From Haloterrigena sp. KLK7 (lineage in GTDB: Archaea > Halobacteriota > Halobacteria > Halobacteriales > Natrialbaceae), in contig NZ_CP149787.1 of NCBI RefSeq assembly GCF_037914945.1, forward strand, positions 248,001 to 312,000: DNA of 64,000 bases. Direction: 5' to 3'. Position 1 is the stretch's first letter; every line of letters begins with the position of its first letter. Positions 1-64,000 of this stretch are shown here, in pieces. The position numbers were made by a program, and so were the translations under genes. The notes beneath the pieces are model-generated. The model was not told the DNA's origin, did no database searches, and worked only from the letters and a program-made list of their open reading frames with translations.

Positions 1-1355
1 ACCAGTTCGTCTCTGATATCGGGTTTTTCGCTCGAGATATCCGTCTGTTCACCGGGGCCATCCTCGACATTATAGAGCGAGATTTCCCCTCCAGATTTCC
101 TGATCAGTTTGTACTCTGTGGTCCTGATCGATCTAATGGATTGACCAAATGCTTCAAGTTCTTCTTCGGGTACATCTGTCTGATTACTCAGACTTGCTAT
201 ACTCGGTTGTGGTGCAAGATATTCTCCGATAGCCTCATTACGCGGCGCTGTGGACGACTTCGGATAGAACGAAGTTCCTTGTGCGTGCTCCGGAATCGTG
301 TGTCCTGCAATATCCAGAATCGTCGGGAAGAGATCCAATGTTTGAATCAACCTGTCTGAGTCACCTACCTGATTGAATTGTCCACCGTGAATGATGAGGG
401 GCACGTGCAGAAGAGTATCGTGCAACGAATATTGGTGATCCATCAGGCCATGATCGCCGATGTTTTCTCCATGATCACCCACAATTATGAGTACTGTATC
501 GTCCCATTCGCCATGTTGCTCAAGTGTCGAGCGTAATTCTCCAATTTGTTCGTCGAGATATGCAATCTCCGCACGATATAATGCTCGTAGTAGTTCAAAA
601 TCGTGGTCGGACATATCAAGGACACCCGCAGTATATTCCCACGGTTTCTGTGGAACTGCCATCGCTTCGCGATACGTACTCCCTTCTGGCAAGAACTGCT
701 CCACGAGTCTCTTTGGGGGCTGATAATCTAAGTGGGGCTCAAGATAGTTTATGAACATAAAGAATGGCGAGCTTTGATCTCTATTCTTGATCCAATTCTC
801 AACTAGTGTATTCGTTCGCTTCGCTCCGTAGTCATTTCGCCGGTAGAAAAACTGGCCATAGACAGCATTAACAAAATTCGCAAGGATATCACCACTAACG
901 AGCCCCGAGATACCCTCTCTAACCAGGCCCCCTCTACCTTCCGATGTAAGTTTGATCTTGCCAAAGTCTGTGTCTGATTGTATATACTGCCACACTTTGC
1001 TCATGTTCTCGAATCCACTAGCTAGCCCAAATTCGTCTGTCACCCACGCGTTATTGGTGAAACCGACAGTCTGATATCCGTCGTCGGAGAGTAGATCGGC
1101 AATAGTCGGGAACTGTCCATCATAGAACTTGCTACCTGCGTGTGTCCCATGTTTGGATGTGTATGTACCTGTGAACATCGACGTGTGAGACGGGAGTGTC
1201 CATGGAGCATTTGCGAACGCATGGTTGTACTCCGCTCCCGTCGTAGCTAACTCCTCTAAACACGAATTGTCAACCGCATTTCGAGCATAGGTTGTATCGA
1301 TCTCACGCGCGGTATCCATTACGACGAGAACGATATTTTTCTTCCCGTTGGTCAT
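1..1355 (-). CDS. Sulfatase-family hydrolase (alkaline phosphatase superfamily), 3' end outside window
   Basis: An open frame runs on the minus strand from an ATG at 1355 to the window edge, so the C-terminus is missing. The N-terminus has the metal-binding Asp of the superfamily (VVMDTAR, about residues 11-17). The sulfatase signature region reads APWTLPSHTSMFTGTY, and a second metal site reads VGDHGENIGDHG. The position filled by Cys or Ser in formylglycine sulfatases is Thr here. By family knowledge that argues for a phosphatase, phosphodiesterase or phosphotransferase acting on surface glycans rather than a classical sulfatase; this is inference. No signal peptide is visible. It diverges from the GT4 gene at 1456 with 100 bp between them, in a glycan island. 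Confidence 0.85.
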   Translation of the reverse strand, partial: MTNGKKNIVLVVMDTAREIDTTYARNAVDNSCLEELATTGAEYNHAFANAPWTLPSHTSMFTGTYTSKHGTHAGSKFYDGQFPTIADLLSDDGYQTVGFTNNAWVTDEFGLASGFENMSKVWQYIQSDTDFGKIKLTSEGRGGLVREGISGLVSGDILANFVNAVYGQFFYRRNDYGAKRTNTLVENWIKNRDQSSPFFMFINYLEPHLDYQPPKRLVEQFLPEGSTYREAMAVPQKPWEYTAGVLDMSDHDFELLRALYRAEIAYLDEQIGELRSTLEQHGEWDDTVLIIVGDHGENIGDHGLMDHQYSLHDTLLHVPLIIHGGQFNQVGDSDRLIQTLDLFPTILDIAGHTIPEHAQGTSFYPKSSTAPRNEAIGEYLAPQPSIASLSNQTDVPEEELEAFGQSIRSIRTTEYKLIRKSGGEISLYNVEDGPGEQTDISSEKPDIRDEL

Positions 1356-1455
1356 AGATGTGAAGTCATTTCGTTCACAACTCTTAAAACTGCGCTGTTT
1401 CGTAATTCTTTGTTCTCGAAGGGTATATCCGAATTGACGAGATATCCTATCTAAC
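1356..1455. promoter_or_regulatory. Divergent promoter region between sulfatase-like gene and GT4
   Basis: These 100 AT-rich bases separate two divergent starts (ATG at 1355 minus, GTG at 1456 plus). TATA-like stretches lie near 1384-1390 (for the minus gene) and 1420-1430 (for the plus gene), at distances compatible with leaderless archaeal transcripts. Inferred from spacing only. Confidence 0.4.
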
Positions 1456-2625
1456 GTGGTCGAAAAAAGGTCTTCAACCGAGGATGAATCAGGTCCACCT
1501 CTACGGGTTCTAGCTCTGAACAAGCGGAGCTGGCATCACTCACAGGCCGGTGGCTCCGAGCTAAACCTGGAGGAAACGATGAAAGGTCTTGCCCAGCGTG
1601 GCCACGAGGTTCACCTTTTGACCGGCTCCGATGAGGGTCGATCGCGGGCGGAACTCGACGGCTCTGTACGCATCCACCGGGTCGGATTCGACGAGAAGGT
1701 TCCTGCACCGTGGGACGTTGTGCTTTCGTACCTGACTGTCTCGTTGTACTTCTACTGGTATCTATACAAGTTATCTCCCGACATCGTCTATACTGTGAAT
1801 ACGCCACTACCGTGGCCCGTTATTACTCGCAAACCGCGAGTCTCTATCTTCCATCATATCGCGATTGACTCGTTCTTCGATACACATCCGTTCCCCCAGA
1901 ACGTCCTGGGGTACGTTTCACAGTCACTCGGCGTGTTCCGTGAACGCCGGAATTTAACTGTAAGCGTTAGTCCGAGCACGACGGAAGAACTAGTGAACCG
2001 AGGACACAGTCCGGAGACTGTTTACGAGATACGAAATGGTCTCGACGTGGATCAATATCGTCCCGGAACAGAGTCCTCTACCCCTCGTATAGTGTATATC
2101 GGTGGACTTGAGCGGTACAAAGGTGTGGACCGAATTCCCGAAATCCATGAGATGATACAAGAGATAAGTGATACTTCTATTCGCCTTGATGTCGCTGGTC
2201 GAGAGGGCCCAGTGAAGGATAGCATCGCCGAATATTGCTCATCAGCGAACGATGCGCATTATCACGGATTCGTATCCTTAGACAAAAAAATAGATCTTCT
2301 TCAGTCTGCATGGGTGTTTATCGCCCCTAGTCGAGTGGAAGGGTGGGGGATTGCGGTATTAGAAGCAAATGCCTGTGGTACACCTGCAGTCGGGAGCAAG
2401 GTAAGTGGTCTCCGTGACTCTATTCGCCACAAAGAAACAGGACTACTAGTGGATGGCTCCGATCCAAACGAATTTGCAAGGTCAGTACATCAACTTTTAG
2501 AGGATACCCAACTGAGGGAAGAGATCGGTGAGAACGCTCGAGAATGGGCAGAGAAACACACTTGGGAAAAATCTACTGATCAACTTGAAGAACTCTTTCT
2601 CTCAGCCGCTACGGAAACTAATTGA
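1456..2625 (+). CDS. GT4-family glycosyltransferase
   Basis: A 389-residue GT-B fold glycosyltransferase that probably transfers a sugar from a nucleotide-sugar donor to a lipid-linked surface glycan in the cytoplasm. The N-terminal acceptor domain contains the glycine-rich loop HSQAGGSELNLEE (residues 28-40). The C-terminal domain begins near residue 210 (RIVYIGGLERYKG) and carries the donor-site E-x7-E motif, E295 and E303, in SRVEGWGIAVLEANACGTP. The GTG at 1456 is chosen because the next candidate would cut into the first beta strand. The 3' end overlaps the convergent GT4 gene at 2580 by 46 bases, an unusual tail-to-tail overlap. Sugar specificity cannot be read from the sequence. Confidence 0.9.
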   Translation: MVEKRSSTEDESGPPLRVLALNKRSWHHSQAGGSELNLEETMKGLAQRGHEVHLLTGSDEGRSRAELDGSVRIHRVGFDEKVPAPWDVVLSYLTVSLYFYWYLYKLSPDIVYTVNTPLPWPVITRKPRVSIFHHIAIDSFFDTHPFPQNVLGYVSQSLGVFRERRNLTVSVSPSTTEELVNRGHSPETVYEIRNGLDVDQYRPGTESSTPRIVYIGGLERYKGVDRIPEIHEMIQEISDTSIRLDVAGREGPVKDSIAEYCSSANDAHYHGFVSLDKKIDLLQSAWVFIAPSRVEGWGIAVLEANACGTPAVGSKVSGLRDSIRHKETGLLVDGSDPNEFARSVHQLLEDTQLREEIGENAREWAEKHTWEKSTDQLEELFLSAATETN

Positions 2626-3755
2626 TAGCACTCTTCTAATCGATCGATTCGAGACTCGATCGCGAAATTCCGTTCTGCACTCTCGCGTGCGTTCTCGCTC
2701 ATTGTTGCGACTCTCTTCGAATCATTCACACAGCTAATCATCGCCTCGACTAACTCATCAGCGTCGCCTGGCTCTATGAGTATAGAGTTTTCACCGTCAG
2801 TCACTCCAGGGGCACCCTCAGAAAGCTTAGAGGCGATCACCGGCGTTCCGGAAGCATATGCCTCCATTATTGTCAGCGTCGGGAATGCCTCTCCACTCTT
2901 CGAGGTAAATAAGAATACATCCGCAGCAGCGTAGCATCGCCTGACCTCGTCGTCAGTGAGTGTCCCCATCACTTCCAGATTTGAATGTCTCTGGCTAGCG
3001 ACATCGACTTCGTCCTTCATTGGCCCATCACCCGCTATAGCAACGTGTACATTGATCTCCCTCTGGTTGAGTTTCTTCACTGCTTCTAATAATGTATCCA
3101 CACCCTTCTTTTGGGACATACGAGACAGGGTGAAGAATACGAGATCGTCCCTCCCACAGTTGAAAACATCGTGTTTATCACAGTCCCGTGGTTGGTATGA
3201 TTCTGTATCTATCCCATTGACCATGAGCTCTGTGCTCGCCTTGTTATCAATCTGAGTAACATATTCTTCAATGTCTGCACTGACACAGAACACATGGTCA
3301 ACTCGGCGGAGATTCCATCCACCGATGAGCCGGTCATTAAGATATTCAACTGCTCGAATCGGAAGTGGATAATCAACGTACGGGGTATGTTGATGCAGCA
3401 GTACCGGGATCGATGAGGGAGCGTATCGAAGCACCATCGACGTTGTCAGATAATTCATTCCATGTACGTGGAGCACATCGACGTCTTCTGCGAAGACCCT
3501 GTCAATGGCTTTACTCACACTTGGTGGATAGGGAATCGGATACGGGATACCGAACTGCTCCGCAGGATTCCATGCCTTGTACCGCATGATCCGGTATCCG
3601 TCACGGTCGACGTCCATCTGGCTGGCTCCAATATCACTGCTGAGTACCGTAACGTCATGGCCTCGAGAACTAAGTCGCGTGGCATGTGACTCAACTACCG
3701 ACTCAATACCGCCAATATGCGGGTGAAAATAATGCGATGCAAGTACGATTTTCAT
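2580..3755 (-). CDS. GT4-family glycosyltransferase
   Basis: A 391-residue GT-B enzyme. It begins MKIVLASHYFHPHIGGIESV, the GT4 N-terminal Rossmann strand with its glycine-rich acceptor loop. The donor domain (from about residue 200, DLVFFTLSRMSQKKGVD) contains GEAFPTLTIMEAYASGTP with the E-x7-E pair. The ATG at 3755 is the obvious start. It converges on the GT4 gene at 1456 and overlaps it by 46 bases, so the two transcripts are antisense over their ends. It is likely part of the same surface-glycan pathway; donor and acceptor are unknown. Confidence 0.9.
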   Translation of the reverse strand: MKIVLASHYFHPHIGGIESVVESHATRLSSRGHDVTVLSSDIGASQMDVDRDGYRIMRYKAWNPAEQFGIPYPIPYPPSVSKAIDRVFAEDVDVLHVHGMNYLTTSMVLRYAPSSIPVLLHQHTPYVDYPLPIRAVEYLNDRLIGGWNLRRVDHVFCVSADIEEYVTQIDNKASTELMVNGIDTESYQPRDCDKHDVFNCGRDDLVFFTLSRMSQKKGVDTLLEAVKKLNQREINVHVAIAGDGPMKDEVDVASQRHSNLEVMGTLTDDEVRRCYAAADVFLFTSKSGEAFPTLTIMEAYASGTPVIASKLSEGAPGVTDGENSILIEPGDADELVEAMISCVNDSKRVATMSENARESAERNFAIESRIDRLEECYQLVSVAAERKSSSS

Positions 3756-4169
3756 TGTATTGGCCGATATTGTCCTCTTACTATATTCTGACTGGAGGCA
3801 CGCATTAAATCTTCCTTATGTTAGATATTGGCTTCTGGGAACACTCAGGGTCTCTATGAAGTCCTTAGCAGTACAATAGTAAAAAATTCCTTTAATAAAT
3901 GCAGGTATCTCTACTCGGTTAATTTGATGAAGCAGAGAATTACGCACATTGGATTGCAGAGACTTTTCGTGAGCGAGGTTACAACACCTTTAAATCGAAA
4001 TAGTAGTAGGAAAGCTACTTGAAATTGCTAGAACAAATATTCAAAATTAATATATAGGATAGATTCTATATCTCACCCCTCATTTATATGATTTCACAAA
4101 TCGAGATGTCTGAATGATACCTACTAAAGGAGTGTTGCAAAAGATATATCGCACCCATGACTCATATAA
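3756..4169. promoter_or_regulatory. AT-rich divergent intergenic region
   Basis: 414 bases between GT4 genes starting at 3755 (minus) and 4170 (plus). The stretch is markedly AT-rich and holds no convincing ORF; a 64-codon frame at 3828-4022 has no family-like content. A TATA-like run near 4140-4150 sits about 27 bases before the plus-strand start. Confidence 0.5.
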
Positions 4170-5375
4170 ATGCATATGGCCTCAATCTGTTTGATCAACG
4201 CTTTTTTCCCGCCACATGAGTTCGGTGGGGCAGAAAACTATGTATTTAGGATCGCGAAGGAACTGGTATCTGAAGGACACGATGTTTCGGTTATTGCGGC
4301 AAAACCCTTCGACGGGTCTTTGAAGGCGGAACACGCTAAATTTGAGGGAATAAATGTATACTACTTTTACCCAGCAAATATCTCCTATCGAGGAAACGGA
4401 ACGGGGTCGAATCCAGTGGCGAAAGGAATCTGGCATCAGTTAGATACCGTCAATCTACATTCGAGATCGGTCGTTCGAAAGCTACTCAAAGAAATCGATC
4501 CGGATATCGTTCACACAAACAATCTGATGGGAATATCGACAGCAATTGGAAAGCCAATACAAAAGCATCGAAGTCTCCATGTCCACACGCTTCACGACTA
4601 CAGCCTCATATGTCCAAAAAGTAACTTGCTCCGTGACAGGACAGCTCCCGATGACGAGTTGCAAGTTTGTAACGATCCACCTCTCCCCTGCAAAGGGTTC
4701 AAGAAACTCAAACAATCCACGTTTGGAACACCAGATATTGTCACAGGTCCTAGTAACCACGTAATTGAGATCCATAACCAACATGGATACTTTAGTGAGG
4801 CCGAGCAGCAACGGTTACAATTAGGTGTCGAAGCACCAGTTGATACCGTTCCGGAACGTTCACAAGAGCCGTCTGTTCTCTACGTTGGAAAACATTTGAA
4901 GGCAAAAGGGCTTGATACACTGTACGAGGCGGCCACTGAGCTACCAGAGGTGACCTTTCACATCTGTGGAACGGGTCCATACGACGAGGTGGCGAAAGAG
5001 AAGTCTAGGGAACACGAGAACATAGTATACCATGGGTATATAGACGACGACGAGCTCGATACCCTACGTCAGCGAGTATCCGCTGCAGTAATTCCCTCTA
5101 TCTGGATGGAGAACTCTCCTCTAACCATCTACGAGAGCTTTCGAGTTGGACTTCCTGTTATCGGAAGCGACATTGGTGGCATTCCTGAACTAGTGAACGA
5201 AGGCAAGACGGGGTGGTTATTCACACCAGGAGATTCAAATGAATTGATCAAGACAATTCGTAAAGTAGTGTTTCAGTCTAATAAGGAAGTCCGGGAAAGC
5301 GCAATAAGCTGGGCGGAAAAACATACAATAAAGAATCACGTGGAGAAACTCACCGAAACCATATACAACCACTGA
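4170..5375 (+). CDS. GT4-family glycosyltransferase
   Basis: 401 residues with a GT4 N-terminus (ICLINAFFPPHEFGGAENYV) and a donor domain starting near residue 233 (SVLYVGKHLKAKGLDTLYEA). The E-x7-E region reads WMENSPLTIYESFRVGLP. The ATG at 4170 and the in-frame ATG at 4176 are both possible; the second fits the family alignment slightly better. Its stop overlaps the next start (the A of TGA is the A of ATG at 5375), so it is translationally coupled to the membrane protein downstream. Together they look like a glycan-assembly operon. Confidence 0.9.
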   Translation: MHMASICLINAFFPPHEFGGAENYVFRIAKELVSEGHDVSVIAAKPFDGSLKAEHAKFEGINVYYFYPANISYRGNGTGSNPVAKGIWHQLDTVNLHSRSVVRKLLKEIDPDIVHTNNLMGISTAIGKPIQKHRSLHVHTLHDYSLICPKSNLLRDRTAPDDELQVCNDPPLPCKGFKKLKQSTFGTPDIVTGPSNHVIEIHNQHGYFSEAEQQRLQLGVEAPVDTVPERSQEPSVLYVGKHLKAKGLDTLYEAATELPEVTFHICGTGPYDEVAKEKSREHENIVYHGYIDDDELDTLRQRVSAAVIPSIWMENSPLTIYESFRVGLPVIGSDIGGIPELVNEGKTGWLFTPGDSNELIKTIRKVVFQSNKEVRESAISWAEKHTIKNHVEKLTETIYNH

Positions 5376-7135
5376 TGAAGAAGAAGTTTGCTATTGCGGG
5401 ATATATTTGCTTCGCCATCTATACTATCTCACTTCTACAAACATCAGCAACTAGGTATTATAACAGCATATATAATGCGCTCCCTGTCTGGGTGTGGGTT
5501 GTGTTCTCTCTCGGATTAGCGATCGGTACACTTATTCTCTATTTAGGAGTTAAAAACCACACTAGACGACTTCAGATCCACGGAATTTCGATTGTTGGTT
5601 GCTTGATTGGAGTCTTCTGGTTCTATGCTGAGTTGCTCGGATTGCGGTTCTGGTCAGCTCCAGGAGAAGATCTTCTTTTGCACTTCGGACAAGGTATAGC
5701 TATTGCAGAAACGGGCACAATTAGCTCCGAGAACATCTATCCACTCCTTCATACAACACTTGCTCAGTTGCATTTCATTACAGGTCTTCCTGTTGACCGA
5801 TTTGGTCCTGTTCTCTCTCTCCTCTATTATCCCCTCTTGCTAGCCGGTATCGTGCTTCTCGTCCGCCGATATTCGAGCAAACGTATCGCATTGTTTGTTG
5901 GAGTAGCAGCCGTCCCGATCTTTTACTGGAAATATGCCCACCATCTCATGCCGTGGGTAGCGTACTTCGCATTAATACCCCTATTAGTATTAATGTTGTC
6001 AATTCATAGGTCAGAGGTCCGAAGTTCACAACGCTCATATATTGGAATGGGGATACTCCTCCTCTCCTTTGGTATTGGGATCGGACATCCGATGTCCGGC
6101 TTAGTTGCCATGCTTGTAGTCGCTACAATTATAGTTACCCAGCGACTTGCCGGACGATGGGGATTCGAAGAGGAGTATCAACAGCCGATGGAGGTGTTGA
6201 TTCTTTCTCCACTTATCGTCGCTTATCCGATGTGGTATTTGATCAAATCAACATTCCAAGGATTTCTTTTTAGGACAGTAGCATCTTTCTATTCCGAAAC
6301 AACCGAAGCAGGTTCTCAGGCTGAAAGAGCAGCAGAATCGGGTTACACGATATGGCAAATCATTCAGAGGTGGATTATAGAACAGTGGGGACCAGGATTG
6401 GTTATCCTCGCCATCGGGGCTGCCGTCGCGGTAGTGATCCTACGCCGAGTGATATTAAGGGAGGCGACAGTTGGGGAAATTATCATTCTTTCTGTATACT
6501 CTATTGGGATTATGGTAGCAGTATCAACCCTCACCTTTGATTTGGTGGTAAATACAGAAGTTTACCGACCGAATCAGATCACAATTGCGGCAGCGATCGT
6601 TCTATTTGGGTTCGCACTCTGGTGGACAACCGACCATTCCGAAGGCCGTCGAGGAGTTGTGCTCCGTTCCGTGATGGTTCTCATCCTCGTTCTTTGCGTA
6701 GTATGGGCACCGTTCACAATATATTATGAACCCCAACATATTTCGGAGCAAGAATTTGTTGGGTCCGAGCATCATCTGGAATACCGGGTTGAGGAGACGA
6801 CGACCTATTCAGATTCAATGCCGAGACGGATTTCTCTCTATTTGGAAGGATTGCACGAGGTCTCTTCGTGGGAAAATCGTGCATTCGGTGGAACGAATTC
6901 AGAGCTACCGAAGTTTTTGGGATATGACAAAAATAGGACTGTTTCGGAAAGTCTGGAGAGAGAGGAATATTACTTAATTACAAAAGAACGTGACACTGAA
7001 TGGTATAAACAAGAACCGACGAATCGCTACCCCTATCTCACATATTACACTGAAGAAAATGTCGACAGACTTCATGATGATCCAACAGCAAATAAGATAT
7101 ACACCAACAGTGGCTACTCTATCTGGCAGGGGTAA
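5375..7135 (+). CDS. Multi-spanning membrane protein, possible GT-C-type glycosyltransferase
   Basis: 586 residues with about ten to twelve hydrophobic segments and a soluble C-terminal tail of about 130 residues. After the second or third segment a loop reads GEDLLLHFGQGIAI, followed by NIYPLLHTTLAQLHFITGLP. An acidic residue in the first large loop with a following histidine-rich stretch resembles the GT-C fold of lipid-linked sugar transferases, but this is inference and not a confident family match. It shares one base with the upstream GT4 gene, which points to joint action at the membrane. A glycan polymerase or ligase is an alternative. Confidence 0.7.
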   Translation: MKKKFAIAGYICFAIYTISLLQTSATRYYNSIYNALPVWVWVVFSLGLAIGTLILYLGVKNHTRRLQIHGISIVGCLIGVFWFYAELLGLRFWSAPGEDLLLHFGQGIAIAETGTISSENIYPLLHTTLAQLHFITGLPVDRFGPVLSLLYYPLLLAGIVLLVRRYSSKRIALFVGVAAVPIFYWKYAHHLMPWVAYFALIPLLVLMLSIHRSEVRSSQRSYIGMGILLLSFGIGIGHPMSGLVAMLVVATIIVTQRLAGRWGFEEEYQQPMEVLILSPLIVAYPMWYLIKSTFQGFLFRTVASFYSETTEAGSQAERAAESGYTIWQIIQRWIIEQWGPGLVILAIGAAVAVVILRRVILREATVGEIIILSVYSIGIMVAVSTLTFDLVVNTEVYRPNQITIAAAIVLFGFALWWTTDHSEGRRGVVLRSVMVLILVLCVVWAPFTIYYEPQHISEQEFVGSEHHLEYRVEETTTYSDSMPRRISLYLEGLHEVSSWENRAFGGTNSELPKFLGYDKNRTVSESLEREEYYLITKERDTEWYKQEPTNRYPYLTYYTEENVDRLHDDPTANKIYTNSGYSIWQG

Positions 7136-7136
7136 T

Positions 7137-8033
7137 TTAGGTATGATCCCCGTACCCGAGTGCATCTAAATGCTCCATCAGCTCCTCATCATCAGCGCTT
7201 CGGGTTTCCTTTGGCTCCTCGGAGATTATCGTTCGTCGCTGTTCGTGAGTGACCTCAAACCAAGGGACGGTTACTAATTCATCATAATATACGCCAAGAG
7301 GGTGCCCATATTCTCTCATCCAGAAGGGAGGTTTCCGCTCTCCGAGCATCTCCCCGTGATCTGCGGATATAACGCTTTTACCATCTATTGTATTCAGAAG
7401 GCGACGCACTTCCTCGAGAACAGAATCGAGTGTTTCTCTGTATGCCCGTCTCAATAGGTCATTTGTTACCTCTGGGAGTTGAACGAACTCATTGACAGTG
7501 AGGCCAGGCATTTCTTCGAAATACTCACGGCCGCTTTGAATATATGGCGCATGGGGCTGGACGTAGTGGATGATGAGCCTTTTATTCGGATTTTCATTAT
7601 GTGCTTCGATCGCCACATCTGTTACATCTTCAGGATCAACTGTCCCAGCCGAATTTCGGTATTCTTCGCCGGTAAGCCAATACGAATCATAGAGAGATGA
7701 GTTGATATCCTCACGGAGAGATTTTAGCCAACCGTTTGCCGTAACATACACGAGATCGTGTTCTTCACGCTCCTTAAATGTATTTCTGACCCATTCCTTC
7801 GTGGCAGATCCTAGTGATGGTTTTGATGATAGTTCTCCAGTTAAATCCATTCGGCCAATCGAATCTTTGAAGATATCGTACCGGCATGCGTCAAGTATTA
7901 TAAGAGTGTCCCAGTCTTCATTTAGAAGGTTTACTCCTTCAGGCCGTGGTCGAAAGAGCGTATGTCGAAGCAGCTCATGTTGAACAGCTGATGGATTTTT
8001 GACAGCATGGGTTATTTCATCAATCGAATACAT
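7137..8033 (-). CDS. Alkaline phosphatase/sulfatase-superfamily protein
   Basis: A 298-residue protein with the core strand TLIILDACRYDIF (D48, C50), a histidine in the central strand (H161, QPHAPY) and metal ligands SADHGE (D225, H226) and H244 in REYGHPLG. The nucleophile position appears to be the Cys of DACRYD, but the CxPSR context needed for formylglycine formation is absent, so sulfatase activity is doubtful. It is shorter than typical sulfatases (450-500 residues). It converges on the membrane protein ending at 7135 with one base between them, and diverges from the GT2 gene at 8267. A role in adding or removing a phosphate or sulfate group on a surface glycan is inferred. Confidence 0.8.
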   Translation of the reverse strand: MYSIDEITHAVKNPSAVQHELLRHTLFRPRPEGVNLLNEDWDTLIILDACRYDIFKDSIGRMDLTGELSSKPSLGSATKEWVRNTFKEREEHDLVYVTANGWLKSLREDINSSLYDSYWLTGEEYRNSAGTVDPEDVTDVAIEAHNENPNKRLIIHYVQPHAPYIQSGREYFEEMPGLTVNEFVQLPEVTNDLLRRAYRETLDSVLEEVRRLLNTIDGKSVISADHGEMLGERKPPFWMREYGHPLGVYYDELVTVPWFEVTHEQRRTIISEEPKETRSADDEELMEHLDALGYGDHT

Positions 8034-8232
8034 GATTAGCTGTTAATATTGGGCGATAGCAGTCCCGTCTTAATTAATATTTGGTCATCAGACCGATCCT
8101 TGACAACCCTACTTAATTTCATAATTAAATTGATTTGATTGGGTGCTATTTCCTGTTCATGAATTATAGGAACTAAAGGGGGTAAGGGCTCAACTAGTTT
8201 GAGGAAACACGCCTCCCGCTTAATCTAAAACC

Positions 8233-8244
8233 CATATATTTATT
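8233..8244 (+). promoter_or_regulatory. TATA box for the GT2 gene
   Basis: The AT run TATATTTATTTT is centred about 29 bases before the ATG at 8267, the spacing expected for a leaderless haloarchaeal promoter. No Shine-Dalgarno sequence precedes the start, which supports this reading. Confidence 0.55.
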
Positions 8245-8266
8245 TTCACGCGTATATAACTAGTAT

Positions 8267-9190
8267 ATGTGTATGAATGAGGCTCTGGTGTCCATTATCA
8301 TTCCAACCTATTATCGGAACGAGTCACTTACAGACGCTATCGAATGCTCTTTACGTCAAACGCACGATCGGACTGAGGTCATAGTAGTCGATGATTCGGG
8401 CGAAGCGCACGCCCGACCGGTCGTCGAAGAGTACGAGGAGGATAGTCTACAGTACATTCCACACGAGGAAAATCAGGGCGGAAATCCGGCCCGAAATACC
8501 GGATACGAGGCAGCACGTGGAGACTATATCCAATTTCTTGACGACGATGACGAGATATTCCCGAGCAAAATTGAAAAACAAGTCTCCGTTATCGAGTCAT
8601 CGCCCGACGTTGGTGTCGCCTACGGAGGGATAGTCGATCGAGATGGCGCTCGACGGCTACCTCGTCCGTCTGAACAAGGCCGATCGCTCGAGCTGGCGCT
8701 CCAGTTTTTTTGGCCAACGACGATCACGTCCTCTTTATTGATCTCCGATGAGGTGTTGTCGAGCGTTTATCCACTCCAAAATCGTAGCGCCGCAGACGAT
8801 ATTGGAATGAAAATCGAACTCGCGAAACGGACGCAGTTCGATTATGTTGATGAGGTTCTCACTAGGATTGGAGATTCGACCGATAGCCGATCCGGAGGGA
8901 TGGAATATGTCTCCGAACTCGAGGCCATCCTGGATGAGTACCAGAGGGAATACGACGAGTTTCCAGCTGTTGTGAGGCGAAACGCGCTAAGTGATACGTA
9001 TCGGACGAAGGCTCGAGTATTACTTGACGAACGTATCTGGTCGGCTTCTGCAGTCTACTACTACCTTTTGGCGTTAACCAATAAACGAGAGTTCGACCCA
9101 ATCCTTATCCTGAGTATCCTTGCGTCTTTATTCGGCAGGCCGGGTATAATAATATCGAGAAGAATATACAAAAGAGCAGTGTCTAGTTGA
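8267..9190 (+). CDS. GT2-family glycosyltransferase
   Basis: 307 residues of GT-A fold. The N-terminal VSIIIPTYYRNESL strand, the VIVVDDSG uridine-binding strand, GGNPARNTGYEAARGDYIQF and the metal-binding acidic run LDDDDE (about residues 93-98) are all in the usual order. The ATG at 8273 (MNEALV) is an equally good start. No membrane segment is present, so it acts as a soluble or peripheral transferase. It is followed at once by a transposase remnant that may mark the edge of an inserted block. Confidence 0.9.
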   Translation: MCMNEALVSIIIPTYYRNESLTDAIECSLRQTHDRTEVIVVDDSGEAHARPVVEEYEEDSLQYIPHEENQGGNPARNTGYEAARGDYIQFLDDDDEIFPSKIEKQVSVIESSPDVGVAYGGIVDRDGARRLPRPSEQGRSLELALQFFWPTTITSSLLISDEVLSSVYPLQNRSAADDIGMKIELAKRTQFDYVDEVLTRIGDSTDSRSGGMEYVSELEAILDEYQREYDEFPAVVRRNALSDTYRTKARVLLDERIWSASAVYYYLLALTNKREFDPILILSILASLFGRPGIIISRRIYKRAVSS

Positions 9191-9230
9191 GTCAATTTGA
9201 GAAGTGAGTAGATCGCGAAGTTAAGTTGGA

Positions 9231-9751
9231 TTGATACTCGCAGGCCTGCTCAGCGATAGTTACGCGGCGGATTTAGAAGAATCTTGGAAGAACGAGCGGA
9301 CGGCGACGCCGTCGCGGGTCGTTGTCGACGAAACCGCTGTCAAGACTAACGGCGAGTGGTCTTGGCTGTATACTGCAATAGACCTCGAGGAGAAGTTGAT
9401 TCTCGACGTTGCGTTGTTTAGTCGACATAGTACTGATCCGGCGGCTGCGTTTCTGCAGAAGCTCCGCGAGAAACACAATCTCTCCGAGACTGAGTTTCTT
9501 GTTGATCAATTTGACCATCGAACTGCTTTCTTCCGAGTCGACTGAGCGGCCGGGTCAACTATACCAAACGAAACCTCCTCGAAAAGTGGTTTCACACCCT
9601 CAAAATGCGAATCAACTGCTTCCATAATTCATGGGTAGGCAGTCGGGCGAGCGTCCGAAAGTGCCTTGAACAGTTCGCACATTTCTATAACCATCATAGA
9701 CCGCATCAAGCTCTTAACGGAAAAGTGCCAGTTACGGAGGTGCAGAAATAG
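9231..9751 (+). pseudogene. Transposase remnant (DDE type, IS6-like), 5'-truncated and frameshifted
   Basis: The frame from 9231 gives a DDE-integrase-like stretch with VVVDETAVKTNGEWSWLY and LREKHNLSETEFLVDQF, then stops at 9545. Reading on in another frame from about 9538 gives LSGRVNYTKRNLLEKWFHTL and ends YNHHRPHQALNGK..VTEVQK with a stop at 9749-9751. A frameshift near 9538 therefore splits the gene, separating the third acidic catalytic residue from the first two. The 5' part is missing: an in-frame TAA lies at 9222-9224 and no methionine start is present. The IS6-like assignment rests on general resemblance to haloarchaeal elements. No terminal repeats were found. Confidence 0.8.
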
Positions 9752-9896
9752 ACAGTACCGTCGATAATCATATTCTCTCCTGACTAAATAATAGATAGAT
9801 TATATGTGTAATTGTTGAAAGGGATTCTAAGTTGATGATGGCACAATACAGAAGATAGTTGCCAACTAATATATACGACCGTTCCGAAGTGAAGGT

Positions 9897-11078
9897 ATGA
9901 AACTCCTCTATGTTGTTAACGCCTTTCCCAAACTCTCGGAAAGTTTTGTGATTAACGAAATCAAAGAACTCCATGATAGAGGGCATGATGTGTCTGTATT
10001 CGCAATGTCAAAATCAGAGGAAGAAATTAAACATACAGAACTCCAAGAGATGAACATTACTGTTTACTATAAGTACAAACCATCCCTCCAGGATTTTCCT
10101 GACTTGATCTCTAAGAAGATATTACATCCAAGCGTACTCCGACGTGCTCTGTTCATTGAGGAACCCCTACATCATGCATATTATCTTCATCTTGGAAGGC
10201 AAATTATTGAGGCAATTGAAAGAGAAGGAGGTGTAGATTTGATACATGGTCACTTTGTCACTCCTAACCGCTTTGCAGTTACGTATGCTGCAGCATATTA
10301 TAATATTCCATGTACTGTAACTGCACACGCCCATGAGATATTTTCACCACCTAATCTCCGGCGGTTAAAACAGGTGTGCTCACGCTTTGACCATATGATT
10401 GTCCCGTCTGAATATAACAAACAGTACCTCCGAAAGGAAATTGGTATTGACACGGATATGTCAGTAGTCCCAGCAACGACAGACGTAAAAAAATTCGAGC
10501 CGAGTGAAGGATGTATATCTGGTCGGCTTTTAACTATTGGACGTCTTGTGGAGAAGAAAGGTTATAAGTATTCAATTGATGCAGTTGCGAACCTCATTAA
10601 ACGCGGGTATGATGTAGAGTATCACATTATCGGTACTGGAGAGCAGAAAGATTCTCTTATAGATAGAGTTAAACAAAAAGGTATAGAGGAACATGTTGAG
10701 TTCTTAGGACATGTTCCCGATGACAAGCTTCAAGAAGAATTACATGAGGCTGAACTCTTCATTCTTCCATGTATTATTGCCTCAAATGGAGATCGGGATG
10801 TCGCACCTGTAGCCTTAAAGGAAGCAATGGCAACTAAAACAGCGTGCATCTCCACGACAATTTCGGCAATACCTGAATTGATCACTGATGGGCATGATGG
10901 TTTGCTTGTCAAACCGAACAATACACCGGCCTTAACTAATGCAATTACAGAACTATTAGATAATCCTGATCGACGACAAGAACTCGCAGCAAACGGTCGA
11001 AAAACCGTTCAAACTCAATTCGATATTTCAAATTCTGTTGATGATTTAGTTAAAGTGTTTTCATCTATAAGAAAATAA
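9897..11078 (+). CDS. GT4-family glycosyltransferase (colanic-acid-type)
   Basis: 393 residues beginning MKLLYVVNAFPKLSESFVIN, the N-terminus typical of exopolysaccharide GT4 enzymes of the WcaL/AmsK kind. Later come GRLVEKKGYKYSIDAV (donor domain) and DVAPVALKEAMATKTACIST, with Glu at the second position of the E-x7-E motif. The gene is strikingly AT-rich with AT-ending codons, unlike the GC-rich genes after 12.4 kb, a sign of foreign origin or of an old island. A TATA-like ATATATACG run lies about 25 bases upstream. Confidence 0.9.
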   Translation: MKLLYVVNAFPKLSESFVINEIKELHDRGHDVSVFAMSKSEEEIKHTELQEMNITVYYKYKPSLQDFPDLISKKILHPSVLRRALFIEEPLHHAYYLHLGRQIIEAIEREGGVDLIHGHFVTPNRFAVTYAAAYYNIPCTVTAHAHEIFSPPNLRRLKQVCSRFDHMIVPSEYNKQYLRKEIGIDTDMSVVPATTDVKKFEPSEGCISGRLLTIGRLVEKKGYKYSIDAVANLIKRGYDVEYHIIGTGEQKDSLIDRVKQKGIEEHVEFLGHVPDDKLQEELHEAELFILPCIIASNGDRDVAPVALKEAMATKTACISTTISAIPELITDGHDGLLVKPNNTPALTNAITELLDNPDRRQELAANGRKTVQTQFDISNSVDDLVKVFSSIRK

Positions 11079-11301
11079 ACTATTCATAATTTAATTTGCA
11101 TATTCAATTTAATATCTCTTATTCACCCCGCTCTTAGGTTATTTGATGCAACTAGATGACTGTTACCGAATGCATAGGTGATCCTCAAGAGATTTCAGCA
11201 GTTATAGCAATAGCACTAATTCTTAGTATAACTCTATTCGTTAATAATCATCAAAACTTAAATATATGTCTAATTTGCACGTCTAGTCAATGAGATCCAA
11301 C

Positions 11302-12324
11302 CTATAATAGTTCATCTAATCTATTGAAATTATCTTTCGCTAGTGATTGGAGCGAGCTCACATTAGATACTTGAGAAAATTGGAGGGGAATTTCTTTGTG
11401 GGGTCTATACCATGGAACTTCTAGACGCTCAGCAACGGCCTCTACTTTCGGTTCGTAGGCTAAAGGTAAGACTGGTTTCCCACAAATAGCTGCAAATATA
11501 AGAGAGTGATAACGCATTGTCACCATCTTTTCCATTTGACTGACACGCTTCAGAGTCTCTTCAACAGAGAACGTGTATTCTAGAACAGGAATGTCAAGAT
11601 GCTCCCTAGCGAATTTTTCATCAATTGAGTGGAACGGAATAAAAATCGGATCTTCTATTTTATCACATATGTCTTTTATATTTCTCATATATGATTCTCT
11701 TGCATTATCTAAATCATCATAACCAAAGTAATATTTTAATACACTATCTGGCTTATCCTCCTGACTGAAGTAAGGTCGGAAATTCACACCAGTCCGTCCA
11801 TTTGTTTCCATTCTTGGATCGTCGTAAAGGAATGCTGGGCAAGCAGTTACCGACACTTCGACATCACAGACCGATTCAATATTGCGTTTTGACCATTTAT
11901 CACGAACAGTGATCAAATCTAGTTTAGGTAATATTTGAGAAATTAGGTTCTGAGCATCAGCTGATTGAAACCCAGGTGCGCCTACCCCAATAATAAATCC
12001 ATTTTTACCGCTGCTTACATAAGTGAGACGCTTTTTTAAATGTTCTGTCCCATACCAATCATGTAAAACACCACCGCCACCGAGTACTCTGTTAGGTGTA
12101 TTACTAGTTTCAGTGTGCCTGTCGAATATCCTAGCACTATGTCCTCCTTTCTCAAGTTGCTTTTTAAATTGTTTTCCTAATGCGCGGTCACCAATATTAC
12201 CAGTTTGGTAACTACCTTGAATGCCAAAATCGTGAGGAGTCCGCTTCCGTACTTGATAATCAATTTCCTTTGGGATAAGAGAAGGGTTCCTCAACCCAAC
12301 GAGTATTTCCTTCGGGGAATACAT
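11302..12324 (-). CDS. Polysaccharide pyruvyl transferase family protein
   Basis: 340 residues of the WcaK/CsaB-like family, which adds pyruvate ketals to surface sugars. Visible landmarks are the N-terminal GSYQTGNIGDRALG (about residues 37-50), the glycine-rich VLGGGGVLHDWYG and the C-terminal VTMRYHSLIFAAICGKPVLP, the usual nucleotide-binding half of this GT-B-like fold. It is AT-rich like the GT4 gene at 9897, with which it converges across 223 bases of AT-rich spacer without a gene. The likely role is acidic decoration of the glycan made by neighbouring transferases. Confidence 0.85.
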   Translation of the reverse strand: MYSPKEILVGLRNPSLIPKEIDYQVRKRTPHDFGIQGSYQTGNIGDRALGKQFKKQLEKGGHSARIFDRHTETSNTPNRVLGGGGVLHDWYGTEHLKKRLTYVSSGKNGFIIGVGAPGFQSADAQNLISQILPKLDLITVRDKWSKRNIESVCDVEVSVTACPAFLYDDPRMETNGRTGVNFRPYFSQEDKPDSVLKYYFGYDDLDNARESYMRNIKDICDKIEDPIFIPFHSIDEKFAREHLDIPVLEYTFSVEETLKRVSQMEKMVTMRYHSLIFAAICGKPVLPLAYEPKVEAVAERLEVPWYRPHKEIPLQFSQVSNVSSLQSLAKDNFNRLDELL

Positions 12325-12405
12325 AGGATTGCTATTCGAGTGATGTTACTTTATTGTTTGGTCTTGATACCCCATATTTATCTCCTACCCGATAATATTA
12401 GATGT

Positions 12406-13131
12406 CTAAGGTCTCGGACTTTCCTTTTGAAGACGCTCTTCAGCTTCGTCTCGATCCTCCGGATAGCCGACGTCGATCCGCCATCCCTCGAGTCCGATCG
12501 CATCAATAGTTCGCCCGCTCTGAATCAGCAGGTCGATCGCCTCACTGATCTCGTACTCGCCGCGATTGGACGGCTGCACCAGATGACACGCGTGGAAGAT
12601 CGCGGGCGTAAAGGTATAGAACCCGGTCATCACGAGATTCGACGGCGGGTCGTCGGGCTTCTCGACGACGTCCGTGATCTCGCCGAACTTGTTGGTATCG
12701 CAGACCCCGTACCGGTCGGCCTCGTCCCAGGGGACTTCCTCGACCAGGAACGCAGCGTCGGCGCGATCCTCCTGCTGGCGCCGCACGACGTCCTCAAGGT
12801 TCGCCTGAAAAACGTTGTCGCCCAGAATCAGCATGAAGTCGTCGTCGATGTGCTCCTCGACGGTCAGCAGCGCGTGGGCCAGCCCCTGCTGCTCGCGCTG
12901 GTGACTGTACGTGATCGGGACGCCCTCGTATTCGTCGCCGTAGTGGTCGATGATCTTCTCCTTGAGGTAGCCGACGACGACGATCAGCTCGTCGGCGCCC
13001 AGCGACACTAGTTGATCGAAACAGTGGGTGAGAATCGGTTTGTCGTCGACCTCGACCATTCCCTTGGGTTTGTCCTCGGTGAGCGGTCGAAGCCGCGTTC
13101 CTTCGCCCGCCGCGAGTACGACTGCTTTCAT
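12406..13131 (-). CDS. aglF: Sugar-1-phosphate nucleotidyltransferase (AglF-like)
   Basis: 241 residues, the length of Haloferax AglF, a glucose-1-phosphate uridylyltransferase of S-layer N-glycosylation. The signature LAAGEGTRLRPLTEDKPKGM (residues 6-25) holds the nucleotide-binding loop and catalytic Arg/Lys; LILGDNVF carries the metal-binding Asp; VVEKPDDPPS binds the sugar phosphate. There is no beta-helix domain. It lies 81 bases upstream of the pyruvyl transferase on the same strand and diverges from the nucleotidyltransferase at 13289. Composition switches here from AT-rich to GC-rich. The exact sugar is uncertain. Confidence 0.8.
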   Translation of the reverse strand: MKAVVLAAGEGTRLRPLTEDKPKGMVEVDDKPILTHCFDQLVSLGADELIVVVGYLKEKIIDHYGDEYEGVPITYSHQREQQGLAHALLTVEEHIDDDFMLILGDNVFQANLEDVVRRQQEDRADAAFLVEEVPWDEADRYGVCDTNKFGEITDVVEKPDDPPSNLVMTGFYTFTPAIFHACHLVQPSNRGEYEISEAIDLLIQSGRTIDAIGLEGWRIDVGYPEDRDEAEERLQKESPRP

Positions 13132-13288
13132 ACGAATGAGTTATCCGCCTACCGGTTAGTAACGTTTTGCAATCGATACAACGAGAAGCCACCAACGAGT
13201 CACTGCGAAAGCGGTACTAGGAAGCCCTCCGTAAAGCAACATATCCCAAATAGGAAATTCCTTTTAGACGAGGGAGAATGCACAACTT

Positions 13289-14272
13289 ATGGACGCAATC
13301 GTACTAGCCGGCGGCTATGCCACGCGACTCTGGCCGATTACACGACAACGCCCGAAGATGTTCCTCCCGGTCGGCGACACGACCGTGATCGACGGCGTGC
13401 TCGAGGACCTCGAGTCCGACGCCCGAATCGACGACGTGTACGTCTCGACGAACGAACGCTTCGCGGACGCGTTCGAGGCCCATCTCGAAGCCCACGACTA
13501 CCAGAAACCCCAACTCTCGATCGAAGATACGACCGACGAGGACGAGAAGTTCGGCGTTATCAGCGCGCTCGCCCAGCTCGTCGACCGCGAAGATCTCACG
13601 GACGACACGATCGTGATCGCGGGTGACAACCTCCTCAGCTTCGACGTCAGCGAGTTCATCGACTGCTTCCACCAGCAAGCAACGCCGACGCTCGCCGCCT
13701 ACGACGTCGGGGATTACGACCGCGCGACGTCCTACGGCGTCCTCGAGCTCGACGCCGACGGCCGCGAGATCGTTGCCTTCGAGGAGAAACCCGACGACCC
13801 GCCGAGCACGCTCGTGTCGGTCGCCTGCTACGGGTTCCGCGCCGACGACCTCGACCTGCTCGAGACGTATCTGGCCGGGGAGAACAACCCCGACGAGCCG
13901 GGCTGGTTCGTCCAGTGGCTCGTCACCCGGGAGCGCGTCGACGCGTTCACGTTCGACGGCGCCTGGTTCGATATCGGGACGCCCGAAAGCTACCTCGATG
14001 CCGTCGCCTGGCAACTCGACGGCGACCGCGCGATCCATCCCGACGCATCGCTCGAGGGGACGACGATCGGGGCGAACGTCCACGTGATGGAGGGCGCCCA
14101 CATTACCGACGCGACCCTCCGGGACTGCGTCGTCTTCCCCGACGCCGAGATCACCGGCGGAACGGTCGAGCGAGCGGTCATCGGGACGGGCGCCGAACTC
14201 CGCGAGGCCGAGGTACAGTCAGCGCTCATCGGCCCGGAGCTGACGCTCGCCGACCCGCCGTCCGGCCGGTAA
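13289..14272 (+). CDS. Sugar nucleotidyltransferase with C-terminal left-handed beta-helix
   Basis: 327 residues. The nucleotidyltransferase core runs from MDAIVLAGGYATRLWPITRQ through VIAGDNLLSF and AFEEKPDDPPS to about residue 235. After it comes a hexapeptide-repeat tail (DASLEGTTIGANVHVMEGAH, residues 249-268, then DAEITGGTVERAVIGTGAEL). It probably makes an NDP-sugar for surface glycosylation; the helix may only oligomerise it. A TATA-like TTCCTTTTAGAC at 13257-13268 lies about 27 bases before the ATG, indicating a leaderless message. It is divergent from aglF. Confidence 0.85.
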   Translation: MDAIVLAGGYATRLWPITRQRPKMFLPVGDTTVIDGVLEDLESDARIDDVYVSTNERFADAFEAHLEAHDYQKPQLSIEDTTDEDEKFGVISALAQLVDREDLTDDTIVIAGDNLLSFDVSEFIDCFHQQATPTLAAYDVGDYDRATSYGVLELDADGREIVAFEEKPDDPPSTLVSVACYGFRADDLDLLETYLAGENNPDEPGWFVQWLVTRERVDAFTFDGAWFDIGTPESYLDAVAWQLDGDRAIHPDASLEGTTIGANVHVMEGAHITDATLRDCVVFPDAEITGGTVERAVIGTGAELREAEVQSALIGPELTLADPPSGR

Positions 14273-14341
14273 CCCACTGAAACACAATCGCGACCAGAGA
14301 CCCCTCGGCCGCGATACAGCTGATCATCGCGGCCGGAGTCG

Positions 14342-14363
14342 CCACTAGTATGCACTAGTAGTG
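14342..14363. repeat. Paired CACTAGTA motifs
   Basis: Two copies of CACTAGTA (at 14343 and 14354) lie 11 bases apart, about one helical turn, in the 284-base gap between the nucleotidyltransferase and the Nudix pseudogene. The same motif, in the other orientation, makes up the 20-bp tandem repeat at 16561-16640. The rest of the gap shows no gene. Confidence 0.5.
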
Positions 14364-14556
14364 GGACGCGGCGGGACGAGACTCCGTTCGCAGGGGCGGC
14401 GGAGCCGGGAACCGATTCGATTTCGCGGTAGGTCTCGTCCCGGGTGGCGCGGGCTGCATCGGCGCGCCGCTAACCGCCCACCGGAGTCGCTCCTACCAAA
14501 GATTAACTACATCTAATATATTACTAGCGGGACGGTCACAACGATCGCGTGGGACT

Positions 14557-15050
14557 ATGTCACAGAGGGACTGGCAACACCTAGCCGAGACTGCACAGGA
14601 CGGGCAGAGCCCGGGAACGTATGTTCAGAAGGCGTGTGCATACATTACGCGCGCGCCCGCGGAGCTCCTGGTGTTCGAGGGCCCGGAGTATGAGGGTCTG
14701 CAGATTCCGAAGGGACCCTCGAACGCGGCGAGACACCACGTGATGCCGTGACACGAGAAATCGAAGAAGAGAGCGGCCTCGAGACCCTGCAGACGGTCTC
14801 GCATCTGACGACAGACGTCTGGACACGCTCGCTCAAGCCCCCGAAGCACTACATCCGCCATTTCTTTGCGGTCACCGTCGACGACCCACGCGATCAGTGG
14901 ACGCATACCGTCACCGGCGAGGGTGACGAACGCGGGCTCACCTACCAGTACACGTGGGAACCGCTGCCGCCAGAGCAGCCGTTCGCACTCGCGCTCGACG
15001 ATTATCTCCACTTCGTCCGCGACTCGGATCCGGCAGAGCGACGCGGCTGA
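14557..15050 (+). pseudogene. Nudix hydrolase broken by a one-base deletion
   Basis: The frame from ATG 14557 ends early at 14751, while a second frame, open to 15050, carries the rest. If one base is restored at about 14715, the product reads continuously through LQIPKGTLERGETPRDAVTR and REIEEESGL. That is a perfect Nudix box (G-x5-E-x7-R-E-x2-E-E-x-G). The restored protein would have about 164 residues, normal for a small Nudix hydrolase of the diadenosine/(di)nucleotide or NDP-sugar type. The frameshift lies inside the catalytic box, so the gene is dead unless frameshifting or a sequencing error is involved. Confidence 0.85.
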
Positions 15051-15227
15051 CCCAGCCGTGGGCCACGGGGCTGGGCCCCAGCCCGCTTGGAACCGCTAGC
15101 CAAGCCGGGCGCCACTGTGCGCCCATCGGCCGCGGGACCTACTGTCCACCGCCCGAGTAGAGCCGCGACGGCGCGAGACCTGCCACGAAATCGAACCGTT
15201 TACCGTCCCCGTCTTCCCTGGAAACGT

Positions 15228-16163
15228 ATGGACAACGAACGGATTCTCGTCACCGGTGGCGCGGGCTTCATCGGCTCGCATCTGACCGAGCGCCTCCTCG
15301 AGGCCGACAACGACGTTACGGTCGTCGATAACTGTTTGAACGGCCGCGCGGAGTGGGTCCCCGAGAGCGCGACGTTCGTCGAACGGGACCTCACCGACGC
15401 CGACGCCCTCGAAGGCGTTCTCACGAGCGATATCGATCGCGTCTTTCATCTCGCGGCCTCGAAAGCCGTCAATACCGACAGTCCGCGAGCACAGTTCGCG
15501 GCGAACACACAGATGACTTATAATGTCCTCGAGGCGATGGCGGACGCCGGCGTCACGGACCTCGCCTATACGTCGACGTCGACGGTCTACGGCGAGGCAC
15601 CGCGGCCGACGCCCGAGGATTACGCCCCCCTCGAGCCGATCAGCGTCTACGGGGCGAGCAAACTCGCCGATGAGGGGCTCTGTTCGACCTACGCCCACTC
15701 CCACGACCTGACCGTCCGCACGTTCCGCTTTGCGAACATCGTCGGCGCCCGGCTGCGCGGCGCCGTCATCCCCGATTTCATCGAGAAGCTCCGGGCCGAC
15801 CCCGAGACGCTCACCATCCTCGGCGACGGCCGCCAGGAGAAGTCCTATATGCATATCGACGACTGCATCGACGCGATGCTGCACGTCTGTGACCACGCTG
15901 AGGGCCCGCTGGCGACCTACAACCTCGGGACACGGACGACGACATCCGTAACGCGCATCGCCGACATCGTCAGCGAGGAGCTCGGGCTCGAGCCCGCGTA
16001 CGAGTACACCGGCGGCGATCGCGGCTGGACCGGCGACGTGCCGAAAATGCGCCTCTCGATCGAGAAACTCGACGCCCTCGGGTGGGAACCGACCCACGAG
16101 AGCGATCGGGCGGTCCGCGAGGCGACACGGGAACTGTGTGCGGAGTCCGAGCTGCAGGAGTGA
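15228..16163 (+). CDS. NAD-dependent sugar epimerase/dehydratase (SDR)
   Basis: 311 residues from the ATG at 15228; the frame is open upstream to 15087, but that part lacks SDR content. GGAGFIGSHL (residues 10-19) is the NAD-binding loop, STSTVYG carries the catalytic Ser/Thr, and Y141-x3-K145 in VYGASK is the active-site pair. The C-terminal half has LTILGDGRQEKSYMHIDDCI, typical of UDP-glucose 4-epimerase-like enzymes. It probably interconverts an NDP-hexose for the glycan pathway. The substrate cannot be assigned. It is a distant paralogue of the gene at 18865. Confidence 0.9.
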   Translation: MDNERILVTGGAGFIGSHLTERLLEADNDVTVVDNCLNGRAEWVPESATFVERDLTDADALEGVLTSDIDRVFHLAASKAVNTDSPRAQFAANTQMTYNVLEAMADAGVTDLAYTSTSTVYGEAPRPTPEDYAPLEPISVYGASKLADEGLCSTYAHSHDLTVRTFRFANIVGARLRGAVIPDFIEKLRADPETLTILGDGRQEKSYMHIDDCIDAMLHVCDHAEGPLATYNLGTRTTTSVTRIADIVSEELGLEPAYEYTGGDRGWTGDVPKMRLSIEKLDALGWEPTHESDRAVREATRELCAESELQE

Positions 16164-16560
16164 TCGCCCGACCGCCGACGCGCTGGGACTAGAGCTGTCA
16201 CGCGCGAAGACGCGAGCGAGCACCGATCGTGAGACGGCCCTGCTGGCCCGCGGCTCTGGCATCGGAACTGCCATTCTGCCCGTCGAGCCCCGCCACGACT
16301 CACGGCTCGAGACGCGGCCCAACCGCTGCGAACGGATCAATCCCGTCCGCGGCCGCGGAGAGCCATGCCCGGTCGCAACCGAGTACTGGTCCGGACGGAA
16401 CGGACAATGTGCTACTGGGGACTCCTGAAGCATCCCTTCGGTCGGGAGTACGTGCGAGACCACTCACTCGCTGCCGGGACGGAGCGGAACGCGCCCGAAG
16501 CGACAGCGGTCGAGAGTCCTCGGTCGGCCCGACCCGGATGCGACGAATCGCCGGATCGAA
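16164..16560. other. Non-coding GC-rich stretch
   Basis: About 400 bases after the epimerase with several open frames on both strands, none with family-like content or a plausible start signal. It leads into the 20-bp tandem repeat. I see no gene here. Confidence 0.5.
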
Positions 16561-16640
16561 CACACCTACTAGTGGTGCGAGTATCCTACTAGTGGTTTGA
16601 ATGTCCTACTAGTGGCGTAAGTATCCTACTAGTGGTGCAA
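16561..16640. repeat. Four 20-bp iteron-like repeats with core CCTACTAGTGG
   Basis: The 11-base core CCTACTAGTGG occurs exactly four times, starting at 16565, 16585, 16605 and 16625. The period is a strict 20 bases, with variable bases filling the other nine positions. Twenty bases is two helical turns, so all cores face the same side of the DNA. Each core contains the palindrome ACTAGT, built on CTAG, normally the rarest tetranucleotide in haloarchaea. The arrangement fits a cooperative protein-binding array (operator or replication-type iterons). It lies between convergent genes (ends at 16163 and 16898), an odd place for a promoter operator. Confidence 0.9.
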
Positions 16641-16689
16641 ATAACCGTCTGCCTCCCTCGAGTAGCCCTCACACAGTCATCCACCACCG

Positions 16690-16722
16690 GCAGTGGGTAT
16701 GCGAGGATTCGAACCCCGGGCC
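16690..16722 (-). other. tRNA T-arm-like fragment
   Basis: The minus strand reads CGGGGTTCGAATCCTCG, which folds as a tRNA T stem-loop with one GU pair, followed by CATACCCA like an acceptor 3' strand. I could not find the matching 5' acceptor strand or an anticodon arm upstream, so it is not a complete tRNA. It could be a leftover of element integration at a tRNA 3' end, or chance. Confidence 0.25.
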
Positions 16723-16897
16723 TGCTGACCAACGCTGTCCGAACGCTCCCCCTGACTGCGAGGCGACGTGCCGCGCGGACTCACGCCCCTCGCCCGACTG
16801 TGTCGACGATGCAGCCGTGCTGGCGGGCTGAACGACATACCGACTCAGTGTACACCACAACCGACGTGAAAAAGTCAGCGCCCGCCGCGATTGCGCG

Positions 16898-18130
16898 CTA
16901 TCGGTCGACCGAGCTCAGGAAGAACGACGAGAACACGGTCTGGAGACCGATGACGATCGCGGTAAAGGCGACCAGCGCCCCCATCGTGAACTCGAGCGCC
17001 GTGAACCCGTTCGAGACCCACTGGGCGACCAGACTCGCGGCGTACAGGCCGCCCGCGCCGAACACCAGGAGGCCGGCCGTCGCGCCGTGCTCGAGCGACA
17101 GCGACTGTGTCACCCGTTCCGTGATCGGGTCCTCGGGCTTCTGGATCGGGTCGCTCGTCACCGCGGCGAACACGCCCAGGCTGGCGACCTGGTAGCCGAC
17201 GATCGTCAGCAGGCTGCCGGCGATCATCGAGTGGAGCCCGAGCGACACGTCGCCGAGCGACGCGCCGGAGTACGCGATCCCCATCACGGCCATCCCGAGC
17301 AGGCTCATCAGCAGGCCGGGCGCCGAGAACAGGTAGCCCGGCGCGTTCACGAGCATGAACCGGACGTGGCGCCAGCCGTCGCGGAAGCTCTCGAGGGTCT
17401 CCTCGCCCTCGCGCTCGTGGTAGATGATCGGCGTCTCCTCGATCACGAGGTCCTTCGCGCCGGCCTCCATGATCATCTCCGAGGCGAACTCCATCCCGGT
17501 CGTCTCGAGGTCCATCGTCTCGAGGGCCTGTCGGCGGAAGACGCGAAAGCCGCTGTGGGCGTCGCTCACGCCGGCCCGGTAGAACAGGTTCAGGAACTTC
17601 GTCAGCAGCGGGTTGCCGATATACTGGTGGAGTGTCGGCATCGCGCCGGGTCTGATCTCGCCCTCGAGGCGACTGCCCATCACCATGTCCGCGCCGGTCT
17701 CCTCGAGGTGACGGAGTAGGCGCGGGATGTCCTTGAAGTCGTAGGTCGTGTCGGCGTCGCCCATCGCGATGTACTCACCCCGGGTGCGCTCGAAGGCGTA
17801 GCGGTACGCGTAGCCATACCCCGGCTGGTCAGGTTCGACGACGATCGCGCCCATCTCGCGGGCGATCTCGGGCGTGCGATCCGTCGAACTGTCGCTGATG
17901 ATGATCTCCGTCGGCACCTGCAGCTCCTCGACCGCCGATTTGATCCAGCCGATACAGGTTTCGATCCCCTCTTCCTCGTTCAGCGTCGGCATCACGACCG
18001 ACAGCTCCGGTACGACGTCGCTGTCGCGGTCGACCAAGAGTTCGTCCGCCGAGCGATGCTCGAGGACCTGCTCTGCCTCCGACGCCTGCTCCGCCGCAAC
18101 CGCACCGTCCGAGTGTGTTTGTGAAGCCAT
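16898..18130 (-). CDS. Membrane-anchored GT2 glycosyltransferase (dolichol-phosphate-sugar synthase type)
   Basis: 410 residues. After a variable acidic N-terminus of about 45 residues comes the GT-A domain: LSVVMPTLNEEEGIETCI, EIIISDSSTDRTPE, a GYGYAYRYAFERTRGEYI loop and MGDADTTYD with the metal-binding DAD. DAHSGFRVFRRQAL is typical of dolichol-phosphate mannose/glucose synthases. Four hydrophobic segments follow from about residue 265 to 405, anchoring it in the membrane. It probably charges dolichol phosphate with a sugar for S-layer or lipid-linked glycan assembly, in the manner of AglJ/AglD, but is not clearly either. Confidence 0.88.
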   Translation of the reverse strand: MASQTHSDGAVAAEQASEAEQVLEHRSADELLVDRDSDVVPELSVVMPTLNEEEGIETCIGWIKSAVEELQVPTEIIISDSSTDRTPEIAREMGAIVVEPDQPGYGYAYRYAFERTRGEYIAMGDADTTYDFKDIPRLLRHLEETGADMVMGSRLEGEIRPGAMPTLHQYIGNPLLTKFLNLFYRAGVSDAHSGFRVFRRQALETMDLETTGMEFASEMIMEAGAKDLVIEETPIIYHEREGEETLESFRDGWRHVRFMLVNAPGYLFSAPGLLMSLLGMAVMGIAYSGASLGDVSLGLHSMIAGSLLTIVGYQVASLGVFAAVTSDPIQKPEDPITERVTQSLSLEHGATAGLLVFGAGGLYAASLVAQWVSNGFTALEFTMGALVAFTAIVIGLQTVFSSFFLSSVDR

Positions 18131-18562
18131 GGATAAGTCCGTCTCAGTTCCCTCGCATGATCTGTCTAATACGGGACCGGCCTCTTAACAGTAGCTATTC
18201 ATATCCCATGAAAAACGACTAGGGTAGTAGAGGTGACCGGTAGCATACTCGTTTCTAGGACTAATACGCGGGAGTAGTAACCGCGGTAGAGCGCTCCAAC
18301 GGGCCGAGTACGGGCCCTCGCTGGAGAAGAGCGATCCAACGGTCCTCGTTCGATGACTCTCTCGATCTGAATGTATTCGAGCTACTAGCCTGAAAACAAA
18401 CTAGTTCTAACGTCGAAAGATACCGATTCGGAGCGAGTATGTCAAGAACGGTGTGTTCTAGAATCACAGTACGAGCGAATAAAACAAATAGTCGGAGGTA
18501 AGCGGAAATTATGCGTAGTGACCCGGGGATTTAACACGAACAGTTGCGAGGTGTAGGATGAT
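18131..18562. promoter_or_regulatory. Intergenic region between divergent genes, CTAG-containing
   Basis: 432 bases between the GT2 start (18130, minus) and the small zinc-finger gene (18563, plus). It has a run of CTAG sites (for example near 18213, 18255, 18384, 18407 and 18460) and an imperfect direct repeat, GAGCG(C/A)TCCAACGG, at about 18291 and 18328. The part near 18470-18530 is AT-rich and could hold the promoter of the zinc-finger gene. No ORF is supported. Confidence 0.45.
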
Positions 18563-18730
18563 ATGCAAGAGTCCGTAGGCGCGAACGTCGCCACACATCC
18601 GGTAGTCGATTCACTCGAGGGCACGAGCTGTACCTTCTGCGACGACGGGGAGCTCGAGCGCGGCGTCTATAAGGGCAAAACGGCCGTGATCTGCGATTCC
18701 TGTGAGACCCCCGGCGCACAGCTCTGGTAG
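18563..18730 (+). CDS. Small CxxC zinc-finger protein (HVO_A0556-like family)
   Basis: 55 residues. Two CxxC pairs, CTFC and CDSC, sit about 20 residues apart and would bind one zinc ion. The C-terminus, CDSCETPGAQLW, ends in the conserved G-A-Q-L-W that I associate with a haloarchaeal small zinc-finger family. The start is the ATG at 18563; another ATG five bases upstream is out of frame. Function is unknown; such proteins may bind nucleic acid or a partner protein. It stands alone, 134 bases before the epimerase. Confidence 0.8.
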   Translation: MQESVGANVATHPVVDSLEGTSCTFCDDGELERGVYKGKTAVICDSCETPGAQLW

Positions 18731-18864
18731 CGCCCGCCGACCGTCTCTTTTGTCGCGAACCCGGCGAACCGATCCCGACAGCGGTAGCACATCGCCGCGC
18801 GGGCACGCCTCGCGGCGCGCCGAAGACCGTAGCGTTCTCGTAGGTGGGACTCAGTCGTACTGAC

Positions 18865-19779
18865 ATGCAAAATCAGCGCATCCTCATCACGGGTGGGGCA
18901 GGCTTCATTGGTTCCAATCTGGCGAACGCGCTCGCCGACGAGAACGACGTCATCGCGATCGACGACGAGTACCTCGGGACGCCCGAGAACCTCGAGGCCG
19001 CCGTCGACTACCGCAACCGGAGCGTCCTCGAGGACGACCTCCCGACGGACGTCGACGTCGTCTTCCACCTCGCCGCGCTCTCGTCGTACGCGATGCACGA
19101 GGAAGACCCCACCACGGGGGCCCGCGTGAACGTCGAGGGCTTCGTCAACGTTGTCGATCAGGCCCGCCAGGACGGCTGTGAGACCGTCGTCTACGCCTCC
19201 ACCTCCTCGATCTACGGGAGCCAGACCGAGCCCTCCCCGGAGGACATGCCGGTCGCGGTCAACACCGGCTACGAGGCCTCCAAGCTGGCCCGCGAGCGCT
19301 ACGGCGAGTACTTCGCCAACCACTACGACATGGACGTCGCCGGGATGCGCTTCTTCTCGGTCTACCAGGGCTACGGCGGCGCCGAGGAACACAAGGGCGA
19401 GTACGCCAACGTGATCGCCCAGTTCGCCGATGACCTCGCCAGCGGCGACGCCCCGGTCCTCTACGGCGACGGCACCCAGACCCGCGACTTCACCCACGTC
19501 GACGACATCGTCCGCGGCCTCGAGCTCGCGGCCGACCACGAGCTCACCGGCGTCTACAACCTCGGCACCGGCGACGCCTACAGCTTCAACGAACTCGTCG
19601 GGATGCTCAACGAGGAACTCGGCACCGACATCGACCCCGAGTACGTCGAGAACCCGATTCCCGAGGATGTCTATGTTCATGACACGTGTGCGGACTCGAG
19701 CAAGATGCGCGAGGCGACCGGCTGGGAACCCGAGATCGACCTCGAGGAGGGCATCGAGCAGGTCTGCGAACCATATTGA
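18865..19779 (+). CDS. NAD-dependent sugar epimerase/dehydratase (SDR)
   Basis: 304 residues from the ATG at 18865 (an in-frame GTG at 18844 would add seven residues). The NAD loop GGAGFIGSNL is at residues 10-19; STSSIYG and Y136-x3-K140 in YEASK form the active site. GDGTQTRDFTHVDDIVRGLE is the usual NDP-sugar-binding region. The C-terminus VHDTCADSSKMREATGWEPE is nearly repeated by the orphan fragment at 22266-22373. It probably makes an NDP-sugar intermediate for surface glycans; the substrate is not identifiable. Confidence 0.9.
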   Translation: MQNQRILITGGAGFIGSNLANALADENDVIAIDDEYLGTPENLEAAVDYRNRSVLEDDLPTDVDVVFHLAALSSYAMHEEDPTTGARVNVEGFVNVVDQARQDGCETVVYASTSSIYGSQTEPSPEDMPVAVNTGYEASKLARERYGEYFANHYDMDVAGMRFFSVYQGYGGAEEHKGEYANVIAQFADDLASGDAPVLYGDGTQTRDFTHVDDIVRGLELAADHELTGVYNLGTGDAYSFNELVGMLNEELGTDIDPEYVENPIPEDVYVHDTCADSSKMREATGWEPEIDLEEGIEQVCEPY

Positions 19780-19834
19780 TAGTAGGATAGACGGACTGCA
19801 GATGGTCTAAGTCGACTTTCAGAGTAATTGTCCA

Positions 19835-20127
19835 TCAGCGTTCGTTGCTGTAGTGGTTCTGAAAGAACAGATTGGCGTATTCCCTCCAATTCGACAGTAG
19901 GTCTCGTCGAGCGTCTTCGTACGTGTAGCTCTGACCAAGCCAGTCTTTTCGCTGATCAGGTTCGTACAGACGGTCGAAATGTGGTTCACCGTGTTCTGTG
20001 TCGATCCGAGCGACTTCGACGTGGCTTCCGTAGACTCGTCGGGATCGGGCTCGACGAAAATCGTCGCGAAAAAGTCTCGTCCGCCGTGTGGAGGGAGATT
20101 GAGCGTACGGAGTTTATCCGTTAGTAC
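19835..20127 (-). pseudogene. Broken partner gene of the wHTH protein
   Basis: Directly after the wHTH gene on the minus strand one frame reads VLTDKLRTLNLPPHGGRDFF and FATIFVEPDPDEST. A second frame then continues as HVEVARIDTEHGEPHFDRLY and DWLGQSYTYEDARRDLLSNW, to a stop at 19835-19837. The two halves join if a frameshift is placed near 20024-20030. No start codon is clear; the frame overlaps the wHTH 3' end. The pairing of a small wHTH gene with this protein resembles a toxin-antitoxin or regulator-effector pair. I do not recognise the family with certainty. Confidence 0.6.
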
Positions 20128-20498
20128 ACGACGGGCTCGATGACGACGTGGTCGTGTTTCAGAACGGGGCGTTTCGGGGCACCGTCTCCTCCGCCTTCGT
20201 ACTCGACAATATCGAGTTCAGCGAGTCGACGGAGATCCTTACTGACCGCACCCTTATCACGATCTAGTCGGCGAGCGAGATCGCTAACTGATTCGACATC
20301 CGCTCCGTGGCGCTCAAGATGCTGAACGAGCACGAGGCGACTATCGGTGAGGACATCGCGGCCGTTCTCTCGTCGGAGGAGGAGTAGGTCCGTATACCCT
20401 TGCGCATTGAGATCAGACGTGAACTTGTCCTGTCGGAGCAGACGTTCGGCTATGCGATCATCCGATGGACCGCCAGCATCGGAATTGGATCTTGACAT
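20121..20498 (-). CDS. Small winged-HTH DNA-binding protein
   Basis: 125 residues. The HTH lies at about residues 70-93 (VSDLARRLDRDKGAVSKDLR) followed by a wing (LDIVEYEGG...KRPVLKHDHVVIEP), in the MarR/ArsR-like manner. The N-terminal half is helical and charged. The ATG at 20498 gives a compact protein. It precedes a broken partner gene with which it overlaps, so it may be the surviving antitoxin-like or regulatory half of a pair. The target site is unknown. Confidence 0.75.
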   Translation of the reverse strand: MSRSNSDAGGPSDDRIAERLLRQDKFTSDLNAQGYTDLLLLRRENGRDVLTDSRLVLVQHLERHGADVESVSDLARRLDRDKGAVSKDLRRLAELDIVEYEGGGDGAPKRPVLKHDHVVIEPVVY

Positions 20499-20628
20499 GC
20501 CGTGTCCTATGACCTCAACGGTTATAGACCTGCAGGCACACTAGCTGGGACTGCCGAGATTACTCGGTCGACTACTTCCGGTCAGCGGCGGACACGACGA
20601 GCGCAACTACCTAAAACAGCGAGAGTCC

Positions 20629-20691
20629 CGCCGTTTACGGCGTTGGCGAGAGCGGAGCTCTCGTTCGCACATCAGAACGCGAAGCGTTCTG
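20629..20691. repeat. Three consecutive stem-loops, possible left end of the TnpB element
   Basis: Stems are CGCCG/CGGCG with loop TTTA (20629-20642), CGAGAGC/GCTCTCG with loop GGA (20647-20663), and an 8-bp perfect stem CAGAACGC/GCGTTCTG with loop GAA (20673-20691). The first resembles the right-end hairpin of the element. They lie just past the stop of the small minus-strand ORF, so a terminator role for that gene is another possibility. The remaining 20499-20628 shows no gene. Confidence 0.55.
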
Positions 20692-20734
20692 AGGACGGGC
20701 GTGAATCGCGTCACTCGACGACGCGAACCACCGG

Positions 20735-20875
20735 TTACTCCCCGGCCGGAGTCTCCAAGTCGTCGGCGGCGTGGATCAACATCCCGCGCCACGTCAGACC
20801 GTGTTCGTTTTTCACGCGTTTGATGCGCTCGTACTGTTCATCGTCGGGTACTTCGATGTTAACGTAGTTCGACAC
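20735..20875 (-). CDS. Small divergent ORF of the TnpB element (ribbon-helix-helix-like)
   Basis: 46 residues, starting at a GTG (20875): VSNYVNIEVPDDEQYERIKR then VKNEHGLTWRGMLIHAADDL and a short tail. The layout of a short beta strand (YVNIEVP) followed by two helices looks like a ribbon-helix-helix DNA-binding fold. It is divergent from tnpB with 56 bases between the two starts, so both promoters overlap. Small ORFs of this sort accompany many haloarchaeal IS1341-type tnpB genes. I infer a repressor of tnpB or of the guide RNA. No ATG is available in frame, so the start is the least certain point. Confidence 0.7.
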   Translation of the reverse strand: MSNYVNIEVPDDEQYERIKRVKNEHGLTWRGMLIHAADDLETPAGE

Positions 20876-20931
20876 AGTATCTACGATAATCCGTAGGTTT
20901 ACGTTAGTTACGCTCGTATACAGAAGTAGCG

Positions 20932-22212
20932 ATGAAGCGCACCAACGAATTCGAAGTAGTTCCCCAGTCCGACGCGGACGAGGAGTTGCTTCGGCGCCTG
21001 TTGGACGCTTCAGCCGCCCTCTGGAACGAGATCAACTACGAACGGCGAACGAACTTCGAGAACCCGGACGGCGACGTTTGGGAGATCGACGAGTACCGCG
21101 GTCGGTATGGCGGTACTATCGGTGCGTCGACCGTTCAACAAATCGAACGCAAGAATCGCGAAGCGTGGCGCTCGTTTTTCGCACTCCGAGAGAAGGGCGA
21201 AGCCAACGGCAAGCCCGGCTTCTGGGGCAACCAAGACGAGGGCCGCAACCTGCGGACGTACATCCGGAACACATCATACTCGGTCGAGTGGGGCGAATAC
21301 TCCCGACTCGAGATACTCGTTGGCCAGGACCTGAAAGAAGAGTACGGTCTTGGATACCGCGAGCGGCTTCGGCTCGAAGTTCGTGGCGAGCCGAACTGGA
21401 AAGGGTACGAGAAACAGGGCCGGTTGAAACTGTACTACGACGAGCGTTCGGACCAATTCAGGGCCTTTCAGCCAGTCACAATCGGCAATTCTCGACTGGC
21501 ACAACCACTGGCGGACGAATCCGCCGCCCTGGATATCGGTGCGAACAATATCGTCGCCTGTACGACCACGACCGGAGAGCAGTACCTGTACGAAGGACGC
21601 GACCTGTTCGAACGGTTCCGCGAGACCACACAACGGATTGCCGAACTCCAGTCGAAACTCGGGGACGGCCGGTACAGTTCGAAACGGATCGATCGGCTGT
21701 CCCGACGTCGGACGCGACGGCGCGACCACGCGATGGACGCGCTCGTTCGCGACTTGATCGGCCGACTGTACGACGGGGGTGTTTCGACGGTGTACGTCGG
21801 CGACCTTACGGACGTCCTCGAGACGCACTGGTCGGTTCGGACCAACGCCAAGCTGCACAACTTTTGGGCGTTCCGCCGGTTCGTCGAGCGACTCTCGTGT
21901 ACGGCCGAAGAGTTCGGTATCACCGTCGAAGTTCGAACAGAAGCGTGGACTTCGAAAACGTGTCCGAACTGCGGTTCGACTAAGGACACAACACGCCACC
22001 AGGACACGCTTACCTGTCTCTGCGGCTTCGAAGGTCACGCGGACCTCACGGCAAGCGAGATGTTCCTAAGGCGGCACGAAACGGTAGCACGGCCGATGGC
22101 ACGGCCCGTGTGCCTCAAGTGGGACAGTCACGAATGGCTGGAGTCACCACACTCTCCCCGTCCCAACGAGGAGTACACGAACCCGCAAGTTGCCTCCGTG
22201 GACTCGGCATAG
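20932..22212 (+). CDS. tnpB: TnpB RNA-guided nuclease-family protein (IS1341 type)
   Basis: 426 residues. The N-terminal half (1-190) is the REC/WED-like region. The RuvC core starts with D201 (AALDIGANN), the third acidic residue is D371 ([10 protein letters not shown]), and a zinc finger is formed by C344, C347, C362 and C364 (CPNCG...CLCG). At the RuvC-II position, where most TnpB proteins have E in an E-D-L motif, this protein reads V-G-D-L (G290-D291), with E297 nearby. Active family members use an RNA copied from their own 3' end to cut DNA and keep the transposon in the genome. The gene is intact. Its 3' end runs into the hairpins of the right end. Confidence 0.88.
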
Positions 22213-22264
22213 CCGAGACTCCCAGCGCGAGGAAACCCCGGCGTTCACGCCGGGGAGGATGTCA
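22203..22264 (+). ncRNA. Likely 3' scaffold of the TnpB guide RNA and right end of the element
   Basis: Two hairpins follow one another: CTCGGC/GCCGAG around the tnpB stop codon (22203-22217), and an 8-bp perfect stem CCCCGGCG/CGCCGGGG with loop TTCA (22236-22255). The end GAGGATGTCA closes at 22264. In characterised TnpB systems the guide is the 16-20 nt just past this end; here it would begin at about 22265 (TGTCCACGACACC...). The boundary is supported by the copy at 50554-50583. Expression is not shown by sequence. Confidence 0.6.
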
Positions 22265-22265
22265 T

Positions 22266-22373
22266 GTCCACGACACCTGCGCCGACTCGAGCAAGATGCG
22301 CGAGGAAACGGGCTGGGAACCCCAGATCTCCCTCGAGGAGGGGATCACACAGGGCTGCGCGCCGGACACGTAA
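22266..22373 (+). pseudogene. C-terminal remnant of a second SDR epimerase
   Basis: From the element's right end the frame reads VHDTCADSSKMREETGWEPQ and ISLEEGITQGCAPDT, then stops. This matches the last 35 residues of the epimerase at 18865-19779 with a few substitutions. The 5' part of this copy is missing: the sequence to the left of the TnpB element is unrelated. So a paralogous epimerase was cut by the insertion and then lost its front by deletion or rearrangement. Confidence 0.85.
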
Positions 22374-22583
22374 CACGGCGACTGCTCGCCGTTGCCGGCC
22401 GCGCTGGCGACCAGACCCGTCGGTCACACGCCACTGTGTCCTCGGATCGCTCGAGCCACTCGAGACGCGCGTGCACGCGCGCGATCCACCCGGCCGAGAC
22501 CCGCGACCCGCTTGCACAGCCACTTGAATCGTGCACAGAGACACCCCAAACGTTATTCCGAATACATTCTATATCATGAGTGA

Positions 22584-22739
22584 ATGGGAAACCAGATACT
22601 CTCGTGGCTCTGTAGACTCGTGGTGGGACTCGGCTGCTTCGTGGGGAGTCTCCTCGCCGTCGCGACGGTCGCCGGCGCGGCGATCGGCCGGCCGAAGCCG
22701 GCCCGCCGACGGGAGAGACGCGATCGCGTCCCGCGTTAG
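22584..22739 (+). CDS. Small membrane protein (hypothetical)
   Basis: 51 residues with one hydrophobic helix at about residues 11-35 (LVVGLGCFVGSLLAVATVAG) and a strongly basic tail (RRRERRDRVPR), as expected for one membrane span with a cytoplasmic C-terminus. An AT-rich stretch (ATACATTCTATATC, 22562-22575) lies just upstream and could hold the TATA box. The ATG at 22576 is in another frame. No family is recognised. Moderate support only. Confidence 0.45.
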   Translation: MGNQILSWLCRLVVGLGCFVGSLLAVATVAGAAIGRPKPARRRERRDRVPR

Positions 22740-22833
22740 TCCCGGCCCGACCGCCAGTCGACGCCGCGTATCGCTCGCGGCCCCGCGACGGACGACCGGC
22801 TCCCGGTCGCTCGAGCCGCCGCTCTACCGCTGC

Positions 22834-23067
22834 TCACTCGAGCCATTCGCTCGTGAACCCGGCGATCGCCTCGAGCGTCGTGAGCGCGGCCAGTGCCACG
22901 AGCACGGCCGCGAGTAGCGACCCGGTGGTGACGTAGGCGACGAGCCCCCAGAGGAGCGACGCCACCGCCGCCGCCCCGCCCGGTGACCCCGGTGGGGCCA
23001 GTCGATCGCGGTCGTCGGACTCGTCCCGGCTCGGGTCACGGTCGCGTACGGGCTGCTCGTCGACCAT
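22834..23067 (-). CDS. Small two-helix membrane protein (hypothetical)
   Basis: 77 residues from the ATG at 23067: a charged N-terminus of about 30 residues and then two hydrophobic helices (AAAVASLLWGLVAYVTTGSL and AAVLVALAALTTLEAIAGF). The frame is open further upstream, but that part looks like random high-GC sequence. No family is recognised. It stands alone and converges with the small membrane gene at 22584. Confidence 0.6.
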   Translation of the reverse strand: MVDEQPVRDRDPSRDESDDRDRLAPPGSPGGAAAVASLLWGLVAYVTTGSLLAAVLVALAALTTLEAIAGFTSEWLE

Positions 23068-23283
23068 ACCGAAGGGTTCCAGCGCCACGCCAATGGCTCT
23101 GTGCTTGCGCGTCCGGTCGGCACCGCCGCGACGACGGGCGCGCTGCGCGGACACTCGAGTCGAGTCCGACCAGTCGGCTGACGGAATCCGGCAGCACCAC
23201 GCCTGGCCGCTCGAAAAGACGGGGAAGTGCTGAGACGTGTGGCCGGCGGAGGTCGACACACTGATTGCGCTGTGAGCTAGCCA

Positions 23284-23353
23284 GCGAATGTGGGCCGTGT
23301 CGCTTGACGCACCGTTGTCGATCGACACACCACCCGACACGGCCCACGTTCGC
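23284..23353. repeat. 19-bp inverted repeat with a palindrome in its loop
   Basis: Left arm GCGAATGTGGGCCGTGTCG (23284-23302) and right arm CGACACGGCCCACGTTCGC (23335-23353) pair in 18 of 19 positions. The loop holds the palindrome TGTCGATCGACA near 23322-23333. Transcribed, it would form a strong hairpin; as DNA it looks like the inverted ends of a very short non-autonomous element or a cruciform-forming site. Confidence 0.75.
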
Positions 23354-23872
23354 GGTCCCGGGGGCGACTGACCTCCGCACGTGCCGGTACGCTTCTGTCG
23401 TGGATAGTCGTTCTGCCAAGACTATTTGGTGACAACGAGTCTCGTGACCGGCTAGGTGTCAGTGACTGCTCGACCCGAGAGCGCGAGTGGCGCGAGCGCG
23501 CGACGAGTCGATGCGCGGGCGGTGAGCGGTCAAAGAAAGTGGGGGTGTCCGGACACTCGCGGGGTCGCCGCACACCGCCGCTGCCCGCGAAGGGGCACCG
23601 CGGTGTGTCACAGGAGCTCATTCCCACCACGTTCGCCCGCGAGTGTGCCAGATAATATCACACACTAACGGAAAAACGATTCCCTTGAGATGTTGAACCG
23701 TTGGAGCGTCCGCCCGCCGCGATCCCCTCGAACTCGCCCGGTCACCAGGCAGCCCGAGTCGGGGACGTCACCGCGGTTGACACCCTCGAGAGCGGCGCCA
23801 CGGGCCGCGTCGATGACCCACCGCTGGCCGTCCCGTCGAGCCGCGTGGACGTCGCGAGACTGACGCGTACGG

Positions 23873-23900
23873 CTTACCCTTGCAGGGTTGACAGTTACGC
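23873..23900 (+). promoter_or_regulatory. Upstream motif with CCCTTGCAGGG core, shared with 60157-60184
   Basis: 28 bases with the inverted repeat ACCCT-TGC-AGGGT lie 47 bases before the ATG at 23947. A 22-of-28 match lies upstream of the F420 oxidoreductase gene at 60210, in the same orientation. A shared operator or promoter element is inferred. Confidence 0.4.
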
Positions 23901-23946
23901 CGCTCCGCGACGCACGCTCATCGGTCTCGTCGAGAGCCCCATTCCC

Positions 23947-24741
23947 ATGGCCCCCGCGATCGTCCACTTCCTCGTCGGCGCGTCGCTACTGCTCGTCCTC
24001 GCGACACCGGTCGCGTTCCGCGACGAGCGCGTCCGGCGGGCAGGGCTGTGGCTCGTCGTCGCGGGCGGTATCTGGGGGCTGGGGCCGGATCTCCACAACG
24101 TCGCGCCGGTGTTCGAATCGTCCCTCCGTGCGCTGCACGACTCGCTGTGGGCGACCGCGTTCGCCTTCCACTACGCGTTCGACAGTCAGGCTGTCCGAGC
24201 GCGTCCCCTCGCGGGGACCGCCGCATCGATCTGCCTGTTTTGCCTCGCCGTCGGCGGCTTCGAGACGGCCGATCGGGCCGACCCGGAGCGGTCTCGACTC
24301 GTGCGCCGGCTCGTCTCGCGGCTCGGGATCCCCGTCGCGGCCCTGCTCGCAGCCGCGACCGTCGGCGTGATGCTGGCCGCGACCGGGCGCTTCGCGGCCG
24401 CGGCCGCACTGGTCGGTGTCCACGGGACACTCGCCAGCATGGTGTTGCTGCTCGTCGCGGGCGTCGCGGGGAGTGTCGCCGTCGCGGTGGCCGTCCCCGA
24501 CCGGCACGCACGCCAGCCGGTCGTCGGCTCGCTGCTCGGGCTCCAGCTGGGGCTCGTCGCCTGGGTACTAGGAATCGTCCTCGTCCTCCCGCTCTGGGCG
24601 CGGGTCGTCCGCGAGGCATCCCCGCCGGTGCCGCTCGTCGACTGGCCGAGCCTGGTCGCGCTCGCGGTCGCCGGGGCGCTGGTCGGCGCCTGCGTCACGA
24701 CGGTGCGTCGGATCGCCCTGCCGACGCCAGCGGATCGCTGA
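23947..24741 (+). CDS. Integral membrane protein (hypothetical)
   Basis: 264 residues from the ATG at 23947; the upstream part of the frame lacks a membrane pattern and is excluded. About seven hydrophobic helices, for example HFLVGASLLLVLATPVAF near the N-terminus, LWLVVAGGIWGLGPDLHN, GIPVAALLAAATVGVMLAAT and SLVALAVAGALVGACVTTV at the end. The GLGPDLHNVAP loop between the second and third helices has polar residues that could bind metal or ligand. A DUF-type membrane hydrolase is possible. No family is assigned. It stands alone behind the 28-bp motif at 23873. Confidence 0.7.
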   Translation: MAPAIVHFLVGASLLLVLATPVAFRDERVRRAGLWLVVAGGIWGLGPDLHNVAPVFESSLRALHDSLWATAFAFHYAFDSQAVRARPLAGTAASICLFCLAVGGFETADRADPERSRLVRRLVSRLGIPVAALLAAATVGVMLAATGRFAAAAALVGVHGTLASMVLLLVAGVAGSVAVAVAVPDRHARQPVVGSLLGLQLGLVAWVLGIVLVLPLWARVVREASPPVPLVDWPSLVALAVAGALVGACVTTVRRIALPTPADR

Positions 24742-24943
24742 CCGGACACGCGACTCGAGAGCGTCGATCACCGAGCAGAATCCGCAACCCGACGCCTCGA
24801 GGCGGCCGTGTCGCAGCTGATCGGTCTCGAAGCGGCCACACCCGTCGCCGCGCCGTCGGTCACTGCCCGCGCCCCGGTGTCGGCTGCGAGGCGACTGACA
24901 GCTCACGCCCCCAGCCGGATGCGACCGCGGCCGACCCGTCGGC

Positions 24944-25078
24944 TCAGGTGTCCGAAGGCGGAATGTTCGCTCCGCAGGCGGTACAGATATTCGGTTGCCA
25001 CGGAACGGTCTCTTTAATGGATGTCTCGTCGCCACACTCCGGACAGACAGCGGTCAGTTGCTCCAGGTTCTCCCCCAT
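24944..25078 (-). CDS. Small zinc-ribbon protein
   Basis: 44 residues: MGENLEQLTAVCPECGDETS, then IKETVPWQPNICTACGANIP and a short tail. The two knuckles CPECG and CTACG lie 17 residues apart and form a zinc ribbon. The ATG at 25078 has an AT-rich region (ATATTATATTTATCG, 25118-25132) upstream on its own strand that can serve as promoter. Haloarchaea carry many such one-domain zinc proteins, some with roles in motility, biofilm or transcription; the role of this one is unknown. Confidence 0.8.
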   Translation of the reverse strand: MGENLEQLTAVCPECGDETSIKETVPWQPNICTACGANIPPSDT

Positions 25079-25407
25079 ACTGACCAGTTAGTATAAGACC
25101 CCATGAATGTTTCTAATATTATATTTATCGCCACAGGGGAGTTAGAGCATCCACAGACGCCCATAATAGAGGACAGAGCTGTCGTAATCAGAAGGAGTTT
25201 GCAGTCCGAAAACTCCGAACGGAGGTTCCAACGCCCGGGATTGGAATCGCCGAGGTAATTCGCAGTTATGACGCTCCGCCAGTCCAGTTGCACGTGACAC
25301 AACCGAGCGCGAAATCGCACGACGTATCGATGGTATTCTCGCAAGTCGGGTTAGGTGGACCCAAACTATGGCCGAGGGGGCGGATGTAACGAGCAACCCA
25401 TCCGAGC
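25079..25407. other. Intergenic region with AT-rich promoter segment
   Basis: 329 bases between the zinc-ribbon gene (minus) and the ABC ATPase (plus). The first 60 bases are AT-rich and probably hold the zinc-ribbon promoter. The rest has open frames on the minus strand without family content. No repeat or RNA gene seen. Confidence 0.45.
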
Positions 25408-26157
25408 ATGGCAAGCGAATCGTCCTCGAGGAGCGACGTCCACGTATCGCCTAGCCGGTCCGTCACGATCCGCTGTGACGGCATCACGCACGAGTACGAG
25501 GGCCGATCCAGCTGGATCGGCTCCGGATCCGACCGATCGGTCACGGCGATCGAGGACGTCTCCCTCGAGATCGAGACCGGCGAGGTCGTCGGCCTGATCG
25601 GGCCGAGCGGCAGCGGGAAGTCGACGGTCCTGCACGTAATCGCCGGCCTGATCGTGCCCAGCGAGGGGACCGTCGAACTGCTCGGCGACGATCTGACCGC
25701 CTGCTCCGAGCGCGAACGCACCCGCATCCGCCGCGAGCGGGTCGGCCTCGTCTTCCAGCAGTTTCACCTCCTCCCGGCGCTGACGGCCGCCGCGAACGTC
25801 GCGCTGCCGCTCGTCCAGTTAGGCTACAGCCGAGCGGAGCGCCGCCGGCGAGCCGAACGGCGGCTCGAGCAGGTCGGACTGGGCGACCGCACGACCCACC
25901 GCCCCGGCGAACTCAGCGGCGGCGAACGCCAACGCGTCGCGATCGCCCGCGCGCTGGTGACCGATCCCGACGTGATCCTGGCCGACGAACCGACGGGGGA
26001 GCTGGACACGGAGACGGGGATGGCCGTCCTCGACGATCTCGTCGACGCCGCCGAAGAGCGCACGGTCGTCCTGGCGACCCACGACGAGCGGGCGGTCGAC
26101 CGCATGGAGCGCGTGGTCTCCCTGCTCGACGGAGCGGTGGTCGACGATGGCCGATGA
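25408..26157 (+). CDS. ABC transporter ATPase, MacB/LolD type
   Basis: 249 residues. Walker A GPSGSGKST is at residues 65-73, a Q-loop FQQFHLLP follows, then the signature LSGGERQRVAIARAL and Walker B VILADEPTGELD, followed by a switch His (ATHDERA). The LADEPTGELD form and the partner FtsX permeases place it with MacB/LolD exporters that act on extracytoplasmic or membrane-embedded substrates. The stop overlaps the permease start at 26147 by 11 bases. It is the first gene of a three-gene operon; the substrate is unknown. Confidence 0.92.
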   Translation: MASESSSRSDVHVSPSRSVTIRCDGITHEYEGRSSWIGSGSDRSVTAIEDVSLEIETGEVVGLIGPSGSGKSTVLHVIAGLIVPSEGTVELLGDDLTACSERERTRIRRERVGLVFQQFHLLPALTAAANVALPLVQLGYSRAERRRRAERRLEQVGLGDRTTHRPGELSGGERQRVAIARALVTDPDVILADEPTGELDTETGMAVLDDLVDAAEERTVVLATHDERAVDRMERVVSLLDGAVVDDGR

Positions 26158-27415
26158 GGGGTCGCCCGACCGCTCCGCGCTCGGCCGCTGGCTCGCGATC
26201 GGTCGCTTCGCCGTCGGACGGATCGCCACGCAGGCCCGCCGAACGCCGCGCCGGACCGCCGTGACGGTCGGGCTCGTCGCACTGACGATCGCGCTGCTCG
26301 TGATCATCACCGGGATCAGCGTCGGGCTCGCGGGCGAGACGGCGGCCGACGACGACGGCGCTGACCTCCGCGTCGTTCCCCACGACGGCGGGACCTTCTC
26401 CCCGGTCGTCGGCGTCGAGGGGCCGCGGCTCAGCGACGTCCACGACCGCACCGCGACGATCGACGACCGGGACGACGTCGACTACGCGACGCCGGTTCTC
26501 ATGGAGGTCGTTCGCGCCCGCTCGCCCGAGGGGAACGGGTCGGTGAACGTCATGGCCGTCGGCGTCGTCCCACGCGAGTCGTCCCCGCCGGTCGGGGGCG
26601 TCCCGACGGCGGCCCTCGAGCCGGGCGATCCCCACTACGCAAACGGGAGCTACGACGGTCCCCAGACCGGCGACGTCGTCCTCTCGCCGTCGGCGGCCGA
26701 CCAGCTCGGGGCGTCCGAGGACGCGACGCTGGTGGTCTCGAGTGCGGGGATGAACGCCACCACTGGCGGCACCTACGAGGTGGCCGCCGTCGAGGACGCC
26801 GAGACCGCGAGCCTCTCGAACGGGCTCCCGGTGGTGGTCCTCCGGTTGAGCGAGCTCCAGTCGTTGACCGGCGCCGCCGACGGTGATCTGGCCGATCAGG
26901 TGCTCGTGGGGACGGAGTCGGACGCCGCCCGCGACGCGATCGCGGAGACGTATCCCAACGCGACGGTCGAGTCGGACACCGAGACCGGGCTGGCCGCGCT
27001 GCGGGACGACGACCTCGCGCTGGCGACCAGCGTCGTCACGCTGATCGTCGGGATCGGGATCTGTACGCTGTTCGTCACGACCGCCACGGGACTGCTCGTC
27101 GAACGCGAGCGCCAGACCCTCGCGGTCCTCTCGGCGGTCGGCTTTCCCGGTCGCTCGCGGCTCGCCATCGTCACCGTGATGACGCTGACGCTGACGGTTG
27201 TCGGCGCCGCGGTCGGGATCGCGCTCGGCTACGCGGGCGTCGCGATTACGAACTGGGTGGCGATGTCGACGGTGACGTCGTCGCCGATTGCGACGACCGA
27301 CCCGCTGTTCGTCCCCTACGCGCTCGCGGTCGCGGTCGTCGCCGGCCTGCTCGCACTGCCCTACCCGCTGTATCTCACGCGGAAAACCGACGTCGTCGCC
27401 GAACTCAGACAGTAA
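26147..27415 (+). CDS. FtsX-like ABC permease (first of two)
   Basis: 422 residues in the MacB permease layout: one N-terminal helix (about residues 40-65, TVGLVALTIALLVIITGISV), an extracytoplasmic domain of about 220 residues, and three C-terminal helices from about residue 285. The motif ERERQTLAVLSAVGFPGRSR between the last helices is typical of FtsX domains. It overlaps the ATPase gene by 11 bases and lies two bases before the second permease, so the three products are made together and should form an ATPase plus permease heterodimer. Confidence 0.88.
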   Translation: MADEGSPDRSALGRWLAIGRFAVGRIATQARRTPRRTAVTVGLVALTIALLVIITGISVGLAGETAADDDGADLRVVPHDGGTFSPVVGVEGPRLSDVHDRTATIDDRDDVDYATPVLMEVVRARSPEGNGSVNVMAVGVVPRESSPPVGGVPTAALEPGDPHYANGSYDGPQTGDVVLSPSAADQLGASEDATLVVSSAGMNATTGGTYEVAAVEDAETASLSNGLPVVVLRLSELQSLTGAADGDLADQVLVGTESDAARDAIAETYPNATVESDTETGLAALRDDDLALATSVVTLIVGIGICTLFVTTATGLLVERERQTLAVLSAVGFPGRSRLAIVTVMTLTLTVVGAAVGIALGYAGVAITNWVAMSTVTSSPIATTDPLFVPYALAVAVVAGLLALPYPLYLTRKTDVVAELRQ

Positions 27416-27417
27416 TC

Positions 27418-28647
27418 ATGACACACAGACTCCGCAAACTCGCCGCGACCGCGCGCCTCTCGGCGGCCCAGCTTCGCCACGAGATCGGGCGCACCGTGTT
27501 GGTAATCGTCGCGATCGCGCTGGCCGTGCTCGCGGTGACCCTGCTCGCGGGCCTCGGGCTCGGCGTCCTCGAGACCGGGCAGGATCGCTTCGACGATGCC
27601 GATCAGGACGTCTGGGTCTCGGGCGGCGCGGTCGAGCTCACGGCCAGCGGCGGGATGGAGAACCCGATCGCCGACTCCCATCAGCTGGCGGCCGACATCG
27701 GGGCCCGCGAGGACGTCAAGAGCGCGTCGCCGATCGCGTTTCACGCGATCTACGTGGGCACGGAGCCGTCGGAGCTCGAACTCGTCTCGGGCGTCGGCGT
27801 CCCGAACGAACACGGCGGGATGACCCTCGAGGAGGGCGACGGCTTCTCCGAGGGGGACGTCCACTACAGCGAGGGCGACTACGACGGGCCGATGACCCGC
27901 GAGGTGATCGTGGACCCGCGGACGGCCGACCGGTTCGACGTCGGCGTCGGCGACACGATCTACGTCGGGACGAGTCCGTCGACCGCGGCGGAGGCGGAGT
28001 TCACCGTCGTCGGGATCTCGTCGTCGTACTCGCAGTTCCTGGGGACCACGACCGTGACGATGCCGCTGAGCGAACTCCAGGAGATCACCGGCACGACGGG
28101 CTCCGACCGAGCGGCCTTCGTGACCGCGACCGTCGCCAACGGCGCCGATCGAGACGCCGTCAGCGACGAGATACAGGGCGAGTATCCCGAGTACAACGTC
28201 CGGACGAGCGAGGAGCAGTTCGAGTCGATGTTCGAGGATCAGGTCCTGTTGCTGGCCAGCGGGACCGCCCTCGTCGTGCTCGCCGTCGTCGCGGGCGTGG
28301 TGTTGACGGTCAACCTCCTGGCGCTGGTCGCGTCGCGCCAGCGCGGAGAGTTGGCAGCGTTGCGCGCGCTCGGGCTCTCGCGGTGGCTCCTCACGGGGAT
28401 CATCGGCGGGCAGGGCATCGTGCTTGGGATCTGCGGCGGCCTCCTCGGCCTGCTCGCGACGCCGCCGGCCGCGTTCGCGCTGAACCACCTCGCCGCCTCG
28501 CTGGTCGGTTTCGAGAACCTGTTGCGGACGCCGCCGATCGTCTACCTCGCCGGCGGGGCGATCGCGGTCGTCGTCGGCACGCTCGGCGCCGTCGTTGCCG
28601 GCTGGCGCACCAGTCAGTACGCTCGCTTCGAACAGCTCGCGGAGTGA
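27418..28647 (+). CDS. FtsX-like ABC permease (second of two)
   Basis: 409 residues with the same layout as the preceding permease: a helix near residues 25-47 (VLVIVAIALAVLAVTLLAGL), a large external domain, and three C-terminal helices with SRQRGELAALRALGLSRWLL between them. It starts two bases after the stop of the first permease. The two are paralogues, so a heterodimeric MacB-like complex is expected. The Tat-exported protein coded convergently at 28730 could be a substrate or partner, but that is only suggested by position. Confidence 0.88.
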   Translation: MTHRLRKLAATARLSAAQLRHEIGRTVLVIVAIALAVLAVTLLAGLGLGVLETGQDRFDDADQDVWVSGGAVELTASGGMENPIADSHQLAADIGAREDVKSASPIAFHAIYVGTEPSELELVSGVGVPNEHGGMTLEEGDGFSEGDVHYSEGDYDGPMTREVIVDPRTADRFDVGVGDTIYVGTSPSTAAEAEFTVVGISSSYSQFLGTTTVTMPLSELQEITGTTGSDRAAFVTATVANGADRDAVSDEIQGEYPEYNVRTSEEQFESMFEDQVLLLASGTALVVLAVVAGVVLTVNLLALVASRQRGELAALRALGLSRWLLTGIIGGQGIVLGICGGLLGLLATPPAAFALNHLAASLVGFENLLRTPPIVYLAGGAIAVVVGTLGAVVAGWRTSQYARFEQLAE

Positions 28648-28729
28648 CCCGCGCCCGGAGCGATCGGCGAACCGCGGCCGATCCGCTCGCGGAAACGGAC
28701 GCGGACGCCCGCGGAGACGGAGCGCCGGC

Positions 28730-29959
28730 TTAGAGTTTACCAACGCCGACGAACGTGTAGGGTTCGGACACGTCGAAGTCGCCATAGACGACGACCGGCT
28801 GCGATCGGTCGCCCTGAAGCAGGCGCTGGACCTGCCCAGGAACGAACTCGGCGCGGACGGTCTCGTCCGAGACGTCGACGCTGTCCGCCGTCGCGGCGTC
28901 GTCCGCCCACGGCGTCCCCGGCATCGGTGGCGAGACCGGCGAGTACGGGGCGAGCCGGATCGACTTGGGGTCGATATCCGCCGCGGAAACGAGCTGGTCG
29001 TCCGCGGCCAGCGAGAACGTCGCCGTGAACCGACCGCCGCCCCGTCCTCGCGGGGAGCTGAACGAGGGATCCACGGCGAGCGCGGCCGGAATCGGTCGCG
29101 CCTCGCCGGCGACCTCGAGCCCGTTGTAGTAGGCGTGGGTCACCGCACCGTTCAGGGCGCCGACGCCGATCCCCAGTCCGAGGACGACGGCGTCGCCGCC
29201 GAACCGGCCGGTGAGATCCGAGACGGCCTCGATACCGCCGGAAAACATCGCCAGCAGGCCGCCGATATTGTCGATCTCGAGTCCGGTACCGCCGAGCTGT
29301 CGCTGAAGCATCCCGAGGTCGAGATCGCCCACATCGAGCTCGACCGCACGCCAGCCGTCCATGGTCACTTCGTCCGAGACCGTCCGCGTCTCCCACGTCC
29401 CGGACCCCTCGGCGTCGGCGCCGCGGACCGCGACGGCGAACGTGGTCGGCCCCGTCTGCAGGAAGAGGAACGCCTCGTCGGGCACGCGGTGGGTCGTCTC
29501 CGCGTCCTTGTAGTAGTCGTAGGCGAGCGATGCGTCGCCGCTGACGTCGGCCAGCGTGAGCGAGTCCGCCCGGAGGTCGATCCCCGCGGCGACGTAGTCG
29601 CAGGACCGCTCGCCGTGGGACGTCACGTGAACGGCGGAGTCGCGGCGCTCGCCCGACGGATCGCCGACCAACTGCGTCTCGGTCGTGAACGTCCCGTTTC
29701 TGTCCGTATCGACGACGAACGCTTCGGTCCGCAGCTGGCTGAGAATCCGTTGCGGTGACGCTCCCGAACGATCGTCGTCGCCGTGCTGACCGGTCTTCCC
29801 GTCGTCCCCGTGCTGACCGGTCTTCCTGTCGTCCTCGTCACCGAGAGCGGTCGTTGCACCTGCGATACCGCCCGCACCGAGAACGAGCCCCCCGGCGCCG
29901 AGGAGCGTCGATCGGCGACTGAACCGTCGATCGGCGTCGTTCGCGTTGGTATCCGTCAT
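28730..29959 (-). CDS. Tat-exported protein of unknown function
   Basis: 409 residues with a twin-arginine signal, RRFSRRSTLLGAGGLVLGAG (residues 11-30), so it is exported folded. Just behind it lie two copies of the unit KTGQHGDD separated by one residue, encoded by a direct DNA repeat near 29780-29825; the linker is rich in Asp, Gly and His. The rest is a beta-rich domain of about 330 residues with no family I recognise. No lipobox Cys is evident, so the protein is either released or held by uncleaved signal. It converges with the ABC operon. Confidence 0.75.
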   Translation of the reverse strand: MTDTNANDADRRFSRRSTLLGAGGLVLGAGGIAGATTALGDEDDRKTGQHGDDGKTGQHGDDDRSGASPQRILSQLRTEAFVVDTDRNGTFTTETQLVGDPSGERRDSAVHVTSHGERSCDYVAAGIDLRADSLTLADVSGDASLAYDYYKDAETTHRVPDEAFLFLQTGPTTFAVAVRGADAEGSGTWETRTVSDEVTMDGWRAVELDVGDLDLGMLQRQLGGTGLEIDNIGGLLAMFSGGIEAVSDLTGRFGGDAVVLGLGIGVGALNGAVTHAYYNGLEVAGEARPIPAALAVDPSFSSPRGRGGGRFTATFSLAADDQLVSAADIDPKSIRLAPYSPVSPPMPGTPWADDAATADSVDVSDETVRAEFVPGQVQRLLQGDRSQPVVVYGDFDVSEPYTFVGVGKL

Positions 29960-30326
29960 CGATACCGACCCAGGGGGAAATTTCGCATAAAGGCCCAGTA
30001 TCGTCGCGGGGACAGTCAGTACTTATGAAACCCATTCAGTCAAACCACTGTCATTCACGCCGATTATGACCGCTGTCCTGCCCGCTCAGAACCATGATCG
30101 CGGCTCTCGATCGACTCTGGACCGAAACCGTTCGACTGTCGGTAATCCGAACTTTGCGGCCGCGAACGGACCGAGAGATCGGCCTCTCGGATCGCGTCGC
30201 GAGTAATTTTCAGTTTCTGACGATAGTCCGGAACGGAACGAGGCGGCTCGAACCCGACGCTCGGTCGAGAACGCGACAGTCACTCGAGTGCCCGTCGCCG
30301 TGCTACCCAGACTCCGGTCGACTCCG
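29960..30326. other. Intergenic region
   Basis: 367 bases between the Tat-signal gene (start 29959, minus) and the end of the DUF1616 gene (30327). Promoter signals for the Tat gene are expected near 29985-30000. Open frames on both strands lack family-like content; nothing else is seen. Confidence 0.45.
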
Positions 30327-31406
30327 TCACTCCTCGCTCACGTTGGCCCAGAGATGCGCGTGGTACTCCGTCGTCTCCGTCGACGGCGCGTTGGGCACGT
30401 CCCCGCCGGGGTAGAGCAACCAGACGATCCGGATATTCTCGCCGGTCATGGTCGGCTCGAGCTCGTGGGGGTGGTGCCAGCTCTCGTTGTGCTCGAGGTG
30501 GGTCTCGAACCGGTCGAGTTCGCGTTGCTCTTCGACGACCGTCTCGTTGCCCTCGACCGAGACCCGCTGTTCGACCAGGACGACGGTGTAGTCGACGGTT
30601 CGGTGTTCGTGGTTGTCGACACCGAGGACGATCTCCTGGCTCTCGCCCTGTGTGAACTCGGTCGGATAGTTATCGGCCGTGAGTTCGCCGTCGTCGTCCT
30701 CGGTGAGGTAGTAGATGGCCGAGAACTGTTCGCCGTCGGGCGGCACCGCGACCGCGTAGCCGACGGTGCCGACCGCGAGCAGCAGGGAGGCGACCAGCAC
30801 GACGTTCAACGCGGCGTCCGCGCGGGTGTCCGGCTCGAGCAGTTCCGCGCGCCCGGCCGCGTACCACGCGCGGTAGGGGACCCGGAACCGCTCGTCTGCG
30901 GGGAGCTCCCGCCGCCGAACGGCGGCGACGACGGTCGCGCCGACGGTAAACACGCTGACGGCGAGCATGATCGGCACCAGCCGGATCCCCCACGGCGTGA
31001 AGTTCAACACGAGGCCGATCAGGGGGGTGACGGCGATGCTGAGGCCGAAGGAGAGCGCGACGCGTTCGATCCCGTCGATCCCCGAGCGATCGTCGAGGAA
31101 CGAGCCGACCGGGAGCGGGCCGCGGTCCGTCCCCGCGACCGGGTCCTCGTCGCCAGCGCCGTCGGACGGCGGGTCGGCAGTCGGCTCGTCGCCGGCTTCG
31201 GGAAATAGCGCCGCGATGAACGCGTAGCCGGGCACGAAGAGGACGAAGGCGAGCCCCAGCGGGACTCGGAGCGGCGTCTCGCGGAGGACGGGCGCGAGCG
31301 CGGCGACGTTCGTCAGGACCACGAGCGCGAACACGGCGGCGAGGTCTGCCGGGAGTGTCCGAACGGGCCGCGGAAGCAGTGCCACCAGCGATCGCGTCTC
31401 GGTCAT
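30327..31406 (-). CDS. DUF1616 membrane protein
   Basis: 359 residues. Two N-terminal helices (DLAAVFALVVLTNVAALAPV, VPLGLAFVLFVPGYAFIAAL) are followed by a charged loop and then IERVALSFGLSIAVTPLIGL, the hallmark of DUF1616. Two more helices follow, then a C-terminal extracytoplasmic beta domain from about residue 220 with a histidine-rich patch (EHNESWHHPHELEP). DUF1616 proteins are common in haloarchaea near surface-glycan genes, but their biochemical role is not known to me. The wHTH gene at 31713 lies upstream on the same strand with 306 bases between them. Confidence 0.82.
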   Translation of the reverse strand: MTETRSLVALLPRPVRTLPADLAAVFALVVLTNVAALAPVLRETPLRVPLGLAFVLFVPGYAFIAALFPEAGDEPTADPPSDGAGDEDPVAGTDRGPLPVGSFLDDRSGIDGIERVALSFGLSIAVTPLIGLVLNFTPWGIRLVPIMLAVSVFTVGATVVAAVRRRELPADERFRVPYRAWYAAGRAELLEPDTRADAALNVVLVASLLLAVGTVGYAVAVPPDGEQFSAIYYLTEDDDGELTADNYPTEFTQGESQEIVLGVDNHEHRTVDYTVVLVEQRVSVEGNETVVEEQRELDRFETHLEHNESWHHPHELEPTMTGENIRIVWLLYPGGDVPNAPSTETTEYHAHLWANVSEE

Positions 31407-31712
31407 TGGAGTCCAGGTACTCTCGACGACCCCAAAAGGGAACCGATCATCGCGCGCGACAGGTCGCCGCGCCCGATTGGCGCTCGAGCTATCGGCGGCT
31501 GGCTCCCGCCCGCTACCGACTCTCGGACTCGATGGACTAGCACTAGCGACACGATCGCAGTAGCGATACTAGCGTACTAGTGACGATCACTCGAGCTAGT
31601 CCACTAGTACTAGTAGAAATGCTAGCGTGAGTGACAGGAAGAGAGATCCCGTCGCCGCGACTAGCCACGAGCCGGCGAGTACAGCGGGCGGAAACGTCCG
31701 TGAGTCAGGTTC
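31407..31712. other. Intergenic region holding a CTAG cluster
   Basis: 306 bases between the DUF1616 start and the end of the wHTH gene. The segment 31537-31625 carries eight CTAG sites in about 90 bases, described as a separate entry. No gene is seen. Confidence 0.5.
31537..31625. repeat. Dense cluster of CTAG/ACTAGT sites
   Basis: Eight CTAG tetranucleotides occur in 89 bases, three of them as ACTAGT and two in the run CCACTAGTACTAGTAG. CTAG is strongly avoided in haloarchaeal genomes and is the site of a widespread orphan methyltransferase, so a cluster is unexpected. The core matches the 20-bp repeats at 16561-16640. Confidence 0.7.
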
Positions 31713-32846
31713 TTAGATGGAGTTCGGCGCGTCCTCATCCCTCCCTGCGGCCGCACCGGCCGCGGTCACGTCCCGGAGCAGGCGCAACTCCTCCTCCTCG
31801 CTGATGCGATCGGAGTGGAGACACGCGTGGACGATTTTGTGTGCGAGTTCGGGATCGGCGAGCACCGACGGCGTAGTGGCTCCCTCGCGGCCGGCCGTGC
31901 CGTCCTCGCGGCCCTCGAGTTCGTGCTCGACCGCGGCCAGGCGGTCGGTGAGTTCGTCGAGTCGGTCGGCGAGATCGGCCAGTTGCGCGCCCTCGTCCGG
32001 CCGGTCAGCTGCATCCGCGGGCGCTCGGTCCGACCGAGGTGCGGACCGGTCGGTTCGCCGCCGCGTCCGGTCGCTCGGTTCGTCGCGTGACTCGTCGGTC
32101 GGGTCCCCGACAGTGCCCTCGTCACCGTCCCGTTCGCTCGAGTCGGCTCCGTTGTCGGTGTCGTCAGAGTGCGGCATGGGTTCTTCCTCCTCGCCGTCGC
32201 CGGAATCGAACAGCGGCGCGACGAGCGCGTCGCGGTTGGACCAGTCGAAGCCCTCGATCGAATTGACGCGCTGGCTGATCGTCGGGCTGCTCACGCCGAG
32301 TCTGTCGGCGAGTTCGGCCTGCGTCGCGTCGGGATGGTGGTAGATCGCTCGCAACGTCTCGTGTTGTTTCTCCGTCAGCGCCGATCGGTCCAGGGAGGCG
32401 TCGGTATCCCCGTCCCGGTCCGCGTCCTGCTCGGCCGGGATCGGCCCCTCGGCCGGCGAGTTCCCGGCCATACCGACGTCCGTGCGCTCCGAGGTCGCGC
32501 CCCCGTCGGCCACCGCACAGTCCGAATCCGATACCCGCCGGTCGCCGTCGTTCGATTTCGCGTCGCTCGTCGCCGCTTCGGCCTCGGACGTCCCCGTTTC
32601 CGTCGTCGAACTCTCGTCCCCCGTCTCGGCCGCCAAGTCATCCCCCGTGTCGGCCGCCGGATCGCCGTACTCCTCGAGAACGCGTTCGACGGTCGCCGTC
32701 GTCGCACCGCTGACGGCGTCGGCGATCGCTTCCATCGATTCCCCCGGGTTCGCTTCCGCGTGGTCGAGGATCTGTTTGTGAATGATCGCACGCGGCGCGT
32801 TCTGTTCGATATCGAGGGTTGCGTTCGAATCGGTAGTTTCACCCAT
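31713..32846 (-). CDS. Two-HTH transcriptional regulator with coiled coil
   Basis: 377 residues. An N-terminal helical domain (about 17-60, IIHKQILDHAEANPGESMEA) looks like a first HTH. A low-complexity acidic linker (61-150) leads to a clear winged HTH (about 155-200, LTEKQHETLRAIYHHPDATQ then AELADRLGVSSPTISQRVNS). After a second acidic linker comes a heptad-like coiled coil (LADRLDELTDRLAAVEHELE) and a C-terminal helical tail. The recognition helix GVSSPTISQRV is MarR/Lrp-like. The length and two long linkers are unusual for a haloarchaeal regulator. It may control the surface cluster on either side. Confidence 0.8.
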   Translation of the reverse strand: MGETTDSNATLDIEQNAPRAIIHKQILDHAEANPGESMEAIADAVSGATTATVERVLEEYGDPAADTGDDLAAETGDESSTTETGTSEAEAATSDAKSNDGDRRVSDSDCAVADGGATSERTDVGMAGNSPAEGPIPAEQDADRDGDTDASLDRSALTEKQHETLRAIYHHPDATQAELADRLGVSSPTISQRVNSIEGFDWSNRDALVAPLFDSGDGEEEEPMPHSDDTDNGADSSERDGDEGTVGDPTDESRDEPSDRTRRRTDRSAPRSDRAPADAADRPDEGAQLADLADRLDELTDRLAAVEHELEGREDGTAGREGATTPSVLADPELAHKIVHACLHSDRISEEEELRLLRDVTAAGAAAGRDEDAPNSI

Positions 32847-32961
32847 CTACCCCGCCCCTATTCCAGAACGTCACTTATAGGTTTCCGGGGGCAGCGTTCC
32901 TATTCTTACCCCTATAACCTATGATAAATGATCCGAGAGCGATATATCGGGTTGAAATCCG

Positions 32962-35088
32962 CTAATCGTCCGCCGAACCGGACCGGGTCGCCTCGGGACA
33001 CAGGTCGCGAGCGCGCTCGAGGATCGCCTCAGCCTCGCGTTCGGAGACGCCGTCGGGTCCGAATGTCGCCCGTTCGTACCCCTCGGTCACGTCCCGCAGC
33101 GACGCCGACTCCGGCTCCGGCTCTGACTCCGTCGACCGGTCGCTGTACCGTTGATAGAACTCCCAGTGGGTCAGGGCGCCGGACGCGGTGAACCGCGACT
33201 CGAGCGACCGCCGGACCGCGGCGTAGCAGTCCCGGACCGCACCGTTCGGATCGCCGCTCGAGAGCCGCTCGCTCGCTCGCGACAGGAGCGCACGGGCCGA
33301 CGCGGAGTCGGGCGTCTCGGCCGCGGTCGGCGCGTCCTCGCCGGTCTCGTCTCGATCGACTGGCGCCGGCTTCGACGTCGACGCCGACTCGCGGTCGCGA
33401 TACCAGTAGCCGCCGACGCCGACGGCCACGGCCGCGACGAGCAGCCCGAGCGCCAGCCAGGCCCACGTGGGCAACAGCGAGTCGCTGGGGGCGGGGAACG
33501 AGACCGTCGTCGTGGCCTCCGCCCGCGCCAGGTTCGTCCCCTCGTCGTCGTGGACGGCGTTCACCTGCACCTCGCCGGGGGCCATCTCCTCGGGAACCTC
33601 AATCGCGCCGCCGAACGTCCCGTCCGCGTCCGTCGAGAGCGTCTCGAGGACCGTCCCGTCGGCGACGATCCGAACTGATTGTCCGCGGACCCCCTCGCCG
33701 GCCGCGGCGAGCGTTCCGTTGACCGCTATCTCCCGCTCACCGGTGCGGCTCGCGGAGACGGAGAGGTTAGGGTCCGTCTCCGCGACGGAGATCGTCGTCG
33801 AGTCGGCGACGTTCGCGAGCGCCCGGTCCTCGAACGGGAGGGAGACCTGGAGTTCGCGCTCGCCAGCGGGGACGTCCGCCGGCACCGTCGAATTCCCGGT
33901 GGCCGTCCCGTTGCTGGCTCCGAAGAGTCCGAGCGGCGTCTCGTCGATCGAGAGGACCACCGGGACGTCGTCGACTCGTTCGTCGCCGACGCGGAGATCG
34001 TATTCGACGGCGACGGTGTCGCCGTACGCGACGGGGTCCGGCTCGGCGTCCGAAACCGTCAGCGTCGGCTCGACCTGTTCGATATCGACCGGGACGCTGG
34101 TCTCGCTCCCGAGGTAGATCGACTGGTTCTCGGGGACGTACTCGACCGTCACCGAATCGGCCGACAGCGGCATGGAAATCGGCCGGTACTCGAACTCGAA
34201 CGAACCGGTTTCGTCGGTCTCGGTTTGGATCTCCTGATTCCCGACGTCGAGGCGGATCTCCTCGTTTGCAACCGGCGTCCCGTCTGCGGTTTCGATCGTA
34301 CCGCCCGCGACCAGCGGATCAGTAAAGGAGATCTCGACGGTCGCCCACTCGATAGTCAGCTCCGTTTCGACGAATTCCTGCTCGCGAACCGTCTCCTGTT
34401 CGTCCTGCACCTCCTCGTTTACCGCCTCGATCTCCTCGGCGGCGTCGGTCAGGTTGAGATCGCTGTCGTTGCTGATCGTGTCGTAGTGGTCCTGGACGTT
34501 TTCACTCGAGTTTCCGATCTCCTCGGCCAGCGACTCGAGTTCGCGGGCGAGTTCGCGCGCGCGCTCCTCGTCGCCCGCCTCGCGGGCCGCTTCGTACTCC
34601 TCTTTCGTCTGCTCGTATTCGCTGACCGCATCGGTCATCCGCTCCTGCTCGTTCTGCGCTTGGTCGAAGGATTCAGCTTGTTCGGCGTTGCCGGTCACCT
34701 CGGCGTACTGCTCGAGCCTGTCGCTGTACTCCTCGCCAACGAACTGACTCGCCATGTCGTACTCGCCCTCGCTGAGCTGGATCGCCCCCTCCTCGAGCTG
34801 TCCCGACAGCCTACCGGAGAGCCACCGCTCGAGTTCGGCTTGATCTGCGTTTTCGTCGTATTCGTCGGGGTTTCGGTGGCGAACGGTGTCGTTGTCCGCG
34901 GCGTCGTCCCCGCCGTCCGGCGTCTCCTGAGCCGCGACGCTGGCGAGCGCCGAGCCGCTATCGGCGCTCCCCGCGGAAGCGGCGGCGGTTCCACCCCCCA
35001 TCGCGCTCAGGGGGAGACAGACTAGCAGGAGGACGAGGACGAGCGTTCGGCCGACGGCGATAGTCACGGAATCCGATTTGCGGTCCAT
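32962..35088 (-). CDS. DUF4129 protein: secreted coiled-coil and Ig-like domains, one membrane anchor
   Basis: 708 residues from the ATG at 35088; the frame is open further up, but MDRKSDSVTIAVGRTLVLVL begins a clear Sec signal peptide (residues 1-40). Then come a long charged coiled coil (about 90-240), Ig-like or CARDB-like beta repeats (about 255-525; GTPVANEEIRLDVGNQEI marks the first), a transmembrane helix (about 541-562), and the cytoplasmic DUF4129 domain (about 600-695) with YAAVRRSLESRF and LTHWEFYQRY. DUF4129 typically accompanies MoxR and DUF58. It is divergent from the DUF58 gene (136 bases). It probably links an external structure to the MoxR/DUF58 machine. Confidence 0.88.
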   Translation of the reverse strand: MDRKSDSVTIAVGRTLVLVLLLVCLPLSAMGGGTAAASAGSADSGSALASVAAQETPDGGDDAADNDTVRHRNPDEYDENADQAELERWLSGRLSGQLEEGAIQLSEGEYDMASQFVGEEYSDRLEQYAEVTGNAEQAESFDQAQNEQERMTDAVSEYEQTKEEYEAAREAGDEERARELARELESLAEEIGNSSENVQDHYDTISNDSDLNLTDAAEEIEAVNEEVQDEQETVREQEFVETELTIEWATVEISFTDPLVAGGTIETADGTPVANEEIRLDVGNQEIQTETDETGSFEFEYRPISMPLSADSVTVEYVPENQSIYLGSETSVPVDIEQVEPTLTVSDAEPDPVAYGDTVAVEYDLRVGDERVDDVPVVLSIDETPLGLFGASNGTATGNSTVPADVPAGERELQVSLPFEDRALANVADSTTISVAETDPNLSVSASRTGEREIAVNGTLAAAGEGVRGQSVRIVADGTVLETLSTDADGTFGGAIEVPEEMAPGEVQVNAVHDDEGTNLARAEATTTVSFPAPSDSLLPTWAWLALGLLVAAVAVGVGGYWYRDRESASTSKPAPVDRDETGEDAPTAAETPDSASARALLSRASERLSSGDPNGAVRDCYAAVRRSLESRFTASGALTHWEFYQRYSDRSTESEPEPESASLRDVTEGYERATFGPDGVSEREAEAILERARDLCPEATRSGSADD

Positions 35089-35224
35089 AGCAAAAACAGT
35101 TCCTTCCGCGACACTCGCTTCCCCCGTTCGGTCGACGCGATTGAATACTAGTACCGATCGGACACGTTCGCTGTAGTCGTCGGACACCAATACCTTCAAA
35201 AAGAGTCCCGGAGACGAACCGCAC
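35089..35224. promoter_or_regulatory. Divergent promoter of the DUF4129 and DUF58 genes
   Basis: 136 bases between starts at 35088 (minus) and 35225 (plus). A TATA-like CCTTCAAAAAG at about 35192-35202 lies some 27 bases before the DUF58 start. An ACTAGT core occurs at about 35147, as in other intergenic spots of this window. Confidence 0.45.
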
Positions 35225-36694
35225 ATGAAACCCACGCGTCGACTATGGGCGGTCGCGGCCCTCGGGATCTTTCTCGCGGGCGTCGCAGTCGTCACTGCCC
35301 GTCCGCTCTTCCTCGGCGGCGCCGGGCTGGTCGGCTCGTGGCTCGTCGCGCGCCAGTATCGGTTCTATCGCACGCTCGCGGGGACGGCCGACGCGCTAGC
35401 CGTCGAGCAGTCGGTCGCCCGCACCGACGTTCGAACGAGCGACACCGTTCCGGTCACCCTCTCGGCGAGGCTGGCCGCGCCGTCGCCACTCGCCGTCGCG
35501 ATCGAGGCCGGACTCCCGACGGCGGCCGCGGTCGACGAGCCGCTATCGCTGTCCCTCGACCCGTCGACGTCCGCGACGACCAGCGCGGTCGACGTCGCGT
35601 GGCCGGTCGCGGGTCGGCACCGGTTCGATGAACCGACCGTGACCGCGACGGACGGCTTCTTCCGCGAGACCGTGTCGCTCGGGACGGCTCCCGCAGTCAC
35701 CGTCGAGCCCCGCGGTCCGCGGACCGTCCACGTCGGCGAGGGCGGCGACCGGGTCGCGATGGCCTATGGCGAACACGAGGCCGGGCGCCTCGGTTCGGGG
35801 ATCGAACCCGCGGAGCTGCGCGAGTACGTGCCCGGCGACACGGCCGACCGGATCGACTGGAAGGCGACGGCCAGACTGGTGACGCCCCACGTCCGAGAGT
35901 ACGAGGCCGAGACCGACCGGCGGACGCTCCTGATCGTCGACCACCGCGCCTCGCTGGCGACCGGTCGCCCCGACGAGACCGAACTCGACTACCTCCGCGA
36001 CGTCGCGCTCGCGACGGCCGCGAGCGCGCACCGCCTCGGTGACCCCGTCGGACTGCATACCGTCGGCGACGAGGGCATCACGTTCCGTCTCGAGCCGACG
36101 ACGACGCCCGCGGCGTACGATCGGATCCGACGTCGGTTACTCGACCTCGAGCCGACGACCGATCCCTCGACGACGGAGGTCGGCCGGGCGAACCGCGGGA
36201 GTCGGTCCCGAACGCGCCGTACCGCCGGGTTCACCGCGGCCGACGCCCGATCGAAACGCGCCGGCCTCGGCGACGACGACGACCCGTTCGCGGCGACCCT
36301 TCGCCCGTTCTACGCCACGCGGGACGGCTATCGCGAACGCATCGACTCGGACCCGCTCTACGGCACCGTCAGGACGGCCCACAGCGGCCAGTCCGAGGGG
36401 CTCTGGACGATCCTCTTTACCGACGACTCGCGGCCGGCGGAGCTCCGCGAGACGGTCAAACTCGCCCGCGCAAACGGCAACTCGGTGCTGGTCCTGCTCG
36501 CGCCGACGGTGCTCTACGAGTCCGACGGCCTCGCGGACGTCGAGGCCGCCTACGAGCGCTACATCGAGTTCGAGGAACTGCGCCGCGACCTCGCCCAGAT
36601 GCCCCGCGTAATCGCCCTCGAGGTCGGCCCGCGGGATCGCCTCTCGACGATTCTCTCGGACGGACGCGCCCGCGCTCGAGGTGAGCTCGCGTGA
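35225..36694 (+). CDS. DUF58 domain protein
   Basis: 489 residues: two hydrophobic N-terminal segments, a beta domain, then the DUF58 signature ELREYVPGDTADRIDWKATA (about residues 198-217) and a VWA-like fold with LLIVDHRASL. DUF58 proteins are partners of MoxR-family AAA+ ATPases; together they are thought to act as a chaperone or metal-insertion machine for secreted or membrane proteins. An acidic spacer (about 330-345) interrupts the usual domain. The stop overlaps the next GTG start by four bases, which means tight coupling with the small membrane protein at 36691. Confidence 0.9.
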   Translation: MKPTRRLWAVAALGIFLAGVAVVTARPLFLGGAGLVGSWLVARQYRFYRTLAGTADALAVEQSVARTDVRTSDTVPVTLSARLAAPSPLAVAIEAGLPTAAAVDEPLSLSLDPSTSATTSAVDVAWPVAGRHRFDEPTVTATDGFFRETVSLGTAPAVTVEPRGPRTVHVGEGGDRVAMAYGEHEAGRLGSGIEPAELREYVPGDTADRIDWKATARLVTPHVREYEAETDRRTLLIVDHRASLATGRPDETELDYLRDVALATAASAHRLGDPVGLHTVGDEGITFRLEPTTTPAAYDRIRRRLLDLEPTTDPSTTEVGRANRGSRSRTRRTAGFTAADARSKRAGLGDDDDPFAATLRPFYATRDGYRERIDSDPLYGTVRTAHSGQSEGLWTILFTDDSRPAELRETVKLARANGNSVLVLLAPTVLYESDGLADVEAAYERYIEFEELRRDLAQMPRVIALEVGPRDRLSTILSDGRARARGELA

Positions 36695-37275
36695 GCACGG
36701 TCACGCCGGCCGACCCCGTAAGCCGCCGGGAGCGTCGCTGGCCGCCACTCGTCGCGCTCGCCGTTCTCACTGCGGCGCTGGCGATCCTCGCCGGTCCGAC
36801 CGGCGCGGTGGCCGGGCTCGCGACGGCGCTGACCTGGTACGGGCTCGGGACGCCGTACGCGCTCGCGGCCGGACACGTCGTGCTCGCGGCCGCGTTCCCG
36901 GAGGGGATCGACCCCGCGACGTTCCTCGTCATCGAACTCGCGTTCGTCGCGGTCCTGCTCGCCACCGTCGTCCGGTCCGCGACGGCGCTCCGCGACGTCG
37001 CCGTCGCCCTCGCCAGCGCGACCGCGTTCGTGGGGACGGGCTGGATCGTCGCCGAGTCGCAGCCCCTCTGGATCGCCGCGGGGACGCTACTCGTCCTCGT
37101 CGCGCTCGCGGCCTACGCCCTCCACCGGTACGAACTCGTCCGTCTGGGGCTCGTCCCCGACGCCGTCGAACCCGTCTCGAATGCAGACGCAGACACCGAC
37201 GCCGTCGAGCCCACTTCGGATGCAGACGCAGACACCGACGCCGACGCCGATTCACCGACTCATGAGCAGCAATAA
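36691..37275 (+). CDS. Membrane protein of the MoxR/DUF58 cluster
   Basis: 194 residues starting at a GTG inside the DUF58 stop region. Five or six hydrophobic helices (for example LVALAVLTAALAILAGPTGA and LWIAAGTLLVLVALAAYALH) and a low-complexity acidic C-terminal tail with repeated NADADTDA/DADADTDA units. The tail comes from an imperfect direct DNA repeat of about 24 bases at 37180-37241. The family is restricted to haloarchaea as far as I can judge; no function is known. It overlaps the next gene by 14 bases. Confidence 0.82.
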   Translation: MSTVTPADPVSRRERRWPPLVALAVLTAALAILAGPTGAVAGLATALTWYGLGTPYALAAGHVVLAAAFPEGIDPATFLVIELAFVAVLLATVVRSATALRDVAVALASATAFVGTGWIVAESQPLWIAAGTLLVLVALAAYALHRYELVRLGLVPDAVEPVSNADADTDAVEPTSDADADTDADADSPTHEQQ

Positions 37276-38233
37276 CATCGACACGACCGACTCGTCCGCG
37301 TCTCCGGGCACCGCCTCGAGCGCCGCCGGAGACGCGGATCCGGACACGGACGCAGTCACTGACGCGGACGCGGCGACCGATGACGACCTCCGGGACCTCG
37401 CCGCGCAGGTCGAACTCCTCGCCGACGAGAACCAACGGCTGCGCGACGAGTACGTCCGCGCCCGTCAGTCTCGGTATCGGGCGACCGCGATCGGACTCGC
37501 CGCCATCGGGACCGTCGCCGTCCTCGGAAGCCTCGTCTTCGCGGACGCGCGAGAAGTGCTCGTCGCGCTCGGGGCGACCGGCCTCTTCGGCGCCCTACTG
37601 ACCTACTATCTCACGCCCAGCCGATTCGTCGCGGCCGACGTCGGCGAACGCGTCTACGCCGCGTCGACCGCGAACGTCGCCGCGATCGGCGACGAACTCG
37701 GCCTCCGCGACGAACGGGTGTACCTCCCCGGCGAGACGGTGCCGGCCCGGCTCTACGTCCCCCAGCACGCCGACTACTCGATCCCCGACGAGCGCGCCGG
37801 ACCGATCGTCGTCGATGACGACTCCCGCGGCCTCCTGCTCGAGGCGACCGGGGCCGAACTGTTCCAGCCGTTCGAACGGGCGCTGACCGGCGACCTCGCC
37901 GCGGAGCCGACGCCGCTCGCCGCCCAGTTGACCGACGGCCTCGTCGAACAGTTCGAACTCGCGCGGAGCGCCGAGGCCGACGTCGACGCCGGCGACGGAC
38001 GCGCCACGATCGCGGTCAGCGACAGCGCGTTCGGGCCGATCGACCGCTTCGATCATCCGATCCCCTCCCTCCTCGCGGTCGGCTTCGCGGCCGGCCTCGA
38101 GCGGCCGATCCGCCTCGAGATCGCCGCCGGCGACGATCGGGCCGACTGGTTGGTCACCTGTCGGTGGGACCTCGAGTCCGACGCCGAAGGCGAGACGGCG
38201 GCCGCTACCGATGCGGAGACGACGGCGGAGTAA
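37262..38233 (+). CDS. Two-helix membrane protein with large cytoplasmic domain, MoxR/DUF58 cluster
   Basis: 323 residues from the ATG at 37262, 14 bases inside the previous gene; the open frame upstream is only the shadow of the acidic repeat. An acidic tail and a coiled coil (RDLAAQVELLADENQRLRDE, about residues 41-60) are followed by two close helices (about 70-115) and a soluble alpha/beta domain to the end, with FVAADVGERVYAASTANVAA just behind the membrane. No catalytic motif is visible. Gene order and coupling show that it works with DUF58. No known family is assigned. Confidence 0.82.
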   Translation: MSSNNIDTTDSSASPGTASSAAGDADPDTDAVTDADAATDDDLRDLAAQVELLADENQRLRDEYVRARQSRYRATAIGLAAIGTVAVLGSLVFADAREVLVALGATGLFGALLTYYLTPSRFVAADVGERVYAASTANVAAIGDELGLRDERVYLPGETVPARLYVPQHADYSIPDERAGPIVVDDDSRGLLLEATGAELFQPFERALTGDLAAEPTPLAAQLTDGLVEQFELARSAEADVDAGDGRATIAVSDSAFGPIDRFDHPIPSLLAVGFAAGLERPIRLEIAAGDDRADWLVTCRWDLESDAEGETAAATDAETTAE

Positions 38234-38254
38234 GAGACGAGACCGAACGGAGAA

Positions 38255-38386
38255 TTAGAGGGACGTCTCGAGTTCGCCGACGACGCGGTCGGTATACGAG
38301 TCGGTCACTCGCCCTTGCTATCGCTGCCGAGTTTGACCGAATGCTGGCTCCGGACGACGTCACCCCGTTCGGGCTGCATCGCTCAT
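38255..38386 (-). pseudogene. Remnant of a PemK-like toxin gene
   Basis: Right after the wHTH gene (ATGA overlap at 38383-38386) the minus strand reads MQPERGDVVRS from 38379, the start expected for a PemK/MazF-like protein, but stops at 38305. A further short frame ends TDRVVGELETSL with a stop at 38255-38257. Start and end of a toxin-like gene thus survive while the middle, normally about 90 residues, is gone. The assignment rests on the ERGDVV start and on the linkage to a wHTH gene. Confidence 0.45.
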
Positions 38387-38751
38387 CGCTCCTCGCCGGC
38401 TTCTCGTTCGCTCGGATGCGGCGTATCGGGGGCGGCCGCGTCCCACCTGTCGGGATCGCTGCCACCGTCCGATTCGTCGAGTCGATCAGTGGTCGCGTGG
38501 AGATCGTACGCGGCAGCGACGCGATCGCGATCCTTCGTAATCGCCCAGTACTCGCCCTTATGTCGCACGAGGTCGCGCTCTTTCAATCGCGAAAGGGCCG
38601 TTCCAACGGTGTTCGGGTCTTCGTCGATGGCGGTAGCGAGCTCCGAGCGAGTGAACGCTTTGTCCCGCTGTCCGTACAGAAACGTGACTACCTGCTCCGG
38701 AACGCTCGGTCCCTGTGGGAGGTCTCCGGATTCGAAATCGTCGATACTCAA
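38383..38751 (-). CDS. Small winged-HTH protein, antitoxin-like
   Basis: 122 residues: a helical N-terminus (SVPEQVVTFLYGQRDKAFTR), an HTH at about 34-57 (SELATAIDEDPNTVGTALSR), a wing with HKGEYWAITKDRDR, and a low-complexity acidic tail. Such proteins in haloarchaea often stand directly before a PemK-like toxin gene. Here the partner is decayed (see 38255-38386), leaving an orphan antitoxin or repressor. The gene sits between the two arms of the MoxR cluster, so it may be a late insertion. Confidence 0.75.
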   Translation of the reverse strand: MSIDDFESGDLPQGPSVPEQVVTFLYGQRDKAFTRSELATAIDEDPNTVGTALSRLKERDLVRHKGEYWAITKDRDRVAAAYDLHATTDRLDESDGGSDPDRWDAAAPDTPHPSEREAGEER

Positions 38752-38895
38752 TTTCGTACTTAGCGTACCGGCGTAATGAGTGGGCTGGCGTAACAGGTAT
38801 ACGATGTAACACTCTCAGACGCACTGCTGTACTGACAGCCGAACGAGGGGTCGCAGCACTGTCTCGAGTCAGCGTCCGTGACCGCTTACTCTCGC

Positions 38896-39927
38896 CTACT
38901 CTCGAGTCATCCCGCCGTCGCTCACCGGCTGAAGCTCGATGGCCTCCGCGCCCGGCGGTGTGACCGAGTCGACGACGTCCGCGACGACGTCGGCGGGTTC
39001 CACGTCGCTCAGGTCGGCGTCGGTGCTCAACACGAGCCGGTGGGCCAGAATGGATTCGGTCAGGGCCTTCACGTCGTCGGGGATGACGTACTCGCGGCCG
39101 TGGATCGCGGCCCGCGCCTTCGCGCCGTCGAGAAACGCCAGCGACGCTCGAGGCGAGGCGCCGTGGGTGACGTCGGGATGGTCACGGGTCGCCGCGACCA
39201 GATCGAGGACGTACTCCTTGATCGGCCCCGCAACGTGGATCTTGGAGACGGCCTCTCGCGCCGCGAGGAGGTCGGATACCTCGACGACCTGCTCGACGGC
39301 GTCGGGGCCGAGATCGGGGTCGGCGTCGAACCGCTCGAGCAGCTCGCGTTCGTCCGTCCGACCGGGGAGGTCGACGGTGAGTTTGAACTGGAAGCGGTCG
39401 CGCTGGGCCTCCGGGAGCTCGAAGACGCCCTCCATCTCGATCGGGTTCTGCGTCGCGACGACGATGAAGGGCCGCGGCAGGGTCAGCGTCTCGCCCTCGA
39501 TCGTCACGCGACGTTCCTGCATCGCCTCGAGCAGCGCCGACTGGGTCTTCGGCGTCGCGCGGTTGATCTCGTCGGCGACGACCATGTTGGCGAAGATCGG
39601 TCCTCGCTGGAGTTCGAACGTGCCCTGGGACTCCCGGTAGACGTGGGTCCCCGTGATGTCCGCCGGCAGGATGTCGGGCGTCATCTGAATGCGGTTGTAC
39701 TCGAGGCCGGTCACGCGGGCGAACAGGTTCGCGAGCGTCGTCTTCGCGACGCCGGGAACGCCCTCAAGCAGGACGTGGCCCCGCGTGAACAGCGCGATCG
39801 TGAGGTGTTCGATCGCCGATTCGTTACCGATCAGGACGCGGCCCATTTCCTCGCGGACAGCGTCGGAGATACGCTCGATATCGCGGCCAGCCATGGATCT
39901 GCCATCGACGGGGTCGTCACCGCTCAT
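38896..39927 (-). CDS. moxR: MoxR-family AAA+ ATPase
   Basis: 343 residues. Walker A GVPGVAKTT is at about 56-64, Walker B MVVADEINRA at 115-124, sensor 1 VVATQNPIEMEGVFELPEAQ follows, and a sensor-2 region lies near SPRASLAFLDGAKARA. The family acts as ATP-driven chaperones together with DUF58 and VWA proteins. Its ATG at 39927 overlaps the stop of the DUF4350 gene by four bases, so the two are coupled. It is the last gene of the minus-strand arm. The 38752-38895 gap downstream shows nothing else. Confidence 0.92.
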   Translation of the reverse strand: MSGDDPVDGRSMAGRDIERISDAVREEMGRVLIGNESAIEHLTIALFTRGHVLLEGVPGVAKTTLANLFARVTGLEYNRIQMTPDILPADITGTHVYRESQGTFELQRGPIFANMVVADEINRATPKTQSALLEAMQERRVTIEGETLTLPRPFIVVATQNPIEMEGVFELPEAQRDRFQFKLTVDLPGRTDERELLERFDADPDLGPDAVEQVVEVSDLLAAREAVSKIHVAGPIKEYVLDLVAATRDHPDVTHGASPRASLAFLDGAKARAAIHGREYVIPDDVKALTESILAHRLVLSTDADLSDVEPADVVADVVDSVTPPGAEAIELQPVSDGGMTRE

Positions 39928-41048
39928 TGATCGTCCAGTTCCGTGTCATCACGGTTAAGCGCTGCTATCACTCGCTGTACGCGATCCTCGTCCCAGTCGG
40001 GATGGCGCTCGCGCAGCGCGGCCGCTCGGCGCTCGTCGGCGTCGTCCATCGACGGGCCGACGATCGACGCGTCGGCCGGACCGTCCCGGCGCGAGAGCCG
40101 CCTCCGGACGCGCTCGAGCGACGGCCGGAGGGGCCGGCGCGACAGGGCCGCGATACCGACGATCCCCGTGGCGCCGAGGAGGACCTGCAACAGCGGCAGT
40201 TCGCGGACCGTCAGGACCGCGCTGGTCAACGGCGGGAGGTCCTCGGAGTGGGAGAGGTCGATCAGCACGTGGTCGGCGTCGGCGGACACGCCCCGGAGGA
40301 ACGCCGCGTTGTCGGGCTCGTCGATCATCGCGTTGATAGCGATGCTCGGATCGCCGACGACGACGACCCGTCCGTCCGAGACGTTCTCGGCCGCCGCGAC
40401 GGGGTAGGTATCGAGCGTCTCGTTGTCGTCGAGTTCGCCGTCGTCATCGACGTCGCGATAGGCGTACTCGCTGGTCCGGACGAGCACGGTCGCCTCCTCC
40501 TCGTCCGTCTCGAGCGCGGAGGCGTAGTTGAGCGTCAACTGATCGATTCCCTCGGTGTAGGTGTGGTTCTCGACGCCGGTCGCGATCGGCATCGTCGGGC
40601 CGCGGTAGTACTCCTGCTCGTCCCGGAGCACGGCGCCGTCGGTCCGCGTCTCGACGCCGACGTCGGCCAGCAGCCGGTTCCCGCTCGTCCCGAAGTTCTC
40701 GAGGACGACGAGCGTCCCGCCGTTGTCGACGAACCGTCGGATCCGTTCCACGTCCTCGTCCCCGTACGTCTCGTCGGGGGCGACGACGAACGCGACCGTC
40801 TCGTTGGGCTCGTAGTCGTCGTACCGAGCCGTGTCTCGCACCAGTTCGCTCTCGACGCCCGGCTCCGACGCGACCTGCTCTCGGAGCTCGGACGTGCCGT
40901 CCCAGGACGGGTTGTACGGTCCGAACGCCGCCGACGAGGTCGCGGCGGCGACGAGCAGTGCGATGAGAACAGTGGCCGACAGCGCGACGAGCAGCACGCG
41001 GGGCCAGTCGAGCCCCCCGCCGTCGCGGAGCCACTCGCGGAACGTCAT
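39924..41048 (-). CDS. DUF4350 membrane protein
   Basis: 374 residues: an N-terminal helix (about 19-40, LLVALSATVLIALLVAAATS), an external domain resembling a glutamine-amidotransferase-like fold (ERIRRFVDNGGTLVVLENFG), a helix near residue 285 and a cytoplasmic tail. An EF-hand-like loop, DVDDDGELDDNE (about residues 198-209), suggests calcium binding in the external part. DUF4350 commonly travels with MoxR and DUF58. It is coupled to moxR by a four-base overlap and preceded by a small membrane gene (80-base gap). Confidence 0.88.
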   Translation of the reverse strand: MTFREWLRDGGGLDWPRVLLVALSATVLIALLVAAATSSAAFGPYNPSWDGTSELREQVASEPGVESELVRDTARYDDYEPNETVAFVVAPDETYGDEDVERIRRFVDNGGTLVVLENFGTSGNRLLADVGVETRTDGAVLRDEQEYYRGPTMPIATGVENHTYTEGIDQLTLNYASALETDEEEATVLVRTSEYAYRDVDDDGELDDNETLDTYPVAAAENVSDGRVVVVGDPSIAINAMIDEPDNAAFLRGVSADADHVLIDLSHSEDLPPLTSAVLTVRELPLLQVLLGATGIVGIAALSRRPLRPSLERVRRRLSRRDGPADASIVGPSMDDADERRAAALRERHPDWDEDRVQRVIAALNRDDTELDDQ

Positions 41049-41127
41049 CGGCTCACCTCCGCTGTGGCCCGCGACCGCGATCCCGGCGGCCGCGCTCGGC
41101 CGAGCGGCGAGCCGTCGTCGGCGATCG

Positions 41128-41409
41128 CTACCACGGCAACACCTCCGGCGGCAGGATCTCGAGGATTCGGCGGACGACGACGACCGCGAAGCCGACGAGG
41201 CCGAGTCCGATGAGCCACCGGAGACGGCGTCGCCAGTCGGGCGTGACCGCGAACGGCGCCGTCAGCTCGGTGACGATCAGCAGGCCGATCAGCGAGAGCA
41301 CGAAGAACAGCTCGTAGGAGAACGATCCGAGCAGCGAGAGGGCGAGCACGGCCGCGAGCATCCAGGCGAGCTGCCCCCGGATGAATCGCATACGTCGATG
41401 TGTCGGCAT
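41128..41409 (-). CDS. Small membrane protein, first gene of the DUF4350-MoxR arm
   Basis: 93 residues; the ATG at 41391 (MRFIRGQ) is an alternative start that gives 87. Three hydrophobic stretches: LAWMLAAVLALSLLGSF, FFVLSLIGLLIVTELTAPF and LRWLIGLGLVGFAVVVVR, with an RRR patch between the second and third. No family is recognised beyond its place at the head of the MoxR arm. It probably scaffolds the membrane complex. Confidence 0.75.
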   Translation of the reverse strand: MPTHRRMRFIRGQLAWMLAAVLALSLLGSFSYELFFVLSLIGLLIVTELTAPFAVTPDWRRRLRWLIGLGLVGFAVVVVRRILEILPPEVLPW

Positions 41410-41519
41410 CTAGTACCGGAGGCGACGCCGTCCACCGTAAACCCTCGGGGTTTCGTCGGCGAGCGGACGGACGGTCGCTTCCGTCGACTGATACCGGTAC
41501 TGGCGGGGGCGTGAGCGCG

Positions 41520-42701
41520 CTACCGGTCCCGATCGACGCTCTCGCCGGGACGCGTCGTTGCGCCCGTCGTGAGTTTCAGCCCGGGCGAGAGACTCGAGTT
41601 GATGCCGGTCTTGACGCCGTCGCCCGCGACGACGCCGAACTTGCGCCGGCCCGTCGAGACGCGCTCGCCCTTGACGGTGAAGTCGATGTCCGCGTCGTCG
41701 TGGCGGAGGTTCGCGACGTTCGTCCCGGCGCCGAAGTTGACGTCGCGCCCGAGGACGCTGTCGCCGACGTACGAGAGGTGGCTCACCGACGTCCCGCGGG
41801 AGACGACGCTGTTCTTGACCTCGACGGCGTGGCCGATCTCCGCGTCCTCGCCGATCAGCGTCGCGCCGCGGACGTAGGCGTTCGGGCCGACCTCGGCGCC
41901 CGAGCGGATCAGTGCCGGCCCCTCGACGACGACGCCCGGTTCCACCTCTGCGCCCTCCTCGACGACCACGTCGCCCTCGAGGTGGGCGTCGTCACTGACC
42001 CGACCGTCGATGCGGCGGTCGAGGTCGGCGATCTTCCACTCGTTGGCCTCGAGCAGTTCCCAGGGCCGGCCGACGTCGAGCCACCGATCGAGCGTGACGG
42101 GCGTCACGTCGAACTCCTCGATCACGCTCGCCAGCACGTCGGTGATCTCGTGCTCGCCGCGCTCGCTCGCAGGCACCTCGAGCCACTCGCGGGCCCGTTC
42201 GGGGAACGCGTAGGCGCCGGCGTTGGCGAGGTTCGTCGGCGGCTCCGACGGCTTCTCGACGATGCCGGTGACCGAATCGCCGTCGGTGCTGAGCACGCCG
42301 TAGTTGCGCGGGTCGTCGACGGCGATCGCGCAGACGGCCGGACAGCGATCGAAGAGCCGGTCGATCGCCGCCGGGTCGTAGAGGTTGTCGCCGTTCAGGA
42401 CGGCGAAGGGGCCGTCGATGTGCTCTCGAGCGGTGTTGACGGCGTGGGCCGTCCCGGCCTGTTCGGTCTGGACGGCGTAGGAGATCGGCGTATCGCGGTA
42501 TTCCTCGCCGAAGTAGTCTCGGACGGTCTCGGCCTCGTACCCGATCACGAGGACGATCTCGTCGGCGCCGGCGTCGATCGCCGTATCGATCGTGTGGGCC
42601 ACGAGCGGCCGGTCGGCCACCGGCAGCATCGGTTTCGGGACCGAATCCGAGAGGGGTCGAATGCGGGTACCCTGGCCCGCCGCGAGAACGACTGCTTTCA
42701 T
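41520..42701 (-). CDS. glmU: Bifunctional sugar-1-phosphate nucleotidyltransferase/acetyltransferase, GlmU type
   Basis: 393 residues. The nucleotidyltransferase half (1-225) has LAAGQGTRIRPLSDSVPKPM, VLNGDNLYD and GIVEKPSEPPT. The second half is a left-handed beta-helix of hexapeptide repeats (DDAHLEGDVVVEEGAEVEPG onward) with NFGAGTNVANLRHDD, the acetyl-CoA/catalytic region of archaeal GlmU-like enzymes. It should convert glucosamine-1-phosphate to UDP-GlcNAc. It lies upstream of the MoxR arm on the same strand but 110 bases away, so it is probably a separate unit. Confidence 0.88.
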   Translation of the reverse strand: MKAVVLAAGQGTRIRPLSDSVPKPMLPVADRPLVAHTIDTAIDAGADEIVLVIGYEAETVRDYFGEEYRDTPISYAVQTEQAGTAHAVNTAREHIDGPFAVLNGDNLYDPAAIDRLFDRCPAVCAIAVDDPRNYGVLSTDGDSVTGIVEKPSEPPTNLANAGAYAFPERAREWLEVPASERGEHEITDVLASVIEEFDVTPVTLDRWLDVGRPWELLEANEWKIADLDRRIDGRVSDDAHLEGDVVVEEGAEVEPGVVVEGPALIRSGAEVGPNAYVRGATLIGEDAEIGHAVEVKNSVVSRGTSVSHLSYVGDSVLGRDVNFGAGTNVANLRHDDADIDFTVKGERVSTGRRKFGVVAGDGVKTGINSSLSPGLKLTTGATTRPGESVDRDR

Positions 42702-42840
42702 GTGTGCGGACGATTCTATGACTGGCCGGATAAGCGGTTCGCTACCTCGCAGCCAACTCCAATTCTCGCGTTGACACCCGCTCGCGCGGACGGGCTCGAG
42801 TCGAGGCGATCTCGACGATCGCGGTCACGGTCGCAGTCCG

Positions 42841-42894
42841 GTCATCCCGCGGTACTCGAGACGGCTAGTCATCCCGCGATACTCGAGACGGTCG
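42841..42894. repeat. 27-bp tandem repeat, two copies
   Basis: The unit GTCATCCCGCGGTACTCGAG plus ACGGCTA at 42841 is repeated at 42868 with three changes (A for G inside, and TCG for CTA at the end). Only two copies are present. The function is unknown. Confidence 0.75.
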
Positions 42895-43240
42895 GTCGGT
42901 CTCTCGTTCGAACTGGAAAAACGGTGAGCGGTGGCGCACGCTGCAGCGCGGTGAGCGAATAGCGAACCGCGCTCCGAACGCGTGCGAGGGATGAGCGAAC
43001 GACTGCAGGGAGTGAGCGAATCGGTTGGGGAGGGCGTGGCGATTCCCGACTGCCACGATAGCAGAACGCTTTCATCCACGTTTCGTCGGTCGGTTTGACG
43101 GCGATTCCACAGACGTTCACGTGCGCAGTAAGCGAGAGTCACAGCTCCTGGCAACGATGACTTCGACATCCACCCCGACCGATGTCCCCTCACGGGTGCT
43201 TCGCATCCGTCTGCTCACGGGCGCGCAGTGTCCTCTGCTC

Positions 43241-43355
43241 ACGGCGCGAAGCGCCGTTCGTACGGGATGCGAGACCTCCGGTCTCGCACTATTCGCACGG
43301 GATGCGGGATCTTCGGTCCCACGCTATTCGGCCGGTTCGCGGAACCTCCGGTTCC
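43241..43355. repeat. Series of four three-base-loop stem-loops
   Basis: Stems: ACGGCGC/GCGCCGT with loop GAA (43241-43257); TGCGAGACC/GGTCTCGCA with loop TCC (43268-43288); GGGATC/GGTCCC with loop TTC and one GU pair (43306-43320); GGAACC/GGTTCC with loop TCC (43341-43355). They differ in sequence but keep the same shape, a sign of selection for structure or of a repeat family. The hairpins near 20647-20691 have the same form. Confidence 0.7.
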
Positions 43356-43488
43356 CCGCTAACGTTCCCTCACTCCGTTCGTCCGCGCATCCCTCGCACG
43401 GTATCAACGGCTGGCCGCACTGTCGTTCGGCCACCCGATAGCGCGCGCCACCGCAGACCGCGTTCCCTCGACTCGCGCCACTGCTGTC

Positions 43489-45027
43489 CTAGTCCTCGGA
43501 GGTCGTGATATCGGCCGACAGCCCCTGGGCCATCTCAATGTCCTTCGAGTTGTTCATCGTCCACGCCGTGCGCTCGGTGACGGCCTCGATGGCCTCGCGC
43601 GCGCTCGGATAGCCGTTGCCGGACTTCTTGACGCCGCCGAAGGGCAACTGGACCTCCGCGCCGATACACGGGAGGTTCGCGTACGCGAGGCCGAGGTCGG
43701 CCCGGTCGCGGAAGGCGTTGAGCTGGCGGTAGTCCTCGGAGATGATCGCGCCCGCCAGCCCGTAGGGGGTGTCGTTGTGGATCTCGAGGCCCCGTTCGAT
43801 GTCGCCCTCGTACTCGAGCAGGGCGACGTGGGGGCCGAAACACTCCTCCTGCAGACAGCGCAGCTCGTCGTCGTCGTCGTAGTCGACCTCGTAGACGAAC
43901 GGCCCGACCCAGTTGCCGTCCTCGTGGCCGTCGGGAATCTCGTCGTCCCCGAGTTCGAACCGATCGACGAGCACCTCGGCGCCCTCCTCCCGGGCCAGTT
44001 CGTTGTGCTGGCGGATCTTCTCGACGTGATCGGGCTCGATCGCCGGCCCCATGAACGTGTCCTCCTCGAGCGGGTCGCCGACCGCGATCTTCTCGGCGAC
44101 GTCGACGAACCGCTCCTTGAACTCGTCGTAGATGTCCGAGTGGACGATCAGGCGTTCGCTCGAGACGCAGCGCTGCCCGGTGGTCTTGAACGAGCTCATC
44201 ACGGCCGAGTGGACGGCGATGTCCAGGTCCGCTTCGTCGGTGATGACGATCCCGTTCTTGCCGCCCATCTCGCAGGCCGCGAGTTTGCCGGGCTCGTTGC
44301 CGACCTTGCCGGCGATCTCGTGGCCGACCTCCGCCGAGCCCGTAAAGAGGACCGTGTCGACGCGGCCGTCGTCGGTGATCGCCGCGCCGGCGTCGCCGTA
44401 GCCCTGGATCATGTTGAAGACGCCGTCGGGGATCCCGGAATCGTCCATCATCTCGGCGATGATCTGGCCGCACCACGGCGTCTGCTCGGCGGGCTTCCAG
44501 ACGACCGTGTTACCCTCCACGAGGGCGATCGCCATGTGCCAGAAGGGGATCGCGACGGGGAAGTTCCACGGCGTGATACAGCCGACGACGCCCCGCGGTT
44601 TGCGGCGCATGTAGGCGTCCTTGCTGCCGATCTCGCTCGGCACCACGTCGCCGTGGGGGTGGCGCGCGTTGCCCGCCGCCCACTCGACCATGTGCCACGC
44701 TTCGGTCACGTCGGCCTTCCCCTCCGAGATCTCCTTGCCGCACTCCTTGGTGACGATTTCGCCCAGCTCCTCGTGGCGATCGCGGAGCTCGTGGTAGATG
44801 TCCCAGAGGTACTCCGCGCGGTCGATATACGACAGTTCGCGCCACTCCTCGAAGGCGTCTTCCGCGGCCTCGAGGGCGGCGTCGACGTCGTCCTCTGTCC
44901 CGCGCTGGAACGTCGCCAGCGTCTCGCCGGTGGCCGGGTTTCGGCTCTCGAACGTGTCGTCGGATCCGTCAGTCCACTCGCCGCCGATGTAGTGGCCGTA
45001 CACCTGCTCGGTCGCTTGCTGGCTCAT
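43489..45027 (-). CDS. Aldehyde dehydrogenase family protein
   Basis: 512 residues with the complete catalytic set of NAD(P)-dependent aldehyde dehydrogenases: N155 in ITPWNFP, K178 in VWKPAEQTP, the general base E253 in CEMGGKNG, and the nucleophile C287 in TTGQRCVSSER. The C-terminus has the usual FGPHVALLEYEGD and FGGVKKSGNGYPS. It oxidises an aldehyde to the acid in the cytoplasm. The sequence type resembles 2,5-dioxovalerate or succinate-semialdehyde dehydrogenases, but the substrate is not decided by what I can see. It is monocistronic. Confidence 0.92.
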   Translation of the reverse strand: MSQQATEQVYGHYIGGEWTDGSDDTFESRNPATGETLATFQRGTEDDVDAALEAAEDAFEEWRELSYIDRAEYLWDIYHELRDRHEELGEIVTKECGKEISEGKADVTEAWHMVEWAAGNARHPHGDVVPSEIGSKDAYMRRKPRGVVGCITPWNFPVAIPFWHMAIALVEGNTVVWKPAEQTPWCGQIIAEMMDDSGIPDGVFNMIQGYGDAGAAITDDGRVDTVLFTGSAEVGHEIAGKVGNEPGKLAACEMGGKNGIVITDEADLDIAVHSAVMSSFKTTGQRCVSSERLIVHSDIYDEFKERFVDVAEKIAVGDPLEEDTFMGPAIEPDHVEKIRQHNELAREEGAEVLVDRFELGDDEIPDGHEDGNWVGPFVYEVDYDDDDELRCLQEECFGPHVALLEYEGDIERGLEIHNDTPYGLAGAIISEDYRQLNAFRDRADLGLAYANLPCIGAEVQLPFGGVKKSGNGYPSAREAIEAVTERTAWTMNNSKDIEMAQGLSADITTSED

Positions 45028-45143
45028 ACGGTATCGAACGGCGAGCGCGGTGAAAACACTGATGGTGGTTCACGCATGCCGTGATAGTAGCACACATACT
45101 CCTGGCGCCCGCACGCGGAGGGCGGAGACTGCGGGAACCGACG

Positions 45144-45674
45144 CTACCGATCTTCTTCCTCGCCGCGCTCTTTGGTCACGGTCCGGTCGCCCTGTGGCGG
45201 GTTCTCCTCGCTGTCGGGATGGCGCTCCGCCCCCGCCTCCGTCATCTCGTCCGTCTCCGGCTCGAGGCCCTTCCCCGACCGGCCCTCGCCCGCGGCCGGC
45301 GTCTTCTCGTCTGCCGCCTCGCCGGTCTCGGGACCCATGCCGCGCTGCTCGGACCCGGTGTCCTCGTGGACGGTCGTCTCGTCGCGCTCGATCACGGGAT
45401 CGGTTCCCTCCGACGACGACTCCGAGCCGGCGGAGACGTCGCGCTCGAGCCGGAGCGCGTTCGATCCGACGTCTCGGACGTCGTCAGCGTCGATCGGGAC
45501 GACCTCGTCGGAATCGCCGTCCCAGTCGAGCGCCGCTTTGATCGAATCGATCGCCCCCGACTCGAGGTCGACGTACGCCGTGTCCGCGTCGGTCATCGCG
45601 ACGACGCCGATCGGGTCGCCGTCGGCCGTCTCGACCCGTTTGTCGACGTCGTCGTCGGTGAATGCCGGACTCAT
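45144..45674 (-). CDS. PRC-barrel-like protein with acidic disordered tail
   Basis: 176 residues. The first 70 read like a small beta barrel (VDKRVETADGDPIGVVAMTD, then AYVDLESGAIDSIKAALDWD), in the manner of PRC-barrel proteins in haloarchaea. The remaining hundred residues are a Glu/Asp/Gly/Thr-rich tail without structure. PRC-barrel domains bind partner proteins or RNA; one archaeal group takes part in cell division. This one is not clearly of that group. Confidence 0.7.
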   Translation of the reverse strand: MSPAFTDDDVDKRVETADGDPIGVVAMTDADTAYVDLESGAIDSIKAALDWDGDSDEVVPIDADDVRDVGSNALRLERDVSAGSESSSEGTDPVIERDETTVHEDTGSEQRGMGPETGEAADEKTPAAGEGRSGKGLEPETDEMTEAGAERHPDSEENPPQGDRTVTKERGEEEDR

Positions 45675-45811
45675 ATGCGCGCTAGCGGGACACGGCTGAA
45701 AGCGGATGGTGCCTGCAGTGGCCGGTGATCGACGGCCAGCGGTGACACGCTCGAGGAAGCGAAACGGACGGAGAACGACGCTCTCGAGGAACGGACCGAA
45801 AGCGAAGTCGG

Positions 45812-46585
45812 TTACGGCGGACCGCCGCCGGGCTCCCCATCGCTATCGGGCGATCCGGCGTCGTCCGGTGGTCCAGCGTCCTCCGGCGGGCCGCTCTCGT
45901 CCGATCCGTCGTCTTCCTCGTCGAACGGATCGACCGAGAACTCGCCGTCGTCGAACGGGCTGTCGTCGGGTTCCGGCACTTCGGGGTCCTCGTCGGGGAC
46001 GTCCGGCGCGTCGCCGTCGAACGGATCGGACGGTTCCCCGTCGTCGAACGGGCCGGTGGGGACGTCGCCGTCGTCCTCGGCAGGCGGCTCGTCGTCGACG
46101 GCGGGATCGGTCTCGGGTTCGGTGTCGTCCGGTTCGTCGCCGGAATCGGGTGCGGGTTCGGCGTCGGAATCAGTCCCGGGCTCGTCTTCGGCGTCGATAT
46201 CGGGCTCGGGTTCGCCACCGGAATCGGTCGCGGGCTCGGTATCAGTACCGGTCGCGGGCTCGCCGCCGGAATCGGTCGCGGGTCCGGCGGCGGTATCGCC
46301 GTCGGATTCGGGACCGGCATCGCCGTCGGACCCGTTGTCGGTGTCGGAGTCGTCGCTGTCGGCAGCGCTCGAGGACTCCGCGCTCGAGTCGTTCGACGCC
46401 GTCTCGACGTCGACGTCGTCCGCCTCGTCGGCCGACCGCGCCGCGGAGTCGTCGTCGTCCGGGCCGAGCGGACTTGGTCCGACGTCGGCGACGACCGCGA
46501 GACCGACCGCGAACGTGAGCAGAACGACTGCGAGGGTCACGAGCAGCGTCCGCGTCGCCGGCGCCGTATCGTCGCCTGAAGCCAT
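45812..46585 (-). CDS. Membrane-anchored acidic low-complexity protein
   Basis: 257 residues. A single hydrophobic helix (about 12-33, RTLLVTLAVVLLTFAVGLAV) anchors a tail of more than 200 residues made almost only of Asp, Glu, Ser, Gly, Pro and Thr. Degenerate units such as ATDSGGEPATGTDTEPATDS recur, then DDGEPSDPFDGD-type units. The underlying DNA is an imperfect tandem repeat (46180-46300). It looks like a surface-exposed, highly charged stalk, possibly glycosylated on Ser/Thr. No family is recognised; real translation is supported by the start, the helix and codon use. Confidence 0.7.
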   Translation of the reverse strand: MASGDDTAPATRTLLVTLAVVLLTFAVGLAVVADVGPSPLGPDDDDSAARSADEADDVDVETASNDSSAESSSAADSDDSDTDNGSDGDAGPESDGDTAAGPATDSGGEPATGTDTEPATDSGGEPEPDIDAEDEPGTDSDAEPAPDSGDEPDDTEPETDPAVDDEPPAEDDGDVPTGPFDDGEPSDPFDGDAPDVPDEDPEVPEPDDSPFDDGEFSVDPFDEEDDGSDESGPPEDAGPPDDAGSPDSDGEPGGGPP

Positions 46586-46675
46586 TGGTCGAGCGCTCGT
46601 TGTGGCGCGACGGGCTTTGTTAATCTCACCCCACAGCCCGCGCGCCCGCTCGAGTCCCGTCGCTTCTCAGTTTCT

Positions 46676-47107
46676 CTATTCGTACTCGCGTCCGCGGGCG
46701 ACGACGTGCTCGGCGGGAATCCGAACGATGACGCGCGGGTCGTCCTCCTCGTCGTGGTGCGGATACTCCTCGACGTCGAGGTACTGGCGGGCCAGCTCGT
46801 CGATGTGCTCGTCGGCTCCGTCCTCCGTGAGCGTTGCGCTGCCGCGAACGGAGACGTAACGGTACGGGTCGTCGGGATCGGTGATCGAGATCGAGACCTT
46901 CGGGTCCGCTCGAACGTTTCGCTCCTTGGTGCGGCCGCGGACCGTGTTGATCAGCACGGCCTCGCCGTCGTCGTGGTCCACCCAGACGGGACTGCTGTGC
47001 GGGTGGCCGTCCGAGCCGAGCGTCGCGATGTGGCCGAACGATCGCTTCTCGAGGATGTCGCGGTGCGATTCGGGGATCCGTCCGCTGTGCGTTTCGAACG
47101 CTCCCAT
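46676..47107 (-). CDS. Pyridoxamine 5'-phosphate oxidase-family (split-barrel flavin-binding) protein
   Basis: 143 residues from the ATG at 47107; the open extension to 47314 has no family content and would overlap the leuS start. The fold markers are KRSFGHIATLGSDGHPHSSP (about residues 19-38), VWVDHDDGEAVLINTVRGRT and DPKVSISITDPDDPYRYVSV. Members bind FMN or F420 and reduce or oxidise small molecules; this size and SSPVWV pattern fit the F420-linked group. It diverges from leuS with 206 bases between them. Confidence 0.85.
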   Translation of the reverse strand: MGAFETHSGRIPESHRDILEKRSFGHIATLGSDGHPHSSPVWVDHDDGEAVLINTVRGRTKERNVRADPKVSISITDPDDPYRYVSVRGSATLTEDGADEHIDELARQYLDVEEYPHHDEEDDPRVIVRIPAEHVVARGREYE

Positions 47108-47313
47108 CACCACTGCAGAGCGGCGGAGGCAGTTTCGGGCTTTCGATACGACCGACGCCCGATCGAAGTCGCGCACGTTGAGCCGCGAGGAGTCCGGGCG
47201 AAACGACGCGTCCGACGGTGTCGAACCGCTCGAGTCTGGGGCGACCCTCGAGACGAGTGGCCGAACAATGATATGGCCGGCACGCCCAGTACTCGGCAGG
47301 ACTGCTCGCCACA

Positions 47314-50025
47314 ATGACGACTCACTACGATCACGCGCAGGTCCAGGAGTTCTGGCAGTACGTCTGGGAGCGCGACGACGTCTACGCGCTCCCCGCGGAC
47401 GCCGACGACCCCACGTACGTCTTGGGGATGTTCCCCTATACGTCGGGGACGCTCCACATGGGCCACGTGCGCAACTACGCGATCACCGACGCTTACGCGC
47501 GCTACCGGCGGATGCAGGGCGACGACGTGCTCCATCCGATGGGCTGGGACGCCTTCGGCCTGCCCGCCGAAAACGCCGCGTTCGAGCGCAAGACCGACCC
47601 CGAGTCCTGGACGCAGGCGTGTATCCGCCGGATGCGCGACGAACTCGAGACGATGGGCTTCGGCTACGACTGGTCCCGGGAGATCACCACCTGCGAGCCC
47701 GACTACTACCGGTGGAACCAGTGGTTCTTCAAGCGCTTCTACGAGGAGGGCCTCGTCGAGTACGAGGGGGCGTCGGTCAACTGGTGTCCCGACTGCGAGA
47801 CCGTCCTCGCCGCGGCGCAAGTAGACGAGCGCGAGGTCGAGCGCAGCGAGACCTCGGACGGAGCGAGCGGCGACGTGGAGCGGGTCTGCTGGCGCTGCGA
47901 GACGCCCGTCGGCCGACGCGAACTCGATCAATGGTTCTTCACGATCACCGACTACGCCGAGGAGCTCCACGAGGGGTTAGACGACCTCGAGGGCTGGCCC
48001 GACGGCGTTCGCGAGATCCAGCGCAACTGGATCGGGCGACAGGAGGGCGCCCGGATTACGTTCGAAGTCTCCGGATCTGAGACCGACGCCACCGACGCCG
48101 TCGAGGTCTTCAGCACCCGCCCGGAGACGGTCTACGGCGCGACCTACCTCGCCGTCTCGCCGGGTCACGACCTCGCCGACGAACTCGCCGCAACCGACGA
48201 CGCCGTCGCCGACTACGTCGCGGACGTCCGCGAGCGCGATCCGAGCGAGGTCGGCTTCTCGGGCGTCGAGACCGACGCGACCGCGACCCATCCGCTCACC
48301 GGCGAGGAACTCCCGGTCTACGTCGCCGGCTACGTCCTCGAGGACGTCGGCACCGGCGCCGTGATGGGCGTCCCCGCGCACAACGAGCGCGACCACGCGT
48401 TCGCGCTCGAGCACGACCTCCCGATCGAGGGCGTGATCGCGCCGAAGGACGCGAGCGTCGACGTCGACCTCGAGGCGGGCGCGTACACGGGCTCGGGAAT
48501 CCTCGAGGACAGCGGCGAGTACAGCGGCCTCGAGAGCGAGAGCGCTCGGGAACGACTCCTCGAGGAGGTCGCGGCGATCGAGGCGGACGTCACCTACCGG
48601 CTGCGCGACTGGCTGATCTCCCGGCAGCGCTACTGGGGGACGCCGATCCCGATCGTCCACTGCGACGACTGTGGCCGCGTGCCGGTGCCCGACGAGGACC
48701 TGCCCATCGAGCTCCCGGAGTTCGTCCGGACGACGGGGAACCCGCTCGACGCCGCCGAGGAGTGGAAGCGAACGTCCTGTCCCGACTGCGGCGGGCCCGC
48801 CGAGCGGGAGACGGACACGATGGACACCTTCGTCGACTCCTCGTGGTACTTCCTGCGCTTCCTCTCGCCCGGCCTCGAGGACGCGCCGTTCGACACCGAG
48901 CGGGCCGACGAGTGGCTCCCGGTCGACGTCTACGTCGGCGGCGAGGAACACGCCATTCTCCACCTGCTCTACACGCGCTTCTTCACGAAGGCGCTGGCCG
49001 ATATCGGGCTGCTCGAGGGGCGCGAGCCGATTCGGGAACTCAAGAGCCAGGGGACGGTGCTGTACGACGGCGAGAAGATGTCGAGTTCGAAGGGCAACGT
49101 CGTCGCGCCACAGGAGTACGGCGCGGAGACGACGCGGCTGTTCGTCCTCTCGGCGGCCCACCCCGAACAGGACTTCGAGTGGACCGCGAACAACGTCCGC
49201 GGCGCCTACGAGCTCCAGCAGACCCTCTACGGGATGGCCTCGGCGTTCGTCGAGGAGGGCGACACGCGCGTCAAGCGACGGCCCCACGACGGCTACCTCG
49301 CGCGCGAGATCGACCGCACGATCGTCGCGGTCACCGACGAGTACGAGCGGTTCCGCTTCCACCGGGCCGCCACCGAGATCCGGGAACTGGCGCAACTCCT
49401 CCGGCGCTACCGGGCGTACGACCGACCCCACGGCGAGGTCTATCGGCGAGGACTGCTGACGCTTTCGGCGTTGATCGCGCCGATGGCGCCCCACCTCGGC
49501 GAGGAGTGCTGGAACAAGCTCCGCGGCGAGGGACTGGTCGTCGAGGCCGACTGGCCGACCCCCGAGAACGACGTCGCGGACTATCGCCGCGAGCGCCGGC
49601 TGGTCGAGACGACGCTCGCCGACGTCCGGGACATCGTCGACACCGCGGCGATCGACGACCCCGAACGGATCGATCTCGTCGTCGCCCAGGACTGGAAGTA
49701 CGAGACGATACGGCTGCTCCGCGACGACGTCGACGACTCGATCGAGACGGCCGACACCGATTCGCTCGTCGACCGCGTCCTCGAGGCCGGGCTCGCGGTC
49801 GACCGCGAGACCGTCGCCCCGTTCGTCGCCGACCTGCTCGAGCGCGGCGATCACACGGATCTCGAGGCGGTCTCCGACGCCGCGTCGGAACGGGCGATCC
49901 TCGAGCGGAGCGCCTGGCTGGTCACCGACGAGTTCGACGCCGACGTCACCGTTCGCCAGGCGAGCGACGGTGACGAACTGGCGGGGACCGCGCGGCCGGG
50001 CAAGCCCGCGATCCATATCCGGTAA
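47314..50025 (+). CDS. leuS: Leucyl-tRNA synthetase (bacterial-type)
   Basis: 903 residues. Class I signatures HMGH (48-51) in SGTLHMGHVRNYAITDAY and KMSSS (about residue 588) in DGEKMSSSKGNVV are intact. Two Cys pairs (CPDC, CWRC) near residues 155-195 form a zinc site; the CP1 editing domain runs from about 220 to 400 with TRPETVYGATYLAVSPGHDL. The editing domain position and the length match the bacterial type of LeuRS, which haloarchaea are known to carry in place of the archaeal form. It charges tRNA-Leu. The acidic surface is typical of halophiles. Confidence 0.96.
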   Translation: MTTHYDHAQVQEFWQYVWERDDVYALPADADDPTYVLGMFPYTSGTLHMGHVRNYAITDAYARYRRMQGDDVLHPMGWDAFGLPAENAAFERKTDPESWTQACIRRMRDELETMGFGYDWSREITTCEPDYYRWNQWFFKRFYEEGLVEYEGASVNWCPDCETVLAAAQVDEREVERSETSDGASGDVERVCWRCETPVGRRELDQWFFTITDYAEELHEGLDDLEGWPDGVREIQRNWIGRQEGARITFEVSGSETDATDAVEVFSTRPETVYGATYLAVSPGHDLADELAATDDAVADYVADVRERDPSEVGFSGVETDATATHPLTGEELPVYVAGYVLEDVGTGAVMGVPAHNERDHAFALEHDLPIEGVIAPKDASVDVDLEAGAYTGSGILEDSGEYSGLESESARERLLEEVAAIEADVTYRLRDWLISRQRYWGTPIPIVHCDDCGRVPVPDEDLPIELPEFVRTTGNPLDAAEEWKRTSCPDCGGPAERETDTMDTFVDSSWYFLRFLSPGLEDAPFDTERADEWLPVDVYVGGEEHAILHLLYTRFFTKALADIGLLEGREPIRELKSQGTVLYDGEKMSSSKGNVVAPQEYGAETTRLFVLSAAHPEQDFEWTANNVRGAYELQQTLYGMASAFVEEGDTRVKRRPHDGYLAREIDRTIVAVTDEYERFRFHRAATEIRELAQLLRRYRAYDRPHGEVYRRGLLTLSALIAPMAPHLGEECWNKLRGEGLVVEADWPTPENDVADYRRERRLVETTLADVRDIVDTAAIDDPERIDLVVAQDWKYETIRLLRDDVDDSIETADTDSLVDRVLEAGLAVDRETVAPFVADLLERGDHTDLEAVSDAASERAILERSAWLVTDEFDADVTVRQASDGDELAGTARPGKPAIHIR

Positions 50026-50126
50026 GCGCCGGTTCACCCGGTGTAATCGTCTCACTAGTTCTCGCTGCCGAAACGGTGCTTCCGGGAGCGCTCGAAACTC
50101 CGCCGTCGAACGACGAGCGCCGAGAA

Positions 50127-50142
50127 CCTTCGATATCGAAGG
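50127..50142. promoter_or_regulatory. Perfect 16-bp palindrome upstream of the HalOD1 gene
   Basis: CCTTCGATATCGAAGG is perfectly self-complementary and lies 75 bases before the ATG at 50218. A TATA-like AGTTTTATTCC (about 50181-50191) lies between it and the start. It may be an operator for a dimeric regulator or part of the leuS terminator. Confidence 0.5.
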
Positions 50143-50217
50143 CTGACGGCCGAGTTTTCGCCGAGATTGAGAGTGAGAAGGACAGTTTTATTCCACCGGA
50201 TTCGGTAGGGTAGTACT

Positions 50218-50514
50218 ATGACGGAGGGGGACGGCGATAGCGTCGACACCTCGTGTCGGAGGTCGCCAAGCCGGACAGTCATCGAGGCCGTCGCCGAGGC
50301 CGAGGGGATCCCGCCCGAGGAGCTCCGGCCGCCGACGTACGCATCGCTCCACGACGTCGTCGATCCGGAGGCGCTGAATTCGCTCTTCGAACCGCGATCG
50401 AACGGGACGCCCCGCGCCGGCGGCGAGGTCTCGTTTCCGTTCTGCGGCTACCGGGTCACCGTCGAGGCGGACGGATCGATAACGCTCGAGGAGACGGACG
50501 ATCGGATCGAGTAG
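50218..50514 (+). CDS. HalOD1 output-domain protein
   Basis: 98 residues that are nearly all a single HalOD1 domain: SRTVIEAVAEAEGIPPEELR (19-38), LHDVVDPEALNSLFEP (about 43-58), then VSFPFCGYRVTVEADGSITL at the end. HalOD1 is a haloarchaea-specific domain often fused to sensor kinases and receivers as a signalling output. Stand-alone forms are common; their biochemistry is unknown. The promoter TATA lies about 30 bases upstream, and the palindrome at 50127 may regulate it. Confidence 0.85.
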   Translation: MTEGDGDSVDTSCRRSPSRTVIEAVAEAEGIPPEELRPPTYASLHDVVDPEALNSLFEPRSNGTPRAGGEVSFPFCGYRVTVEADGSITLEETDDRIE

Positions 50515-50553
50515 CCGGTGCTGTTCCGGACGGTCGCGCCGAACGAACTGGCG

Positions 50554-50583
50554 GTGACATCCTCCCCGCCGTGAACGGCGGGG
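50554..50583 (-). mobile_element. Solo right-end hairpin of a TnpB (IS1341-type) element
   Basis: On the minus strand the sequence is CCCCGCCG-TTCA-CGGCGGGG followed by AGGATGTCA. It has the same stem length, loop and terminal bases as the right end of the complete element at 22236-22264. No tnpB or small ORF lies near it: about 40 bases separate it from the HalOD1 stop and 48 from the dnaJ-like start. It is a remnant, or a very short non-autonomous copy. Confidence 0.7.
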
Positions 50584-50631
50584 TAGTCGGACGGAAAGAC
50601 TCTTTTCGGCGAAGTGCGGTAGTACGGATCG

Positions 50632-51384
50632 ATGGAGAGCCACTACGAGGTCCTCGGGCTCTCGCCGACCGCCGACGAACGCGAGGTGCGGCGAGCCTAC
50701 AGGACGCTACTGAAGCGACACCATCCCGATCAGGGTGGCTCTCGAGAACGGTTTCTGCGGATCAAGGAGGCCTACGAGGCGCTCGTGGGCGAACGGCCGC
50801 CGACCGATCCGGAGTCGGACGGCGGCGGGGCCCCCCGATCCGCCGAGCCGACGGTCCCGGAGGCGAGCGATCCGACGTACGATCCGGACGCGGTCGACGT
50901 CGACGAGCCCGGACGCGAGGCCCTGACCGTCGCCGGCGAGCGCCTCCGCCTGACGCTCTCGGGGCTCGTCCAGCGCGTCTCCCTCGAGCGTCTCGTCGAC
51001 GGCGTCCCGGCGGCGACCGACCGGACGGTCGCGTTCTTCCGCGTCCGGAACACGGGGTCGACGGCGATCGCCTGGGACGGAGCGGCGAACGCGAGCTTCA
51101 TCGGCGACGACGGCTTCCTCTACCAGGGGTCGAACATCGCGTCGCCGCACGCGGATCGGCTGCCGGAACGATGGAGCGTCTCCGCGACCGAGATCGGCCC
51201 CGGTCGGGCGCTCGACGCCGTCGTCATCGCGGGGGAGCTCCCCGCGGACGTGACCGTCGAGCAGGTCGTGTACACCCACCGCGGGACCGACGAGGACGGA
51301 CGAGACGCGGAGACCGAACGCTATCTCTTCGAACTGCGGCCGCTCGTCCGCGAGCGACTGAACCGCCTGCCGTACCGTCGCTAG
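50632..51384 (+). CDS. DnaJ-domain protein with C-terminal beta domain
   Basis: 250 residues. The J domain covers about 1-60: YEVLGLSPTADEREVRRAYR, then the HPD motif (about 27-29) in LLKRHHPDQGG and FLRIKEAYEALVG. After a Pro/Ser-rich linker comes a beta-rich domain (about 100-250) unlike the DnaJ zinc-finger or substrate domains, with VAFFRVRNTGSTAIAWDGAA. It would stimulate DnaK ATPase for a specific client or place. It lies just behind a solo TnpB-element end, so its promoter region is partly foreign. Confidence 0.88.
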   Translation: MESHYEVLGLSPTADEREVRRAYRTLLKRHHPDQGGSRERFLRIKEAYEALVGERPPTDPESDGGGAPRSAEPTVPEASDPTYDPDAVDVDEPGREALTVAGERLRLTLSGLVQRVSLERLVDGVPAATDRTVAFFRVRNTGSTAIAWDGAANASFIGDDGFLYQGSNIASPHADRLPERWSVSATEIGPGRALDAVVIAGELPADVTVEQVVYTHRGTDEDGRDAETERYLFELRPLVRERLNRLPYRR

Positions 51385-51466
51385 CGCGCTCCTCCACGGT
51401 CGGCGTCGCCGCAGACCGCGTTCCGGAATGGCAAGACAGATACGGGATTGCTCCCAACCGTCGACA

Positions 51467-52069
51467 ATGGCAACCGCCGACGCGAGACGACGGCTTCGAG
51501 AACGGCCGATCGGCGCCACGATCTTCCTGACGATCGTCGGCTACGCGCTCGTCATCGGGACCTTCGTCCTCGACGTCCCGATCTATCCCGACCTCAGCCT
51601 CGAGCAGGTGAACCTGCTCACGGACCTGATCGCGGTCAACAACGCGATCGCGACGGTGGTCCTGGCCGCGGGGTGGTACTGGATCCGGGCCGGCGAGACC
51701 GAGAAACACCGACTCGCGATGATCACCGGGTTCGCGCTGATCCTGCTGTTTCTGGTCATGTACCTCCTCAAGGTCGGCGGCGGCGGGACGAAGGAGTTCG
51801 TGGGGCCGCAACTGATCAGATACGGCTATCTGATCATGCTCGCGATCCACATCCTCCTCTCGATCGTCTCGGTCCCGGTCGTCCTGTACGCGCTGATCCT
51901 CGGCCTGACGCACACGCCCGCGGAACTGCGCCAGACGGCCCACGCGCGGATCGGCCGTATCGCCGCCGGCGCGTGGATCCTGAGTCTCGTGCTCGGGGTC
52001 GTCACCAATCTGATGCTCAACCACATCTTCGGCTACGAGTTCGCGATGGTGTTCGCCCCGCTGTTCTGA
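51467..52069 (+). CDS. DUF420 membrane protein
   Basis: 200 residues from the ATG at 51467; an in-frame ATG at 51428 would add 13 residues without pattern. Five hydrophobic helices; the conserved DUF420 core includes LIAVNNAIATVVLAAGWYWI, the AETEKHR-like GETEKHRLAMITGFALI and LIMLAIHILLSIVSVPVVLY. The conserved histidines in these helices suggest heme or copper binding; members are found with cytochrome oxidase assembly genes (CtaM-like). Here it stands apart from oxidase genes. Confidence 0.88.
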   Translation: MATADARRRLRERPIGATIFLTIVGYALVIGTFVLDVPIYPDLSLEQVNLLTDLIAVNNAIATVVLAAGWYWIRAGETEKHRLAMITGFALILLFLVMYLLKVGGGGTKEFVGPQLIRYGYLIMLAIHILLSIVSVPVVLYALILGLTHTPAELRQTAHARIGRIAAGAWILSLVLGVVTNLMLNHIFGYEFAMVFAPLF

Positions 52070-52131
52070 GCCTCCCGTCGGGTTCCCGACCTCCGTGTCA
52101 GTATTTTGGTCGTGGCGGTCGGACGGACCGT

Positions 52132-52626
52132 ATGCAGATCCGCGGAAGCCTCTCGCCGACGGCGATCGCGTCGTTTCTCGAGGAGTCGACGGTTCCGGTT
52201 CGCCTCTCCTGTCGAACGCCCGCCGACCACCTCTGGATGTGCTCGCTGTGGTATCGTCTCGAGGAGACGGACGCGGGAGCCGACTCGAGCGACCGCGACG
52301 GCTGGCGACTCCAGTGTGCCACGTCGGCGTCCGCCGACGTCGTCTCGTTTCTCGAGGCCGATCCCGAGGTCGCGTTCGAAGTGTCGACGAACGACCCGCC
52401 GTACGCCGGCGTCAGGGGCCGCGGCACCGCGTCGATCGAGCCCGATCCCGAGAAGGAGACGCTCCGAACGCTCCTCGAGCGGTACCTCGACGACACGGAG
52501 TCGGGACTGGCTCGGGAGCTGTTGCGGGACGAACGCGACGAGGTGGTGCTCACCGTCGAGCCGGCGGTGGTGTACGGCTGGGACTTCTCGGATCGAATGG
52601 GCGACGGGGCCGCGGACTCGTCGTAG
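52132..52626 (+). CDS. Split-barrel flavin-binding protein (pyridoxamine phosphate oxidase-like)
   Basis: 164 residues from the ATG at 52132. It begins MQIRGSLSPTAIASFLEEST and continues with VPVRLSCRTPADHLWMCSLW, then WRLQCATSASADVVSFLEAD and DPPYAGVRGRGTASIEPDPE, the strand order of the PNPOx-like split barrel. Such proteins bind FMN or F420. It stands 62 bases after the DUF420 gene and could be cotranscribed. The substrate is unknown. Confidence 0.75.
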   Translation: MQIRGSLSPTAIASFLEESTVPVRLSCRTPADHLWMCSLWYRLEETDAGADSSDRDGWRLQCATSASADVVSFLEADPEVAFEVSTNDPPYAGVRGRGTASIEPDPEKETLRTLLERYLDDTESGLARELLRDERDEVVLTVEPAVVYGWDFSDRMGDGAADSS

Positions 52627-52653
52627 TCCCGTCCGACGGCTCGGCGATACCGC

Positions 52654-54135
52654 TCAGTAGGGAATCACGTACAGCGCGATCGCCAGGAAGGGGATCAGCG
52701 CGAGCAGCATCGCGACGGCGTACCCGAACATCTCGCGGGCCCGGATGTCCGTGATCGCCAGCAGCGGGAGCGCCCAGAACGGGTTCGCCAGATTGGTGTG
52801 GGCGTCGCCGACGGCGTAGGCGATCGTCGCGTGACCGGTCTCGAGACCGAGTTCGTGGGCGGCCTCGAGCACCGACGGCCCGAGGACGATCCACTCGCCG
52901 CCGCCCGAGGGGACGAAGAAGTTGACGATCGCGCCGGTGATCCAGGCGACCACCGGGAACGTCTCGGGGGTCGAGATCGCGAGCAGTCCGGCGGCGATCG
53001 TTTCCGCGAGGCCGGAGCCGGCCATCATCCCCTGAATGCCCGCGAAGAAGGGGAACAGCAGGATGATGCCGGCGGCGGCCTCCGACGCCTCGCCGAACCG
53101 GTCCCGGTAGGCCATCGGGCGCGTGTAGATCGCCAGCCCGACGAACAGGAACGCGAAGTTCAGGACGTTCAGCGTCAGCGCGTCGAGCCCCTGCGAGTAG
53201 AACTCCCAGGCGATCACCGCGACGCCGGTCAGCGCGATGAGGCCCCCGAGCAGTCGACTGTTGTCGATCCGCTCGGCCGGGAGCGGACCGTCGCCGGTGT
53301 CGTCGCTTCCGCCCGAATCCGACGCGGACGCAGTCGTCCCCCCGTCGACCGCCAGATCGTCCGCGTCGTCGGTCGTCGTTTCGGCCGCCGACCCCCGCTC
53401 GAGCAGCGCGTCCTCGGAGACGTACGCCGAGATGTCCCGCGAGCGCGTCGGCGACGGCGACAGCAGGTAGAGGACGACCGCCGCGTAGGCGATCGACAGC
53501 GCGGTGAGCGCCAGCGCGTACGTGCTGAAGACCGTCGCGGACGTCCCGACGGTGTCCTCGACCACGCCGAGTTCGATGAACTCGTTGCCCGGCGTCGCCA
53601 GCAGGAGCGGCGCCGAGCCGGACAGCCCCCAGTGCCACGTGAGCCCGAGTCCCATGTAGCCGGCCACGCAGAGCAGCGGGTAGTGGACGTCGATACCCCG
53701 TTGATACGCGGCCTTCCCCATCTCTCGAGCGAAGATGGCGCCGACCACGAGGCTGAGTCCCCAGTGGATCCAGGCCAGCGTCATCGAAACGACGCCGACG
53801 AGGACGACCGCCTGCCGACCGCTGTTCGGCAGCGTCGCCAGCCACTGGAGCGCGTCGTTGACCCGCGGATGGTACGCGATTACGAACCCGGTCATGATGA
53901 TCAACACCATCTGCATCGCGAACTCGAGGAACGCCCAGAACCCGTCGTACCAGAAGCCCACCATCTCCGTCGGTCCCTGTCCCTCGACGATCATACCGAC
54001 GACGAAGACGACGTACGACAGGATGATCGCGAACAGGAACGGACTGGGCATCCACCGTTCGACGACGTCCGCGATCGCCTCCCCCGCTCGCTCGATGACG
54101 GTCCCACGTGCCGCCGGTTCCGATCTCCCGGACAT
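52654..54135 (-). CDS. Short-chain fatty acid transporter, AtoE family
   Basis: 493 residues from the ATG at 54135 (MSGRSEPAARGTVIER). About ten to twelve membrane helices; the family hallmark region WMPSPFLFAIILSYVVFVVG, the Trp/His-rich TLAWIHWGLSLVVGAIFARE and the C-terminal FFVPSGGGEWIVLGPSVLEA with HTNLANPFWALPLL are all present. The cytoplasmic loop (about 245-300) has been lengthened by an acidic low-complexity stretch. It should import acetoacetate or short-chain fatty acids. It is divergent from the MFS gene at 54199 (63 bases). Confidence 0.92.
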   Translation of the reverse strand: MSGRSEPAARGTVIERAGEAIADVVERWMPSPFLFAIILSYVVFVVGMIVEGQGPTEMVGFWYDGFWAFLEFAMQMVLIIMTGFVIAYHPRVNDALQWLATLPNSGRQAVVLVGVVSMTLAWIHWGLSLVVGAIFAREMGKAAYQRGIDVHYPLLCVAGYMGLGLTWHWGLSGSAPLLLATPGNEFIELGVVEDTVGTSATVFSTYALALTALSIAYAAVVLYLLSPSPTRSRDISAYVSEDALLERGSAAETTTDDADDLAVDGGTTASASDSGGSDDTGDGPLPAERIDNSRLLGGLIALTGVAVIAWEFYSQGLDALTLNVLNFAFLFVGLAIYTRPMAYRDRFGEASEAAAGIILLFPFFAGIQGMMAGSGLAETIAAGLLAISTPETFPVVAWITGAIVNFFVPSGGGEWIVLGPSVLEAAHELGLETGHATIAYAVGDAHTNLANPFWALPLLAITDIRAREMFGYAVAMLLALIPFLAIALYVIPY

Positions 54136-54198
54136 GTGAGTGACGATACCAAACACCGTGATAAACGTTATGTGCGACGGCGTCGGCCTTCGGACCGA

Positions 54199-55485
54199 AT
54201 GCGAGCCGACGACGGGTCGTCCGCCGAGGAGGGGCCAAGCGCCGTCCGCGAGGCCGCCTCGAGCGAGTCCGGGGTCTACCGCGGCTGGTACGTCGTCGCC
54301 GGCGGGTTCGTCGGCGCGTTCGTCGTCTTCGGGCTCTCCTACGCGTTCGGCGTCTTCCTCGAGCCGATCCAGCGGGACCTCGGCCTCTCGCGGTCGGGCG
54401 TCTCCGTTATCTTCTCCCTGCAGACGGTCGTGATCTACGTCGCCGCGGCGCTGCTGGGCGTCCTCGCGGACCGGTTCGGCGTGCGACGGCTGCTGAGCGC
54501 CGGCGCGGTCGTCCTCGCGATCGGCGGCGTCTGGACGAGTCGCGCGAACGGCTACGCCGGCCTCCTCGTCGCCTACGGCGTCTGTACGGCGATCGGGCTC
54601 GGCGCGATCTACGTCGTCTCGTACGCGACCGTCCCGCGGTGGTTCGACCGCCGCCGGGGCCTCGCGACCGGGATCGCGACCGCCGGACTCGGGATCGGGA
54701 TGGTCGCGACGGCGCCCGCCGCGAGCGCGCTCGTGGCCGCGATAGGGTGGCGGGTCGCGATCCTCGCGCTCGTCCTCGCCGCGGCCGCCGCCGTCGCCGC
54801 CGTGGCGCCGCTGTTCGCCGACGATCCGGCCTCGAGCGACGCGCCCGTCGACGTCGAGCGGGAATTTCCCGACGGGGTGGCGAATCGCGAGCCGCCCGAC
54901 TGGGCGACGTACCGACGCGAACTCTCCGCAGTCGCGCTCTCTCGACCGTTCCTGTTGCTGTTCGCGGGCTGGGTACTCACTTACGCGACGCTGTACGTCG
55001 TGCTCGTTCACGTCGTCGCCTACGCGAGCGACGCCGGCCTCGGCGACGGAACGGGCGCGATCGCCATCGCCGTCGTCGGGGCGACCACTGCCATCGCACG
55101 GATCGGGATCGGCGGACTCGCCGATCGGCTGGGCCGCGTCCGGACGTTCGTCGCGTGTTCGGCCGTCATGGGCCTCTCGACCCTGGGGCTCCCGTTCGCC
55201 GGGTCCGCGGTCGGCCTGTACGCCGTCGCCGTCGTCTTCGGCGTCGCCTACGGCGGCAACGGCGCGTTGCTCTCCCCGCTCACGGTCGATCTCTTCGGGT
55301 CGGCGAACCCGAACGCGATCTTCGGACTCGTCTCGCTTTCGTTCGCCGTCTCGGGGCTGCTCGCGCCGTGGATCGCCGGCCTCGCGTACGATCTCGCGGG
55401 GACGTACACGCCGGCGTTCGTCGGCGCGGGACTCGCGGGGCTGGTCGGGTCGGCGCTGATCGCGGCCGCGGCCGCAGACGCGTGA
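54199..55485 (+). CDS. MFS transporter (oxalate/formate or monocarboxylate-like)
   Basis: 428 residues from the ATG at 54199; the frame is open far upstream only because it is antisense to the AtoE gene. Twelve helices. The N-terminal half has GLSYAFGVFLEPIQRDLGLS, typical of the oxalate:formate antiporter/monocarboxylate branch, and the loop-2 motif GVLADRFGVRR; GGLADRLGRVR is its counterpart in the second half. The central loop (about 210-240) is acidic. Sharing a divergent promoter with a fatty-acid transporter suggests a carboxylate substrate. Confidence 0.9.
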   Translation: MRADDGSSAEEGPSAVREAASSESGVYRGWYVVAGGFVGAFVVFGLSYAFGVFLEPIQRDLGLSRSGVSVIFSLQTVVIYVAAALLGVLADRFGVRRLLSAGAVVLAIGGVWTSRANGYAGLLVAYGVCTAIGLGAIYVVSYATVPRWFDRRRGLATGIATAGLGIGMVATAPAASALVAAIGWRVAILALVLAAAAAVAAVAPLFADDPASSDAPVDVEREFPDGVANREPPDWATYRRELSAVALSRPFLLLFAGWVLTYATLYVVLVHVVAYASDAGLGDGTGAIAIAVVGATTAIARIGIGGLADRLGRVRTFVACSAVMGLSTLGLPFAGSAVGLYAVAVVFGVAYGGNGALLSPLTVDLFGSANPNAIFGLVSLSFAVSGLLAPWIAGLAYDLAGTYTPAFVGAGLAGLVGSALIAAAAADA

Positions 55486-55534
55486 GAAACGGAGCGAACC
55501 GCGGGACCGAGGGGCGGAACCGCCGGCCTCGGTC

Positions 55535-56308
55535 TCAGTCCGTCCGCGGGATCGACCGCGCGCCGAGCGCGAACGCGACGACGGCGACGACCGTCAGCAC
55601 GGCGAGGTTCGACAGCGCCGGATCGACGCCGGCGATTCCGGCGACGTCCGCCTCGGGGTAGGTCGCCGCCCGGACGCCGCGAGCGAAGTAGGTCAGCGGC
55701 GAGAGGTTCACCAGCGGCTCGAACCAGCCGGGCAGTTGCTCGAGCGAGACGAACGTCTCCGAGAGGAAGAGCAGCGGGAGACCGATGGCGTTGCTGGCGG
55801 CGACGGCGCCGTCCTGGGAGTCGGTGTAGCTGCCAAGCATCGCGCCGACGCCGCAGAAGGCGACGACGCCGACGAGGACGTAGGGGACCAACAGCGGCGA
55901 GAACGCGATCTCGGCGCCCGTCATGACGACCACCAGCGCGAGGATCAGCAGGCTCGCGAGACCGATGATCGCGGCGTTGACGACGGTCTGGGCGAGCAGC
56001 CACTCCGCGCGGGTCAGCGGCGTCGTCGCCAGCTTCTCGAAGCGGTTGCCCTCGCGGTGGCGCGCCACCTCGCTGCCCATCCGCGACAGCGGCGTGAAGA
56101 GGACGACGACAGCGAGATAGCCCGGCACGTAGTAGGCCGCTGGCTCCGTGAACAGCCCGCCGCCGGTCGGATCGGTCTGGACGAGCGCGCCGAAGATGGC
56201 GATCAGGATCACCGGGAAGAAGAACGTGAAGAAGACCGCCGTCCGACGGCGGACGAACGACCGCCAGCCCGCGCCCGTCGCCGCGCGGACGCGACCGACT
56301 CGAGTCAC
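55535..56308 (-). CDS. ABC-2 type transporter permease
   Basis: 257 residues with six hydrophobic helices in the ABC-2 arrangement: TAVFFTFFFPVILIAIFGAL near residue 25, then LAVVVLFTPLSRMGSEVARH, a helix pair from about 100 to 155, and VAASNAIGLPLLFLSETFVS plus the last helix AVLTVVAVVAFALGARSIP. EGNRFEKLATTPLTRAEWLL is the conserved cytoplasmic coupling loop. The start overlaps the stop of the ATPase gene by four bases, so both are made together as a drug/lipid/antibiotic-type exporter. Confidence 0.92.
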   Translation of the reverse strand: MTRVGRVRAATGAGWRSFVRRRTAVFFTFFFPVILIAIFGALVQTDPTGGGLFTEPAAYYVPGYLAVVVLFTPLSRMGSEVARHREGNRFEKLATTPLTRAEWLLAQTVVNAAIIGLASLLILALVVVMTGAEIAFSPLLVPYVLVGVVAFCGVGAMLGSYTDSQDGAVAASNAIGLPLLFLSETFVSLEQLPGWFEPLVNLSPLTYFARGVRAATYPEADVAGIAGVDPALSNLAVLTVVAVVAFALGARSIPRTD

Positions 56309-57303
56309 GCCGTCTCACCCGCTTGAGCGAGGTCGTCGGCGTCGCCGTCCGGTTTCCCGCCGGACCGGCCGGTCCGATCGCGTTCCGTCTCGTCGGCCAG
56401 CGCGAGGTAGACGTCCTCGAGGTCGGGTTCGGCCCACGTCAGCCCGGAGTACTCGAGGCCGCGGTCCTCGAGGTAGTCGACGACGGTCCCGATCGCGGCG
56501 GGGTCGATGTCGCGGACGACGAGCGCGCCGTCCGCCGTTCGGGTCCCGCTGGGGCCGCGAGCGCGCGCCGGCCGTTCGACCGGGTACTCGAGGTCGTCGA
56601 AGGCGGTCGGATCGGCCGCCGTCTCGATCGTGAGGCGACTCGAGCCGCCGTGTTCGGCGACGAGCGCCGCGGGGGTGCCGCGGGCGACGAGCGAGCCGTC
56701 GGCGAGCAGCCCGACGCGGTCGGCCAGCCGCTCGGCCTCGGCCATGTCGTGGGTCGTCAGGACGACGGTCGTTCCGCCGGCCGCGAGGTCCTCGATCAGG
56801 CGCCAGACGGTGCGTCGGCCGGCGGGGTCGATGCCGGTCGTCGGCTCGTCCAGAAAGAGGACGTCGGGGTCGTTGACCAGCGTCGCGCCGACGCAGACCC
56901 GACGCTGTTGGCCGCCAGAGAGGTCCTCGTACCAGGTGTCGCCGGCGTCCGCGAGGCCGACGTCGGCGAGGACGGCGTCGGGATCGCGGGGGTCGTCGTA
57001 CAGCCCCGCGTAGTACGCGACGAGCTCGCGGGCGTTCAGCCGATCCGGCGGCGAGAAGTCCTGCGGGAGGACGCCGAGTCGGTCCCGGTCGATCGCCGCC
57101 GGCGACTCGCCGAGCACGCGTGCCGTGCCGGCGTCGGGCTCGGTCGTTCCCGTCAGCGCGCGCACGAGCGTCGTCTTCCCGGCCCCGTTCGGACCGATCA
57201 GCGCGAAGACCTCGCCGCCCTCGACGGACAGCGACGCCCCCGACAGCGCCGTCGTCTCGCCGTAGGTCTTCTCGAGGTCCGTCGCGTCGACTACGGCAGT
57301 CAT
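56305..57303 (-). CDS. ABC transporter ATPase (drug-exporter type)
   Basis: 332 residues. Walker A GPNGAGKTT (about 37-45), Q-loop LPQDFSPPD, signature LSGGQQRRVCVGATLVNDPD, Walker B VLFLDEPTTGIDP and the switch His (TTHDMAEAE) are intact. The C-terminal extension of about 110 residues (from VAEHGGSSRLTIETAADPT) is typical of the CcmA/DrrA group. It is first gene of the two-gene operon with the ABC-2 permease. The substrate is unknown. Confidence 0.93.
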   Translation of the reverse strand: MTAVVDATDLEKTYGETTALSGASLSVEGGEVFALIGPNGAGKTTLVRALTGTTEPDAGTARVLGESPAAIDRDRLGVLPQDFSPPDRLNARELVAYYAGLYDDPRDPDAVLADVGLADAGDTWYEDLSGGQQRRVCVGATLVNDPDVLFLDEPTTGIDPAGRRTVWRLIEDLAAGGTTVVLTTHDMAEAERLADRVGLLADGSLVARGTPAALVAEHGGSSRLTIETAADPTAFDDLEYPVERPARARGPSGTRTADGALVVRDIDPAAIGTVVDYLEDRGLEYSGLTWAEPDLEDVYLALADETERDRTGRSGGKPDGDADDLAQAGETA

Positions 57304-57376
57304 ACGGGCGGGTTCCGGCGCGTCGGGGGTAAGGGGTTCGATTCGCGACTCGGTCGCGGCGTCGATCCGCGTCGGT

Positions 57377-58765
57377 TCAATCGGTCGCGCTCGTCTCCGG
57401 CGCGGGGACCGTCTCCGGCTCGGGGTCCTCGACGACGTGGCGATCCGGCAGATCGGGGACGGGCTCGCGGCCGACCGTGAAGAACCGCTCGGTGCGCGTC
57501 AGTTCCTCCGTCGCGGGGCTCGGTTTCGTGAAGCGTTCGAACTCGACGGCGACGCCGGCTGCATCGGACGCGGTCTCGGTCTCGGTCTCGGTCGCCGACT
57601 CGGGAGCGATGCGAACGGCGGCCAGCTGGTACGACGGGTAGAACACCGGCGGGAGGATGCCGATGACGCCGTCGCGGCGGTGGAGGCGCTTGAGCCACGT
57701 GCCCGTGTTGACCAGCACGCCGCCGTCGACCTCCTTCAGCATCGGACGGTGGGTGTGCCCGAAGCAGAAGATCGTCGTCCCCGGCTCCGCCGCGAAGACC
57801 TCGCGAGCGCGCTCCTCGTAGGACGCGACCGGATCGACGGTGAGCTCGGTCTCGAAGACGCCGAACCGATTGATCGTCTTCCTGATGTCCCGGCGGATGA
57901 AGTACAGCGGAATCCCCACGAGCAAGAGCAGCCCGGCGACGGCGACGTTGAGCGTGAGGAGGAACCAGGCCGCGGTGCCGGCCCTGCCGAACTGCCCGAG
58001 GAACGCCTCCGTCTGGGTGACCGGTAGCGACCAGATCCCCGTCAGATGCAGCCCCGCCAGCACCGCGAGGACGGCGCTGATATTGAAGAGCAACAGGAAC
58101 GGCACCAGCGAGTAGCGTATCAGCGGATTCATCTCCCGGTAGAAGTACTTCGAGAGGAGCCAGATCGGCATTCGCTCGGTCGGAGTGACCGCCTGCACGT
58201 CCTTGAGCCAGTTGTACCGGCCGCGATCGGAGAGCTGGCCCGCCCGGCTCGTCACGAGCGTGTTGTAGTAGTAGCCCAGCGGCGTCGCGTAGGGATTCCC
58301 CCAGTCCTCGATCCGGTTGTTGGCGTCCTGCTGGTGGCCGTGTTCGAAGTGGATCGCCTGGTCGCCTACCGCTCGAGTGATCGACTGGTCCTGGACGAGG
58401 TCCACGTTGTACTGCGCGAAGCGATCGACGTACTCGTCGTACGCCGCGAGTTCGTGGTCGTGATTGCCCGGCAGCAGCGTGATGGGGACGTTTTCCCCCG
58501 TCGCTCGCAGTTGCTCGAACAGCTCCGGATACGTCTCCTCCAGGACCTCGAACTTCTCGAGTCCCTCGACCGTCGTGAACTCCCAGAGCCCGAACGCGTC
58601 GCCGTTGATGATCAACTCCGCGTTCTCGTCGGTCCGTTCCAGTCGCTCGAGGAAGGAGCGCAACTCGGGGAGAAACTCGACGTCCTCGAGCTGTTCGTCG
58701 CCGCCGATGTGGAGATCGCTGATCACGTAGTAGACACGATCATCGCCGTCCGTCTCGGTGGCCAT
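57377..58765 (-). CDS. Membrane-associated metallophosphoesterase
   Basis: 462 residues from the ATG at 58765. The two-metal site is complete: ISDLH (15-19), NGDAF (54-58), GNHDHE (100-105), FEHGHQQD (140-147) and GHTHRP (336-341). Between the fourth and fifth motifs there is an insertion of about 150 residues with two hydrophobic helices (about 220-242 and 266-290), which would tether the catalytic domain to the membrane. The C-terminal 80 residues are acidic and low in complexity. The substrate could be a lipid phosphate or nucleotide. It stands alone behind the ABC genes on the same strand. Confidence 0.9.
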   Translation of the reverse strand: MATETDGDDRVYYVISDLHIGGDEQLEDVEFLPELRSFLERLERTDENAELIINGDAFGLWEFTTVEGLEKFEVLEETYPELFEQLRATGENVPITLLPGNHDHELAAYDEYVDRFAQYNVDLVQDQSITRAVGDQAIHFEHGHQQDANNRIEDWGNPYATPLGYYYNTLVTSRAGQLSDRGRYNWLKDVQAVTPTERMPIWLLSKYFYREMNPLIRYSLVPFLLLFNISAVLAVLAGLHLTGIWSLPVTQTEAFLGQFGRAGTAAWFLLTLNVAVAGLLLLVGIPLYFIRRDIRKTINRFGVFETELTVDPVASYEERAREVFAAEPGTTIFCFGHTHRPMLKEVDGGVLVNTGTWLKRLHRRDGVIGILPPVFYPSYQLAAVRIAPESATETETETASDAAGVAVEFERFTKPSPATEELTRTERFFTVGREPVPDLPDRHVVEDPEPETVPAPETSATD

Positions 58766-59013
58766 CGTTCCCAGCCTGTGGCTCCACCTCGAAAGCTGTT
58801 GCCGTCTGTGTCTCACAGCGTACCGCGGTCGGGCTCGCTCGCGACTCGCGGCCCCGAACCGGTCGCGGTCGGGATCGGATCGACGCGTTTCGGCGCGCTT
58901 CGACGGAATACGTCGTATTTATTCGGCGTATCGTCGCCGTACACGATACGGGGGAGGGGGAGGCGGCGGAAAATCTCCGCATAACGAAGGCCTATTCCGT
59001 CGATCACTAGCCG

Positions 59014-60108
59014 ATGGCGCGGCAGGGCCAAACGGAGAGCACCGACGAGTACAGGGTGAGAACGTACGAGCGCGGGGATCGGGACGGCGTCCTCTCGTTG
59101 CTCGAGACCGAGTGGGGATACCGACCCGGGACCGACTGGTTCGAGTGGAAGTACGTCGACGATCCGTATCTCTCGCACGTCCCGATTACGCTCGCCGAGC
59201 GGGACGGCGAGATCGTCGCCGTGCAGGGATACGTCCCCTGTCGGGTCCGCCGCGGCGAGCGGATCGTCCTGGCGTGCAAACCGGTCGACGCGGTCGTTCA
59301 CCCCGACCACCGTCGAAACGGACTCTACTCCCGAATCACCGAGCGCGGGATCAGTCGCTATCGCCGTCGAGAGTCGGCGCTGTTCTTCAACTTCCCGAAC
59401 GGCGCGTCGCTCGGCGCACAGGAACAGCTCGGCTGGTCAGAGGTGACGGTCGTGCCGATGTACTACAGGGTGCAACGGCCCGGCGAACTGCTTCCGGACG
59501 AGACGGTCCCCGGCCCGATCGGGCGAGCGGCGGACGCCGTCACACGAACGGGGCTCGGCCTCTTCGATCGGTTCTCGCCGGCGGACGGGACGTACGACGT
59601 CGAGCGATACGCGTCGCCGCCCGCCGACCTCCTCGAGTCGATCTACGAGTCGCAGGTCCCGCGCGCGTTCCACGCCTATCGCGAGGCGCAGTACTACGAG
59701 TGGCAGTTCGACGCGCCGACGTTCGACCACACCGCGTACGTGGCCACCCGCGACGACCGCCCGGTCGCCGCGCTCGTCACGCGATCCGGCGGCGAGGACG
59801 GCGTGATCGTCTTCGATTCGCTGCCGCTGGCGTCCCACCACGACGCGTTCGCCGACCTGCTCGCGGCGGTCGTCGCCGACAACGCGGACGCCGACGTGCT
59901 GTCGGTGACCGACGGGACCCTCTCCCCGTCGCTGCTCGCCCGCTTCGGATTCGTCAGCTACGAACTCCCGCTCGTCTCGCGGTTCTGTCATCCCACGTAT
60001 ATGGCGGTTCGGCCCCTCCCGAACGAGGGCAGCGACGGTCAGTTCTCGCGGCGTGCGCTCGCCGATCCGGAGAACTGGTGTCTCTCCTTCCTCGAGGTGA
60101 AGGACTAG
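59014..60108 (+). CDS. GNAT-family N-acetyltransferase
   Basis: 364 residues with an N-terminal GNAT domain: VRTYERGDRDGVLSLLETEW, then VAVQGYVPCRVRRGERIVLA and the acetyl-CoA-binding VDAVVHPDHRRNGLYSRITE (about 90-109, with the R/N-G-x-Y pattern). NFPNGASLGAQEQLGW follows. The second half (about 190-364) looks like a diverged second GNAT-like domain. Family members often acylate sugars, peptides or small amines. It is upstream of the F420 oxidoreductase with 101 bases between them, but the 28-bp motif there suggests a separate promoter. Confidence 0.85.
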   Translation: MARQGQTESTDEYRVRTYERGDRDGVLSLLETEWGYRPGTDWFEWKYVDDPYLSHVPITLAERDGEIVAVQGYVPCRVRRGERIVLACKPVDAVVHPDHRRNGLYSRITERGISRYRRRESALFFNFPNGASLGAQEQLGWSEVTVVPMYYRVQRPGELLPDETVPGPIGRAADAVTRTGLGLFDRFSPADGTYDVERYASPPADLLESIYESQVPRAFHAYREAQYYEWQFDAPTFDHTAYVATRDDRPVAALVTRSGGEDGVIVFDSLPLASHHDAFADLLAAVVADNADADVLSVTDGTLSPSLLARFGFVSYELPLVSRFCHPTYMAVRPLPNEGSDGQFSRRALADPENWCLSFLEVKD

Positions 60109-60156
60109 GAGCGCCCCGGCGCCGGGATAGCCGCCGCGGGCACCGGCGCCCGATTT

Positions 60157-60184
60157 CTTGCCCTCGCAGGGTCAACCATTACGC
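60157..60184 (+). promoter_or_regulatory. Upstream motif with CCCTCGCAGGG core, shared with 23873-23900
   Basis: 28 bases with an inverted repeat CCCT-CGC-AGGG, ending 25 bases before the ATG at 60210. It matches the sequence upstream of the membrane protein at 23947 in 22 of 28 positions. It overlaps the expected promoter region. Confidence 0.4.
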
Positions 60185-60209
60185 GCCGATTCGTGGTAGC
60201 CGTCCGGGA

Positions 60210-61166
60210 ATGCCCCAGATCGGCTACACTCTCTCGAGCGAGGAGCACGGCCCGAACGAGCTCGTCGATATCGCCCGACGCGCCGAGGACGCGGGATTCG
60301 ACTTCCTCTCAATCTCGGATCACTTCCACCCCTGGGTCTCCGCGCAGGGCGAGTCCCCGTTCGTCTGGTCGACGCTCGGCGGGATCGCGCAGGCGACCGA
60401 CGAGATCGAGGTCGGCGTCGGCGTCACCTGCCCGACGATCCGGATCCACCCGGTCAACGTCGCCCACGCCGTCGCCACGGTCGACGAGATGTTCGGCGAC
60501 CGCTTTACCTTCGGCGTCGGCACCGGCGAGAACCTGAACGAACACGTCACGGGCGAGCGCTGGCCGGAACACGACGTCCGCCTCGAGATGTTAGACGAGG
60601 CGATGGACGTCATGCGGTCGCTCTGGACGGGCGAGACGACGAGCCACCACGGCGAGCACTACACGGTCGAGAACGCGCGGCTCTACACCTGTCCCGACGA
60701 GCAGCCGACGATGATCGCGAGCGCCTTCGGCCCCCAGACCGCGCAGTGGACCGCCGACAACGCCGACGGCCTCTGGTGTTCCGGCCCGAAGGGAGAGCCC
60801 GTCGAGGCCTACGAGGACGCCGGCGGCGACGGCCCCAAGTACACGCAACTGCACGGCTGCTACGCCGACAGCGAGGAGGAGGCGATCGAGACGATCCACG
60901 AGCAGTGGCCCAACGGTTCGATTCCGGGCGAACTCGGGCAGGAACTGCCGACGCCGGCCCACTTCGAGCAGGCGGCCCAGATGGTCGAGAAGGAGGACAT
61001 CGCCGAGGCCGGGACGACCACCGAACCCGACGCACAGGCACACATCGACAGCATCGAGGAAGCGATCGACGCCGGCTACGACCACGTCTACTTCCACCAG
61101 ATCGGGGACGAACAGGAGAAGGCGATCGAGTTCTACGAGGAGGAAGTGCTGCCGTCGTTCCGGTGA
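60210..61166 (+). CDS. F420-dependent LLM-class oxidoreductase (TIGR03557-like)
   Basis: 318 residues of the luciferase-like monooxygenase fold: IGYTLSSEEHGPNELVDIAR at the start, then FDFLSISDHFHPWVSAQGES, VGVGVTCPTIRIHPVNVAHA and RFTFGVGTGENLNEHVTGER. The last matches F420-dependent glucose-6-phosphate dehydrogenase-like enzymes (the TIGR03557 group). F420 is common in haloarchaea. It catalyses hydride transfer between F420 and an unknown alcohol or aldehyde. The 28-bp motif at 60157 lies just upstream. Confidence 0.92.
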   Translation: MPQIGYTLSSEEHGPNELVDIARRAEDAGFDFLSISDHFHPWVSAQGESPFVWSTLGGIAQATDEIEVGVGVTCPTIRIHPVNVAHAVATVDEMFGDRFTFGVGTGENLNEHVTGERWPEHDVRLEMLDEAMDVMRSLWTGETTSHHGEHYTVENARLYTCPDEQPTMIASAFGPQTAQWTADNADGLWCSGPKGEPVEAYEDAGGDGPKYTQLHGCYADSEEEAIETIHEQWPNGSIPGELGQELPTPAHFEQAAQMVEKEDIAEAGTTTEPDAQAHIDSIEEAIDAGYDHVYFHQIGDEQEKAIEFYEEEVLPSFR

Positions 61167-61228
61167 CCGAGAGTTGCCGTCCTTGCGCAACGGTGGTCAA
61201 TTAGCCGATACGAAACGGCGGTCTATTC

Positions 61229-62317
61229 TCACTCGTGCTCTCGGTCGTCGGTCCCGGCCCACCGATCGAGTCGACGCCATTCCTCTTGCGGGCGGGTGAG
61301 GGCACGGTACGCCGAGCGGAGGTGAAAGAGGTGCCACTCGGGGTCGCCGAACTCGAGGTCTCGGTCCGCGAGGGCGGAACCGTAGTTCTCCGCGAGGAGC
61401 GTCGTCTGGTAGGCCGCGGTGAACATCGGAACGTAGCTGTCCGACGCGCGGGCGACCGCGAGCGCGATCGCCGGATCTTTCGCCCAGTCGGACGTTCGGA
61501 GTCGGGGTCGGGCGCCGCGGTCGTCGACGCGGAAGCCGCGGGCCTCGCCGTCGTCGCCATCGTCATCGTCGTTTCCGGACATGGCACGTTCGAACCCTCT
61601 GTTCGTAACGTACGGCGGATCGAGGTACGGACTCGGAACTTCCCAGCCGAGCAGATCGACGATTCGTTCGGGGTCGATTCCGTTGTTCGAGAGGAACTCG
61701 GACACCTCGGCGGCCATCGCCGCTCGGCAGGTGGCCCGGAGTACGACGGCCGCCTTGACGACGTGGCCGTTCCCGATCCCGTCGAAGAACTCGTGTTCGT
61801 AACTGAGCGCCTCGATAACCGGACGCACGCGTTCGTAGTCATCGGCGTCACCGCCGACGAACATCGTGTACGCCGGCTCTTGATCGTGCTGGGACTCGCC
61901 CGGGCCGTGGCGCGTCATGCCGCAGTCCACGTAGCCGGCACCGCGCTCGTGACACTCCCCCTGATAGTAGACGTCGAGGTCGGGCGTCGTGGTCCCAGTA
62001 TCGACGACGACCTGCCCCGAGTCGAGGGCCTCAAGGACGCCGTCGGACCCTTCCATTACGGTTTCGACGGCTGCTTGCGTCGGTACACAGAGGACGATAC
62101 CGTCGGCTCGAGTCGTGACGTCCGCCGGATCGTCGGCGGCGACGGCACCGCGGTCGACCGCGTCGGCGGCGGCCTCCGGGTCGGCGTCGAAAACGACCGT
62201 CTCGTACCCCGCCCGCGTCAGTTTCGGCACGAACCATTGACCGGCACGACCCGCTCCGATGAGTCCGACGGTATCGATGTCGGATGTCGCACTGTATTTG
62301 TCAACAGTTGATGTCAT
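61229..62317 (-). CDS. NAD-binding 6-phosphogluconate/beta-hydroxyacid dehydrogenase-like protein
   Basis: 362 residues from the ATG at 62317; the longer frame upstream is antisense shadow. The Rossmann loop GLIGAGRAGQWFVP is at residues 18-31, VVVDTGTTTPDL and DCGMTRHGPGESQHDQEPAY follow, and the catalytic Lys lies in NGHVVKAAVVLRATCRAA (family motif GxxxxxKxxxN, with the Asn replaced). An acidic insertion (NDDDDGDDGEARG) sits near residue 275. It probably oxidises a hydroxy acid. It is divergent from the aldo/keto reductase remnant at 62435. Confidence 0.85.
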   Translation of the reverse strand: MTSTVDKYSATSDIDTVGLIGAGRAGQWFVPKLTRAGYETVVFDADPEAAADAVDRGAVAADDPADVTTRADGIVLCVPTQAAVETVMEGSDGVLEALDSGQVVVDTGTTTPDLDVYYQGECHERGAGYVDCGMTRHGPGESQHDQEPAYTMFVGGDADDYERVRPVIEALSYEHEFFDGIGNGHVVKAAVVLRATCRAAMAAEVSEFLSNNGIDPERIVDLLGWEVPSPYLDPPYVTNRGFERAMSGNDDDDGDDGEARGFRVDDRGARPRLRTSDWAKDPAIALAVARASDSYVPMFTAAYQTTLLAENYGSALADRDLEFGDPEWHLFHLRSAYRALTRPQEEWRRLDRWAGTDDREHE

Positions 62318-62434
62318 AGTATCAGTGCTATTAGCGTGCTCATAAAAGGAGTACCTCTCGTCTAGTTGCGGCGGTTCGAAGAGCCAATTGCCCCTACGGC
62401 AAGGCATACTCGATACTACCGGGATCGATCCCAC

Positions 62435-62865
62435 GTGAACCATCGACGACTCGGTTCGACCGGACGCGACGTGTCGGCGGTCGGGCTCGGTACATGGAAC
62501 ATCGGCGGCAGTTGGGGCGACGTCTCCGACGAGACCGGCCGCGACGTCGTTCGCGCCGCCCTCGAGGCGGAGATCGACTTCATCGACACGGCGGACGTCT
62601 ACGGCGACGGCCGCAGCGAGCGCCACGTCGGCCGCGTGCTCGACGAGCGCGACGCCCCCGACGACGTCTTCGTCGCGACGAAGGCCGGTCGACGGCTCGA
62701 TCCCCACAAGGCCGTCTCGACGGTCATCCCGGGAACGACCTCGCCGGATCACGTCCGCTCGAACGCCGCCGTGTCAGGCCTCGGTTCGCTATCGAATCGG
62801 GCCCATGGCGCGGCGCGAGACGTCTACGAGGAGTACGTCGCGGAGCACTACACCACCGCTGGTAA
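62435..62865 (+). pseudogene. Aldo/keto reductase with internal deletion and C-terminal frameshift
   Basis: From a GTG at 62435 the frame reads VNHRRLGSTGRDVSAVGLGT, then DFIDTADVYGDGRSERHVGR, the AKR N-terminus with catalytic Asp and Tyr (D-x4-Y). At about residue 90 it jumps from GRRLDPH straight to KAVSTVIPGTTSPDHVRSNA, the C-terminal NADPH-binding strand. About 180 residues of barrel are missing, including the catalytic Lys and His. Near the end a small frameshift (about 62845-62850) moves the reading away from the expected HHRW end with its stop at 62863-62865; the shifted frame runs on to 62914. It cannot be active. Confidence 0.85.
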
Positions 62866-63015
62866 CGCCGCGGTCACCTGTCGCGCGGGTTCCGTATCCG
62901 GTCGTGCTTGCTGACGATTCGCGGTGTGTTTTTCACAGTCCAAACGGGTATCCGACCAATATGCCGGTCTCACTCGAGGATAAATTTCATGTCTACTACA
63001 CGCGTCTGCGAAATA

Positions 63016-63585
63016 ATGGTCAATCCGAACGAGGATCCGATCGAACTCGTTCCGTCCAGACGTGACGCATGGCGCGACCGATTCCGCGCCGAACGCGATC
63101 GGGTGTCCGACACGCTCCGCGAGGCGAGTCTCGAACACGCCGTCGAGCGGATCGAACACGTCGGCTCGACCGCGGTTCCCGACCTCGCGGCCAAAGACAT
63201 CGTCGACCTCGATATCGTCGTCGCGGACGACGCCGTGCGTGACGTCTCGCGGACGCTCGAGTCCGAACTCGGCGGTGACAGGACCGAGAACGGCGACCGG
63301 TGGCACCCCGTATTTCGCCGCGAGGACGGCCAGCGGTTCAACGATCACGTCTTCGCGGCGTCGGCCGACGGCTGGAGGGTGAGCGTCGTCACGCGCGACG
63401 TCCTCGCCGCGCGGTCCGACCTCCGCGCGGAGTACGAGGCGCTGAAACGCAACCTGGCGGCCGACCACGACGACCTCTTCGCCTACTCGACGGGAAAAAC
63501 GGCGTTCGTCGAATGGCTCCTCGAGGTCGCCCGAACGGACGACGAGTTGGCCTTCGCGTTCGCAGTTCCGACGCTCGAGTCCTAA
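63016..63585 (+). CDS. GrpB family protein (UPF0157-like nucleotidyltransferase fold)
   Basis: 189 residues from the ATG at 63016. The GrpB hallmark IEHVGSTAVPDLAAKDIVDL (about residues 45-64) carries the GS and the two Asp of the nucleotidyltransferase-like fold. RFNDHVFAASADGWRVSVVT and LRAEYEALKRNLAADHDDLF follow in the family order. Members are small proteins related to kanamycin-type nucleotidyltransferases; their substrate is mostly unknown. An earlier in-frame ATG at 62989 would add nine residues. Confidence 0.88.
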   Translation: MVNPNEDPIELVPSRRDAWRDRFRAERDRVSDTLREASLEHAVERIEHVGSTAVPDLAAKDIVDLDIVVADDAVRDVSRTLESELGGDRTENGDRWHPVFRREDGQRFNDHVFAASADGWRVSVVTRDVLAARSDLRAEYEALKRNLAADHDDLFAYSTGKTAFVEWLLEVARTDDELAFAFAVPTLES

Positions 63586-63608
63586 CGGAGGAGGCGGACG
63601 CGCCGAGC

Positions 63609-64000
63609 TCAGCAGGCCAGCGCGACGAACCGGTTGATCGCGTCGTCGTCGCCGGCGACGATCAGGACGTCGGCCTCGCGGACGACGAATTCGGGACCGA
63701 GGTCGGTCAGCAGTTCGTCGTCCCGTTCGACGGCGACGACGGTACAGCCGGTCCGCGCCCGCAGGTCCACCTCACCGAGGCTCCGGCCCGCGATCTCTGG
63801 GGCGGTCGTCCGGACGAGTTCGAACTGCGTCTCGGGCGTGAGGATCTCCTCGTCCTCGATCAGCACGGACGCGAGCATCCGGCCGGTCACCGTCGACAGC
63901 GAGAGGACGTACTCCGCCCCGGCGCGGTAGAGCTTCGGGATGTTCTCCGTCTCGTTGGCCCGCGCGATGATCTCGATGTCCGGGACGACCTGTTTGAGGA
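63609..64000 (-). CDS. TrkA/RCK-domain potassium transport regulator, 5' part outside window
   Basis: The minus-strand frame is open from the window edge to a stop at 63609, giving the last 130 residues. It has the end of a TrkA-N/RCK nucleotide-binding domain (VVPDIEIIARANETENIPKL and YRAGAEYVLSLSTVTGRMLA) followed by a complete TrkA-C domain (GRSLGEVDLRARTGCTVVAV to ADVLIVAGDDDAINRF). It gates a K+ channel or Trk/Ktr transporter by ligand binding, important in a halophile that holds molar potassium. Whether a channel part precedes it cannot be seen. Confidence 0.9.
   Translation of the reverse strand, partial: LKQVVPDIEIIARANETENIPKLYRAGAEYVLSLSTVTGRMLASVLIEDEEILTPETQFELVRTTAPEIAGRSLGEVDLRARTGCTVVAVERDDELLTDLGPEFVVREADVLIVAGDDDAINRFVALAC

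What the first reader, a model, noticed from the sequence alone, without database searches (positions are those of the whole stretch)
20629..22264. TnpB element with a tiny divergent RHH-like gene and no TnpA
A complete tnpB is paired head to head with a 46-residue gene (20735-20875) that has a strand-helix-helix layout and a GTG start, 56 bases apart. Sequence shows the pairing; that TnpB proteins are RNA-guided nucleases is established. The inference is that the small protein is a repressor of tnpB or its guide RNA, which would be an accessory regulator of a CRISPR-ancestor system.
Basis: partly seen in the sequence, partly recalled or inferred. Interest (0 to 1): 0.65.

Follow-up and report, generated by a model that had tools for sequence, protein, structure and literature searches.

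The report
Tiny DNA-binding repressor paired with TnpB
In salt-loving archaea, jumping genes that carry the CRISPR-ancestor nuclease TnpB but no transposase carry instead a tiny, probably DNA-binding protein that very likely switches the nuclease gene off, and these switch modules have been swapped repeatedly between elements.

Summary
A 46-residue GTG-start gene (20735-20875, minus) lies 56 nt head to head from a complete tnpB (20932-22212). It is a real protein (dN/dS 0.04-0.19 in four relative sets) with an RHH-like (ribbon-helix-helix) model. An order-wide search independent of tnpB found homologues in 104 of 293 haloarchaeal genomes; of the single-domain loci checked, 103 of 114 have an adjacent divergent tnpB. 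Start-to-start gaps are mostly 52-59 nt, in two distant TnpB groups.

In 128 tnpB-anchored loci: tnpA only 35, RHH only 83, neither 10, both 0. Partners switch at least 13 and 9 times on the two TnpB trees. In the window's own clade F1 and F2 are exchanged with the whole intergenic promoter. In one F1 lineage a dyad in the shared promoter shows compensatory changes.

Best explanation: an autoregulatory repressor of tnpB, replacing tnpA. DNA binding, repression and any effect on guide RNA are untested. TnpB group A lacks the canonical RuvC-II glutamate but has an invariant glutamate elsewhere. I found no earlier description in the papers searchable here.

The parts
20611..22265 (+). transposable unit (IS200/IS605, IS1341-type, no tnpA) carrying the RHH gene and tnpB; CTAC at 20607-20610 is the presumed target/TAM
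   Evidence: four copies in Haloterrigena sp. H1 and two in Natrinema gelatinilyticum share ~1,605 bp from CTAC|CTAAAACAGCGAGAG to ...GGATGTCAT with different flanks
20630..20641 (+). left-end near-terminal palindrome GCCGTTTACGGC
   Evidence: sequence
20735..20875 (-). 46-aa RHH-like protein of family F1 (GTG start, stop included)
20876..20931 (.). shared divergent promoter region; candidate dyad CTACG-6-CGTAG at 20881-20896 (not significant alone), TATA-like TTTACG 20898-20903
   Evidence: covariation shown in the relatives with 53-nt gaps, not in this sequence alone
20932..22212 (+). tnpB, 426 aa, group A
21532..21534 (+). RuvC-I catalytic Asp D201
   Evidence: 46/46
21799..21801 (+). Gly G290 where the RuvC-II catalytic Glu is expected
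   Evidence: Gly in 46/46
21940..21942 (+). Glu E337 before AWTSKTC, candidate replacement catalytic Glu
   Evidence: Glu in 46/46 of group A, Pro/Ala in group B
22042..22044 (+). RuvC-III catalytic Asp D371
   Evidence: 46/46
22123..22265 (+). probable 3' omega-RNA scaffold with right-end hairpin 22236-22255
   Evidence: weak HgcC match 22123-22277, 22.2 bits against gathering score 50; hairpin from sequence
22266..22285 (+). flank that would be the guide; 3' part of an epimerase gene remnant
   Evidence: guide role inferred from known TnpB biology

Best explanation
A TnpB-only transposon unit carries a minimal RHH (ribbon-helix-helix) protein that binds a dyad operator in the 56-nt gap between the two genes. 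That gap holds both divergent promoters, probably leaderless with overlapping TATA regions, so a bound RHH would shut off tnpB and its own gene: an autoregulatory repressor. It replaces tnpA in the tnpB slot. Shown: the pairing, its fixed geometry, purifying selection on the ORF, mutual exclusion with tnpA, repeated partner exchange, joint exchange of regulator and promoter, and dyad covariation in one F1 lineage. Inferred: DNA binding, repression as the sign of regulation, and the purpose (keeping nuclease and copy number low).
For: 103 of 114 single-domain homologues found without reference to tnpB have an adjacent divergent tnpB, mostly 52-59 nt start to start, in two TnpB groups alike mainly in the RuvC half. 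RHH-like model, pLDDT 89.9; 5 of 8 listed PDB matches look like RHH or beta-alpha-alpha proteins (HicB, RelB, DinJ, a beta-alpha-alpha peptide, MazE9), all at E above 4. dN/dS 0.04-0.19. tnpA and RHH never together: 35 tnpA only, 83 RHH only, 10 neither, 0 both in 128 tnpB-anchored loci, Fisher p 1e-22. F1-to-F2 exchange with boundaries near the RHH 3' end and at the tnpB ATG. Dyad covariation in F1/group A: 77.3% of cells paired against 63.5 +/- 2.1 shuffled, score 0.382 against at most 0.193 when slid. RHH residue 3 goes with an inner operator motif in 25 of 26 loci.
Against: No expression, binding or repression data. Dyad signal is clear only in F1 with group A and 53-nt gaps; absent in F1 with group B and not significant in the window alone (p 0.74). 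Covariation shuffles do not control relatedness. The RHH fold rests on a model and weak structural matches; no Pfam hit reaches its cut-off. Eleven single-domain F1 loci have no adjacent tnpB. F2 beside group B TnpB is codirectional and overlaps tnpB, a different layout. Residue 3 and the operator may simply be inherited together.
Confidence: 0.7

Rival explanations
1. Antitoxin-like partner: the small protein binds TnpB itself and holds the nuclease in check, with autoregulation as a side function.
For: The weak structural matches are largely RHH antitoxins (HicB, RelB, DinJ, MazE9); one F3 protein weakly resembles CcdA (E 0.01).
Against: At 41-48 aa it is little more than an RHH core, without the C-terminal tail with which such antitoxins grip their toxins. 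At least two RHH types serve 90%-identical TnpBs, and F1 serves two TnpB groups alike mainly in the RuvC half; exchange goes with the promoter, not with changes in TnpB.
Confidence: 0.1
2. Transposition helper: with no tnpA in the element, the RHH assists mobilisation by a transposase acting in trans, for instance by marking the ends.
For: It occupies the tnpA slot and excludes tnpA. RHH units are recently mobile: four copies 96-98% identical in one genome, and the window genome has tnpA elsewhere.
Against: Cassette exchange tracks the tnpB promoter while the element's left end stays conserved; no shared RHH-linked motif was seen at the ends; operator signal lies between the two genes.
Confidence: 0.08
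3. Activator rather than repressor, or a bidirectional switch that raises tnpB expression under some condition.
For: The same geometry would suit an activator; direction cannot be read from sequence.
Against: The covarying right arm overlaps the TATA-like region, which favours occlusion; minimal autonomous RHH proteins are mostly repressors (general knowledge).
Confidence: 0.08
4. Unrelated host regulator that hitchhikes and acts on other genes.
For: Two-domain F1 proteins and a few single-domain ones stand away from tnpB.
Against: About 90% of single-domain F1 loci and 29 of 30 independently found F2 loci are beside tnpB at fixed spacing.
Confidence: 0.04

Closest known systems
IS200/IS605-family IS1341-type (tnpB-only) elements of haloarchaea
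   Same: tnpB without tnpA, near-terminal palindromes, no target duplication; Haloquadratum paper PMC3119063 reports most tnpB genes without linked tnpA
   Different: Here the missing tnpA is replaced by a conserved micro-RHH gene; the passages of PMC3119063 that I read (a term search) mention none, and public annotation calls it hypothetical
Minimal RHH repressors of the Arc/CopG type
   Same: about 45 aa, strand-helix-helix layout, adjacent operator with a dyad, presumed autoregulation
   Different: No sequence match to Pfam RHH families above cut-off; tied to tnpB; haloarchaea only in the phylum sample
TldR (TnpB-like nuclease-dead repressors)
   Same: TnpB-family protein with an altered RuvC site
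   Different: In TldR the TnpB-like protein is the repressor; here a separate RHH is the presumed repressor, and group A keeps an invariant candidate replacement Glu
Anti-CRISPR-associated (Aca) regulators
   Same: works like: small DNA-binding protein controlling a neighbouring gene of an RNA-guided system
   Different: Aca proteins control inhibitors of CRISPR, not the nuclease, and are not RHH-tnpB pairs; comparison from memory

Membership tests
IS200/IS605 TnpB (IS1341-type element) | TnpB domains (OrfB_IS605, TNB/zinc ribbon) | tested here: met
IS200/IS605 TnpB (IS1341-type element) | no tnpA in the element | tested here: met
IS200/IS605 TnpB (IS1341-type element) | precise ends with subterminal hairpins, different flanks, no target duplication | tested here: met
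   absence of duplication read from the printed ends
IS200/IS605 TnpB (IS1341-type element) | canonical RuvC D-E-D | tested here: not met
   Gly at the RuvC-II Glu in 46/46 group A proteins; alternative Glu invariant. Rearranged sites are a described variation within TnpB (from memory), so this bears on activity more than on membership
IS200/IS605 TnpB (IS1341-type element) | 3' omega-RNA | tested here: inconclusive
   sub-threshold HgcC match only; right-end hairpin present
RHH (Arc/CopG) DNA-binding proteins | strand-helix-helix fold | tested here: inconclusive
   helices 12-24 and 29-41 after an extended N-terminus, strand not formed in the monomer model; RHH matches by name, all weak
RHH (Arc/CopG) DNA-binding proteins | sequence membership in a curated RHH family | tested here: not met
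   best RHH_1 E 0.036, below cut-off
RHH (Arc/CopG) DNA-binding proteins | dimeric binding to a dyad operator | tested here: inconclusive
   dyad covariation in F1/group A only; binding not testable here
TldR | nuclease-dead TnpB-like protein acting as RNA-guided repressor | tested here: inconclusive
   RuvC-II Glu absent but a candidate replacement is invariant; no host-promoter target examined
type II toxin-antitoxin pair | antitoxin with a toxin-binding tail next to a toxin | tested here: not met
   41-48 aa proteins with short tails, partner is TnpB

The most novel reading that the evidence does not exclude
The RHH cassettes act like phage immunity repressors: each element's repressor shuts off tnpB of related incoming copies, so elements fall into immunity groups, and swapping the regulator-plus-operator cassette is an escape route. 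This would account for repeated exchange, diversified operators and the many distinct low-copy tnpB elements noted in haloarchaea.
Probability: 0.25. Interest if true: 0.85.

Novelty: new variant of a known kind. Interest (0 to 1): 0.62.

Why it matters
Why most haloarchaeal tnpB genes have no tnpA has been noted as odd since at least 2011 (PMC3119063). Finding that the tnpA place is taken by small, exchangeable, probable DNA-binding regulators gives these elements a built-in control layer and makes the question testable in laboratory haloarchaea. It would be a dedicated transcriptional regulator of the ancestor of Cas12, with ready-made natural swaps for specificity studies.

Tried and rejected
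Single-sequence inverted-repeat search in the gaps: weak in F1/group A (5 of 30 at p < 0.05), none in F1/group B or F3, 1 of 10 in F2, so the dyad claim rests on covariation only. Independent-contrast test of RHH residue 3 against the operator: only 2 independent pairs on supported branches, no power. Common ancestry of F1 and F2 is not supported: hhalign probability 20.6%. Nuclease-dead TnpB (TldR-like) was not adopted because an invariant Glu appears at RuvC beta5 in group A. Phage records: no F1 match. F1 outside the order: none in the phylum sample; one bacterial-labelled soda-lake MAG contig (L170) is probably misbinned.

Full report
Check. The window (G000:C1:248001-312000) holds a 46-aa GTG ORF at 20735-20875 (minus) and a 426-aa tnpB at 20932-22212 (plus), 56 nt apart. 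TnpB matches NF040570 (E 2.5e-40), PF01385 and PF07282. The small protein matches no Pfam or NCBIfam family; among 40 relatives the best RHH-type hits are ParD 0.06 and RHH_1 0.036, below cut-off.

Is it a gene? Homologues (E up to 1e-3) occur in 104 of 293 genomes and 49 of 87 genera of the order. In four sets of relatives dN/dS is 0.15, 0.04, 0.19 and 0.10, and the true frame has the lowest pN/pS of the six frames. The alignment-based AlphaFold2 model has mean pLDDT 89.9 with helices at 12-24 and 29-41 after an N-terminal extended stretch. Foldseek against PDB gives only weak matches (E above 4), but five of the eight listed are RHH or beta-alpha-alpha proteins by name and my knowledge.

Pairing. 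I fetched about 130 loci found through the small protein. Of 114 distinct single-domain loci with room, 103 have a divergent adjacent tnpB; 9 loci carry two F1 domains and 3 end at a contig edge. Start-to-start gaps are mostly 52-59 nt. TnpBs fall in group A (like the window, full length) and group B (similar mainly in the RuvC half).

The slot. Searching tnpB itself and tnpA (PF01797), then reading upstream regions, shows three kinds of occupant: tnpA, codirectional, mostly 5-15 nt upstream; F1, divergent; or other micro-RHH-like genes. F2 (about 47 aa) is divergent beside group A, and codirectional overlapping or abutting the tnpB start beside group B. F3 (about 41 aa) is divergent beside group B; one member weakly resembles CcdA. 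F1 and F2 are not shown to be homologous. In 254 distinct tnpB genes no tnpA occurs with an RHH. In the 128 tnpB-anchored loci: tnpA only 35, RHH only 83, neither 10, both 0. That sample was partly chosen by me to exclude loci already fetched through F1, so the proportions are not a census; the absence of the double state does not depend on that choice. An F2 search independent of tnpB placed 29 of its best 30 hits next to tnpB.

Exchange. On the group A tree (116 rows) and group B tree (118 rows) partner labels need at least 13 and 9 changes, leaving out rows without a partner. In the window's own clade (15 rows, SH-aLRT 100) two members have F2. Aligned with the window, they share the left part of the element, differ from near the RHH 3' end through the whole intergenic region, and agree again from the tnpB start codon. 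Regulator and promoter therefore move together.

Operator. Single-sequence inverted repeats are weak overall and absent in F1/group B; the window's own CTACG-6-CGTAG has p 0.74. In 22 F1/group A gaps of 53 nt, six symmetric pairs (columns 7-12 with 26-31) give 77.3% paired cells against 63.5 +/- 2.1 in shuffles, 16 cells changed on both sides against 3.9, and score 0.382 against at most 0.193 when slid. The position of the dyad was picked from a scan of the same gaps (where it exceeded the permuted maximum), so the test is not fully independent. Shuffles ignore relatedness; the slid control keeps it. The right arm overlaps a TTATGT element about 25-30 nt from both start codons, consistent with leaderless divergent promoters. 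RHH residue 3 (Glu or Ala/Ser) goes with an inner motif in 25 of 26 loci, but independent pairs are too few to test it.

TnpB. In group A the RuvC-II Glu is Gly in 46/46, aligned with Glu of solved Cas12f; Asp of RuvC-I and III are invariant; a Glu before (A/S)WT(S/T) is invariant where group B has Pro/Ala. This holds broadly whatever the partner. Rearranged catalytic sites in TnpB have been described (Altae-Tran 2023, from memory), so activity is plausible but untested.

Mobility. Four copies in Haloterrigena sp. H1 are 96-98% identical over about 1,605 bp with different flanks, and two in Natrinema gelatinilyticum 99.3%: the RHH travels inside a unit that lacks tnpA. The window copy follows CTAC (20607-20610) and ends ...GTCAT (22265).

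Prior knowledge. Term searches of the held papers found no account of an RHH gene paired with tnpB; I went by titles, abstracts and, for a few papers, returned passages. In PMC3119063 I read only the passages returned for IS1341 and tnpB: they report many tnpB without tnpA (35 of 38 in Natronomonas) and call it unusual, and no small partner gene is mentioned there. PMC12558985 and PMC8303175, read the same way, cover tnpB-derived omega-RNAs. Public annotation calls the protein hypothetical beside TnpB. Subscription papers are mostly not held, so novelty is 'not found', not 'proved new'.

Verdict. A conserved, probably DNA-binding regulator of tnpB, most likely an autorepressor, in a slot otherwise held by tnpA. 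New variant of a known kind; interest 0.62.

Noticed in passing
window 21799-21801 and 21940-21942: Group A TnpBs lack the canonical RuvC-II Glu (Gly in 46/46) but carry an invariant Glu at RuvC beta5, a likely rearranged catalytic site, whatever the partner gene.
   Followed up: partly
window 22266-22360 and 18868-19779: The right flank is the 3' part of an epimerase gene, 83% identical to the intact epimerase 2.5 kb upstream, but the left flank is not its 5' part, so the site has been rearranged.
   Followed up: partly
G000:C2:347663-347887 (L100); also L032, L070, L103, L106, L134: Two-domain F1 proteins of about 100 aa, like a fused RHH dimer, away from tnpB; partner genes unknown.
   Followed up: partly
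window 22123-22277: Sub-threshold match to Rfam HgcC (22.2 bits, gathering 50), sharing the right-end hairpin and GGAGGAnGUCA; HgcC may itself be a TnpB omega-RNA.
   Followed up: no
window 1-12000: G+C 0.39-0.49 against 0.66-0.72 in most of the window beyond 14 kb, suggesting an acquired island.
   Followed up: no
L170: F1 homologue on a contig labelled Thermomicrobiaceae (bacterial MAG, soda-lake sediment), probably a misbinned haloarchaeal contig.
   Followed up: no
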